Assembly: GCF_000003815.2 (NCBI RefSeq)
Contig: NC_049993.1
Coordinates: 2,611,627 to 2,675,626, forward strand
Direction of reading: 5' to 3'
Source: Branchiostoma floridae
Taxonomy: Eukaryota; Chordata; Leptocardii; Amphioxiformes; Branchiostomatidae
Length of the DNA stretch: 64,000 bases
Shown here: piece after piece, positions 1 through 64,000 of the stretch
Position numbering within the stretch: position 1 is the first letter of the stretch
Layout: every line of letters starts with the position of its first letter
Notes under the pieces: generated by a model
The model's input: only the letters and a program-made list of their open reading frames with translations
Told to the model about the DNA's origin: nothing
The model's database searches: none
Made by a program: the position numbers and the translations under genes

Positions 1-1964
1 TTATATAGTCAAAGTCATAATTTACTTAACAGCAATTGCGTAAGGTATAATATACTTAAGGTGTAGTAGTAATTTGTAACAACTGCAAGCTATCTATACT
101 AGTGTGTTTGTCTAGTATCATTCACTCATTACATAATATAGTGAGAAAGTGCGTTGCACGTTGTTTTGCATAGCATAATATATAAATGTGTAAATATGAA
201 TTGGTCCGATATAGTTCCAGAATAAGTATATTAATATTTCTCTACATGTTATATAAAATAGTCAGTGGTAAAATTGTACGACCCATAGGGGAACTAAAGA
301 TGGCAAAAGTACATATTCAATGTGTTAGCATCTTAATGTATAAGAAACACGAATGTACTTTAGAGACATTTTCTTCATATTTATCTTTATAAACATAGAA
401 AATCATATAATAAACATAGGTAATAACTACTCGGTAAGCTCGCATAACATATAAGTCGTGTGATCAATTATTTATTTATAATCAAGGAAAGATGCCCTTA
501 ACCATAACGAACTATATATATATATATACCTTATCATGATAGAAATGTCAAGAAAAAACTAAGCTATAAATTCAAAAGATATAACTGGTTTTAAAGAATT
601 ACCTTTCTTTCTGAGTTTCAGGAAGAAATCTGTAACTAACCAAAAGAAATTTGACCCTTTAGAGCTGACGAAACATGGCGAATGCTAGGTAAAAGCCTAT
701 CACAGCAAACTTCCAGTCATAGTGGGCACTAGTATTTTGTATTACTCCCAATATTATGAAAATAATTAGTTATTGACAGATGTACTATTATATTTGTTTT
801 AAGAATAAAACTTCTAGTCATGAGTACTAGTTTAATTCCCTTGATTAATGGTGTTTTCCCTCTATTCTTATTCTTTATTCTATTCACATATGTCTATAAC
901 AATTACTGGAAAGTGATCTCAAACACAAAGTAGTCATGTTGGTCTTAAGCTCATGAAACATCATGATAAATGGTTATGAAGTTAAGTAATATACAAAGGT
1001 AACAAATAACTCAGTTCAAACCAAATAAGAAAACCAACTAAAGACATCACCCATAGGCTAGGTGCATATAACAAAATGTGCGATACTCTAATTAATGTCT
1101 ACATAACTTATAAATACATTTTATGCTTCTTTTATGCTCAATTTATAGCAGAGGCTTCATATTGGAGATGTATAGGTTGCTTGAGGACAGGTGAATACAA
1201 TGAAATACATCTTATGTCGAGACTCAAGTATGTGCAATAATGGGAATACAAGAGGGTATACGTAGGGTCGCTGCGCTCTCACTGCGCTCTCACTGCGACC
1301 AAAAAAGGCAATGTGTAACATTCGCTTTCACACTATGTACATCATACAAAACGTAAAAGTGTGACTGAGAAAACAGCAAGACACAGAAAATGTAAAAAGA
1401 TTCGTTTCTTTTCTATAGAATTCGTTGAGCGATCTGTCAAATTTGAGCTCGCAGAGAGAGCGCGGCGAGAGCGCCGTCCAAGTGGAAAGGGGTTAAGAAT
1501 GGTTCTACATTTTTTTTGTTGGAAAATGCAGTTTGTTAACTGTTCTTGTTACTTTTAAGCCATGAAGTTTGCACCCACGACACAGATATAGACACAGTAT
1601 AGTGATAGTACACCCATGTGATATATTCATAATCCATTTCAAATTATCAGTTGACAGAAGCTACTGCCATTAGGCACCCAAAGCATTATTTGAACATCAA
1701 TAAGCCATATTATAGTGTTTGAATGTGTTAGAATTATTATGTGTTCAATGATGTGAGTCTTAAATTATTGCTAGATCCTTGATGTAGTTTTTGTAACAAA
1801 TAACCGAATGATAAGTGCAAGATATAGCATTTCGAATGGCGACAACATAATATCAATTTAATCTAGTTTCTGGCATTAGATTGGCCATAGAATACTGCTT
1901 AGAGCAGATACATGTACATGTATCTGCAAACAAGCCTAAGGCTTGCCTGGAAAATAAAAAAAAA
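1..1964. other. AT-rich intergenic DNA, nothing recognised
   Basis: Only short open frames are present and none shows a conserved motif, codon pattern or credible splice sites. A short direct repeat of CACTGCGCTCT occurs near 1275-1300. I see no RNA gene here. Confidence 0.5.
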
Positions 1965-2055
1965 ACTAGAAAGGCCGACATTTGCTTAAGAGCAAATACA
2001 GCATATTTCAGCCATACCCCTTCCCACGCAACATTGGACTGTTCCAAATCACCCC
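1965..2055. repeat. Dispersed repeat, copy 1 (pair at 57576-57665)
   Basis: The stretch starting CTAGAAAGGCCGACATTTGC and ending around GGACTGTTCCAAA reappears in the same orientation near 57576-57665 with scattered substitutions. Neither copy has a clear reading frame. It is probably an old mobile element fragment of unknown class. Confidence 0.6.
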
Positions 2056-2203
2056 TGCGCATAAATGGAACATCCTCTTAACAGTACATTATCCCCCAAA
2101 GTGGACTGGTATTGTGAATTGATTCCAGGTAAAAACAGAGCTTGCTTCTATTTTTCAGAAAATGACAATAATCACACCTTCCATTCAGAAAATTTTCATC
2201 ATG

Positions 2204-2252
2204 ACTGAAAATTGTTGAATGACTTCATGTAATGTCATTAACAATTTTCAGT
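2204..2252. repeat. Short near-perfect hairpin
   Basis: ACTGAAAATTGTT-G-AATGAC pairs with GTCATTAACAATTTTCAGT across a loop of about 10 bases. This gives a stem of about 19 bp with a single bulge. It is shorter than a normal animal pre-miRNA, so a small palindromic element is the more likely explanation. Confidence 0.5.
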
Positions 2253-3195
2253 ACGATAACTAGGTGTAAGTTTAAAAAAGTATAAGCTCCTTGTGATGTG
2301 GGTACATTTATTATTGCAGTGAACTTTTTTTATTCAAGTAGGGCATACGATTTAATAATTATCAAGCAGGTGCAGGTACTGTAGGAGCGTTTGTTTTCTT
2401 CAAGCTGTAAAACTGTTAAACTGTTTTACTTTGTATGCAATCAGCCATCGAGCCTATTCTTATTTTAGTTTAACAACTTCCTGCCAGACCCGGAAGATAC
2501 GATTGAACCTTGTTCGAGGATTTATTTTCGTCTGTCTGGTCAGTCTGTTCATACCCTGGCACTGAGAGTGTTTTATTGGGCTGAAACTCTGGCAGTTTAA
2601 AGTTACTTACAATTTAAATGTTCAAAGTTTATGTCAAACAACAACAGCACTAGGAAATGTGGCCACTATAGACAGGTGGTCACTATAGAGAAAATGCTGA
2701 TCTATTGACTAGGAGCCATACGTTACACATGATTTCAGTACACTGATCATTAATCATATAAACATTGCACAGGTAAGCCAATTGTTTAGATGTACAATTA
2801 AGTTCAAATAATTCTGAAGAGAAATATTGATGAGAAAATAATCATTCTCGCCACTGTCTAACTTATAATTACGTATCAAAACTAAACGCAGATTTTCTAA
2901 CTAACGCACCTTTCGCCGACTTCATCAAAGGACCGCCGGCTATCAATCAAACACGGCTGTTGATTAGACTTAGAGTTTCAAACAGTCACGTGCTGTGTGC
3001 CAGTTGACAGCGAACTTCATGCTACGTGATGTTTTACATTGCTTGGACCTTCTTTCCTACAGCGGTGCTTCTACAAAATATTTAGACTGTAACACTGAGT
3101 CCCACATGTTTTATAGAATAGAATTTGACGCAGAATAGCGTTTTTTGCTGGGTATTCTTCTTGAAACATGTCCGTGGGAATATCAGCGAGGCGGC
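2253..3195. other. Intergenic, nothing recognised
   Basis: No supported coding frame or RNA gene. A CACGTG E-box lies near 2986. Confidence 0.4.
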
Positions 3196-4290
3196 GACGT
3201 AGGGATATCAGACCGTCAACAAAAGTCGCACGGCGGCTAACGGCGCAGCGAAGATACTAGCGCTATAAATAAGCGCTTCAACTAAGGATGGTAACCCGTA
3301 AAATATTTTTGTATACTGTTGAGCTAATAAGTAAAGCTTGTTGTTTATGAGGTTTTAGTTGTCTTTGAAGCTTTGACCCGAAATATTTTAAAGTCAAACT
3401 GCTGAAGAGAAGTAAGTGACTGCTACGATTATCGTAGATATGGCCCTAAAAAAACTGATAAAAGAAGCCTTCTCAATAGTCTAAAATGCAAGAGCTTCCG
3501 GGGGGGTTTCGCCCACCTGGGTCCCCCCCCCCCCACAGTGGCCCTGCCCCTGGACCCCGCCAGGAACATTCGGCGGCCCCCGGACCCCTGTCCGACGCTT
3601 TGAAAAAATCTTGGCGAGAAGTCTGTACGGCCTGAGTCTTCAAGTTAACGTATTGTGTGGTCCCGCTTATGAATATTAATTAGCCTTCGCTTTCCTCTTC
3701 GCTGATTGGCTGAACCATTAATTGAATTATCTCTTCCTGCACGCTAGACGCAGGTGCAGATGTCGGCTCTGTGGGGTGAACGTCCGAAAGGTCATGGCAT
3801 GGAGAACGAAAGAAAACCAATTTCCCCTAAAAAAGTGCTGTAATTAAGCCTTTTACAGTACTTTATGCCAAAAATTTTACTTGGATCATTTTACCAACTA
3901 TCTTATGCCTATCTATACCAAATGTTACTCATACCAGGGTACAGGGGTGCAAAATATACCGTTATAAGACCGTCAACAACAGTCGCACGGAGCTAACAGA
4001 GCAGCGAAAATACCATCGCTAGCGTTTCAACTTCGGATAACAAGTTATAAGTACTGTTGAACTCAGTAACGTTAAAGTTTGTTTTTAGTTGCCTTTGACG
4101 GTTTGACCTGAAATAGTGTTACGCTAAACTCCTGAAGAGAAGATAAGTGACTGCTGCAATTATCATAGATATGCCCCTAAGAACTGATACAATATAAAGC
4201 CTTCTGAATAGTCTAAAATGCGAGAGCCTTAGGCGGGCTTCGCTCCCCCTGGCGGGAACACTGCTATATACGGGATCATCAGGCCCCGCT
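3196..4290. repeat. Direct duplication of a roughly 0.4-kb block (3196-3655 and 3961-4290)
   Basis: The segment starting AGACCGTCAACAAAAGTCGC near 3207 recurs near 3965, about 760 bases on, followed in both copies by matching text (CTGAAGAGAAG...TAAGTGACTGCT, AGCCTTCT.AATAGTCTAAAATGC) and a GC-rich tail with C-runs. Both copies run into a TATGAATATTAATTAGCCTT segment followed by GCTGATTGGCT. The block therefore belongs to a repeated element rather than to unique sequence. Confidence 0.7.
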
Positions 4291-5265
4291 TATGAATATT
4301 AATTAGCCTTTGGCCTCCTCTTCGCTGATTGGCTAGGTCTTTGATTCAATTAACTCTCCGGCTGACGCGCACAGGTGTGGCTCTGTGCGGGGTCACGGAA
4401 GGTCACGCCAGGAGGCCAAAAGAAAACAAATTTCCCCTCAGAAAAGTGCCAAAATTAATCATTTTAAAGTTGTTTATGTCAAAAATTTTACTTGAATCTT
4501 GTTACCAAGTATCTAATGCCTATCTATACCAAATTTCAGGTCATTTAATTGTAATACCAGGGTACAGGAGCCAAAAGTGTCCTTTTTTGGTCAAAAATTG
4601 GCCAAAAATCGCAAAAATAAGCATTTTGTTGCACTGTACACCAAAAGTGTTATTGAATTTATATGAAGGAATTATCAAGGCACATCTGTGTCAAATTTCA
4701 GCTCATTCGGTTGCAATACCAAGGTACAGGAGCCAAAAGTGTCATTTTTTGGTCAAAAATTGGTCAAAAAATCGCAAAAATAAGCATTTTGTTGTACTGT
4801 ACACCAAAAGTGTTATCGAATTTATATGGGGGCATTATCAAGGCACATCTGTGTCAAATTTCAGCTCATTTGGTTGTAATACCAGGGTACAGGGGCCAAA
4901 AGTGTCCTTTTTTGGTCAACAATTGGTCAAAAAATCGCAAAAATAAGCATTTTGTTGTACTGTACACCAAAAGTGTTATCGAATTTATATGGGGGCATTA
5001 TCAAGGCACATCTCTGTCAAATTTCAGCTCATTTGGTTGTAATACCAGGGTACAGGGGCCAAAATATACAGTTTTGGTCTAAAATTGACCAAAAAATCTC
5101 AATAAAATCATTTTAGAGGCAGATATGAAAAAACTGAGAAAAAAGCATCAAGGTATTGGCCCATTCTACCCCTGTGCCAAATTTCAGGTCATTCAGTCCA
5201 GGAACGGCGGAGATGAATCACTTTGAAGATTTGACAGGAGAAGAAGAAGAAGAAGAAACATGACG
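3665..5265. mobile_element. Dispersed element with TATGAATATTAATTAG start (several copies)
   Basis: Copies or fragments start near 3666, 4289 and 59520 with GAATATTAATTAG, and share an interior with CCAAATTTCAGGTCATT. The 4289 and 59520 copies share a tail, ..ACAGGAGAAGAAG.. or ..ACAGGAGAAAGAAAG... A related piece (GCTGATTGGCTACCGAGACA, then CAATTCAATTAGC) lies near 58475. No transposase is visible, so the copies are non-autonomous. The class is not assigned. Confidence 0.55.
4370..5230. repeat. Tandem repeat, period about 162 bp, five units
   Basis: AAATTTCAG starts at about 4531, 4693, 4856, 5019 and 5178, giving periods of 162, 163, 163 and 159 bases. Each unit carries ATACCAGGGTACAGG, TTTTTTGGTCAAAAATTGG and a CAAAAGTGTTAT segment. 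The long open frame across this region simply reads the repeat and is not a gene. A (GAA)n run closes the array near 5236. Confidence 0.85.
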
Positions 5266-6204
5266 AATACAATATATTTCACCATACTATGTATGGCTGA
5301 AATATAATAAAGTAATTCTATTTGCATAAAGTTTTTGATAAATATCAACAGCATGTGATGAAGCCATGTTGATTTGATCATATGGATGACACCCACGCAC
5401 GCATTTTCAAAAAGAAGCTTTCAATCATACTCAAAATCGTACAAAACAGGTGCAAAATGAACAAATGTATGCCGTAATTTAAAAGGAAAGAGATTGGAAA
5501 GGTTGCAGAATACCAATTCCAAAGATGAAGATGTGAATGAACAGAAATGAAGAATCTGTTGTTCGGTATACCATAATCTGTGTGTTTAGTCATTTGTTCA
5601 ACCTTCCTGAACACTGATATTTCATGATAAAGCCAACTTTTTCGGCCAAGCTTTTTTTATTCGCCTGCTCGCTTCAGTTTTGGGGTTCCCAGATGATGTC
5701 ACTCCATATTGTTAAATCAACATTGCCTAAAGACAAAGTAAATGTACTATAACGATAAAAGATGACATTGGCGCACCGGATCTTGAATAACTCCAGTGAG
5801 CATGTGAACAAATGATACTTTTAGCTGTCATCACACACATTACTGTGATATTCTACTTCTATTCTCAATGTTATCCCAAGTATGACGCAATATACAATAA
5901 GACTATGAAAAACAATTGTAACAAGGCACAGTGTTACTGCCCAGGACACCTACTTAAGTCCATGGAATTGAGACAAAGGGGTCTCTATTTGTAAACTTGT
6001 GTTACCTGCAAACTGCCACTTATCTCTCTAACGTTTTTATTTTAATGCTGTTTGCTAAATTAACAACACTATGTTTTGCTGTCTATTTCAACAACATATC
6101 TTTTTTTATCATAAATGTTCCTTTAAAGAATTTTCCTTACGGTAATAACTACTTTCTATATATGTACTATAAGCATATGATATAGGTTGTTGACACCTAG
6201 ACCA
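5266..6204. other. Intergenic, nothing recognised
   Basis: Short AT-rich frames only, none with recognisable protein features. Confidence 0.4.
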
Positions 6205-6304
6205 NNNNNNNNNNNNNNNNNNNNNNNNNNNNNNNNNNNNNNNNNNNNNNNNNNNNNNNNNNNNNNNNNNNNNNNNNNNNNNNNNNNNNNNNNNNNNNNN
6301 NNNN
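6205..6304. other. Assembly gap, 100 N
   Basis: A run of exactly 100 N, the usual placeholder for a gap of unknown size. It lies downstream of the minus-strand CCP/EGF gene, so part of that gene's 3' UTR could be missing. Confidence 0.95.
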
Positions 6305-6648
6305 ACATAACCGTTCCCCCAATGCAAACTTCTGCTTAGCCTGGACTCCAGCCATGTTAGCTTGAGTTTGCTCCCAGCAGCACGGTACCAACGGTTGGGA
6401 ACGGACTGAAGCCTAGAAGGCTGGGCTCCAGTCTGGATTTTACGCTAATTCCAGTAGATTTTTGTGAAAATTCCTAGCAAAAAATTTGAAAAGAAACATG
6501 AAAAGGGACTAGTAATCATATGTATTTGTTAACATGATGAGCAGATGGGAACAGTCATGCCACTGTAATTCAGAAATCTGTGATGTGCCTTTGCGGAGGT
6601 TGCTGGATTTGCGGCGCTCACATCTTTCAGTTGGAAAGAAAGATGTGC

Positions 6649-16243
<9,595 letters not shown>

Positions 16244-17449
16244 TCAGATGACACTTACGTGATATATGCATGGTCTTTTCCATTAAAATAGCTAATTATG
16301 AGATTCCTGTTTGTTGGTTTGTTTGTAGATAAAATTGAGCTATGAATTTTATGTCAGGTTATGATCATACATCATACTGGGCAGATATCGCTTCCTGGTG
16401 GATTTTTGTTACTTATTCCAAACGAAATAGACAGACGTAGAATTTACTATACGAAGCCATCGGATCAATGGCAGCTTTTTCAGCGTTTAGATGAGGTCGT
16501 AATCCAGAAATCGGGAAAATACCTCCTAAAAACTCAGAAGTATTCATATATGATCATGCAACACCTCAATTAAACGGGAGTCTACGATACAAATTAGTGC
16601 GTGCATGATATAATCCTTGCAAGAGAAGAATTCAGCATTACATGCGAGAAACTGCCTAATATCTGTACAAGTTTATACTCTCAGTCTCATCTCACTGATA
16701 GAGTAGTTTAAGCTAGTAAAATTGTTGTCTTGAGAAAGAAGTTGTCACATATTTTATCTATTGTGATTTTCAGGCAAATTATTTCATTGTGATTATACTA
16801 CAAATATACTGATTGGCCCCGACTCATAGCTTAAATGTGCAGGTAGCAGACCGGTCCGACAAGATTAATAATTGGGCAATTAAGCAGTTAGCAAAATATC
16901 AACGAGCTGATGAAATAATGTTCAAAAGCTCCCTCTTTTATTCTTTCGGATGTCTGCAGATGCTCTGTGAATGAAGATTTGCAAAGACACCGTTTTTTCA
17001 CGGAGTAGCAATTATTCGGTTATTATAATGTAGGCGTGGCCACAAAGCTGAGTCATTTCTTCTGAGTAATTGTGGTTTACGCCCCGGTTACACATAGCCG
17101 ACCATTGCCCTCCGAACACACCCAACCTTCCCCCAACCATGGTTGGGGAGCAAGGTTGACTGCAGGTGGTAGTTGATAAGCGCCTGACCAGGGCACATAC
17201 GTGCCCAATCAACGTTCCCTATAAACCTACAAGAAAAGTAGTGATATTGTTCATATAGAGCACATTTATGCTCCATCAAGTAACAATAACAACAGCCTCA
17301 ACAATCCCTTTTTATGAAAAATTGCAAACGAAAGCAAAGGAAATCTAAATATTTAACACATTTCTAAACTAATATTTGCACTTTCTGTAAGAATGTATTA
17401 AGATACCTATTTCATGCTGTAAGAAGAAACAATCCAACTTCTTAAAGCA
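16244..17449. other. Upstream region of the CCP/EGF gene, nothing else recognised
   Basis: Probably contains the promoter of the minus-strand gene, but no convincing TATA or initiator is visible. Short open frames here have no recognisable features. Confidence 0.4.
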
Positions 17450-17689
17450 GTTATTTATTAATACGAGGCGACGCACGCCAACTGCCCTCTCGCCGCAAAA
17501 ATTTGCTCGCCACTAACCAAGTGCCCTTACTGACCCTATACTGATAATGTCCGATATAACTTATTTACAACAAACCGTACGTGTGTAAAGCTGATATCTG
17601 TAACTCCACTTCAACAAGCATTCTTTCGTATCCACCGCATGTTGACAACTCTAGCTGTCGAATTTCTTATCTCAGCCGTGGAGTTCGAT

Positions 17690-18200
17690 TGAAATAGATC
17701 GACACAATTCGCCCTTTCGCGAAGCGAAGCAAAGTTAACCACGAAATAGGCTTCTGTGACGTTTTTATATCGTCACTTCGTGTTCGACAAAAATAGATCG
17801 ACGCACTTCGCCCTCTCACGAAGCAAAGTTAACTACAGATAACATATTATACAGGGTTCTGTGACGTTTTTATGTCGTCACTTTGTGTTCGACAAAAATA
17901 GATCGACGAACCTCGCCCTCTCACGAAGCAAAGTTAATTACGGACAGCTAATTAAACTAAACAGGCTTCAGTGACATTTTAAATCGTCACTTCGTGTTCG
18001 ATAAAAATAGATCGACGTACCTTGCCCTCTCACGAAGCAAATTTTAAAATTAACTACGTATAACATAATACACAGGATTCTGTGACGTTTTTATATCGTC
18101 AATTCGTGTTCGACAAAATAGATCGACGTACCTCGCCCTTTTACGAAGCCAAGTTAATTACGGATAACCTACAAAACAGGCTTCTGTGACGTTTTATTTC
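17690..18200. repeat. About 105-bp tandem array (five units); also at 19880-20080 and 22340-22660
   Basis: ATAGATCGAC recurs at about 17694, 17793, 17899, 18007 and 18119, each followed by CTCGCCCTCTCACGAAGC, AAGTTAA.TACGGATA and GTGACGTTTTATATCGTCAC. Two and three units occur in the second and third large repeats. TGACG and CGTCA form a short palindrome in each unit. Confidence 0.85.
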
Positions 18201-18935
18201 GTCGCATTCCGATAACGACAAATATTATAAAAAAACACAGTTTGCGTTTCATATTGTACGCACAGAGGAAGTAAAAAGGCAGGCGCATTGCCTATCCAGC
18301 AAACAGTTAAAAAAATGAAGGCAGTTAAAAACGGCCATTCGAAGTCTGCTGTGGTGACCTTGACGAGATTACCCATCAACCCCCAGGGGCTCTCACTCAT
18401 TAAAAGTGGCAGGGTCACCACACCTAAAACTGTCAGTAGATTTTGATTATGGCTGCAAGTCGTCAAAGCTGACATGAAATAAATAGACTGGGAATTTCTC
18501 ACCTCTGTAGAAATACGCTTATGTTGCCTTTTTCTTGTTAGACCCCTTTTTTTCTACAAGAATAAGAATAACTTACAGCAACTATTAGAAAGCCTTCTAT
18601 CATGTCAAATATTGTAGTAGCCGTAGTCTAAAACATCTTTGGCAGTGATGACGATATTGAAGAAAGGGGAAAATATTGCGCGAGGAATGCAACTACTGGA
18701 CAATGGTTCGTTATAGTATCCTATTAATAATTGCGCCGTTGTAGTCTACCAAGCCATTTAAAAATAGCACGTCACACCTGGTGCATTGTTCTTCCACATT
18801 CCTTTTGCCTAATGTCAGATGCCAACGACCTCCGGCGTGTGTCACCATTTATGCACTACATACGATTTTTGTGTCAAGATTGTATTCTTGTGGGGATTGG
18901 GCATGTGCTTAGTGTAAATAGTAAGAGAATATCTT

Positions 18936-19190
18936 TTGGACCGGCCAAATACATACAATGAATATCTTGTATTTACGTACAAGATATTCAACAAAGAAAT
19001 CCTTCAGAATGGATTTGGATTACACATGAATATTATTGAGAAAGGATTTAAATACAGAACTATAGATTTGAACAGTCTGCCATATGAGGTACGAATAGCG
19101 CCATCTCACGGTGAATTTAAATTCAGAATTAATGGAACACATTCGAATTTATCAAAGCTGAAACTCGTACCCCAGGGCGCGGTCAAATAG
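18936..19190 (+). pseudogene. Non-LTR reverse transcriptase C-terminal relic, copy 1
   Basis: The frame reads FKYRTIDLNSLPYEVRIAPS then HGEFKFRI, matching the usual end of non-LTR retrotransposon ORF2 proteins (F.YR....WNSLP..VR.A.S...FK). The Trp is changed to Leu here. The remainder of the element is absent. Confidence 0.65.
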
Positions 19191-19392
19191 GTCCTAAGAT
19201 CGTCGTACGATCGCTAGCTTCGGAAAATTTCGAGGACAATCATGTACGTCTCTTGTAAAGTTCAACTATCCTAGTGAACAAAATACTATTTTAGATCCAT
19301 GTCAGTGGTTGGATCGGTAACGGCCTGGTTGAAAATCTTATGGCATCAAAATCGTACAACGATCGTACGACGAATCTGACCGCGCCCTTAAA
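19172..19392. mobile_element. MITE with AGGGCGCGGTCA ends
   Basis: Left end AGGGCGCGGTCA and right end TGACCGCGCCCT are inverted, with inner ATCGTCGTACGATCG and CGATCGTACGACGA stretches extending the match. The interior shares ATCATGTACGTCTC and ATCCATGTCAGTGGTT with two other copies: 24240-24420 (right end lost) and 33676-33867. No coding capacity. Confidence 0.75.
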
Positions 19393-21459
19393 GCGCACGC
19401 GGACAAAAAGGCGAGCGAAACGTAGGACGTCTGACGTTTTACCAGTTGGAAGGCATTGTGAAAGTTTTATGTTGACTGTTGACTGTTGACTACAATCTTA
19501 TGTTATCTGTATGTTTGCTGTATTTTATATATATACTGTCTCATACACAAGGTTAGAAGAATAAAAACAAAAAGACTGCTGGCGTTACCCCAATTTTTGT
19601 GCCCAACATACAGTGAATAATCGAACAATATATTTCATAAACTTTTCTTAGTCCCAACCCGAGGCGGCGAAAGGCAAGCCGCCCGCTCATCGAAAAGTTT
19701 TCTCACCACTAACCACTGTTGTAACTGACAGAACACCCCACAAAACTTTTTAAAAACAGACTGCTTCGTGAAAACCGCTGAAAGCCGGTAACGACATTTC
19801 AACATGTACTCTTTCGTACTCACTGCATGGTGGCGACTCTAGCCGTCAAATTTCTGACCGTCTCAGCCGGGGATTTTGATTGAAATAGATCGACACACTT
19901 CGTCCTGTTCAGAAGCAAAGTTAACTACGGATTGACTACCAAATAGGATACTTTGACGTTTTATATCGTCACTTCGTGTTCGACAAAAATAGATCGAACC
20001 ACCTCACCCTCTCACGAAGCAAAGTTAATTACGGATAACCGACAAAACTAGCCCCTGTGACGTTTCATATCATTGCATTCTGTCCGATAACGCCCAGTAT
20101 CTAAAAAAAGCCAGTTATAGCTTCTGCGTTTGCTACTTCTTCGTACATTGTAACTTCCATGTCCAGCAACAAGCAGTCAAGAAAGCACCCTCAAAGCCTG
20201 CTATCTTGACTGTCATAAGATAATTCTCTTCGTCGTCCGTACTCAGGGGCAAAGGTGGACTGGGTCATGACACCGACCATCGTTTACAGAGTTTTCGGTC
20301 TGTTTTCAAAGATACATGGACATGATAAGATTCTAAAAGAGGGAAATGGAACTATCAGATAGGGTCTTGAATGAATGTCATTCTTGCAAAAGGTGGGTGA
20401 AGACCTAGAATGTACTAGAATGTAACATAGGGCAGTAGAAGGGGGTACTGTTTGCAAAGATATCTTTCCAAACAGTCTTATGACGTTCTAATATCGTCTT
20501 TTTGGCATGTATGGTAACGACCAATTGTGACAAACGCTCTGTTTAAGAAGATTGAGTGCGAGATTTCAGGAGCAGGGCGTATTAAACAAACAGTTAGAAA
20601 AGCAAGGCAGTTAGAAACGGTAATTCAAAGTCTGCTGTGTTGACCTTGACGAGATTACCCATCAACCCCCAGGGGCTCTTACTCTCTTAAAGTGGCGGGG
20701 TCACCACACCTGAAATTGTCTGTAGATTTTTGCTGCAGGCCTGCAAAGCTGACATGAGATAAATAGATAGGGAATTTCTTATCGCGCTATGAGCACACGC
20801 TTATGTTGCTTTTTTTTGTTAGACCAATCTTTTACAAGAATGAGACCTTCATAATAATAATATAAATTTATTAGACAAAAGTTGACAAATCTTTCTATCG
20901 CGTCAAATTTCGTAGTAGCTGTAGTTCAAAACAGACTTATCAATAGCTGAGTGCAAGAGGACTTTTCGGAGTTACACAACACTAAGTAGGAAAGGTTAGA
21001 AAAGTACACTCAAGCGGGACCTTGCAAATACGGGTTGCAGATGGAAGGTGGCGCAACGGACAGCATTGAACAAAAATATGGAGAGCAATGGCTACCCCCT
21101 CAGTGTAAAACACTAGAGATGCGATAAAAATGATGGTGATAATTATGGTGAAGAATGCCTGGGGAAAATATTGCGCGAGGAACTACATACGGAACAATGG
21201 TTCGTTATAGAAAAAGACAATATGATATAAATGTATGTGCCGTAGTGGTCTAGCTTAAGCCATTTAAAAATAGCACGTCGCACCTGGTGCATTGTTCTTC
21301 CACATTCCTTTTGCGTAATGTCAGATGCCAACGACCTCCGGCGTGTGTCACCATTTATGCACTAACGTTACATACGATTTTTGTGTCAAGATTGTATTCT
21401 TGTGGGGATTGGGCATGTCCTTAGTGTAAATAGTAGAATTAGCAGAGAATATCTATTGG

Positions 21460-21660
21460 ACCCACCAAATACATACAATGAATATCTTGTATCTACGTAG
21501 ATATTCAACAAAGAAAGCCTTCAGAGTGGATTTGGATTGCACATGAATATCATTGAGAAATGATTATATACAGAACTATAGAGTGGAATAGTCTGCCATA
21601 TGAGGTACGAACAACGCCACCTCACGGTGAATTGAAATCAGAATCACAGAGAAGACACCA
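21460..21660 (+). pseudogene. Reverse transcriptase C-terminal relic, copy 2
   Basis: Contains WNSLPYEVRTTPPHGELK, which preserves the WNSLP core, preceded by an in-frame stop. It confirms that the repeat unit ends in retrotransposon-derived sequence. Confidence 0.6.
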
Positions 21661-22080
21661 TTCCACTAGACGGCGATCGTGCTGCTATCTAATTTAGCTT
21701 GGTGTAACGTTTAATTTATACTGTTGACATATCAAAATGTAAAAGTATTGCTATAAAAACAACAAAGCACTTACGAAGTTCATTAAGTGCTATGTCATGT
21801 TTGTGTCGCAGCATGGTCGCTGCATGGTTGCTTTTTTTTGGGGATTGGGGTACAAGATTTAAAAAAAAAAAAACTGCTGGCGCTTCCCCCCATTTTTGTA
21901 CCCATCATGCAGTCGATACTCGAACAATCAATTTCTTAAAGCAACTATTTCTTGGTCCCAGTCAGAGGCGGTGATAGGCCAGTCGCCCGCTCATCGCAAC
22001 GTCGCCACCAAACACTAATGTAACTGACAGAACACACCACACAGTCTTTCAAAAACCGACTTCTTTGAGAAAATTTAACT

Positions 22081-22241
22081 AATCTCCAAGCAGATCCTAC
22101 GGTAGCATAAGAAAGTATCAAAAGCTGACAGACGAGTGAAGCCGGCCTATGACCGAAAGCAAAACACACTCCTAGAACCGCTTCACTTCTCTGCCAGCTT
22201 CTGATACTATCTTATTCTACCGTAGGTTCTGCTTGAAGATT
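22081..22241. mobile_element. 161-bp MITE with long inverted ends and 3-bp ACT duplication
   Basis: About 60 bp at the left (AATCTCCAAGCAGATCCTAC...) pairs with the right end (...GTAGGTTCTGCTTGAAGATT). ACT flanks both sides (22078-22080 and 22242-22244). The insertion is present in the third large repeat but absent from the second, which shows it is a later event. Confidence 0.8.
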
Positions 22242-24039
22242 ACTTTAAGAGACATTTCAACAAGCGTTCTCTCGTACTCACCGCATGGTGGCAACTCTAG
22301 CTGCCGAATTTCTGACCGTCACAGCCGAGGAGTTCGATTGAATTAGATCGACACACTTTGCCCAGTCAGAAAGCAATGTTAACTACAAATAGCCTACTAA
22401 ACAGGATTCTGTGACGTTTTATATCGTCACAAAAATAGATCGACGCACTTCGCCCAATCACGAAGCAAAGTTTAACTACGGATAGCTAATTACAATAAAC
22501 ATGCCTCCTTGACGTTTTTCATATCGTCACTTCATGTTCGACAAAAATAGATCGACAAACCTCACCCTCTCACGAAGCAAAGTTAATTACGGATAACCGA
22601 CAAAAAAAGCTTCTGTGACGTTTTCATATTGTCGCCTTCTGTCCGATTACGCCCAGTATGTAAAAAAAAAGCCAATTATTACGTTTGCTACTACTTCGTA
22701 CATTGTTACATCCATATCCAGCCACAATAACAGCCAAGAAAGCACCCTCAAGCTATCTTGACTGTCAGAAGATAAGTTTCTTCGTCGTCCACGCTCAGGG
22801 GCACTCGTGGGCTGGGTCATGACACCGGCCATTGTTCACGGATTTTCCTGTCTGTTTTCAAAGATACACGAAACACCGATTAGATTCGAAAGCTGTGAAA
22901 GTAAACCATCAGATAGGGTCAGAAATGAATGTCATTTTTTCAAAAGGTGGGTGAAGACCTAGAATGTAACAAAGGGCAGTAGGAGGGGAGACTGTTTGCT
23001 AGGATAGCTTTCCAAACAACCTTCTAACTTTCTAATATCGTCTCTGCCGTTTTGGCATGTATGGTAACGACCAATTGTGACAAACGCCGTGTTTAAGAAG
23101 ATTGAGTGCGAGATTTCAGGAGCATGGCATATTCAGCAAACAGTTAGAAAGGCAAGGCAGTTAGAAAAGGCCATTCGAAGCCTGCTGTGTTGACCTTGGC
23201 GAGATTACTCGTCAACCCCCAGGGGCTCTTACTCTCTTAAAGTGGCGGGGTCACCACACCTAAAATTGTCTGTAGATTTTTGCTGCAGGTCTTCAAAGCT
23301 GACATGAGATAAATAGATTGGGAATTTCTAACCGCGCTATGAGCACACACTTATGTTGCCATTTTTTTGTTAGGCCGATCTTTTATACGAATGAGACCTT
23401 CATTATAACAATGCAAATTTATTAGACAAAAGTTGACAAAGCTTTCTATCACGTCAAATTTCGTACTAGCTGTAGTCCAAAACAGACTTATCAATAGCTG
23501 AGGCATGTTGTGAGGATGCACAAGAGAAGATTTCTCGGAGTTACACAATTGGGGCCCAACATTTAGTAGGAAAGGTTAACAAAGTACAATCAAGCGGGAC
23601 CTTGCAGATACGGTTGCAGATGGAAGGTGGCGCAACGGTCAGCATCGAACATAAACTCTGGATAGCAATGGCTGCTGCCTTGGTGTAAAACACTAGAAAT
23701 ACAACATAAATGATTATGGTGAATAATGATGATGATGAAAATATTGCACGAGGAATGCATCTACGGGACAATGGTGCGGTATAGAAAAAAGCATTATCAT
23801 ATTATTGCATGTGCCGTAGTAGTCCAGCAAGCCATTTAAAAATAGCGCGACGCACCTGGTGCATTGTTCCTCCACATTCCTTTTGCCTAATGTCAGATGC
23901 CAACCGCCACCGCCGTGTGTCACCAATTAATGCACTACATATGATTTTTGTGCCAAGATTGTATTCCTGTGGGGATCGGGTATGCCCGTAGTCAACATTT
24001 AGTATAAGTAGAAAATATCTATTGGACCGGCCGAAGACA

Positions 24040-24215
24040 TACAATGAATATCTTGTACCTAGATATTCAACAAAGACAAAGATTGGAATTACACATGAAT
24101 ACTATTGAGAAAGGATTTACATACAGAACTATAGAGTGGAAGAGTCTGCCATACGAGTTACAAACAACGTCACCTCACTTTGAATAAAGTTAGAATTAAT
24201 GGAACACATGCGAAT
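24040..24215 (+). pseudogene. Reverse transcriptase C-terminal relic, copy 3
   Basis: Reads WKSLPYELQTTSPHFE then a stop; the most decayed of the three. Confidence 0.55.
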
Positions 24216-24239
24216 TTAACAAAGCTGAAACTCGTACCT

Positions 24240-24420
24240 CAGGGCGCGGTCAGATAGGTCGTAAGATCGTCGTACGATTTCCAGCTTCCTTAATTTTAGA
24301 GGACAATCATGTACGTCTCCTTCAAAGTTTAACTGTCTTGGTGAACAAAATGCTATTTTAGATCCATGTCAGTGGTTTGATCTGTAACGGCCTGCTTGAA
24401 AATCTTATGGCATCAAACTG
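24240..24420. mobile_element. Truncated copy of the AGGGCGCGGTCA MITE
   Basis: Left end and interior match 19172-19392, but the sequence jumps from GGCATCAAAC to unit DNA, so the right inverted end is missing. Confidence 0.7.
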
Positions 24421-24648
24421 TAAATTAAAGCGCACGCGCTCAAAAAGGGCGAGCTAAACGTAGGCCCTCTGACGTTTTACTAGTTGGAAGGCATTGTATA
24501 AGTTTTATGTTGACTAAACTCTTATGTTATATGTAAGTTTGCTGTATTTACTGTCTCATTTATTGTGTTTTTCTCCTGTACTAGAAGAGTTGTAAACAGT
24601 TTAAGGTTACAGGTTAAGTAAAACATCCAGAAGACACCATTCCACTAG

Positions 24649-24748
24649 NNNNNNNNNNNNNNNNNNNNNNNNNNNNNNNNNNNNNNNNNNNNNNNNNNNN
24701 NNNNNNNNNNNNNNNNNNNNNNNNNNNNNNNNNNNNNNNNNNNNNNNN
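24649..24748. other. Assembly gap, 100 N
   Basis: Placeholder gap exactly where the repeat unit would run into an inverted copy of its own end; see the finding on the flanks. Confidence 0.95.
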
Positions 24749-25215
24749 GTAACGTTAAATTTATACGTTACACAAAGCTAAATTAGATACCTGCGCGATC
24801 GCCGTTGTCTCGTTGTCTTTAATGTTTATTATTGGTTATAGCAGAATCCCTAATGTCTGCCGACAGTTTAAGCCGTTATAATCTCACGTTTATATTTCCT
24901 CGGGTATTACTGCCGTTATCAACCGTCACGTGACGATCTGATAGCCAATCAGCTTCCTTAATGCCCCCAGGCGGAGCGATATGTAAGTGGCCTTATCAGG
25001 CGTGAATGATCCCATTAGGGAAGTGCTTGGGTTAAGATTAATGCGCGACATTACATAATCCGTGGGCAATAAGTTCGCGTTAGCGGGTATTTCTATGCAG
25101 AGCTTCTCTTCGTTACTGAAAGGTCAACCACGCCTCTCGTTTCTACAGATTTGATCTTAACAGAGTTGAGTGGCCAAGGGCTACAGAAATCGAGACGGGC
25201 ACCGCCCCATGCACC
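24749..25215. other. Inverted copy of repeat end, then non-coding DNA
   Basis: 24749-24812 is the reverse complement of 21668-21722 (GACGGCGATCG..ATCTAATTTAGCTT..GTAACGTTTAA). After this come a CACGTG box near 24926 and an AGCCAATCAGC motif near 24943. No open frame is supported. Confidence 0.5.
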
Positions 25216-25286
25216 ATTGGTACAGTCAGGATTAAATCTAACGTCGGTAAAGATTTTTACCGACGTTAGATTTAGTCCTTACCAAT
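25216..25286. repeat. 71-nt hairpin, miRNA-precursor-like or palindromic MITE
   Basis: GGATTAAATCTAACGTCGG followed by TAAA pairs with TTTACCGACGTTAGATTT followed by AGTCC around a 4-base GATT loop: 23 pairs with one G-U. ATTGGTA/TTACCAAT extend it beyond a bulge. The loop is very small for a miRNA, so a palindromic element is at least as likely. Confidence 0.55.
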
Positions 25287-25866
25287 GCGCAATCACTACA
25301 GTAGGAGCTAGCACACTGCTCGTGGTGTGTGTGTTCAACTGACATACTATTTCTCAAATACTCTTTCTCTTTCTTAGCGTGTACTAGTTTGTAAAGTTTT
25401 TTTTTTGGTATGATTCGAACTAGGGTCTGTATCTGTATCTATATAGCCGGTATGACCACCCTTCGGCGTAACACACAAGCTTCGCAGGTACGCGGTGCGG
25501 CAGCAGCTGGTTATATTACACTGAACAACCTGAATCCAACTACCGAGGGCGAGGCGAACACTCTCCCCACTCCGTCATTGCACCGGCCCAAATTTCCACC
25601 GGAGCTTTAAACGTAAGACGTATCCTGCAATGAAACGCTCGGGTTTTGTTCTTGTTTAAGTTAACATAGAGTAAAACATGGTCAACCAAATGATAGATCG
25701 GTTCTACCTTCCTATTCTCTTTGTGTTTTTTTTCTTTATTCTAGCGTTTTCTTAATTTTTTGTCGTTTTCTACCAGATAAAAAGCTTTTAGTTAACTCAC
25801 AGGAGTGAAACTGTTTTTCCTGTTTTCACGTTTTACCATTTTCTTGCTTGTTTAGCGAGCCGGCAC

Positions 25867-25944
25867 AGCAGCGTGGCGCAGTGGAAGCGTACTGGGTCCG
25901 TGACCCGGAGGTCGGTGGATCAAAATTCAAAACCACCCGCTGCT
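25867..25944 (+). tRNA. Initiator-Met-tRNA-like sequence, anticodon CGT, probable pseudogene
   Basis: The acceptor stem AGCAGCG/CGCTGCT is perfect, and the D arm GGCGCAGTGGAAGCG is that of eukaryotic initiator tRNA. The anticodon arm CTGGG-TCCGTGA-CCCGG would read CGT in place of CAT. The T arm GGTGG/CCACC holds a 14-base loop that looks like a doubled 7-base loop (ATCAAAA TTCAAAA). The initiator-type A at the start of the T loop is kept. The doubled loop and changed anticodon argue against a working initiator tRNA. Confidence 0.7.
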
Positions 25945-26504
25945 CGCCTTTCATCGCTTTCATCTTCTTTCTTCCGTTTTTTTATTTCACCTTTTCCTTG
26001 ATTAAAGGTCGATTGGGCCAACGGTTGGAGTAAGAAATTTGTGAAGGATCTTGTAACAGGCACGTTTAAGAAGGTTAGACATCCAGGTCAACAATATTCA
26101 AATACAATTCCAACTCTACAACTGGAACGTCTGGAAGCAATTCGATTCGTTTTTATCCAGTTGTAACTTGCAGAGATTTAATTGTATCTAAAAACCTTAA
26201 AAGGTTTCAGAGACAGGTTATCAACTCTTTTATAAAAAAAAAAACGAGCAAAGAAAGACATCTTTATCATTGCTATTTATGTGTATGGTTGTTCTTCCTT
26301 GTCAAGAAACATTTCACATTCAGCATTTTAGCAAGCAAGGAACACCGGTATCATATTCCGATTCTGCCCATGTATCCGGAAAAGAACAGAAATCTTCCAA
26401 GATTTTCCCGGAAAAGGATCAGAATTCCAAATAAGGCAGTAAAAGGTCCTCCTGCCGCTAATGGAGCCGCTAAAAGGTTTTCTGAGGCTCCGCGGAGAAA
26501 CATG

Positions 26505-26820
26505 CGATTAACCCTCTGTATACCAAGCCGCGTCATTCCACAGGTTACTCCGTACGTGTGGTCGGGGATGCCGTCCGGCTGGTGCGATTAACTCTCAGTA
26601 TACCAAGCCGCTGCACTCAGTCTCTCTCCACAGGTTACTCCGTGATGCTTAACCCCCTGTATACCAAGCCGTTCTGCTCAGTTCTCTCCGTACGTGTGGT
26701 AGGGGATGCCGTCCGGCTGGTGGGCTTAACCTTCTACATGCCAAGCCGCATGACCCAGTCTCGGTCCACAGGTTACTCCGTACTTGTGGTAGGGGTCAAG
26801 CTGGTGGGCTGGACCGTCTT
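26505..26820. repeat. Degenerate tandem repeat, period about 80-110 bp, four units
   Basis: Units contain TATACCAAGCCG, CCACAGGTTACTCCGTACG and GTCGGGGATGCCGTCCGGCTGGTG. A further unit at about 27115-27180 lies on the far side of the SINE at 26829-27105, so the SINE probably inserted into the array. A related piece is seen near 28798. Confidence 0.75.
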
Positions 26821-26828
26821 CCAGCCAA

Positions 26829-27105
26829 GTAGTGGGATCTTGTGGCGTATAACTGCAGGGTGTTTGGCCTAAAACCCAGAGGTTCCGAGTTCGAGTCCTG
26901 TAATGCTATTGATCTTGTGCTCTTTGGGAAAAGGCCCTTTATACACGACTGTACTTCAATCTGGTGTAAAAGTCGGTTAAAGGCGTTTAGGGTAAGAGTC
27001 GGTGAAAGGAGAGGGATGGGCTCCACCTCCCAATACCATACCCTAGACACCGTGGATAACAACCCACCCACTTCCACTACGGTCTCTAAAAGGATGTAGG
27101 ACTAC
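26829..27105 (+). mobile_element. tRNA-derived SINE, copy A
   Basis: The head has a TGGCGTATAACTGCAGG A-box-like region and a GAGTTCGAGTCC B box (26887-26898). A body follows with ATCTTGTGCTC.., GGTGAAAGGAGAGGGATGG and CACCGTGGATAA. The same head and body are found at 28829-28990 (+) and 31183-31530 (-). Confidence 0.75.
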
Positions 27106-27219
27106 CTTTACCTACTTACGAAGCCACAGCACTCAGTTTTCCACAGCAGATTACTCCGTACGTGTGATGGGGGATGCGTGTTGATGAAGGGTTAATGGAC
27201 CCACTAAAAGGTTTTCCCG

Positions 27220-27475
27220 ACACTACCTCGCGGTGAAACGTGCCGTCCGCGGTGTGTATGGCCTGCAGATCGCCGCCCGTTTGCGGCAGGCGTGTTTCAT
27301 GTTCGCCGGAACAAAGCGTGCCGCCTCCCGCCAGTGATCAGGGGATTTCTGCGGTGCGGTGAAGGTGACCCAAATTTTCACCTTCGGGCTCCATTTTACA
27401 ACCTTCTTGTCGTCTTTTATTTTCAACACGTCCGCCACTGACTAAGAAAAAAGCTTCTGCACCGCCCCATCTCGC
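27220..27475. other. Unassigned; weak open frame
   Basis: A minus-strand frame of 71 codons exists at 27223-27438 but has no motif I recognise and no splice support. Confidence 0.3.
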
Positions 27476-27479
27476 TAAT

Positions 27480-27905
27480 TAAACCGTAATCTACTGACTG
27501 ACATATCTCTACAGCGGACCCAGCAGGGTAATCAGGACCTAAGTAATGACCGGAACATAGCTCTTAGGTAAATATGGCTGTAGGGTAGTCAGGGCCCAAA
27601 TTCTACACATTTCTACAGTGAACACAACATCGGAGTAACTAGGACCGCATTTTCCCGAATAGGGCCTTAATCGACTGACTGACATACTTTTACAGCAAAC
27701 AGAACATCGGGATAAGTAGGAAAGGATCTACATTACAGCGCTTCTTAGGTCCAAGTGCCATAATCGACTGACATATCGCTACAGAGAACACAACAGCAGG
27801 GTAGCCAGGACCCCATTTCCCCAACATCTGGGTAACCAGGACAGGATTCTACAAATAGTGCTGTAATCGACTGACTGACATATCGCTACAGGCAACCCAG
27901 CAGTA
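27480..27905. repeat. Degenerate minisatellite, TAATCGACTGACTGACATA units
   Basis: The unit GTAATCGACTGACTGACATATC..TACAG...CAGCAGGGTAA.CAGGA recurs at about 27488, 27665, 27760 and 27864. Spacing is about 80-110 bases or a multiple. No coding value. Confidence 0.75.
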
Positions 27906-28439
27906 GGGTAACCAGGCCGATAGAAATCAGCGCTCGGCAGACGTTGTTTCCCGCCGCCTTTCAGCGCGAGATGTGATTTGTATCGGATCGTCTGCTCCAA
28001 TTTGTGCCGAACTCCGCGGAATTGCCCCGGGGCCAACCTTAACTGCTCTGTGGAGACCGCCCGTCTAGGGGCTAACGCAAGGTGCTCCATGGAGGCCACA
28101 TGTCCATGGGATAACGTGAACTACTCCGCGGGTATCCGTTGACCTCAGCATTACTAGTGTGTTACATTGATTCAAACTTTAGATTTGATAGCATCGATAT
28201 GCTCCAGATTTTCGTCAGAAATCGAAACGTTAGCGTTTCTTTGCGGTGTTTACTGTATGTGACCTTGGGAGAACAGCTGACCTTGGCTTTCTGAAAGGCC
28301 TGGTTCGATTCTATGTTGCTTTAGATTTCTGACTTAAGTTGAAAACTGGACAGCTTACAGTTGTATTCACAGTTAATGGCTTAAATCAGTACTACGTAGC
28401 CCTCATGACCGTATGCGATGCCGCTTATTACCTGTATTA

Positions 28440-28530
28440 TAAGGTGAATCAGTGGAAGGGAGGGATGGAAGGAGAGAAGAAGGCAAAGATAGAGAAAAGG
28501 AAGGAAAGAACGGAGGGGGGATAAAGTATG
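28440..28530. repeat. Purine-rich GGAAGGA/GAAAG tract
   Basis: Low-complexity GA-rich sequence, non-coding. Confidence 0.7.
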
Positions 28531-28828
28531 GACGAAAGAAAGGAAATACAGCCAAAGAGAAAATACAACATAAAACAGCGCGTGACGATTTTACCTCCAC
28601 CTGACAACATTACATAGAACCGTCTGCATGTTATCCCGCACTTCCGCTAGCAAACATCCTGTACTGGCTCTGAGGGACAGGCCTTGTAACGCAAGTCGAC
28701 AGGCAAAGTCCAGCGGCTAAAATGGCCATAACGTAACGGCAATGCTACAAACCCCCACATAGATTGTGATGCAGTTTACAAGACTAGACATTTGCCTGCC
28801 AAGCTGCATCACTCAGACTGTTAACGTG

Positions 28829-28995
28829 GGGTCGCGTGGCGTGCCTGCAGGGTGAGTGGCCCAGAAACCAGAGGTCCTGGGTTCAAATCCTGCCATGCTG
28901 CCAATCTTGTGCCCTTAGACTTTCCTCACTTCAACCAAGTGTTCACGTCCATACTGTTTACGTGTCGCTTCGTACGCGTGGTGTGGGTTTTATTT
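28829..28995 (+). mobile_element. tRNA-derived SINE, copy B (shorter)
   Basis: CGTGGCGTGCCTGCAGGGTG head, GGGTTCAAATCC B box at 28879-28890, then ATGCTGCCAATCTTGTGCCC shared with copy A. The body is truncated. Confidence 0.7.
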
Positions 28996-28999
28996 GCTT

Positions 29000-29730
29000 T
29001 TGGACAGACATTGACAATGTGGCACAGCACTAACAGTGTCACAAATACAGAACAAACAAGAGTTCGTAGACCTCAGGCCTGCATGAAATGTATTGGGTTT
29101 CTGTAGACCTATTGGGTATTTTTGCCTTTTTGTCTGTGGTACGTGGTTGGAAAAATGAGCTTTTTACCGTGTTGGTTGTGCACCATGCAAAAGTCTGACT
29201 CTGAAATTCCATTTTCTGAATTTGTAAGTTTGGACATGGATGAACATTACTTATTTTGGATTTCTTAAGTATGTAACCAACCACAGTACTTTGAAGTTGT
29301 TGAGACGCTACCTTTTTTTGTCTCAGATGGCCCATGCACATGTAGTTACTCTGTCACATGATATACTAATATCTTCCTATTTCAATGTACTGACCTAATG
29401 CAGCTGCTAAGTCTCCTTGGTTTGTGTTCTTCCAATGATATTCATTAAAGATTTATTTCTGGGGTGTTATTCACTTGACATCGGAATGTTACTTGCATAA
29501 TTTGACCAATGATACTTTTATCTGTAGTTCCATAGACATTAGACAATATGAATAGTGGTAGCCCCCATGCAGCAGCAACAGTTAGTCCCCAGGGTGGTAT
29601 GATATTTTCATTCAATCCATCCAACCCAAACCTAAATCTCCTGTAGTATCTAAGCCAAATTTAACAGCATAATTTACTATGAAAAATGTCCTTGTCAATC
29701 CCATTTATAGATGGCAAGCTGCTGGCAATG
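29000..29730. other. Intergenic, nothing recognised
   Basis: AT-rich, no supported frame. Confidence 0.4.
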
Positions 29731-29834
29731 TAGCCTGATTAAATCTCGCTTATAGCAGCCCGCCAAACATCCGCCGGCCCGCGGGGAGGGGCCAGTTACA
29801 GCCCTGGACAGCGGAGTTTGTGTTACACAGACTA
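29731..29834. mobile_element. MITE TAGCCTG...CAGACTA with 9-bp duplication CTGGCAATG
   Basis: Starts TAGCCTGATTAAATC and ends GTTACACAGACTA. CTGGCAATG occurs immediately on both sides. A second copy at 38629-38725 also has a perfect 9-bp duplication, of different sequence, which fixes both ends of the element. A 9-bp duplication is typical of Mutator-like and some Merlin elements. Confidence 0.85.
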
Positions 29835-30535
29835 CTGGCAATGGAAGCTTTGAAAAGTTCAGAAGCTGTTGTAGTCAGAGCAAACATCCAGCAAACATCC
29901 CCGCAAACCAATGAGCAGTTGCTTAGAAGGGGAATTTCATCATATATTTGCCGCGACAAAATGCAACCAACGATACTGAATTTAAAACAGAACAAAGCTA
30001 AGCCTCCACCACTTAACCCTGCCTGTACCATAGATTAAGCAGGCCCAAAAAACCAAGCGAATATGACTAGCCCAAAACAACAAATTACCTGTATACAGTA
30101 TGGAAATGGCATTACCAAAGAAACAAAAAAGAAACACAGGACAAATCATACACATACCTTTCTCTTATGCCCACATTCTATACAGTTCTCCTCCACATTA
30201 GAAAATTGCATCTTCTTCTGTTTAAGTTCAAGTTCAACCATGATTGCCAACAGGGTAAAGGAACTTGTACCGAAACTTAAAACTCAGTACTATACAGCTC
30301 TAGAAACACCACAAAGAGTAATAAGCAAACTCCAATTATACCTGACCAACAGATATATAATCTTGTACACTCCCGTCATCTGGCAAACTGTCAGTGCCAC
30401 TAAGTAACCTGATACATTGAAGGTGGCCCAGGCCAGATGATGGTTCTACACCCAACCATAATCTATTTTTAAAACCAAGCAGATATTGGGAGGATGCCCC
30501 AACCACACAAAAACAGGATCAACCTATACAGTATC

Positions 30536-31140
30536 AAGTTCAAGCACTAGGAGGCCCAAAATCAAACCTGACCACCAGGACACCACAAACAACTCACGTA
30601 CCAAATAGCAACACAATGGTACCTTGCGTTCCGGAGATACAGCGCACGCCCCGTGCCCGCACAAAAGGTAACCTAAAATGTCAAGTTCAAGCACCAAGGG
30701 CGCCAAAATCAAAATTGAGCATTATTCAGCCACCGCCGACACATGTGCCAAATATCATCGCGCCAGCACCAGCCGTTCAGAAGATATAACTCCGGAAACA
30801 CCCCTCTCGGACACAAAATTCGACCTGCCGAGACAAGTTCAAACGCGACAAGGCCCAAAGTCAATCCTAGGCAACAGGCAACAACCCCCCACCCATGCAC
30901 CAAAAATCGTCGCAATCGCGCGTATCGTTCCGGACACACAGCGCCAAAAGTGCCCCAAAAACACCAAAAATGCCACCTGCAATGTCAAGTTCAAACACCA
31001 GGAGGCCCAAAATCAAACCTGAGTGTTAGGCTACCACCCCCAACCCACGTACCAAAAATCGTCGTGCTCGCACCATCCGTTCACGAGATACAGCGCCCTA
31101 CATCCCCGGCTACCGAAAAGTTCCCACCAGCATCAAAACC
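30536..31140. repeat. Tandem repeat, period about 150 bp, four units
   Basis: AAGTTCAA(G/A)C starts at about 30536, 30680, 30834 and 30987. Each is followed by AGG(A)GGCCCAAAATCAAACCTG-like text, CCCAC..ACCAAAAATCGTCG and a TTC.GAGATACAGCGC close. Frames across it are repeat artefacts. Confidence 0.8.
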
Positions 31141-31182
31141 ATACCTGCATACATGCAGGTAACAAGCATGATAAGGTAACAC

Positions 31183-31530
31183 TACTCCTATAGCCTTATT
31201 GCAGCGTTTTTATCCACCGTATCTAGCCCTGCTGCTATTGCCGCATTGCCTGTGGACAGACAGAAGTGGATAAGACTCTTGACCAACCGCACAGCAGCCG
31301 ACCGATGATGATGATGATGATGATCTAGACTGTAGAGCACGGTATTGGAATGCGGAGACACAATCCCTCTCCTCCCACCGCCTTTTACCTCCCCAACCGA
31401 AGTCAGGTACCCATGTTTACACCTAGATGGAGGAAAGCCGTGTAAAGATTGGTAGCATGACAGGATTTGAACCCAGGACCTCTTGGTTCTGGGCCAAACA
31501 CCTTGCAATTCCGCCACACGCCCCCATAGG
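31183..31530 (-). mobile_element. tRNA-derived SINE, copy C (longest)
   Basis: On the minus strand: GTGTGGCGGAATTGCAAGG head, GGGTTCAAATCC B box (31463-31474 on the plus strand), then a body ending in an ATC/GAT tract and TAGATACGGTGGATAAAAACG. A GGAGAGGGATTG segment matches copy A. Confidence 0.8.
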
Positions 31531-31569
31531 TGGGTTGAGTAGAAGCTAATGATGGCTTAAACTTTATCC

Positions 31570-32055
31570 GCCCTGTCAAGTTTGATTTTTGTGTTCTACT
31601 CAGAGACGTTTTTTACTATAGGATCTCATGTAAATTAACATCTTACCGAGAAGTCGACTTCGATTAAAGTATCCACTTTCTATTACAGCGTGATTTTACT
31701 TAAAACTTTCTTTAAGTCTTGTGCTTCGCCTGTCTTTAGCCCACATTGCTTAAGACAACCACTTAACTCTAAAAGCTACGATTACAAAACATGTATATTC
31801 ATATCCTACGTAAGGAGTCAGCTTTCATCCTAATGTCCTGCTCAGAGATGCTTTTTGCATGGGTTTTATGTGACTTAGTATCTTATCGAGATTATACAGT
31901 ATCCATATTCCATTTTCAGTGTACTCTAACTTAAAACTTTCTTTAAGACTGGCTAAAACCCTGCACCTCGCATGTCTTGAACCCACATTGCTTAAGACAA
32001 CCTCTCAACACTAAAAGCTGCAATTACAATACATGTATATTCATACCACCATGGT
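31570..32055. repeat. Tandem duplication of about 245 bp
   Basis: Two units share CTCAGAGA.G.TTTTT, TTAAAACTTTCTTTAAG, CCCACATTGCTTAAGACAAC and ATGTATATTCATA in the same order. The second starts about 248 bases after the first. They are diverged by substitutions and small indels. Confidence 0.8.
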
Positions 32056-33210
32056 GCCAGCTACACGGGCGCATTGCTAAACCGTTAGTTTTCGGTATGC
32101 GGAACTTTCATGTGTGCTATCTAACCGTGTGACTGGTGCGGTGGCGGCATCGCTGTGGTCTGGTTGAGTTTGTGTTAACCTTGACTTTATTATCCAAGAT
32201 CAACGCATACAAAGCATGCAAAGATTCGGGTGTTTTTTTTATCGACAAATTTCGTTGAGCGCACTGTGACTCAGTGACGCCGGCCGCCAACATGCCACAG
32301 CGTCTGAGATACCCACTAATTGCGCACGTTAGTTGTAAACTTATGTGGAACCTCTCTGGCCAATTACGGCATGTGAGTTTCTATCGAACATGAATCTGGT
32401 ATTTGGACTAGTCCATTTTCAGCCCACCTGGAGGGTGACTTAACCAAGACTTTGCTATTTGACGGAACAGGGAGCTTGCTGATGATTTTCAATGTTTTCA
32501 TGCTGTCTCTTAGTGGGAACAATGAAATGTTGATTAATAAAAGTATCTGCCTTGTGAAGAGACATGTAAAGGATTGACATCGCAAGTGCAGCACAGATCA
32601 GTAACGTTACTTTGTCGATCACCCACAGCGACTGGAGTTCTCTCTCGTATCTTGGCCATAAACCTGTCTTTTTGAAGAACTCAAGCCTGTTATTGGAGAG
32701 TTATTAACATCATTATAAAGTGTATATAACTATGGACAACTTTCGTTTGGCAAAGTACGTTAAAAATAATCTAAACGGACCCCATGTAGCCGCAAATCGA
32801 GTCAGACAAACCAGTGACCGCAAGTGACCCCAAAGGAAAGGCGAGCCATCAGAATAGTCCAATGTTACATTCAATTTACATACAAATTTCCATTGGATTT
32901 GTAAAAGAACAGGAAGTTATAATATATTGCACACACAAATGTATTATGGGAAGTCCTATGAATGATACCCCTTATAAATAACGATCGAATGTTCATCGAA
33001 TACGAATGTATAACGAAAAAAGGCACCCCCACCAAAGCGGCATAATGGTACCTTCCGAACGCGTTCTACCCCCCGGAGTGTGAAATGGCGCGAAAACGGA
33101 GACTGAGAGGCCGGGGCTGACCGCGGAACGTGTTTACTACCTTTAAATGCTATTTCCCCGGTCAAAATTGTATTCTTGAAGGAAAAAGTAGTTATTTTGT
33201 TGACATTATA
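32056..33210. other. Intergenic, nothing recognised
   Basis: No supported gene. Short frames on the minus strand at 32364-32594 and 32956-33165 show no motifs. Confidence 0.4.
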
Positions 33211-33400
33211 GCTTGCAGATAAATATTATCCAAGGGTATTTGAACTTAGAATGATAATATTTTTGTAAGAGCGATATTTTGGCGGAAAATGTAGGAAAAA
33301 TCTTTGTTTTTGATGTTTTTGCCCCAAAATTATCACGATTTCGTTACATAATCCAAAATACCCTTGGACAGATTATTTCCGTTGGGAATAAGCTCTTATC
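33211..33400. repeat. Imperfect inverted repeat around TCCAAGGGTATTT
   Basis: AAATATTATCCAAGGGTATT near 33222 is mirrored by AATACCCTTGGACAGATTAT near 33356. The outer sequences pair partly. It is likely an old inverted-repeat element. Confidence 0.5.
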
Positions 33401-33675
33401 TCGTAAAAAATCAAGGCTATAGTCCGTGTCCCCGCTGGGGAATTGATACATGAATGAAACAACAATATTTTTTAACCAAAATCGTTATTTCTAACCCAAA
33501 ATTACAGGGCAGCAACAGATATCACATGTGCATTTTATGTGTACCGCATAGAACTAACTCTGTATGAAGTTTCGTTACAATACGACAATGCGTTAAAACG
33601 TTACAAGAATACACGTGTTTTCAACTAACTAGAACCGTGTCACATGCCGTAATTGACCAGAGCTGTTTTCCAGGC

Positions 33676-33867
33676 TAAGGGCACGTGTTGTGTGATCGTC
33701 GTAGTGAACTTCGGCCATTTTGGGGGACAGTCATGTACGTGTCCTGTCTTGGTACACAAACGGCTGTTTTGGATCCATGTCAGTGGTTGGTTCTGTCACA
33801 GCCTGTTTGAAAATTCTAAGGCATCAAAGTCGTACGACGATCGCACGCCCCATGTGAGCGCGCCCTA
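33676..33867. mobile_element. AGGGCGCGGTCA-type MITE, third copy
   Basis: Shares GGACAGTCATGTACGT, GATCCATGTCAGTGGTTGG and GCATCAAAGTCGTACGACGA with 19172-19392. It ends GAGCGCGCCCTA and directly abuts the foldback MITE at 33868. Confidence 0.65.
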
Positions 33868-34058
33868 CCCCCCCCCCCCCACATTAGGCGAACAACGATC
33901 GGACGACAAGTCTGCGAGCTCTAAATTACGAGGAGACATGACCCTGACGGGAAGGCGGGAACTCTGCCATTTCTTCGTCGGCATCAGGATCATGTCTCCT
34001 CGTAAATTAGAGCTCGCAGACTCGTCGTCCGATTGAATCGCGCCGAATGTGAGGGGGG
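33868..34058. mobile_element. Foldback MITE with C-run/G-run ends, copy 1
   Basis: About 75-80 bp arms pair almost completely (GTCTGCGAGCTCTAAATTACG against CGTAAATTAGAGCTCGCAGAC). The centre is unpaired and reads GACGGGAAGGCGGGAACT. TA lies on both sides. The second copy at 34313 has the same arms with the centre reversed. Confidence 0.85.
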
Positions 34059-34312
34059 TATGACCAATCGAGCACGTTAGTTGTGTGACCGTTCGCGAAG
34101 TCCAAAGTGTAGGTTACGTAATTGTGACTGGGGCCAGCTGTGATCTCAATGCGGCGCACAACCCGCCCGTGGGCGGAAGAAAATGTACAAACGGGAGGAC
34201 CCCGGCCCTCGTCAGGAGCTCCCTGTTCCGCATGTGGCTCGGCATGTAAGCACAGACTGACACTGTGTGTTTCTCCACTCGAACACCCGTATGCGGTATA
34301 TACCCCCCGCAC

Positions 34313-34490
34313 ATTAGTCGAAAGTCAATCGGACGACGAGTCTGCGAGCTCTAAATTATGAGGAGGCATGACCCTGCTGCCGACGAAGAAATGGCATAGT
34401 TCTCCCCTTCCCGTCAGGATCATGCCTCCTCGTAATTTACAGGTCGCAGACTCGTCGTCCGATCAATTTTCGCCTAATGTGAGGGGGGGT
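34313..34490. mobile_element. Foldback MITE, copy 2, opposite orientation
   Basis: Same arms as 33868-34058. Its centre, GCCGACGAAGAAATGGCATA, is the reverse complement of the first copy's centre, so the element lies the other way round. TA flanks are consistent with a TA target. Confidence 0.85.
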
Positions 34491-34902
34491 TATAGGACAC
34501 CAGCCGGCGATATCAGCTTTCGTGTCCTTGTAGGTGCCGTTTGTGGGAGTTTGGCGTGTTTTATCTCGGGGTATGTTACAAACCCCAAGGGAGCCCCCGC
34601 GAACGCGTGTACATCAGGTTGTCATAAAACCCCAGAGGAGCCCCACTGACACGCCCATTAATCTGGGCCAGACTTGGACACGATCCAGACCTTCTGTGAC
34701 TGATGAGCACTTTTACCCTCACACGGGACCTGCAGAGCCGGGGTGAAATATGGCCTGTCGGGCGGAGAAGCGCTGGGCGTCCCGAGAGGTTGGCTGACAG
34801 GGAAGTGCGGGTTAAAGGCCGACTGAGTTTATTCATGTCTTTTTACCATTGTTACTGGTAATGCTACTCCACGTTCACCCATGTCTATTCTAATGGCTTT
34901 AG
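34491..34902. other. Intergenic, nothing recognised
   Basis: GC-richer stretch without a supported coding frame. Confidence 0.4.
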
Positions 34903-36216
34903 GTTTGGGGAATGTGAGGTGAACAAGCTGAAAGGTTATTTCACTGCGGTGAAGCCATATCTTCAGAGCCTTGCAGGAGGACAGGTATGTTTTCAAAGAA
35001 AATATGCCTTCCAAGTCATACATTTTCACTACTTTTTTAAAAATATAAGGTGGGCAGACTGCATCAATATTACTAACCATTATGGCACAACCCAAATACA
35101 GAATCTTTTATGCAAAATGCATTGAGTACATTGCATCTTTCACTCATTTTTATTTTAGATCCCAGACAACGAGAGGCATAGCCTCTTCTCCGGGCGAGAG
35201 GAGAATGGATGGTCCACCAGAAGTAAGTAAATGTTCTCATTATTATAGAGAATGCTGTATGCACTTTAACTTATCTGCAATGCTTGTAGTGTAATCAGAC
35301 AGATACATATAGGAAAATTATAATACACACTAAGATACGTGTATTCTGTACGTGTTATCTGTACTCAGTTGGCTTGTGTGATGCATGCTCAATGTACATG
35401 TCTCTCTCTAACTTGTACATACAGCTCTAACTCATTGAAACCTTGTCCTTCACTTATAGAAAAACTGTGGGATGTGCATCACTCAGGGGCCTTCACAGAG
35501 GACCAAGCAAACCTCGTGGACAAGTGGGTGATTGAAGAGGTGGATATTCCTCTTCAGTACGAAATGGTAAGACGTTGTTGTAGCCGTCAGGAACAGACAA
35601 CAGACCCTGATCCTGCATTTCAAGCCTAATACATAGACTCAGTATATACAGATATATGCTGTGCTTGCATATGCTTTTACTTCATTTTGCAGTTTTTGCT
35701 AGGCAAGTTACAAGTAACTGTTGAACACCACAAATTTGCTGAAAATTTATGAATTTTTTATCATCATCACTATCCTTGGGGTTTTTATTAACTATTTCAC
35801 TTCTCCTTGAGTGCTAGTTGAGTACATCACCCATCGGTAATAGCCCACCAACTTCTGCTCATGTGCATGTAAGATTGACTAAGGTTGAACAAAGATTTTT
35901 ATTCATTGCAAAACTATTAGGCCGTACTCTGTATGTTACAATGTATGTAATCTTTGAATCATACAACTAAATCCCTCTTCTAATCCAAATAAGATATGCA
36001 ACATAGCTGCCTATTACATATTACAGTGCATGTGAGGATAATGTTGAAAGAGAGAAAACTTATTTTAACAACCTCCTTCTTTTGGCTACAGCGGTTGGAG
36101 TATGGCGTGATGGTAGTGCTTCCTGAAGCCTTGCTGCAATCTACCAGCTGCACAAAGGCACAGCCACCCTGCAGGAGGCTAGGGATTGTGTCCGGAAAGC
36201 AGGAGTTCGTGATTAG
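34903..36216 (+). CDS. Unrecognised gene fragment, four exons, last one frameshifted
   Basis: Exons 34903-34984, 35159-35222, 35460-35566 and 36092-36216 have good AG/GT borders and matching phases. They encode (in pieces) FGECEVNKLKGYFTAVKPYL, then IPDNERHSLFSGREENGW, then LWDVHHSGAFTEDQANLVDK and WVIEEVDIPLQYEM, then RLEYGVMVVLPEALLQ. In the last exon the frame after ALLQ is lost; one base later another frame continues plausibly with IYQLHKGTATLQEARDCVRK and ends AGVRD-stop. I do not recognise the family. Upstream exons and the start codon were not found. It could be a decaying copy or a gene with an assembly error. Confidence 0.5.
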
Positions 36217-36249
36217 TTCGTGGGAGCATTTTCAGAGTAGACTAGAGTT

Positions 36250-36668
36250 GAACTTTGACCTGTTACTGGTCTGTAAGATAATACTATTTTCTGTCTTAGT
36301 GCTGTTTAATCATCTTGGTTGTTTACAAAATGTTACCCACATATGTAAGATGTTGACTTCATTTTTAGTTCTTGATGGCAATCAAAAACGAACTTTGACC
36401 TGTTACTGGTCTGTAAGATAATACTGTTTTCTGTCTAGTGCTGTTTAATCATCTTGGTTGTTTACAAAATGTTACCCACATATGTAAGATGTTGACTTCA
36501 TTTTTAGTTCTTGATGGCAATCAAAAACGAACTTTGACCTGTTACTGGTCTGTAAGATAATACTGTTTTCTGTCTAGTGCTGTTTAATCATCTTGGCTGT
36601 TTACAAAATGTCACCCACATATGTAAGATGTTGACTTCATTTTTAGTTCTTGATGGCAATCAAAAACG
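36250..36668. repeat. Tandem triplication, 139-140 bp unit
   Basis: GAACTTTGACCTGTTACTGG starts at 36250, 36390 and 36529. Each unit ends TTCTTGATGGCAATCAAAAAC. The copies are nearly identical, so expansion is recent. They lie just behind the last exon of the unrecognised gene. Confidence 0.92.
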
Positions 36669-37487
36669 TGCACATAAAAAGTGCAGTCAGGAGCTTATGT
36701 TCTTACACACGTGAGCTTATATTCTTACAGACATGAGATATTCTTACACACAGTATTTTTGTATGACATGTTTCACAAGTTAGATTTCATGGAGCAAAAT
36801 GCTCATTCATCTGGAAAGAGTGCCCTTGTGTTCAGAGCATTTTCAGAGTAGAGTAGTGTTAACCTTTGACGCAGGAGGAGCTGCGGGTATGTTAAAAGTA
36901 TGTTGTAAATTGTCTTGTTGACAAATGTTCAACTATCTGGTTGAACCTAAACATACTGTTTTGAAGGTTTATTAAAATTTTGAAATGATATTGGTCCAGT
37001 CATTTATCTAACACATCTTGTTTCTAAAATAAAATGAGATTATATATATCTGTAACAATCCTTTTAGTTAGTAACAAAATTTCTCAAAACCCTGTCGTGC
37101 TGCATATTCATAACTTTTATTTCTCTTTCTTGGATAGATCTATTTATTAGGCAAAGAAAAGATGACAAATCTTATAATAAAAGTTATCTTTATTGCAAGT
37201 TAATGCACAGAGGTAATTGTTCACTGCTGAATACAATAAGTATACAGTGTACACAGATAATGGGAAATTTATCAAACTTAATTCCATGCAGATTAAACAC
37301 TATTTTGTCCTTTTGATTGCAACTATATGATTTTCATCAATCTAATTGTGCAAGGAAAAACACAGAAAGCACTTCAATAGTGCATCCCAAGATGTACTAC
37401 AAAATGTACCATAAAACATGACTGTCAGTGAAAACGTTCAGCTGCACATTGATCAATTTCCCAAGCCATTCAGTTCCCAGGTTGTAT
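36669..37487. other. Intergenic, nothing recognised
   Basis: AT-rich without supported frames. Confidence 0.4.
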
Positions 37488-38515
37488 TCTATCGCAAAAC
37501 CGCTTCTTGGATAGAAGTAGATGTCCGTCTAACATTAAAAAGAATAGTAGATTGTTGTCTATCCTATAAAAAGCGCTTTTGGGATAAAATGTGCTTCTAT
37601 CCTAAAAGCGCTTCTGGGATATCCAGAACACGTCGCAACCGAAGGAGCACATTCTGGATATCCTAAAAGCGCTTTTGGGATAGAAGCAAATTTGGGATAG
37701 ATCTGCATCCAAAATGTTCTTCTATCCTAAAAGCGCTTCTAGGATATCCAGAACACGTCGCAAGCGAAGGAGCGCATTCTGGATATCCTGAATGCGCTTC
37801 TGTCGAAGGAGGCCGACATCTGTCTTCTCCTGTGCAGGGTGACTTTGTTAATAATGGTTTGCTGAATTTCATGATCAGCTGCTCAGGTTTGTTTCGAACC
37901 GGAGATAGCGATGCTACCTCGGTGTGTGGGGTCCATGCAGTCAACACGTCGCGAGAAAATGGCAGCGGTCACTTCCGGTGATTGTTTGCACCTGTCCAAA
38001 GTTTCCATATTAAGTTCGACCTCGCGACACCTGCCGTAATCTACTTGATCGAAATCCGCAGTTTATAAAGCAACCGCTGAACCTAGATTTTACGTGATTA
38101 TGGGAGGGTTAGACCGGCCCACGTAGTCCCCCAAAATGATTTGGTTTGTGCAAACTACGTTGATTTGGTGTAAGTATATGCGATCATCTATCACAATCAA
38201 ACCCGGAAGTGACCGCGTGGGGAGAACAAAGATGGCGGCCTTTTGACTACGAAAAATCACATGCAAGATAGTCTCCGCCTCCAAAGAGACTAAGCTCCTC
38301 CCACAAGTGCACGTTCTGGATAAACACGTCGGCTTATCCTGAATGCGCTCCGACAGAAGCGCATTCAGGATATCCAGAATGCGCTCCTCGCTTGCGACGT
38401 GTTCTGGATATCCCAGAAGCGCTTTTAGGATAGAAGCACATTTTGGATGCCGGTCTATCCTAAAAGCGCTTCTATCCTAAAAGCGCTTTTAGGATAGACG
38501 ACATTCTAGGATGTA
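37488..38515. mobile_element. Foldback-type element built of GGATAGAAGC/AAGCGCTTTTAGGATA modules
   Basis: Left arm 37488-37808 and right arm 38318-38515 are inverted and composed of repeated modules: TCCTAAAAGCGCTT, GGATATCCAGAACACGTCGC and GGAGCGCATTCTGGATATCC. The left arm holds two rounds, the right arm about one. The 0.5-kb centre has no intact gene. Modular inverted arms are typical of foldback elements. Confidence 0.75.
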
Positions 38516-38519
38516 ACAA

Positions 38520-38880
38520 TCAGCAGCAGATAGGCCGCGCTCAGACGTGAGGAGCTGCAGGGGGTCACCTTTATCTGCGGGGTAACCTATTTCCGTCAGC
38601 AGGAGATCAGCAGCAGATAGGCCGCGCTTAGCCTGATTTAATCGCGCTTCTCAGGCCCGTCGTACATTGCCGCGCCGGGAGGAGGCTACCAGCTCCGGAT
38701 GGCGGAGTTTGCGTTACACAGACTAGGCCGCGCTCAGACGTGAGGAGCTGCAGGGGGTCACCTTTATCCGCGGGGTAACCTATATCCGTCAGCAGGAGAT
38801 GAGCAGTAGATAGGCCGCGCTCAGACGTGAGGGGCTGCAGGGGGTCACCTTTATCTGCGGGGTAACCTATATCCGTTGTT
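38520..38880. repeat. Tandem repeat of about 90 bp (three to four units)
   Basis: Unit: AGCAGATAGGCCGCGCTCAG, then ACGTGAGGAGCTGCAGGGGG, TCACCTTTATCTGCGGGGTA and ACCTAT.TCCGTCAGCAGGAG. One unit is interrupted by the MITE at 38629-38725. Confidence 0.88.
38629..38725. mobile_element. MITE TAGCCTG...CAGACTA with 9-bp duplication GGCCGCGCT
   Basis: Inserted into the 90-bp tandem unit. GGCCGCGCT stands on both sides, and the uninterrupted units show the single-copy target site. This proves the insertion and the duplication length. Confidence 0.9.
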
Positions 38881-39839
38881 TTTGAAATTCAGGGTATGTG
38901 TACGGGTATCAAGTCGATGGACGGTGATTTCAAACTGCAATATTTTGAATTTATTGCAGTTTTACATCACTTCCCGCGGACTGTATATCTCTAAATACCC
39001 TGTTTCTTGATACAACGGATATAGGTTCCGCGCAGATAAAGGTGAATTAGCTTAAGAACTTCATAAAAAGTTACCAACATGTGGTGAACACAATAAAATG
39101 GCTTTAGATACAGGCGCACAACTTCAAACATCAAACTTGCCTCCGAGTCGTTTATATCATTTTCTCATCAATATTAGAAGCAAAGCAGAGACTGGGCCGT
39201 CACTTTGTGTGGACGTGGGGACATCTAGCGCCTTTAGTAATATCTGCAGAATCCTTCTAACTGGCACATGCAGTACTGAGCGCTATTGGTACATATATAT
39301 TGCCTTGGAGGCAATGACAATGAAATAGAAGATCGTCTCTTCTTCGGGTCCTTTGAAGTCCCCTAAGGTTATAGTTGAGCTGTTTAGACTAGTGCTTCTC
39401 CGCCTCACGACCCAACAGTCAACTGATGAGCGCCGCCTGGGAGATCCTATGTGAACTGCATGCCCGTCAGGCAAAGATTAACGCCAAATTTGGGCTTGAC
39501 TTTGACCTTGTGCCAGGAGTGTACCATTTGACGGTCCCACTCTGGAGGGGGGGTAAGAAAACGTCCGAGTGGGAATCAATAATCGAGAATTATGTGTGTC
39601 GAGCCTATACCACATATGTCAAGTAAAACTTCAATATTAATAAAACTTCAATGTAACCATGTATACCAGAAAGGAATGTGAAAGTTAATGTTTAAGAGTC
39701 TCGAGACCTGACGTCACACACACACCCGGTGATTTCCTGCTGACACTTCCGCATTACGTGGCGACCGGAAGTCGTTTCTAGACATAGTCAGTTATCAGCA
39801 GCTGTTATATATCTGCATATCATCACCAGCCTGACCACC
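38881..39839. other. Intergenic upstream of the nucleotidyltransferase-TPR gene
   Basis: No supported gene. A TATATAT run at 39806-39812 is only 34 bases before the ATG, too close to be a normal TATA box unless the leader is almost absent. A stretch near 39200-39280 resembles one near 47895-47965. Confidence 0.4.
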
Positions 39840-40253
39840 ATGTCGAACATGCTGCGTGTTGCGGGCACACTTCTCCCTGTAGACGTGCGATGCCGGAGGT
39901 TTGTTACGGCTGACAGGTATGGTCTGGCCGAGACGGGGTACGGCCGCGCCCTTCTGGCCGCCATGTCTGATATGGACAGGCTACAGGAAGTGGAGGTACT
40001 GAAGGGCCTGGGAGACTTGAACGTGGAGAAAGGAAGATTTCACAAGACCGAAGCTTCACGGAACTTGGAACTCTTGAACCTGTACAGGGCCGCACTGCCT
40101 CCGGTGTGATGACCCGGGGGAAGGGGAGTCTCTCGTACATAGGGTCAAACTCGCCCAGAAACTCAGGCAGAAAACGCGCATAGCTGGCTCAACCAGCGAC
40201 ACAAAGCTTAACTCTGTCGCAAGAACGTCAGAAATCTTTCAAGACTTGGATAA
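39840..40253 (+). pseudogene. 5' coding exon of the nucleotidyltransferase-TPR gene, with frameshift
   Basis: ATG at 39840 sits in a good CCACCATGT context. The frame carries a TPR-like helical segment ([18 protein letters not shown], then [12 protein letters not shown]) and stops at 40107-40109. One extra base at about 40098-40103 explains the stop. In the next frame the expected continuation appears ([20 protein letters not shown], then SEIFQDLD). It closely parallels the exon at 42405-42700, which has the matching [19 protein letters not shown]. The exon is then cut by a mobile element at 40254. Either the locus is damaged or the extra base is an assembly error. Confidence 0.65.
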
Positions 40254-42403
40254 CCTCTGTGAAAATTCAAGCGTCCGAAACTGCCCGGACGGCGTCTACA
40301 AGCGTCCAATGGCGTCCGAGCGCGTTTCAGACGTTCTGGACGCGTTCATTGCCGTCCGAAACGGCCGCGGACACATCGTGAGCGTCCGTGCCGTTCTGTC
40401 AGTTTTTATGGTGAACGCCCGAACGGCTGAAAGACCTTCCATTGCCGTCGGAGACGGCCACTGATGGGGCTATAAAATACTTAGTCACCCGACGCCGGCA
40501 GACGGCTGCGTCTTTTCTTATGATCCCCACGGGAAACATGACGTTTTAACTTCTGCACATGCGCCAATTTCAGCGGGTGAATTCGAATTTCAGACCGTTG
40601 AACACTCCGGCGGTTGCAGGACTTATGTTCAGAAGGTGACTATTTCTGTGGATTTCATGTCCGTTTGTTAAATTTTGCGCACTTTTGGACCAAGGAATTC
40701 ACGTCTAGACGTAGCAGCTGATGTTTGTACGACATTGTGCTGAGGTTGGGTTTACGGCGATGACTGTATCCGTTATTTATACTAAAAAGAATGTACAAAA
40801 ATTATTTGTCGTGCGCCGACAAGGGGGAAAAATTATATTACTTACTCAAAGCAGCAAACCTTGGACAGCAGAAATCACAGATGTGACAGACGTCAAAAGA
40901 AGCAGCGGTTCTTCCGTTAGCTGATTGTCGATACTTTGCAGGCGCCGGTAAGTGAATACTTCGCATTTTATTCTAATTTTTTGTACATTCATCTGTTGCA
41001 AAGCTTACCGACGACTTGTTGTTACGGGTGCCCTCCCCACATACGCGAAGAAATGATAAAATTTAGGATCTTGTTTTGATGCCACAAAATAAAAAGAATT
41101 ATGAACACGTTGTAGAATACTTGTAAAAAATATCTGTTGCTTCTATTAAGAATGATAATGCTGTTAAAATGTAGATTTAGACAACAGATAATGAGATAGC
41201 ACCTACCGATTTTGCCGGTGCCAATCAAAATCTTAGTCGGCTCTTCCAACTACTTGGGGTTAGGAACTTATGAAACGGAAGACTTTAGTTCGCTACCTCG
41301 AAATAAAAAAAATGACTTATGATCTTTGTAGAAACTTTAACGTTATTTCACATTTATATATCCAGTCTTTAGCAAATACTGGTGCAATTAAAATTTACGA
41401 TAGAAAATTTCAAACGTCCTGTATTTACCCTTGATGTTATGTGGGCTCGTCCATTCTGATGTAACGTGTCGGCACGGCGGCACAAAAAGCCGCGGACACG
41501 ATTGAAGGCCGGATTGAATTTCGTACATGTAGCAAAGTTGATTAAACGCCGCGGAGTACGTGTAAACAATTTACGAAGAAATGTGTTCAAGTTGTGTTTG
41601 ATTTTAGCTAAACCTGACGGCCCGGTGGTGGGTGGTCTTCTACAATTCACTGCCTGGCTGAATATTTGTTTGTTTGGTATGTGGCAACGCTAAATGTCCC
41701 AACAGGCCATAAAATTATAGCCGTGACCGGACGGCGTCAGAAACGGCGTCCGGGCAGCCGTCTACGCACGTTCCAAATTAAATGCACCGGCCCGTTATGA
41801 GTTTCTACCGTACTGCCTGACTAACTAAAACTGTGTCTTGAAGAAAAAATATTTTGCTAGGAGTTTGGCCCAGATATTAACCTTTAATAATATAGCGATG
41901 ACAGCCTCTTGGCCTTTCATTCCATTTTCTGTCGAATTTTACGATCTGTACCCCCCGTGGGAAGGCGTGGTGGAGGCTACCGCCCGTACCAGCGGCCTGG
42001 ATTACGCCGTTTATGCCCGTCGCAACCGGCGTCCGATCCGTCCCAGCAGCCTGGATTACGTCATTTACGTCCGTCGCAATCGGCGTCTGGTCCGTCCGCA
42101 GAGACGTCTGTTCCCAGCGGGGGGCCCGCCCGACGGAGCGCGGGAGCGTCCGGCTGCCCGCTTTCAGACGCCGTCTCGGACGTCCCGAACGTCCGACCGG
42201 ACGCGTCTAAAGTGCCAATCTAGACGCGTCCAAGCGTTTGTTATGCCGTTCGGACCGTCTTGGACGTTTCGTCGGGCGTTCAAAAGCCCGTCCCATGCCG
42301 TCCGCCGCCGTAACCGTCCAAAGCGTCCCAATAATTTAAGACGCCTTGGACGGTTGTCGCAAACGGCGTTTCGCCGTCTCAGACGCTTGAATTTTCACAG
42401 AGG
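40254..42403. mobile_element. 2.15-kb inverted-repeat element inside the coding exon
   Basis: The ends CCTCTGTGAAAATTCAAGCG.. and ..CGCTTGAATTTTCACAGAGG are perfect 22-bp inverted repeats. AA lies on both sides (40252-40253 and 42404-42405). Subterminal regions on each side are filled with GCGTCCG/ACGGCGTC motifs in both orientations. No transposase is present; the Arg-rich open frames on the right side only read the GC-rich motifs. Removing the element with one AA rejoins the reading frame as GAT-AAG-GCA (Asp-Lys-Ala). Confidence 0.85.
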
Positions 42404-42404
42404 A

Positions 42405-45400
42405 AGGCATGGGCTAATGGTAGTCATTTGGACTCCATCTTAGATGGCTTGGGGAAGTTTCTTGTAGAAGGAATAGCAGAGAAAAGAAAGCTGTTAGAAG
42501 TAGAGGCCATAAAAAGTCTCGGAGACGTAAACCTTAAGAGAGGAAGAGACTTGAAGGAGCCCAGACACTTGACCAAGGCGACAGCCCTGTACAGCACAGC
42601 CCTGGAGCGATGTGACGATCTACATGGGAAAACCGTCCTCACACATCGCTTACTGCACGCAGCAAAGGTCAGGAGAGACATACAAGGGAAAAGGAGACAG
42701 GTAGGTATTTGCTTCCTACATTACTACTTCTGTCAGTAGTCATACAGACGAGGACTCTGCTTCCTATATAGAATAACGTATTGCATTGTTGTATCGTTCT
42801 CAGCATATTCTGCTATTGTAATTAAAACACAAAAGTTAGCATTGCTCTGAACAAAGTTCTAACCAGCGTATCTCTTAGCAGAAGTACGTATCTTTGCTCG
42901 GTCTGCATTGTTTCCTTTGTTGATGTCACCTATGTACGAAGCTCGTGTTTGTAGTAACCGATGACATTTGGACTTGTCATGTGTTTGCTCACCTGTGTCT
43001 GCCGTTCCCCTGTACGTGACGTATTGAAGCAATGTCGGTGTTCATTGTACGGCCTCACGTGCCGACAGAGGTGTTGCTGTTCTGCTGTTCGTGTGCTTCA
43101 TTAACGGTGTTAATGTCAATTACCTTTGCTAAAAAGGTTCTGTTGTCGATAGCGTCTGTGTGTGTGTCTGTGTGTGTGTGCATGCGCGCGCGTGCGCGTG
43201 TGTGTGTGTGCGTGCGCGCGCGTGTGTCTGTGCATGTGTGTTTCTGTGTGTGTGCGTATGTGTATGTGTGCGTTTCTATGTGTGTTTGTGTATGTGTGAG
43301 TGTGTGTGCGTGCATGTGTATGTGTGTGTGTGTGTGTATTTGTGTGCGTGTGTGTCTGTGTGTGTGTGTGTATGTGTCTGCGTGTCTATGTATGTGTGTG
43401 TATGTGTGTAGAATGCAGTATTGATACTTGGTATGTGACTAGGTATTGATAAGACTTTGAAAGGTATTGTTAGTTGCCATTATCTATAGGCATTTACGTT
43501 GCCTCCATTGCTACGTTTCTGAAGGGCAAAAAGACAAACAAGCGGCTGTCAACTGGACCTAGCAAGGTCATTCCATCTATTCCTAAAGGTCATGACCTCT
43601 CTACGGCAGATAGGTCAAGGTGAGTGACGTCAGTTCAATAGTAATCATGTCTTTTGTAACACTAATCAATCAATTTTTGCCTGTGACCATTTTAATCAAC
43701 TTCACAATATGGCTGAGGGTCTGTTTGATATGTGACCCATTACAACATTTTAGGACTTTCATCTCAAATACACCAGGCAGAGTGTTTTGAAAATAGATAA
43801 AAAAGTTGACAAAAGAGAGCGACAGAGATTTCTACTAAACAGTGCCAAACTTTAGGACCATTTTTAACATCAGTTGCACTTTTTTATAGTAGCAAAAACG
43901 TATCGCCAATATGAAACTGTGAACTAACAAACATATAGTTTCCTCAATTGGGCTCATTGATAACTTGGCATCAGTCGTAACTAAGCGTCAACTTTTACTT
44001 CTCTTCACGTATTTTGTAAACCCTCCGTAGTGCAAAGAAGTACAAGGAACACCTACAGAAAGGTGACAAGGCGGTACAGAATGGAGACCTGGACTCAGCA
44101 GAGCAGCACTTTGCAACAGCGCTCAGGTTCGTACATATCAGAGGTATTTAACAAGTTTTAATATATAAACAAGCTTTGCAATTTAACACTGTACTTACAC
44201 TGCAAAACCTCACTAAAACGTACAAAATTTGCACATTTTGCAAGCTATTTATCTATTTGTTTTATTTATTAACTTATTAATTATGGTTTTATTTTGCCAT
44301 TAAGTGTAAACAGATAAAACTGGCAACGAAACCCGTGAATCCCAATACCACTCAAAGATTAGACAATTGTGCAACACTTGTGTCTTACAGACCCTACTGT
44401 TCAACAGTATGAACAAGAAGTGTCACCCCTGCGCAAGTTGGGCGATGTCTACCGCAGGCGAGGCTGTCAAACAGGAGACGGGGGAGACTTTGTCAAGGCG
44501 GCGGCGCTGTACCAGGCAGCAGCAGCCAGGTCGAAGGGCTCCAATAAGTCTCTTAAAGAAACCATAGAAGAGACAGAAGTGCTGTTTCTTAAACATGTCT
44601 TGAAGATAGATTATAACAGGAATGAAAATTATACAGTAAAACACAGAAACCAGCTGAAAGAAATTCGCGAGCTAATCAAACTAGAAATGGATACCATAGA
44701 CAAAGAGCTGAACCCCTACATACATGATGAGAAAAGTCAGTTAGCAAGGGAGATAGAAGCCAAGCGAGCTGACGCTGTCAGACGGTTGTTTGAGAAGATT
44801 GCAGGAGATAGAAAGGTGTTCATTGGACAGCTAGTAGATGAGTGTATCGCAGTGATGGGTCCCCCTCCCTATAAGTATGCCCTGATAGGTTTGGGTTCAC
44901 AAGCCACAGGGCTGGTAACTCCGTACTCAGACCTGGAGTTCGCCATCTTGATAGAGGAAGAAAATGAAGCAAATGTCGCGTATTTCCGACGACTGACTCA
45001 CTACCTGCACCTCAAGGTGGTCAACCTGGGAGAAACCATCCTCCCAGCCATGGGGATAACAAGTCTGAATGACTTCTACTCAGACGATCCACTGGACAAC
45101 TGGTACTATGACTCTGTTACACCCCGTGGGTTTGCCTTTGATGGCTCCATGCCAAAAGCTAGCAAGACTCCACTGGGCAGACAGGGAACTTCAACTGAAC
45201 CAGCCAGTGAGCTCATCCGCACCCCAAGAAACATGGCGGGAACCTTATTAAAGGATTTTTCCTTGTATCTCAAAGAAGGGTATCACCTCTGCAATGTACT
45301 GAGAAACGGTTGCCTGTTGGCGGGAGAACAGAGTTTAGTTGATGACTATGACGTCATTGTGACTGAGACTCTAAAGGCTCGGGGTGGAGAGATGGCCCGT

Positions 45401-46852
45401 CAGATGGCCAACGAGACGATCCGGGAGAATTTTGAGACAATATGTGAGCCAGAACGACACATACTTAGTGATGCGCTGTTGGATGTGAAGAAAGGAATCT
45501 ACCGGTTCCCAGTAATCGCAGTGGACTGTCTGGCACTCTGCTTCAATATCATTCCCACGTCGGTGTGGAAAACTATAGAAGAGATGCAGACTAAAGGCAT
45601 GGTCAGTGCAGAAAACGCGCATCACCTGAGGATGCTGGTCAGCATCTCAGCAGAACTCCGACTCAGAACCTACATTGCAAATGGCGGCCAGAAGGAAAGC
45701 CTGTCAGCCCTGCCATCTACGCCTACATCCTGGGACAACAGCAGTGGCAAACCAATTAACGACTTGCAGAAGGTGTTTTACATTTCCGACATGAATCTGC
45801 TCTTCAGGTATATCTTCACAGCACTTCCTTTGAAGCGTTTTTTGTCAGACGAACGCTCGGGCCGAAACTCGCTGCCTCGATCCTTGGATCGGCATGAAAA
45901 TTTATATGAACAATCTGCAGAAAAGAAAAGTTTAATCTACCGTTATTTTGGGTATCACAAAAAAGCCGTCAGGTGTCATGAAAAAGCTTTGGAAATAGGC
46001 AAATGTAATGGTAGTTTTGAAACCGCGTTGTCACTGAGCAACCTTGGAACAACCTTGGTATACAATGGAGATCACAGAAAAGCCTTCTCCCACTTGGAAC
46101 GAGCGGTGAAGATATTCCAAGATAGCTGTGTAGTTTTGTACGATGCCGGACACCCTAACATTGCTTGGACTCTGATCGCACAAGGAATGGCCTTGTATGA
46201 GATGGCGGACTTTAGAAAGGCACTCAGCTGCTTAGACACAGGAATGGACATGTACAGGAAATTGTATGGCCAAGAAAGTGCACACCGTGATGTTGCATTC
46301 ACTCTACACTTCCAGGGTTTAACATTTGTAGAACTTGGAGACCACCAGAAAGCACTCAGCTGTTTTAAACAGGCATGTGAGATGTACAGGAGGTTCTATG
46401 GAGGAAAGGACCATCCTGAAATCGCCAGTTCACTTACCGATGTTGGATCAGGCTGGCGAATGGTGGGTGATCGTAAGAAAGCTATCAGTATCCTTGAACA
46501 AGCACTGCAGATGAGCCAGAGGTTGCTTGGACCGAGAGCAGCACATCCTCATATAGCTCAGTCACTAGCCGAGCTAGGAATGAGCTGGTTTGAAATGGGG
46601 AATCCCCAGAAAGCTATCAGTTACGCAGAAGGAGCCTTGCAAATGTTTAGAAAAATCTACGGCGAAACTGCAGAACATCCTAAAATTGCGCGTTCACTCA
46701 TCAACCTTGGAGCGCCGTGGATACCGCTCGATCGAAAACGGGCACTCCTGTACTTCCAGCAGGGGCTGGAGATGACGAAGAGTCTGTATGGAGACGCGCA
46801 TCCCAAGACTAAAAACGCCAAGTGCTTTGTGCGATTCTTGGAGATTAGGTGA
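42405..46852 (+). CDS. GlnD-like nucleotidyltransferase fused to TPR repeats (3' exons)
   Basis: Exons 42405-42700, 43525-43619, 44031-44143 and 44391-46852 have GT/AG borders and phases 0, 2 and 1 that fit. Protein order: TPR-like helices (..[18 protein letters not shown].., [11 protein letters not shown]), then a nucleotidyltransferase core, then C-terminal TPRs. In the last exon (numbering from 44369) GS at 176-177 and DLE at 188-190 form the G-S...[DE]h[DE] active-site motif in a GlnD/DUF294-like setting ([10 protein letters not shown]). Residues 520-810 hold about six TPR units of kinesin-light-chain type, with KALSCFKQ.., [12 protein letters not shown] and HP.IA.SL.. patterns. The family normally transfers nucleotides to a protein or small molecule; the substrate is unknown. 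The third acidic residue could not be placed. No in-frame ATG precedes codon 107, so expression depends on the damaged 5' exon or an unseen one. Confidence 0.8.
43152..43410. repeat. (TG)n microsatellite in intron
   Basis: Long TG/CG-rich dinucleotide tract between the exons ending 42700 and starting 43525. Cys/Val-rich frames read from it are artefacts. Confidence 0.97.
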
Positions 46853-47049
46853 ACGCAAAAAAAGCAATGTACTACTGCGAAAAAGCCTTGCAAATATTTA
46901 AGACAATCTACGGTCTAGGTACAGCACAGCCTCACATTGCCACCAACCTCGCCGACCTGGGTACATTCACTGATGAGAAAATAATACATTCAAGCCATTA
47001 TTTTATCAACAAGTCAATACAAAGTTTATTGCACAAGCAAAAATTTTAA
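46849..47049 (+). pseudogene. Orphan TPR unit just past the stop codon
   Basis: In a shifted frame that overlaps the stop, the sequence reads KKAMYYCEKALQIFKTIYG then QPHIATNLADLG, a complete TPR of the same type as the upstream repeats. It then runs into non-TPR sequence. It looks like a remnant of a longer TPR array cut off by a frameshift or by unequal exchange. Confidence 0.7.
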
Positions 47050-47479
47050 CGAGGAAAATGTAAGACAAAGAAATGACTATTGTATATGTATATGTATAAG
47101 ACAGTTGGCTATATTGTAACCGTAATCTAATACTCTGCATGCAAATTAGTGTAATATTATCTATGGCTCCTCTTCTGCCAAACAAATGTTTTGTATCCTC
47201 TGAATAGTCTAAGTCTAAGAAAAGTCTTGTCACAACAGGCGACTGAGAAAAACCGACAGAGCGCAGTCTGGGTCCATGGCGGTGTTTCTGCCGATGGTTT
47301 GTGAACATGATTAACTGTTCAGTCACGCCACCTATTGTCATTTGGGAGACTGCATGTGATTTTTTGTATTTCTTCTAGCGGCTATTTCTGGTCGCAAGTA
47401 GGGCGTTTTTGATCCATTGAGTGAATGTTGCTCCATCCTTCACTATCATGAGCATTTAAAGACGTTTCCTTTAAAGAGT

Positions 47480-47586
47480 AATAAAGGACATAAACACTAT
47501 AGAATGGCAGGCAGGTACTAGGTTTGTAATTGGCCGTTAATTGAGCTTTGTTTCGTTTCTGCATTCTTTCTTATCAACTAAATAAA
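47480..47586 (+). terminator. Candidate poly(A) signals for the TPR gene
   Basis: AATAAA at 47480-47485 and 47581-47586, about 630 and 730 bases past the stop. No cleavage-site evidence is visible. Confidence 0.35.
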
Positions 47587-47589
47587 AAG

Positions 47590-48700
47590 CCTTTTGATGG
47601 CCGCTATCATGATCTGCAACGTTGTCATCATTCTACATGCAAAGAAGACAGCTTAAACTTCACAATTGGTGTGTCTAGTTAATACTAGCTATAGGTGTAC
47701 ACAAGGGTCAGAAAGGCATGGCTGTAGTTACCTTTTTTTCAAGTTTTAATTCTTTATTTCCATAAACAATACAATACATAAGCCAATACATGTTCCATGG
47801 TTCAGTTTTTTAGTATCATGCTATCCCTGTCTCAGAGTAGTTAAGGTTATTTTCTCACCAAATGAGGCAAACAAGGGCCGGCAACGCGTGACAGTGGGGA
47901 CACCCAGCGGCTTAAGCTATGTTTGCAGTGTCCTGATAACTGACACTTGTAATGTCATTCGTAATTGATATGTAAATTAATTGTAAATTGATAAGAAAAT
48001 TAAGTATTTCACAGGTGTCCATGTGTCGTCTGTTAGTCCTTCACTCGACTCTACTGTTGGAGCATCGGCCATAACCAAGGTAAGCGGGAACTGAAAACGT
48101 TGTTGCGAGTTTTCTTACACAGGAAGCGAGCTAATATATCCCACCCTACTGTAGGGCAAGCAACTGGATATGATTTTGGAAACTGTGAGACTTTCCAGGT
48201 AGCATCCACTAGCTTTCATCAGTGACACACTGTTTTTTATGTAAACGTGGTTAGAAAAAATAAGATAGCCCAATAGGGAACAAAATAAGACAAGGCCGCA
48301 TGCAAATGAGCCGATCCTATCCAGTTGTTTACGTACAGGAGCTAATGTTGTCTTGTGGAGGCAGGAAGGCACAGTTTCCAACACGTAGAGGCATGGCGTT
48401 TACATGCATAAATGGCAAATATGGTAACCTAGCAAATACTAGTACAACTAATAACTTGCGGCGTGTTCACGAATCTAACTGCGCATGAAGGGGTCAGAGG
48501 GGAAGGCGAAGAGACGTCAACAAAACACACCTGGGCATCTTTATGTAAACCGACCGAAAAAGATATGTTTAAATCATGTTAGGGACAAGAACTGTTTACA
48601 AGTCATATTAGTAATATTTCGCATGCGTACTAAGAATCATAAAACTCTGTAAATTCCGACAGTGTCATTTTTTCTTTAATCCCTGCAGTCAGAATCCATT
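47590..48700. other. Intergenic, nothing recognised
   Basis: No supported gene. Short frames at 48115-48384 and 48300-48488 lack motifs. Confidence 0.4.
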
Positions 48701-48705
48701 TTTGG

Positions 48706-48713
48706 TATAAAAA
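48706..48713 (+). promoter_or_regulatory. TATA box of the dehydrogenase gene
   Basis: TATAAAAA lies 66-73 bases before the ATG. An initiator-like TAGCATCATTTC stretch follows about 30-40 bases on, so the 5' leader would be about 40 bases. Confidence 0.6.
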
Positions 48714-48778
48714 CACGGCGTCGCGACAACGTTTGTCTTGGTTTTAGCATCATTTCTGCTGCTCCAACCTTCCCAAAC

Positions 48779-48936
48779 ATGAGTTCTACCAAAGTCGCTC
48801 TCGTCACCGGGGGTACCCGCGGGATCGGCTTCGGGATCGCCGCTGAGCTGGCCCGAGCAGGGCACGACCTCATCCTGGGGTACCGGGAGAACCATCAGCG
48901 GGCCGAGGCCGCTAAGGCAGAGCTTGAAGAGACCCA
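48779..48936 (+). CDS. Short-chain dehydrogenase/reductase, N-terminal part (split gene)
   Basis: The ATG at 48779 is followed by VALVTGGTRGIGFGIAAEL, the Rossmann-fold cofactor motif TGxxxGIG of short-chain dehydrogenases (residues 10-17). GYRENHQRAEAAKAELEET, the second beta strand and helix, comes next. Coding stops abruptly inside a codon where the 6.2-kb element begins. The remainder lies at 55174-55816. The GC-rich coding sequence contrasts with the AT-rich element. The complete reading frame would be 266 residues, a normal family length, without introns. Oxidation/reduction with NAD(P)(H) is family knowledge; the substrate is unknown. Confidence 0.85.
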
Positions 48937-48976
48937 AGTAGTATAGTAGCGACAGAATGAGTCCCATTTTTCAGGT

Positions 48977-49190
48977 GGAGCAAGGTGGAGCAGGTCAGAG
49001 GTCAAATATGATTTATTCAAGCGCGGGTCATAGGTCAGGGGTCAGATATGTATTCAGGCGCAGGTCGGGGGTCACATATCATTTATTCAGGTATAGCAGG
49101 TCAGAGGTTAGATATAATGTATTCAGGTGGAGCAGGTCAGAGGTCAGATATAATGTATTCAGGCGCAGGTCAGAGGTCAGATTTTATGTG
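48977..49190. repeat. AGGTCA direct-repeat array, left arm
   Basis: About 30-bp units carry AGGTCAGAGGTCA or near variants, i.e. AGGTCA repeats spaced by one base (DR1), alternating with ATAT..TTATTCAGG. About six units. A (C)n run follows at 49202-49217. Confidence 0.85.
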
Positions 49191-49347
49191 CCCTTTTGAT
49201 ACCCCCCCCCCCCCCCCGCCACAAATGAACCTCCCCCTCCCCATTTGTGAAAGACATGCCCTTATTTGGCCTGGTTCTAAGTCTCTATCGTATAAGATAA
49301 AGATGACAATGACCGTTTGATTTTTTCCGTTCTTTTATTCTGTACTT

Positions 49348-49671
49348 TCAAAAGTCAGCATCCAGCGTGAACTTTTGCTGTTCAGAGGAGGACATAACCC
49401 CCATCTTCTGGTACTCTCCCACCTTTTTCTCAAAGAAGTTGGTCTTTCCCTCCAGAGAAATGTTCTCCATGAAGTCAAAGGGGTTCTCGCTGTTGTAAAG
49501 CTTACTGCACATGAGTTCGCCCAGCAGCCTATCTGCGACAAACTCGATGTACTGTTTCATCAGGTCTTGATTCATCCCAATCAGCTTCACAGGAAGAGCT
49601 TCCGTCAGGAACTCTTGCTCAGTCTTAACAGCATCGTCGATAATCTGGTGAATGCGCTCCTCACTAGGCTT
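49348..49671 (-). CDS. Ribonucleotide reductase small subunit (R2) C-terminal fragment, left arm
   Basis: Reads 107 residues from KPSEER to the stop, with the highly conserved R2 segments [37 protein letters not shown] and the C-terminus FTLDADF. The fragment lacks the upstream helices with the metal-binding Asp/Glu/His residues and the tyrosyl radical, so it cannot be a working R2. The tail that docks on the large subunit R1 is complete. An in-frame stop (TAG) lies 16 bases before KPSEER. Confidence 0.9.
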
Positions 49672-49705
49672 ATTGGTTACTTTATTCTAGAGTAGCTATA
49701 TGTGT

Positions 49706-50945
49706 TGCTCAGGAGTAAAAGAAACTGCTCCGGAGTAAAATAAAACTGCTCCGGAGTATGCTCCGGAGTAAGTGAGTAAGTATATTTGTTGTAAGTATGT
49801 ATATTTGTCATGTACGTACGAACATATACCATCTATATGTACATGCAGTGAAACATTGCTTTGGAGTAACAATACGTGTTGCTCCGGAGTAAAAAAAAAC
49901 TGCTCCGGAGTAAAAGAAAACTGCTCCGGAGTAAAATAAACTGCTCCGGAGTAAAAGAAAACTACTCCGGAGTAAGTGAGTAAGTATATTTGTTGTAAGT
50001 ATGTATATTTGTCATGTACGTACGAACATATACCATCTACATGTACATGCAGTGAAACATTGCTTTGGAGTAACTATACGTGTTGCTCCGGAGTAAAAAC
50101 ACTGCTCCGGAGTAAAAGAAAACTGCTCCGGAGTAAAATAAACTGCTCCGGAGTAAAATAAAACTGCTCCGGAGTAAGTGAGTAAGTATATTTGTTGTAA
50201 GTATGTATATTTGTCATGTACGTACGAACATATACCATCTATATGTACATGCAGTGAAACATTGCTTTGGAGTAACTATACGTGTTGCTCCGGAGTAAAA
50301 ACACTGCTCCGGAGTAAAAGAAAACTGCTCCGGAGTAAAATAAACTGCTCCGGAGTAAAATAAAACTACTCCGGAGTATGCTCCGGAGTAAGTATATTTG
50401 TTGTATGTATGTTTGTCATGTACGTACGAACATATACCATCTATATGTACATGCAGTGAGACATTGCTTTGGAGTAACTATACGTGTTGCTCCGGAGTAA
50501 AACACTGCTCCGGAGTAAAAGAAAACTGCTCCGGAGTAAAATAAACTGCTCCGGAGTAAAATAAAACTACTTCGGAGTATGCTCCGGAGTAAGTGAGTAA
50601 GTATATTTGTTGTATGTATATTTGTCATGTACGTACGAACATATACCATCTATATGTACATGCAGTGAAACATTGCTCCGGAGTAAAAACACTGCTCCGG
50701 AGTAAAAGAAAACTGCTCCGGAGTAAAAGAAAATTACTCCGGAGTATGCTCCGGAGTAAGTGAGTAAGTATATTCGTTGTAAGTATGTATATTTGTCTAA
50801 GTATATTTGTTGTAAGTATGTATATTTGTCATCTACGTGCGAACATATACCATCTATATGTACATGCAGTGAAACATTGCTTTGGAGTAGGTATACGTTT
50901 TGCTCCGGAGTAAAAAAAAACTGCTCCGGAGTAAGTGAGTACGTA
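49706..50945. repeat. CTCCGGAG palindrome array, left arm
   Basis: The 8-bp palindrome CTCCGGAG, in the setting TGCTCCGGAGTAAAA, occurs dozens of times spaced about 17-20 bases. It is organised in about six higher-order units of about 200 bp, each with GTATATTTGTTGTAAGTATG, CATGTACGTACGAACATA and ACATGCAGTGAAACATTGCT. Confidence 0.92.
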
Positions 50946-51198
50946 TATTCGTGTTAAGTAACGCATACGTATTTGCCATGTACGTGCCTGTTATGTACTA
51001 GGCATATATCAACACAGCAATACAAAAGACAGGAGTGTACGGTGATCCTGTTTCTTAAGACTTTACTAGCACTTGACGTCTATAAAAAATGTATCAAGGA
51101 ATTCATAACCGATGTACATCTCGTCCGATCCTCTATGTCAAACATGGTATGACATTAGGAAATAAAAGCTGTACTGCATGCGATATGGCGACCTCACA

Positions 51199-51828
51199 TT
51201 ACTTCAGGACGAGGTAACCATATTTTTTCATCAATGTCTGTTCTGAGACCCAGTTCTTGCTGTGTACAATCTCATTACTGTAACGAGGCAACGCAGCGAA
51301 CTCTATTAGATAAAACTTTTTGCCAGCGCGCTTCGTCTGTTTGATGACACTTTGAGGAACATCGCCTGGCTGGTGAGGTAGTGCGATGGTCAAGTCTCGA
51401 TAGAGTGTCCACTCCTCCTCGTCACCGCTGTGGTAGCCGCTGTCGTAGCCAGTGCGTTCACTTTCATCAGATGAAACCGTCCCTGAGGACACATCTGTCC
51501 CTGTATCACTCTCGGAACCACTTTGGTCGCTGTCGGTTTCTTCTGTGGAGTCTCCCGGCTCGGAACCCATCACAGATTCGGCGTCTGAGACGCTTTCTTC
51601 ATCTTGTGACACCATCGAATCTTCGGAACCAACCGTGTCCGTATCGTGTTCAGACGACACGTCGGAGTCGTCGAAAACATCGCGCTCCCGGTAAGAGCCC
51701 GTCTCGGCATCAACGACGACTTCTCCCGAGGCACCACCTGACTCGTCTCGGTGTTTTCTTTCCAGATGACGCTCGAGGTTGAACGCACGATCAAATTCCC
51801 GATCACAAATGTCGCAGACGTGAGGCAT
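51199..51828 (-). CDS. Single C2H2 zinc-finger protein with acidic middle, element-encoded
   Basis: From ATG at 51828 the protein begins MPHVCDICDREFDRAFNLER and completes a C-x2-C-x12-H-x4-H finger within 30 residues. About 110 residues rich in Asp, Glu and Ser follow, then a basic C-terminal part (KQTKRAGKKFYLIEFAALP..KKYGYLVLK). An upstream in-frame start at 51942 would add 38 residues. 209 residues from the inner start. A DNA-binding or regulatory role is plausible from the finger and acidic region. The promoter end lies in the unpaired centre of the palindrome, whereas the 3' two-thirds lie in the arm. Confidence 0.7.
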   Translation of the reverse strand: MPHVCDICDREFDRAFNLERHLERKHRDESGGASGEVVVDAETGSYRERDVFDDSDVSSEHDTDTVGSEDSMVSQDEESVSDAESVMGSEPGDSTEETDSDQSGSESDTGTDVSSGTVSSDESERTGYDSGYHSGDEEEWTLYRDLTIALPHQPGDVPQSVIKQTKRAGKKFYLIEFAALPRYSNEIVHSKNWVSEQTLMKKYGYLVLK

Positions 51829-52084
51829 ACTTTTTGTTCGGCGGACAGAAGGGAAATGATAAGGTATTGATGTGCACACATATATTTGTGGCGCATGAAA
51901 GTTTTTAAGGGATCGGTCGTTTATCTTGTATGCATCATGCATCTACGTATGCCGTTACTGCATACGTGGTATTGAAATATTGTTAAGGATAATGAATATG
52001 ACAGTGTAAATCCGTACATTGCGCTTCGCTTAGACACTAACGGATGCCCGATAGCTTGCTCACGTCACCAAAGAAGGGAACCCT

Positions 52085-52212
52085 ATGGATTTTGAAAAAT
52101 TTCGTGCGGTTCTTACAACTAGGCGGTCGCGGATAGTTATGCATAACATGAACACCACAAATATTGAGAATGTGTACTATGCAGTTCGCTTTGAAAATAA
52201 AACATGGCCGAT
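52085..52212 (+). CDS. Start of an unrecognised element gene, cut by the gap
   Basis: ATG at 52085 opens a frame of 42 codons (MDFEKFRAVLTTRRSR.., ..NIENVYYAVRFENKTW) that runs into the N gap. It is divergent from the zinc-finger gene, with about 250 bases between the starts, as for a shared central promoter. No family recognised. Confidence 0.4.
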
Positions 52213-52333
52213 NNNNNNNNNNNNNNNNNNNNNNNNNNNNNNNNNNNNNNNNNNNNNNNNNNNNNNNNNNNNNNNNNNNNNNNNNNNNNNNNNNNNNNNN
52301 NNNNNNNNNNNNNNNNNNNNNNNNNNNNNNNNN
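52213..52333. other. Assembly gap, 121 N, at the palindrome centre
   Basis: Unlike the three 100-N gaps this one has an odd length, so it was probably sized from read pairs. If a large internal region was collapsed, the size is wrong. Confidence 0.9.
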
Positions 52334-52356
52334 GGCAATCATGCCCTATCTTTACA

Positions 52357-52819
52357 CATGTCGTCTGAACACGATACGGACACGGTTGGTTCCGAAGATT
52401 CGATGGTGTCACAAGATGAAGAAAGCGTCTCAGACGCCGAATCTGTGATGGGTTCCGAGCCGGGAGACTCCACAGAAGAAACCGACAGCGACCAAAGTGG
52501 TTCCGAGAGTGATACAGGGACAGATGTGTCCTCAGGGACGGTTTCATCTGATGAAAGTGAACGCACTGGCTACGACAGCGGCTACCACAGCGGTGACGAG
52601 GAGGAGTGGACACTCTATCGAGACTTGACCATCGCACTACCTCACCAGCCAGGCGATGTTCCTCAAAGTGTCATCAAACAGACGAAGCGCGCTGGCAAAA
52701 AGTTTTATCTAATAGAGTTCGCTGCGTTGCCTCGTTACAGTAATGAGATTGTACACAGCAAGAACTGGGTCTCAGAACAGACATTGATGAAAAAATATGG
52801 TTACCTCGTCCTGAAGTAA
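52357..52819 (+). pseudogene. Second copy of the zinc-finger gene 3' part, without the finger
   Basis: Mirror copy of the acidic and C-terminal parts, starting at SSEHDTDTVGSEDS. The N-terminal finger is missing on this side because the arm homology ends there. The frame is intact to the stop at 52817-52819. Whether it is expressed from sequence within the gap is unknown. Confidence 0.7.
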
Positions 52820-53084
52820 TGTGAGGTCGCCATATCGCATGCAGTACAGCTTTTATTTCCTAATGTCATACCATGTTTGACATAGAGGATCGGACGAGAT
52901 GTACATCGGTTATGAATTCCTTGATACATTTTTTATAGACGTCAAGTGCTAGTAAAGTCTTAAGAAACAGGATCACCGTACACTCCTGTCTTTTGTATTG
53001 CTGTGTTGATATATGCCTAGTACATAACAGGCACGTACATGGCAAATACGTATGCGTTACTTAACACGAATATACGTACTCACT

Positions 53085-54320
53085 TACTCCGGAGCAGTTT
53101 TTTTTTACTCCGGAGCAAAACGTATACCTACTCCAAAGCAATGTTTCACTGCATGTACATATAGATGGTATATGTTCGCACGAAGATGACAAATATACAT
53201 ACTTACAACAAATATACTTAGACAAATATACATACTTACAACGAATATACTTACTCACTTACTCCGGAGCATACTCCGGAGTAATTTTCTTTTACTCCGG
53301 AGCAGTTTTCTTTTACTCCGGAGCAGTGTTTTTACTCCGGAGCAATGTTTCACTGCATGTACATATAGATGGTATATGTTCGTACGTACATGACAAATAT
53401 ACATACAACAAATATACTTACTCACTTACTCCGGAGCATACTCCGGAGTAGTTTTATTTTACTCCGGAGCAGTTTATTTTACTCCGGAGCAGTTTTCTTT
53501 TACTCCGGAGCAGTGTTTTACTCCGGAGCAACACGTATAGTTACTCCAAAGCAATGTCTCACTGCATGTACATATAGATGGTATATGTTCGTACGTACAT
53601 GACAAACATACATACAACAAATATACTTACTCCGGAGCATACTCCGGAGTAGTTTTATTTTACTCCGGAGCAGTTTATTTTACTCCGGAGCAGTTTTCTT
53701 TTACTCCGGAGCAGTGTTTTTACTCCGGAGCAACACGTATAGTTACTCCAAAGCAATGTTTCACTGCATGTACATGTAGATGGTATATGTTCGTACGTAC
53801 ATGACAAATATACATACTTACAACAAATATACTTACTCACTTACTCCGGAGTAGTTTTCTTTTACTCCGGAGCAGTTTATTTTACTCCGGAGCAGTTTTC
53901 TTTTACTCCGGAGCAGTGTTTTTACTCCGGAGCAACACGTATAGTTACTCCAAAGCAATGTTTCACTGCATGTACATGTAGATGGTATATGTTCGTACGT
54001 ACATGACAAATATACATACTTACAACAAATATACTTACTCACTTACTCCGGAGTAGTTTTCTTTTACTCCGGAGCAGTTTATTTTACTCCGGAGCAGTTT
54101 TCTTTTACTCCGGAGCAGTTTTTTTTTACTCCGGAGCAACACGTATTGTTACTCCAAAGCAATGTTTCACTGCATGTACATATAGATGGTATATGTTCGT
54201 ACGTACATGACAAATATACATACTTACAACAAATATACTTACTCACTTACTCCGGAGCATACTCCGGAGCAGTTTTATTTTACTCCGGAGCAGTTTCTTT
54301 TACTCCTGAGCAACACATAT
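53085..54320. repeat. CTCCGGAG palindrome array, right arm (inverted)
   Basis: Reverse-complement copy of the left array, also six higher-order units. Small differences (for example ACATGTAGATGG in two units instead of one) show that the arms are not a simple assembly mirror. Confidence 0.92.
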
Positions 54321-54346
54321 AGCTACTCTAGAATAAAGTAACCAAT

Positions 54347-54670
54347 AAGCCTAGTGAGGAGCGCATTCACCAGATTATCGACGATGCTGTTAAGACTGAG
54401 CAAGAGTTCCTGACGGAAGCTCTTCCTGTGAAGCTGATTGGGATGAATCAAGACCTGATGAAACAGTACATCGAGTTTGTCGCAGATAGGCTGCTGGGCG
54501 AACTCATGTGCAGTAAGCTTTACAACAGCGAGAACCCCTTTGACTTCATGGAGAACATTTCTCTGGAGGGAAAGACCAACTTCTTTGAGAAAAAGGTGGG
54601 AGAGTACCAGAAGATGGGGGTTATGTCCTCCTCTGAACAGCAAAAGTTCACGCTGGATGCTGACTTTTGA
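54347..54670 (+). CDS. Ribonucleotide reductase small subunit (R2) C-terminal fragment, right arm
   Basis: Identical in translation to the left-arm fragment, in opposite orientation. AATAAA follows at 54679-54684, nine bases after the stop. No intron is present. The animal-type sequence suggests capture from a host gene rather than a viral R2, but this is inference. No ATG opens the segment; the first in-frame Met follows about 30 residues in (IGMN). Confidence 0.9.
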
Positions 54671-54827
54671 AAGTACAGAATAAAAGAACGGAAAAAATCA
54701 AACGGTCATTGTCATCTTTATCTTATACGATAGAGACTTAGAACCAGGCCAATAAGGGCATGTCTTTCACAATGGGGAGGGGGAGGTTCCTTTGGGGTGG
54801 GGTGGGGTTGTCGTACTTACCGAGGCT

Positions 54828-55125
54828 CCGCCTGAATATATGATATCGGACCCCTGACCTGCGCCGCCTGAATAAATCATATTTGACCTCTGACCTGCTA
54901 TACCTGAATAAATGATATATATGACCCCTGACCTGCTGCGCCTGAATAAATTATATCTGACCTCTGACCTGCTCCACCTGAATACATTATATCTAACCTC
55001 TGACCTGCTATACCTGAATAAATGATATGTGACCCCCGACCTGCGCCTGAATACATATCTGACCCCTGACCTATGACCCGCGCTTGAATAAATCATATTT
55101 GACCTCTGACCTGCTCCACCTTGCT
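54828..55125. repeat. AGGTCA direct-repeat array, right arm (inverted, longer)
   Basis: Reverse complement of the left array (TGACCTCTGACCTG units) with about nine units, so it is roughly three units longer. This is the main length difference between the arms. Confidence 0.85.
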
Positions 55126-55173
55126 CCCCCTGAAAAATGGGACTCATTCTGTCGCTACTATACTACTGACCCA

Positions 55174-55816
55174 CAAGGTGCGTGTGTTCCTTATAGCAGG
55201 CGGGACAGAGGAAGAGGCTACGGCCGACGCCTTCTTCGCGTGCGTCCATACGAACTTTGGCGGCAGGCTCACCGCGCTGGTCCACAACGCCGACGGGCAC
55301 TACCGCAGCGGACCCCCGCCCTGCAAGCCGGACGCGACCGGTAGCTGGTTCGCGGGCTGGGACGCCTACGAGTACTACCACAACATCTACGCCAAGTGTT
55401 TCCTCCGTTTGGTAGAGCAGGCCGTGAGTCGGATGGAGGACGACCGGGGGTACATCGTGGCCGTGGCAGGGCTCGGGTGTAACAGTAACACCAGCCCCAG
55501 CCTGCCGTACTTCACCCCGGGTACGGCCAAGGCCAGTATGGAGTACATGGTGAGGCACTACGCCAAGCAGCTGGCGCCCAGACGCATCACCTGTAACACC
55601 GTCATACCGGGGATGGTCGACACGGAGGCTTGGGCACCGGTGAGGGCGAGGATCGGGAAGGAGGGGGTAGCGGACATGGTGGGCAGGCTCTGCGGGATGG
55701 GGCGCTGGGGCACCCCGAGGGACGTCGGCGGCGTGGTCGCCTTCCTCTGCTCGGAGCGAGCGGGCTTCGTCACGGGCGCGGCTATTCCCGTGGACGGGGG
55801 GTTCCATCTCAAGTAG
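55174..55816 (+). CDS. Short-chain dehydrogenase/reductase, C-terminal part (split gene)
   Basis: Continues the frame of 48779-48936 once the element and one GACCCA are removed (junction codon CAC, His53). Visible motifs: ALVHNAD at the NNAG position (residues 88-93), and PYFTPGTAKASMEY with Tyr165 and Lys172 spaced Y-x6-K. Further on are APRRITCNTVIPGMVDTEAW and the C-terminal GAAIPVDGGF typical of the family. The Y-x6-K spacing is that of enoyl-ACP reductases (FabI type) and divergent SDRs rather than the classical Y-x3-K. The gene is intact apart from the insertion, so the event is recent or polymorphic. Confidence 0.85.
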
Positions 55817-55870
55817 GGGACAAAAAGATGTAGAAAAGTAGTCTGAGACCATCCTCCGTATACGTAGTGG

Positions 55871-55970
55871 NNNNNNNNNNNNNNNNNNNNNNNNNNNNNN
55901 NNNNNNNNNNNNNNNNNNNNNNNNNNNNNNNNNNNNNNNNNNNNNNNNNNNNNNNNNNNNNNNNNNNNNN
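55871..55970. other. Assembly gap, 100 N
   Basis: Starts 54 bases after the dehydrogenase stop; the poly(A) site may be lost in it. Confidence 0.95.
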
Positions 55971-57060
55971 TCAAGGTCGTTATACAGTACACAATGGTTT
56001 CTAAAACTGATCTAAAACATGGATTCTAAAAACTATTCTAATACATTTGTTCGGCTTCTTCTCGTTTCTTAGTAATGTTAAATATGTAGCTTGAGATGTG
56101 TTTGTATAACGTCGTTTGATCAAAACTCATAAGAAAAATGAATTTTTTCAACACTAGACAAATATTCAAAGCGAGGAAACTTCCCTATAATGTAGCTAAA
56201 AAGAATACTTCTATCGTTACTATATAAACTACAATCAAAAGAAAGTGGGATTAAATTTCGACCTTGAGGTAATCTAACATGGCGCAGATGACGTCAAACA
56301 AAAAGCCTGTATTGCGGAAATGCCAGCTTCTGTAGTTTAACCATGCAGTTATTTTTCGACTTGGTGGTAGTAATCATGCAACCTGCGCAACGGACATTTT
56401 GGTGTGATGCAATAGGCTATATGCGCAAAGAACAAAGCGGGACGAACCAGCACATCATAAAAGAAGTGGGTATATTCGTCTTCCACTGCCTAAAAAGAAG
56501 AAGTCAAACCCAACAAAACCAGCAGAATGTACACTTTAGTAGCACAGCACAATCATAGAATGTAGTTCCCAGCACCTTTGTATTTTCCTTATTCTACATG
56601 TTGTTTGTGCCTGCAGTTAGCCCTCGGGCAAGAATTTGCAATCAACATATTTAATTGCAGGGCACTGACATGGTCGCATACCCCTTGCAGAGAAGGGGCG
56701 GGTCTACGGTGTGCCCTCCAGCCACACCCTCCACCAACTTCTCAAAAAGATTCGCCGAGTGACCCAACATTGCCACAGCAACGTTCGCCCTTAACTCCAA
56801 TAAGTACCTTTTTACAGCGGTATCGGCGTGATTTTCCTCAGTACTAGAATGATGAACAGAACAAATGCAGTTTGATCTAGTGTCTTCCTGTAAAGATTCT
56901 CCCGGCCTGCTCCTTTTTCAATATTAGACAAAAACGGCTGGATTCAATAGCGGAAATGAATCCATCGCTAAGAGGCTTTCTACGTATTAAAGCCTGCAAA
57001 ATCAAATAACTGGAAGCCAAAGCGTATCATCTACTTGGATATATGTTCCATGTGATTCCG
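55971..57060. other. Intergenic, nothing recognised
   Basis: Only short frames, no motifs. Confidence 0.4.
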
Positions 57061-57385
57061 GCACTAGACATGTATACTTTTGTTTTTCTTCTGCCTTTCT
57101 TTGGAATGCCACAGGCAATGGTTTGAAGCTTTTTCATAGCCCTTTTCACAATATGGGAATCACACACCATTTTTTCCTAAACAGACCCCGAAAGCCTTCT
57201 TGGCTCCATTCTTTTTATTGCTATGGCTACACCATGGATGTAGACAACGATGATTTGAAAAAAAATAAATGTCAAAGATTTTGCTGGATCAGTTTGACCC
57301 GGTCATTGACCCTGGCACACATATCGACCCATGGACCTTGTCACTCCATCCATCATCTCCGCTTCACTGAAAACGTACAATAAGC
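57061..57385. repeat. Diverged dispersed repeat (pair at 61780-62120)
   Basis: Shares, in order, CAATG/CAACAT..GCTTTTTCAT, GAATCA.ACGCCAT-like text, CC.AAAGC.TT..T.GACTCCATTCT, CAACGATGATTTG, TTTTGCTGG.TCA, CCATC.AT.ATCTCCGCTT.ACTG and CGTACAATAA with the second copy. Heavily diverged, non-coding. Confidence 0.6.
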
Positions 57386-57575
57386 ATGTATACATGTATA
57401 GTAATTTTTCCATATGCTGTCCGATTATACATAGTATGTCACAGCATTACGGGGATGTAACATCGATTATCATCATTCCACCAGGTGCCATAATACCGCC
57501 ACCTCAAAAAACGTTGGTATAGAGGTCTTCCCAAGATTGTCTTGAACACTGAATGTTAAGTATCATAAATGTAAT

Positions 57576-57665
57576 ACTAGAAAGGCCGGCATTTGCTTAG
57601 GAGCAAATTCAGCTATTTTCACTCCGCTCTCCCCCTTTATGCAAACATGGACTGTTCCAAAATTG
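57576..57665. repeat. Dispersed repeat, copy 2 (pair at 1965-2055)
   Basis: CTAGAAAGGCCGGCATTTGC..GGAGCAAATTCAGC..GGACTGTTCCAAA matches the first copy in the same orientation. Confidence 0.6.
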
Positions 57666-57669
57666 AATT

Positions 57670-58470
57670 TGAAAAAAATAAATCCCATGTGAGAATGACC
57701 TGGAACTACGTTGCTACTATACTATTTTTATGATGTATACGGTAATCCAATTTTTATTTCTTGATAACAACACGCACACAACATGCTAGTGTTTCACACA
57801 TTAACAAAGAAGGCACCGTTTTACTTCAAGAAAAAAGGTTTTATTTCACAAACGGAAATTGTGTTGTATTTTTTCTACAGATGCGTTAACACGTTATGCG
57901 ACCCTAAACGTTAGTATTACGTACCCACAGCAGACAATAGCGTGGTTATGATTAAAGTTTTCCTGCTTATTTACACAAGGCAAGGGCAGTTACTGCACTT
58001 ATTCAAGGTTGTCACAAGCATAACTAATCTTCATACAAGCAGACCTCTCCAAACAAACTTCACTATACTTTTAACTCTTTACCAAGATATGCTTATTAGC
58101 CGTTTTTAGCAAAGTGCATTTTTTTAAAAATCCGATTGGATATCATGGCTGAACTGCAATGACATTATCAGTACAAATACATATAAAGTTATGCACATTG
58201 TATTCAGACAAAAAGGATCACATTCCGTTTTTATACCTAGAGTTAATCAGGTAATACATTATATTGATGAACAAAGATTATTAGCCACTGTATGTTTGCA
58301 CGAAGTCTGTTTCATATATCTAAATGTTTTGTATGCTTTTTGTGTAAAAGGACTCAGCAATTGCAGTAATTATACGTCTGTTATAACCTTAAAGTTCCAT
58401 TTATTTTTCACATAAACTAACAGATCTCGAGAACCTTATTATGCGCGGCACTGCGCACGTGATCCACTAA
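57670..58470. other. Intergenic, nothing recognised
   Basis: The frame at 58191-58415 has no motif that I can support. Confidence 0.4.
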
Positions 58471-59516
58471 GTAGTACGAAGTCTTTGCTGATTGGCTACC
58501 GAGACAATTCAATTAGCAGACCGTGAACCCGCCGCACCTGCCAGCTGCGTGTTCAAGGACCGTTTTGTCGGCTTTGTTTACCACAAATGGTGAGACGTAG
58601 GAACGCGTTGAGCGCCGCTGAGAATACTGTAGTTGCAAGTTAGGAATTTACGTGTTTGCAAGCAAAAGTCAGTGAGATTTCTGAAACAACAGCAGTTCCG
58701 TGATAAACGGAACCTTCTCAAAAATGATAATTCAACGCTAATACATATGTCATTATTTTTTTTATGTGATCATGTGTACATGTGGCAGCAAGGCGACCCG
58801 CGCGGCGGTTGATTAGCCACTACCAGACTTCCGCCTGGTTGAATAGAGGACTTTTGCCAAGTTCAAGGAATAAAAGCCTAGTATATAACCTTCTTGGTTG
58901 GAGTTAATTGGCCTATAAGTGTTGGCCGGCCTGGCAAATTGCAAGTCGCAAACTATAGTCCTCGGCCATGTGACGTTAACTTATCTGGCGTGTTTTCTGT
59001 CTTTTCCTGACCAATTTCTTCTATTTTTTTTTACGCGGAGCGGCTTTTAATTGTGGACAGTGTAACAGCGGGGCTCAAGCACCGCCAAATCGACCATGCC
59101 AAACAGCTCTGAGCTATAAGGTTAGGCGTTGTGGTTTTCGCACTGGGATTGCGATATTTTTTCTCTCCGTTGTTGATGACTTGTTCTGTGGTGAATCCTG
59201 CACTTGAAATGAATCCTCTGGCCGGCCGACTCTCCTAGCATACTATTGACTCTATTTGTCCACTTTCTACAATTAGACCACCGAACCGTGGAGCCTGGTA
59301 GAGGCTACACTTGACTGAGGGTGGCCTCCTGTCTAAAATGTGCCAACGTATCTTGTGCTTGCGTCGAGGTTTGTGACAATAAATTTGATTTGAATTGGTG
59401 ACAATAGCACTGAGAACAATGCCCTCACACCGTGTCATTATTCGTCGTTCATGAATTTGATAACTGCAGATATTCCAACAACACCCGCATTCGCCGGATG
59501 ACGTTTGCGACGCGTG

Positions 59517-60040
59517 TTCATGAATATTAATTAGAGCAAGCAGGGGTGACCACGTGCACGGCCGCCACCTGGTCATACCACAGGGAAGGTGATTACGTCA
59601 TTTACCATATATGGTGAGACGCTCAGAGGCGGTGAAGACGAAAACGCAGACGAAAAACCCCGCCAAATTGGCTTATAAATCATTTTTAAGTGATTTTGTG
59701 CCAAAAATGATAACAGGGTTCTTTTAGTAAATATCTCATGCACTATCATACCAAATTTCGGGTCCCTTGGGTTTAATACCTGGGCACGGGAGGCACAATT
59801 ATACAGTTCGGTCAAAACACCACCTAAAAACATCCATAAAATCATTTTAAAAGTATCTATCAAAAAACCGAAAAAAACGTCTGAGGGTATTGACCCAAGG
59901 TACACTTGTGCCAAATTTCAGGTCATTCGGGCTAAGAACGACGGAGAGGAAACACTTTAAAGGTCGTGACAGGAGAAAGAAAGAAAGAAGAAACGGTACG
60001 AAAACAATATTTTCACTCGAAGCGTACCTACGGTACGCGG
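59517..60040. mobile_element. Another copy of the GAATATTAATTAG element
   Basis: Begins TCATGAATATTAATTAG, has ATACCAAATTTCGGGTCCCTTGG and GCCAAATTTCAGGTCATTCGG about 150 bases apart, and ends in the GACAGGAGAAAGAAAGAAAG tail. The single unit here corresponds to the unit expanded at 4370-5230. Confidence 0.6.
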
Positions 60041-60497
60041 AGTGAAAATAACAATTCAGATATTTAGGTGTTGAAGACAATTTTGAGAAGTCCTCTGTAA
60101 CAAAGTTTTTTTGAGGTGGCGGTCTAATGGCACCTGGTGGAATTATGCAAATGTAGGTTACGTCAGAACATACGATCTTTGTTTCAGGGATGGCGACTTC
60201 TGAGAAAAAAAAAACACTCCGTGAGAGATCTAAATAGAATCGTAGCTCCGAGCAAGTATAAACATTCTTATCACAAACACGAGCTATCTAACATAACCAC
60301 TAAAAAAATCAGCGCTGATCATAGCATGCCCAGAGCACGAGATGTAAAAAAACGGAAGTTTTGTTGCTGTAGTACTGTTGAAAGGCGCTAGGAGGCCAAT
60401 TATCGACTTTCGTTTTCCCGACCCTCTGAAAAACCTACCAAATATCAACAAAATCCATCAGCGATTTCTCGAATTATTCTGTTCAAAGGCACACCGA

Positions 60498-60530
60498 CAC
60501 AGACACAGACACACACACACACACACAAAC
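60498..60530. repeat. (CA)n microsatellite
   Basis: CACAGACACAGACACACACA.. simple repeat. Confidence 0.9.
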
Positions 60531-60611
60531 TGCAGCAAATATCCTTCTTGACGAAGGCAATTACCCCATCATACAGAACAATTCTGTGTCACACCTGACT
60601 GCATTTTGGCT

Positions 60612-60619
60612 TATATAAG
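60612..60619 (+). promoter_or_regulatory. Candidate TATA box
   Basis: TATATAAG in GGCTTATATAAGCTCGGG. A TGTCATC initiator-like site lies about 35 bases on. Downstream sequence is not convincingly coding. Confidence 0.35.
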
Positions 60620-61055
60620 CTCGGGCATCCAGAAATTTGTTCCTGGTTGTCATCAAGCCGTCCTTGTCCCACATCCTTTCGCAACAACACACCACAAAGT
60701 CATTTACAGACAAGAACGCAACAACAGGACTAGACAAGACTCGACACAAACCGTTCTCAAATTTGAATTTCGCCAGAAATAGATCTCAGTTGTTTCTTAA
60801 AACGTCTGGAAAACGTGTCTATACCCCTTTAAGGGGAGTGGATGGTTGAGTCTAATTGTGAAAACCGTCGAAATGCACGTCTTCTTGATACTATCCGACT
60901 GAAAAGCCATATACACATGTACATGCAATTAAGGTTTTTAAGGATTACCACTTTTATAAGCAAACTAATCCATAAACGACACAGTTTTTGTCCCTATGGT
61001 GACCTATCACCTTTTCCAATAGGTCAATTCATCCTATCATTATCGCTCGTCTCTG

Positions 61056-61179
61056 ATTGGTCGAAAAAAGTCTCATAGGGTCAATCCGCCCCTTTTTTCC
61101 ATCTGTTGGTGGAAAAACATGTCCAACAGCTAGAGAAGTCTATAAATAAGCATTCAAACCCACAGCAGCTCTCAGTCAG
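61056..61179 (+). promoter_or_regulatory. Core promoter: inverted CCAAT box, TATA box, initiator
   Basis: ATTGG at 61056-61060 within CTGATTGGTCGAAAAAAG, TATAAATA at 61141-61148, and TCAGTC initiator at 61172-61177. The A at 61174 lies 33 bases from the TATA start, which is canonical spacing. Confidence 0.65.
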
Positions 61180-61297
61180 AGAACTGTTCTCCTCAGAGCG
61201 TTTGTCGAGAGTCTTCAAATCCACCCGTAACCGTACCGCCCCGAGTAGCCGAGACACAGACCACAAGTCGACTTTCTTCGGAACCGAAAGCTTTAAG
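61174..61297 (+). other. Predicted non-coding first exon
   Basis: From the initiator to a donor AAG|GTATCT at 61298 there is no ATG in 124 bases. The sequence is C-rich and free of repeats, which fits a 5' UTR exon. The coding exons would lie to the right; none was identified in the window. Confidence 0.45.
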
Positions 61298-61399
61298 GTA
61301 TCTTACTTGTATATTTGTGCTTCTTTCTTTTTACAATTCAAGTATAGACTTTTTTATCCGTTGGCGTGTTAATTTTTTGCGTCTGTATCAATATAAATG

Positions 61400-61460
61400 C
61401 ACGGTGTAACACGCAGCTATGGCGTCTCGGGTATGCACGCGGTGCGGCGGCAGCTGGCTT
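61400..61460. repeat. Dispersed repeat (pair at 25450-25510)
   Basis: GGTGTAACACGCAGCT.., then GGTATGCACGCGGTGCGGCG and GCAGCTGG. The other copy reads GGCGTAACACACAAGCTTCG, then GGTACGCGGTGCGGCAGCAG. Confidence 0.6.
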
Positions 61461-61779
61461 GGGAAGTACTCCTTATCCTAGTTCACTCCAAACGTAGTTT
61501 CCTAATGGACAGTGCCTTGTCGTTATTCCGATATCGAATTCCGTTTTTCGACAAATAATGGCTTATTTTGGGACACCTGGCGAATTTTGCGAACGCGCAC
61601 GACCGAAGGACAGCTGCAAATTAAGCAAAAAACGCTGCTTGACAATTAAGATTTGAGTCATTACTTTGTAAGCACAGGCGCTATTGAAGAGTAATTTGAA
61701 GTTGCGTTCCTTTCTTTAATGTACAGTACGATGATTATTTTGACGCGGTGAATATATTTTTTACTTGGATATTTGAGAA

Positions 61780-62120
61780 ATTGGTTCCGTTCGACTCCCA
61801 CACTAGGCTTGTTTGCCTGTTTTTGTCTTCTCCTTATCATTTGGATGGCCATAGGCAACATCTGGGCTTTTTCATGGTCCTTCTGACACTTCGAGAATCA
61901 AACGCCATCTATTTTCCTAATCAAACCACAAAAGCTTTATGACTCCATTCTCTTCCTTTGGTACCGGTGTATCAGCACAACAATGATTTGGAAAAAAACA
62001 TGTTAATTGCACGACAAGGTTTTTGCTGGGTCATCCTGGCCTGGTAATTGCCCGGTTACACAGGTAGGCTCAGTTGAGTAGTCCATCTATTATCTCCGCT
62101 TTACTGCAATCGTACAATAA
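61780..62120. repeat. Diverged dispersed repeat, second copy
   Basis: Pair of 57061-57385, same orientation; see there. Confidence 0.6.
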
Positions 62121-62502
62121 TTGCGGTGACCTGTTATTATAGAGGTATGTCCGATGTCTATATATCATCTATAGTCCGCTGCACACTCACAATAGCCGTC
62201 TATCCAGATTGCAGTTGTTGTCACGCAAAGAAGATTCCCCTCCGAATTGGCGGTATTGTCACAACTTATCAAATATGCAAATAATCAGATTGTCTTGATT
62301 GATGCAACTTTGTGTTCAGACCACAGATAACTTGATATGATGCAGAATATCCTTAATTCAAGACTCTCAAATCTCATGAGAAATGAGAATAAGAATATCT
62401 TTCCCTATAAGAAAATGTATAAGCAGAAGTATTTGACGAAGGTTTGACAGAGTTGTTACCAAGGTGACCTCTCTCTCTTTCTTTTTGATCCAATCTTTAT
62501 CA

Positions 62503-62535
62503 CGCATCGCTGATTGGTCGAAAAAAGCTTAGAGT
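62503..62535. repeat. Second copy of the CTGATTGGTCGAAAAAAG box
   Basis: GCTGATTGGTCGAAAAAAG followed by C/T-TAGAGTCA resembles 61048-61080 but has no TATA box at the right distance. Confidence 0.5.
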
Positions 62536-62948
62536 CACGATGGTTGAAGTAGCTAACAGACGCACACACCAAGAACAATACCTCCCACTCGGAGGTATAC
62601 GGAGGAGAAATTCTGATACCTAAATGGAACTAAACACATAAACAAATATGATCGCATTCGGCTTTTGCTGTTTCCACAAGGACAGTAGGATGTGCTTAAC
62701 ATTACATGTATCAGGTGGCGCCCCTAAGCAATGAACATTGCGAGTCTCTACATCAATCAGTCCATGTTGTGTTGGATGGCGATGAGTGGGACCACCACGC
62801 TCCATTGTATTCTTCAGGCACGCCCTGCAAATTAATTATCCCCTGTGGCTATGAATAAATAGGCTCTCACAGGTGATCTTAAAGAACACAGTGCCCATGC
62901 GCGGATCCAGGGGGAGGCGCGCAGGGCCCTTCAGGGCCCTTCAGCTGG

Positions 62949-62967
62949 CAAAAAAAAAAAAAAAAAA
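62949..62967 (+). repeat. Poly(A) run, possible retroposon tail
   Basis: About 18 A after CGGATCCAGGGGGAGGCGCG and a duplicated AGGGCCCTTC. It looks like the 3' end of a retroposed sequence, but no source gene is recognised. Confidence 0.45.
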
Positions 62968-62969
62968 GG

Positions 62970-64000
62970 CAAGATAAACCATGGCTACTAGAGGTCTTCG
63001 GAAGTTACGCCAAGAATATTGACAACGTTATAAAACTAATTCGCTTATTTGAAAGGAGATTTTCTGGTAATTATTTAGAGAAACTTGCAGTTTGCAATTA
63101 CTAGTGGGTCTTTCGAGTCACGTAAACGTACGGTAAAGGCCCGAGGCGCGGCCGCATCAATTTCTCCCCAAGAAACTGGTGGGTCGCTGTAAGCCAAAAT
63201 CGGCGCTCAAAAATATAGAAAGACCGTGGAAATTTTGTAAGATCTCCAGAAAATCAGCGGAAGTTACTTATTTTTGATGAACTGATGATTTCTATCGTCC
63301 GTAATCGGCTTAGAGAGACGCAACCCGCCTTGGGAAAATCGGCGTCGTGCGCTGACACCCCCCTCCCCACTCCAGTTCTGATCAGTCGCCGCGGTGACCG
63401 TGCTGACGTTTTTGTTGTCATTTCCCCCCGATTTATATAATAATCGTCATCAATTGCCACCGCAGAAGCAAAAAGAGTCCGAAATATATGCATTTTCAAA
63501 TGCGTAAGACACTTTCAAAATCGTCTCCGGCAAGCCACTCAGATCCCACGAGATTTCTATGCGATTTTATAGGAGCGCGAGCCGCTTCGCGGAGAAAGGC
63601 AAATCGGCAGCCAGGTACAAATAATTTTGCGATATTGTCTGTGTAGCGTGCCGTCATTTATGAATATTAAGAAGGACTGAAGGAGGAACTAGCCTTCGTT
63701 AGGTTTGTCCTCAGTGGTAGTAAAAGATGTCCCTGAAGTGAACTAGACAGCCACAGACATGACAAAAAGTTAGTGTTAGTTTGCTTCTCAAATTGTTGTG
63801 AAAATTTACCCAGAGCCTGACACAACTTCTTGTAAGGTAACAAAGGCATGGGACGGTCAACTGAATTGGGGCATAACGCACTTAACTACTAGTAGCAGCG
63901 CTACAAAGTATACTTACTTTAAATGATCTTGTGAGGCACTGTTTGACGTATAAGATAGTGTTTACAAACTGTAAGTGTAAATTCTATGTACGTTAAATGT
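62970..64000. other. Intergenic, nothing recognised
   Basis: No supported gene up to the end of the window. A TTTATGAATATTAAG motif at about 63657 may be another relic of the GAATATTAATTAG element. Confidence 0.4.

Follow-up and report, generated by a model that had tools for sequence, protein, structure and literature searches.

A 6.2-kb stretch of mirror-image mobile DNA has interrupted a dehydrogenase gene of the lancelet Branchiostoma floridae, which raises the questions of what kind of element this is, where its two arms come from and how they came to be alike. The window considered here is the whole stretch of DNA analysed, 64,000 nucleotides in length.

The insertion and its two arms

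The limits of the element, which the original prediction had placed to the base, are exact, with GACCCA read directly in the sequence at both flanks (Table 1). Also as predicted, excision of the element together with one GACCCA yields a continuous 266-residue dehydrogenase frame running through Thr52-His53-Lys54, and the protein so restored gives a Pfam hit to adh_short_C2 (E 9.8e-38). The two arms (48937-51662 on the left and 52356-55167 on the right, 2.7-2.8 kb each) share an ungapped core of 2,397 nt with 6 mismatches and a terminal 228 nt with 2 mismatches, between which lies a tandem stretch rich in indels. The element is a palindrome in respect to these kilobase inverted arms, but the symmetry is lost at the centre, which is now imperfect because the right zinc-finger copy begins only at codon 57, and which is only partly readable because of the 121-N assembly gap located there. 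The readable part of the centre at 52001-52212 has no match among the other loci compared.

Table 1. Features of the interrupted dehydrogenase gene and of the element within it (window positions).
Feature	Position	Strand	Basis or detail
Host short-chain dehydrogenase gene, 5' part	48779..48936	+	codons 1-52 and first two bases of codon 53; empty-site frame; Pfam adh_short_C2
Target site duplication GACCCA, left	48931..48936	.	sequence
Palindromic class B element	48937..55167	.	arm comparison, boundaries
Outermost part of left arm, starting with AGTAGTATAG; terminal repeat found across the family	48937..49164	+	2 mismatches to other arm; at least 54 genome matches of 48937-49200
Left-arm 3' part of R2, derived from helper end and beginning near R2 nt 711	49348..49674	-	Pfam, sequence comparison
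Tandem array of 31 CTCCGGAG sites, left arm; higher-order period of about 202 bp	49728..50931	.	site count
Intact zinc-finger gene, 209 aa	51199..51828	-	one C2H2 finger, acidic middle, C-terminus weakly chromodomain-like
Centre segment common to other class B copies	51829..51984	.	99.4% to L073 over 156 nt
Centre segment including 121-N gap 52213-52333	51985..52355	.	sequence
Right zinc-finger gene copy, truncated, codons 57-209	52356..52819	+	arm comparison
Tandem array of 32 CTCCGGAG sites, right arm	53087..54290	.	site count
3' part of R2, right arm	54344..54670	+	Pfam, sequence comparison
Outermost part of right arm, finishing with CTATACTACT	54940..55167	-	2 mismatches to other arm
Target site duplication GACCCA, right	55168..55173	.	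sequence
Host dehydrogenase gene, 3' part	55174..55816	+	empty-site frame; Pfam adh_short_C2

Two classes of elements with common ends

The element starts with AGTAGT and finishes with ACTACT, which is the 5'-(AGT)2//(ACT)2-3' motif given for vertebrate Mavericks in PMC8097293. Further genomic copies, whose existence the original prediction had implied, were found when 48937-49200 was used as query, the resulting 54 end matches being a lower bound. All 19 elements examined carry AGTAGT/ACTACT at their ends; since the copies were retrieved by the shared end and partly positioned by this very motif, only the 6-bp target duplication constitutes an independent check. It is perfect in 16 of the 19 elements examined with both ends, and on this basis the element is not a chance arrangement.

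The copies with shared ends fall into two classes. Class A, referred to here as helpers, comprises asymmetric Mavericks with integrase, polymerase, ATPase and protease, and these are the full-length relatives whose search had been proposed. Their Pfam matches include an rve integrase with a Chromo domain (1.9e-12 and 2.1e-11), Bcl-2 (1.1e-12), PC4 (2.3e-27), R2 (1.1e-115), a Pox_A32 ATPase (1.6e-5) and, below the respective cut-offs, DNA_pol_B_2 (4.4e-5, 23.0 bits against 25.8) and an adenovirus-type protease (9e-4); capsid genes in the long relatives were not confirmed by Pfam. An intronless R2 gene is present in three of the four class A elements examined, two of which have Bcl-2 at the opposite end, and 10 of 15 full-length R2 genes lie no more than 25 kb from a match to a helper integrase, which in one case is a match to a fragment. 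The ends of helpers C158 and C12 share a terminal repeat of 261-269 bp and differ beyond it.

Class B, to which the window element belongs, consists of short palindromes in which a zinc-finger gene accompanies CTCCGGAG arrays, the order being end, helper-end piece, array, zinc-finger gene and centre, then mirrored. The readable parts of class B copies hold no core genes. Bcl-2 aside, 12 helper core and accessory proteins found no match in the readable part of the window element (121 N being unread) and none in 18 of the 19 further short loci; in the remaining one, L059, PC4 was matched. The gene set of an autonomous Maverick (protein-primed PolB, rve integrase, capsid genes, ATPase) was likewise not found in the window element outside its 121 unread N, and its ends and 6-bp duplications are those of full Mavericks of the same genome. 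The reduced Maverick/Polinton derivative that had been suspected is in this way borne out, and the class B element is a new form of non-autonomous Maverick.

The zinc-finger protein matches PF00096 below the cut-off (E 8.9e-5, 23.2 bits against 25.2) with C-x2-C-x12-H-x4-H present in the sequence, and its C-terminus bears a weak likeness to chromodomains. The gene has a dN/dS of 0.32 over 28 intact copies; homologues are present in B. belcheri, and all named matches of the family are from lancelets. None of the 65 zinc-finger places compared (103 matches in all) has a helper integrase at a distance of 12 kb or less. The array pattern has 707 genome matches, the reversed control having 0, and 9 of 11 clusters among those listed are no further than 1 kb from a zinc-finger gene. 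Each CTCCGGAG site is made up of two inverted GAG halves, and the finger residues R-1/N3/R6 suggest GAG as the predicted target, so that the protein might perhaps bind these arrays.

Origin of the arms

An accessory piece is present in both arms of 12 class B loci, five of them gap-free, and is the same piece in all 12 with no mixed pair, the types being R2/R2, Bcl-2/Bcl-2 and composite; three other loci have no such piece in either arm and two show one arm only. Beyond the terminal repeat, the arms of the window element agree with helper C158 over 439 and 525 nt at its R2 end and over 0 and 43 nt at its other end, both arms coming from one parental end, as would be expected of a snap-back product. 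In four of six copies the arms are closer to each other than to any other copy compared. The outer arms are 98.2% identical within the window element, 99.9% within L055 and 100% within L074 and L075, against 89.3-98.1% between copies; zinc-finger pairs show 98.4-100% within five elements and a mean of 95.5% (92.5-99.7) between elements. The junctions and centres are nevertheless common to the copies, the centre junctions being shared by descent in the few copies with a readable centre. These identities suggest that the arms were copied from one another, those of L051, L052 and L053 being less similar.

The "R2 tail" of the original prediction does exist, although not in the retrotransposon sense: it derives from the ribonucleotide reductase small subunit, the 75-aa piece matching PF00268 just under its cut-off and a B. 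floridae small chain at 97%. The piece does not appear to be a host exon taken up by this element, contrary to the host-gene-carrying derivative that the original prediction had suggested; such capture is rejected because the piece is the 3' part of full-length intronless R2 genes that reside in helpers. The helper gene itself came earlier from a lancelet-type R2. Both small-chain proteins of B. floridae that the protein search retrieved belong to the Maverick-borne type, and one of them is identical to a copy within a Maverick. Among class B copies the R2 junction lies at the same position with a near-identical flank, yet AU tests of a single clade gave p 4.8e-8 for the truncated R2 tails and p = 8.6e-4 for those with junction 711, which do not group together among the helper R2 genes but are polyphyletic. 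With fragments of different helper origin behind a single junction, class B ends seem to have been exchanged with helpers. In both sub-regions the ratio profile of the fragments equals that of helper R2 and, upstream of the internal Met, the ratio is alike in classes A and B (0.41-0.42), for which reason sampling of a functional R2 pool explains the ratios better than selection for a 75-aa mini-R2 starting from that Met.

Several other explanations can be considered. Ordinary internal deletion, by which a MITE-like Maverick derivative loses its core and retains both original ends, would account for the ends, the target duplications and the lack of core genes in the readable part. However, as helper ends differ beyond the terminal repeat, it predicts one arm with R2 and an opposite arm with Bcl-2, a combination seen in none of the 12 loci; moreover, it leaves the zinc-finger gene and the arrays unexplained, the gene not being found in nine helper pieces and the helper pieces read having 0-1 array sites. 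We reject it on the homotypic arms, those of the window element not corresponding to opposite parental ends, and consider it extremely doubtful. An assembly artefact, whether a full Maverick core hidden in the 121-N gap or arms duplicated by the assembler, is suggested by the gap at the centre of the window element and by gaps in many copies. It is very unlikely, as the gap-free loci L052, L053, L056, L075 and L077 follow the same plan and give no hit with the 12 helper proteins, a few positions distinguish the two arms of the window element, and the flanks carry an exact target duplication within an intact dehydrogenase frame.

The palindromes could also be real and each have been generated separately, by snap-back, as a side product when a helper replicated, with no continuing satellite lineage. 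Inverted pairs in other Maverick families of the genome (an integrase pair on C6 and a PolB pair on C9) and L059, which is Bcl-2/Bcl-2 without arrays, agree with separate origins, but these are made improbable by what class B copies have in common, namely the zinc-finger gene, the array, the sequence of the centre and the position of the R2 junction, and by the zinc-finger homologues in B. belcheri. Chromosomal palindromes are known to undergo conversion, and ordinary gene conversion between arms after insertion, rather than hairpin copying before it, would result in the same arm identity. Yet the less similar arms of L051, L052 and L053 indicate that conversion in place is not general, and the homotypic swap of entire end types (R2, Bcl-2, composite) fits copying at the time of replication better, so that we regard conversion as unlikely.

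Proposed replication and known systems

We favour, as probable, the explanation that a lancelet Maverick (Polinton) family has this element as its non-autonomous palindromic satellite, which would multiply as follows. The satellite would depend on helpers, to judge from its missing core genes and the exchange of ends: a helper integrase would insert it and a helper protein-primed polymerase would copy it in trans. Being self-complementary, the satellite strand could snap back to a hairpin, and copying of this hairpin would produce the second arm with the first as template. Where satellite and helper replicate in one cell, recombination with a helper end would at times replace an end of the satellite, and the new end would then be copied to the other arm. 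The zinc-finger protein might conceivably act in replication, transcription or chromatin control, and be kept by selection because of array binding.

A broader view is possible, although we hold it tentatively: a mirror-image satellite lineage on animal Mavericks, hairpin-copied, with its own DNA-binding protein and dedicated array, its arms made identical every cycle and its ends repeatedly taken from the co-replicating helper, would amount to a virophage-like hyperparasite of an endogenous virus across lancelet species. This bears on whether animal Mavericks behave as replicating viruses. If exchanges of satellite ends with helpers can be traced, the genome would hold a record of joint replication, and the sustained likeness of mirror arms would be the footprint left by hairpin copying, so that both are testable from long reads; the putative binding of a lancelet zinc-finger family tied to a specific array is checkable by a simple assay.

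Maverick/Polinton elements of animals were reportedly described by Kapitonov and Jurka in 2006 and by Pritham in 2007. The element has in common with them the 5'-(AGT)2//(ACT)2-3' ends, the 6-bp duplications and the terminal inverted repeats, and its same-ended relatives have integrase with chromodomain, polymerase, ATPase and protease. For intact vertebrate Mavericks, PMC8097293 gives terminal repeats of 46-1,447 bp. The element differs in having no detected helper core gene, in being a mirror palindrome with 2.7-2.8-kb arms, and in carrying CTCCGGAG arrays along with a zinc-finger gene of its own. Palindromic (snap-back) defective genomes arise from protein-primed viruses with linear DNA, adenovirus being an example. 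These resemble the element in that both ends come from one parental end, the core is lost and replication presumably occurs in trans, whereas the palindromes described here constitute an integrated lineage, resident in the host genome and possessing its own gene and arrays. Foldback-type transposons and Galileo also combine a short middle with long inverted arms that are repetitive inside, but Galileo is placed in the P-element group and the arms of our element derive from Maverick ends. Virophages and integrated virophage-like elements such as EMALEs (PMC8547959) are alike in their presumed parasitism on a virus-like element and in integrase-type insertion, and one EMALE type also carries an R2 gene; in contrast, the satellite has no capsid, polymerase or integrase match, and its helper is itself a Maverick.

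Insertion site, ends and long relatives of the window element

The sequence bears out the boundaries, the GACCCA duplication and, upon excision of the element, the uninterrupted 266-residue dehydrogenase frame put forward in the original prediction. Over a shared core of 2,397 nt the arms differ at 6 positions, and over the terminal 228 nt at 2; the centre contains a 121-N gap. In this centre 156 nt match the class B family (short palindromes, presumed satellites), and a segment matched at no other locus compared is followed by the gap and by a zinc-finger copy beginning at codon 57; the centre of the window copy is thus damaged on one side, in a palindrome that probably used to be symmetric.

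The copies anticipated elsewhere in the genome were found, the terminal 264 bp matching at least 54 places (a lower bound, with 40 of 126 candidates scored), many of them facing pairs 2.3–18 kb apart. AGTAGT/ACTACT is present at the ends of 19/19 elements, which were retrieved with that end and in part positioned by the motif. A perfect 6-bp duplication is observed in 16 of the 19 elements with both ends readable, the imperfect ones being L054 (5/6), helper C7 (3/6) and L058 (2/6).

The longer relatives with integrase and polymerase, also foreseen, correspond to class A, long asymmetric Mavericks regarded as presumed helpers and sampled as four elements of 11–18 kb with their ends read. These carry an rve integrase with chromodomain, PC4 and Bcl-2, and three of the four a full, intronless ribonucleotide reductase small subunit (R2) of 344–345 aa; the middle piece of helper C158 has a Pox_A32-type ATPase, a protease of adenovirus type and a weak match to DNA_pol_B_2, and no capsid gene was confirmed by Pfam in this class. 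The 12 copies of the helper integrase have 97–100% amino-acid identity and no stops, with matches spanning 417/417 residues in 11 copies and 1–404 in one. Helpers C9 and C7 have R2 at one end and Bcl-2 at the other, and only R2 was seen in C158 and only Bcl-2 in C12. Helper C7 is composite near its R2 end. Full-length R2 occurs in 15 copies, 10 of them with an integrase match (one only a fragment) within 25 kb. Together with two R2 proteins of B. belcheri, the class A R2 forms part of a lancelet clade (100/99) and was therefore acquired from lancelet-type R2. Two B. floridae proteins annotated as ribonucleoside-diphosphate reductase small chain-like, P0031 and P0032, are of the Maverick-borne type, and P0032 has the same sequence as the R2 copy in locus L066.

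Coordinates of the window element and of other features observed
Feature	Position	Observation
Window	G000:C15:2611627-2675626	genome searched: 513-Mb assembly
Palindromic element	window 48937-55167	starts AGTAGTATAG, finishes CTATACTACT; GACCCA on both sides
Unmatched centre segment	window 52001-52212	
Open frame	window 44363-46852	829 aa, TPR repeats, weak DUF294 nucleotidyltransferase match
Tandem array	window 36250-36668	three 139-bp units, 98% matches
R2 pair (L105, L107)	G000:C9:4204953-4211935	two full-length, inverted, ~6 kb apart, identical tails
Nested start in L053	L053:313-4420	second element start (AGTAGTATG) within the first, in each arm, resembling a nested end that was copied into both
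Second element start in C7	L066:3805	
Second Bcl-2 gene in C7	L066:4107-4619	
Integrase pair	G000:C6:25538691-25549451	two inverted genes, ~10 kb apart, 67% to helper integrase, one TGA each
PolB pair	G000:C9:963584-971109	two inverted fragments, ~7 kb apart

The integrase pair is palindrome-like and belongs to another Maverick family, and the PolB pair is a possible further palindromic derivative.

Plan and arm content of the short palindromes

Eighteen class B loci were compared feature by feature, L074–L077 having been chosen for facing-away pairs of zinc-finger genes. Their plan is END, helper-end piece, CTCCGGAG array, zinc-finger gene, centre and mirror image, and the arms are homotypic: among the 12 loci with an accessory piece visible in both arms, 5 of them gap-free, mixed arms number 0/12. 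No zinc-finger gene was seen in L052 or L056, and in L057 the finger matches lie at or beyond the element ends.

Accessory pieces in the arms of the class B loci
Arms	Gap-free	Gaps of 100-121 N	Gaps of 1.3-3.4 kb N	Other loci
R2/R2 (7 loci)	L052, L075, L077	window, L074	L051, L055	
Bcl-2/Bcl-2 (4 loci)	L053 (right copy truncated), L056		L050, L058	
Bcl-2+R2 both sides (1 locus)		L054		
Bcl-2/Bcl-2, without array				L059 (5.9-kb gap)
One arm only				L068, L069 (without array)
Absent from both arms				L057, L073, L076

Helpers C158 and C12 have a terminal repeat of 261–269 bp; past it, the similarity of the two window arms to C158 extends over 439 and 525 nt at its R2 end and over 0 and 43 nt at the other. 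In L053 and L054 the arms resemble both types of helper end, as expected from composite or nested arms. Twelve helper proteins, Bcl-2 not counted, were compared with the window element and 19 other short loci; no match was obtained inside any of these except L059, which has PC4, and the readable parts lack the Maverick core genes (integrase, polymerase, ATPase, protease). CTCCGGAG is found 10–66 times per class B copy (4 in L051) against 0–1 in nine helper pieces, in which the class B zinc-finger gene was not found.

Likeness between arms and probable exchange of ends

Within elements, outer-arm identity is 98.2% (window), 99.9% (L055), 100% (L074, L075), 96.4% (L051) and 94.5% (L052), against 89.3–98.1% to other copies and helpers, the own opposite arm being the best match in four of the six (not in L051 and L052). 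Zinc-finger pairs are 98.4–100% identical inside five elements and 95.5% on average (92.5–99.7) between elements; Bcl-2 pairs reach 99.6% inside L050 and L056 and 90.7% inside L058, with 90.3–99.6% between class B copies. The centre is homologous among class B copies in which it is readable, and ungapped L075 has a 64-nt loop between 14-nt stems. From these comparisons, the shared centre and the higher likeness within elements suggest that palindromy is inherited, and that the arm identity seen in most copies arose later than the family itself.

Five class B copies with a readable junction between array flank and R2 (window, L052, L054, L055, L071) have it at one common position, and their flanks are nearly identical; a different position is common to L074 and L075. 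Truncated R2 tails are polyphyletic: in a tree of 35 rows, labelled by full-length or truncated R2 (5/15 full-length copies having no integrase nearby), they are dispersed among full-length tails with 9 label changes, and a single origin appears in 0% of 200 bootstrap trees. In agreement, one clade has an AU p of 4.8e-8 for all truncated tails and of 8.6e-4 for the 711-junction set (pieces starting at ~R2 nt 711), defined after the junctions were seen and with L111–L115 read from the junction onward only. Paired arms of an element have identical or sister tails in the tree; the exception is L051, with both arms in a single unresolved group that also includes others. Class B R2 pieces (n=5) do not differ from helper R2 (n=3) in nonsynonymous/synonymous ratio, which is 0.41 in one sub-region and 0.03–0.05 in the other, as expected from recent drawing out of working R2 genes. 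The L105/L107 R2 pair, with no helper integrase nearby, may be a palindrome whose two arms each hold a complete R2.

Zinc-finger protein and proposed mechanism

The zinc-finger gene has 103 genome matches, near-identical proteins in B. floridae, by which the window was assigned to that species, and homologues in B. belcheri, many of which (P0010, P0012 and others) are annotated 'Crystallin, lambda 1', apparently a wrong, transferred name. Its dN/dS is 0.32 (28 intact copies, intended as one per element; non-independent all-pairs averages), and the values for Bcl-2 are 0.51 (class B, n=6) and 0.45 (class A, n=4); per-codon counts, with the amino acid changed at 78 of 124 variable zinc-finger codons, are a weaker sign of constraint. 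In a family alignment (A1) of 24 rows, omitting 7 of 30 homologous proteins, R, N and R occupy helix positions -1, 3 and 6 in all 20 rows with a readable finger (4 lack one), and adjacent positions vary. The same residues occur in 29 of 31 genomic copies; one has G at -1 and another was missed by the search pattern owing to a changed zinc-binding Cys. This combination presumably reads GAG in the C2H2 code, and the array core is an inverted pair of GAG halves, so that the protein is predicted to bind the arrays. The genome contains 707 occurrences of the array pattern and 0 of its reverse; among the matches listed, a zinc-finger gene lies within 1 kb of 9 of 11 array clusters, the others being L050 (2.9-kb gap) and one without the gene. 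The C-terminal domain weakly resembles chromodomains, with a predicted structure of pLDDT ~80–94 from residue 141 onward.

We propose that the helper integrase and polymerase would act in trans on the satellite, that one arm would be copied from the other by snap-back, and that joint replication may allow the satellite to recombine with helper ends, the role of the zinc-finger protein being the least secure part of this explanation. Non-autonomous Polintons as such are already known. Our literature search found no description of homotypic palindromes that persist as a class and carry a gene and an array of their own. In respect to ends, the motif and duplication length are identical to those published for vertebrate Mavericks (PMC8097293).
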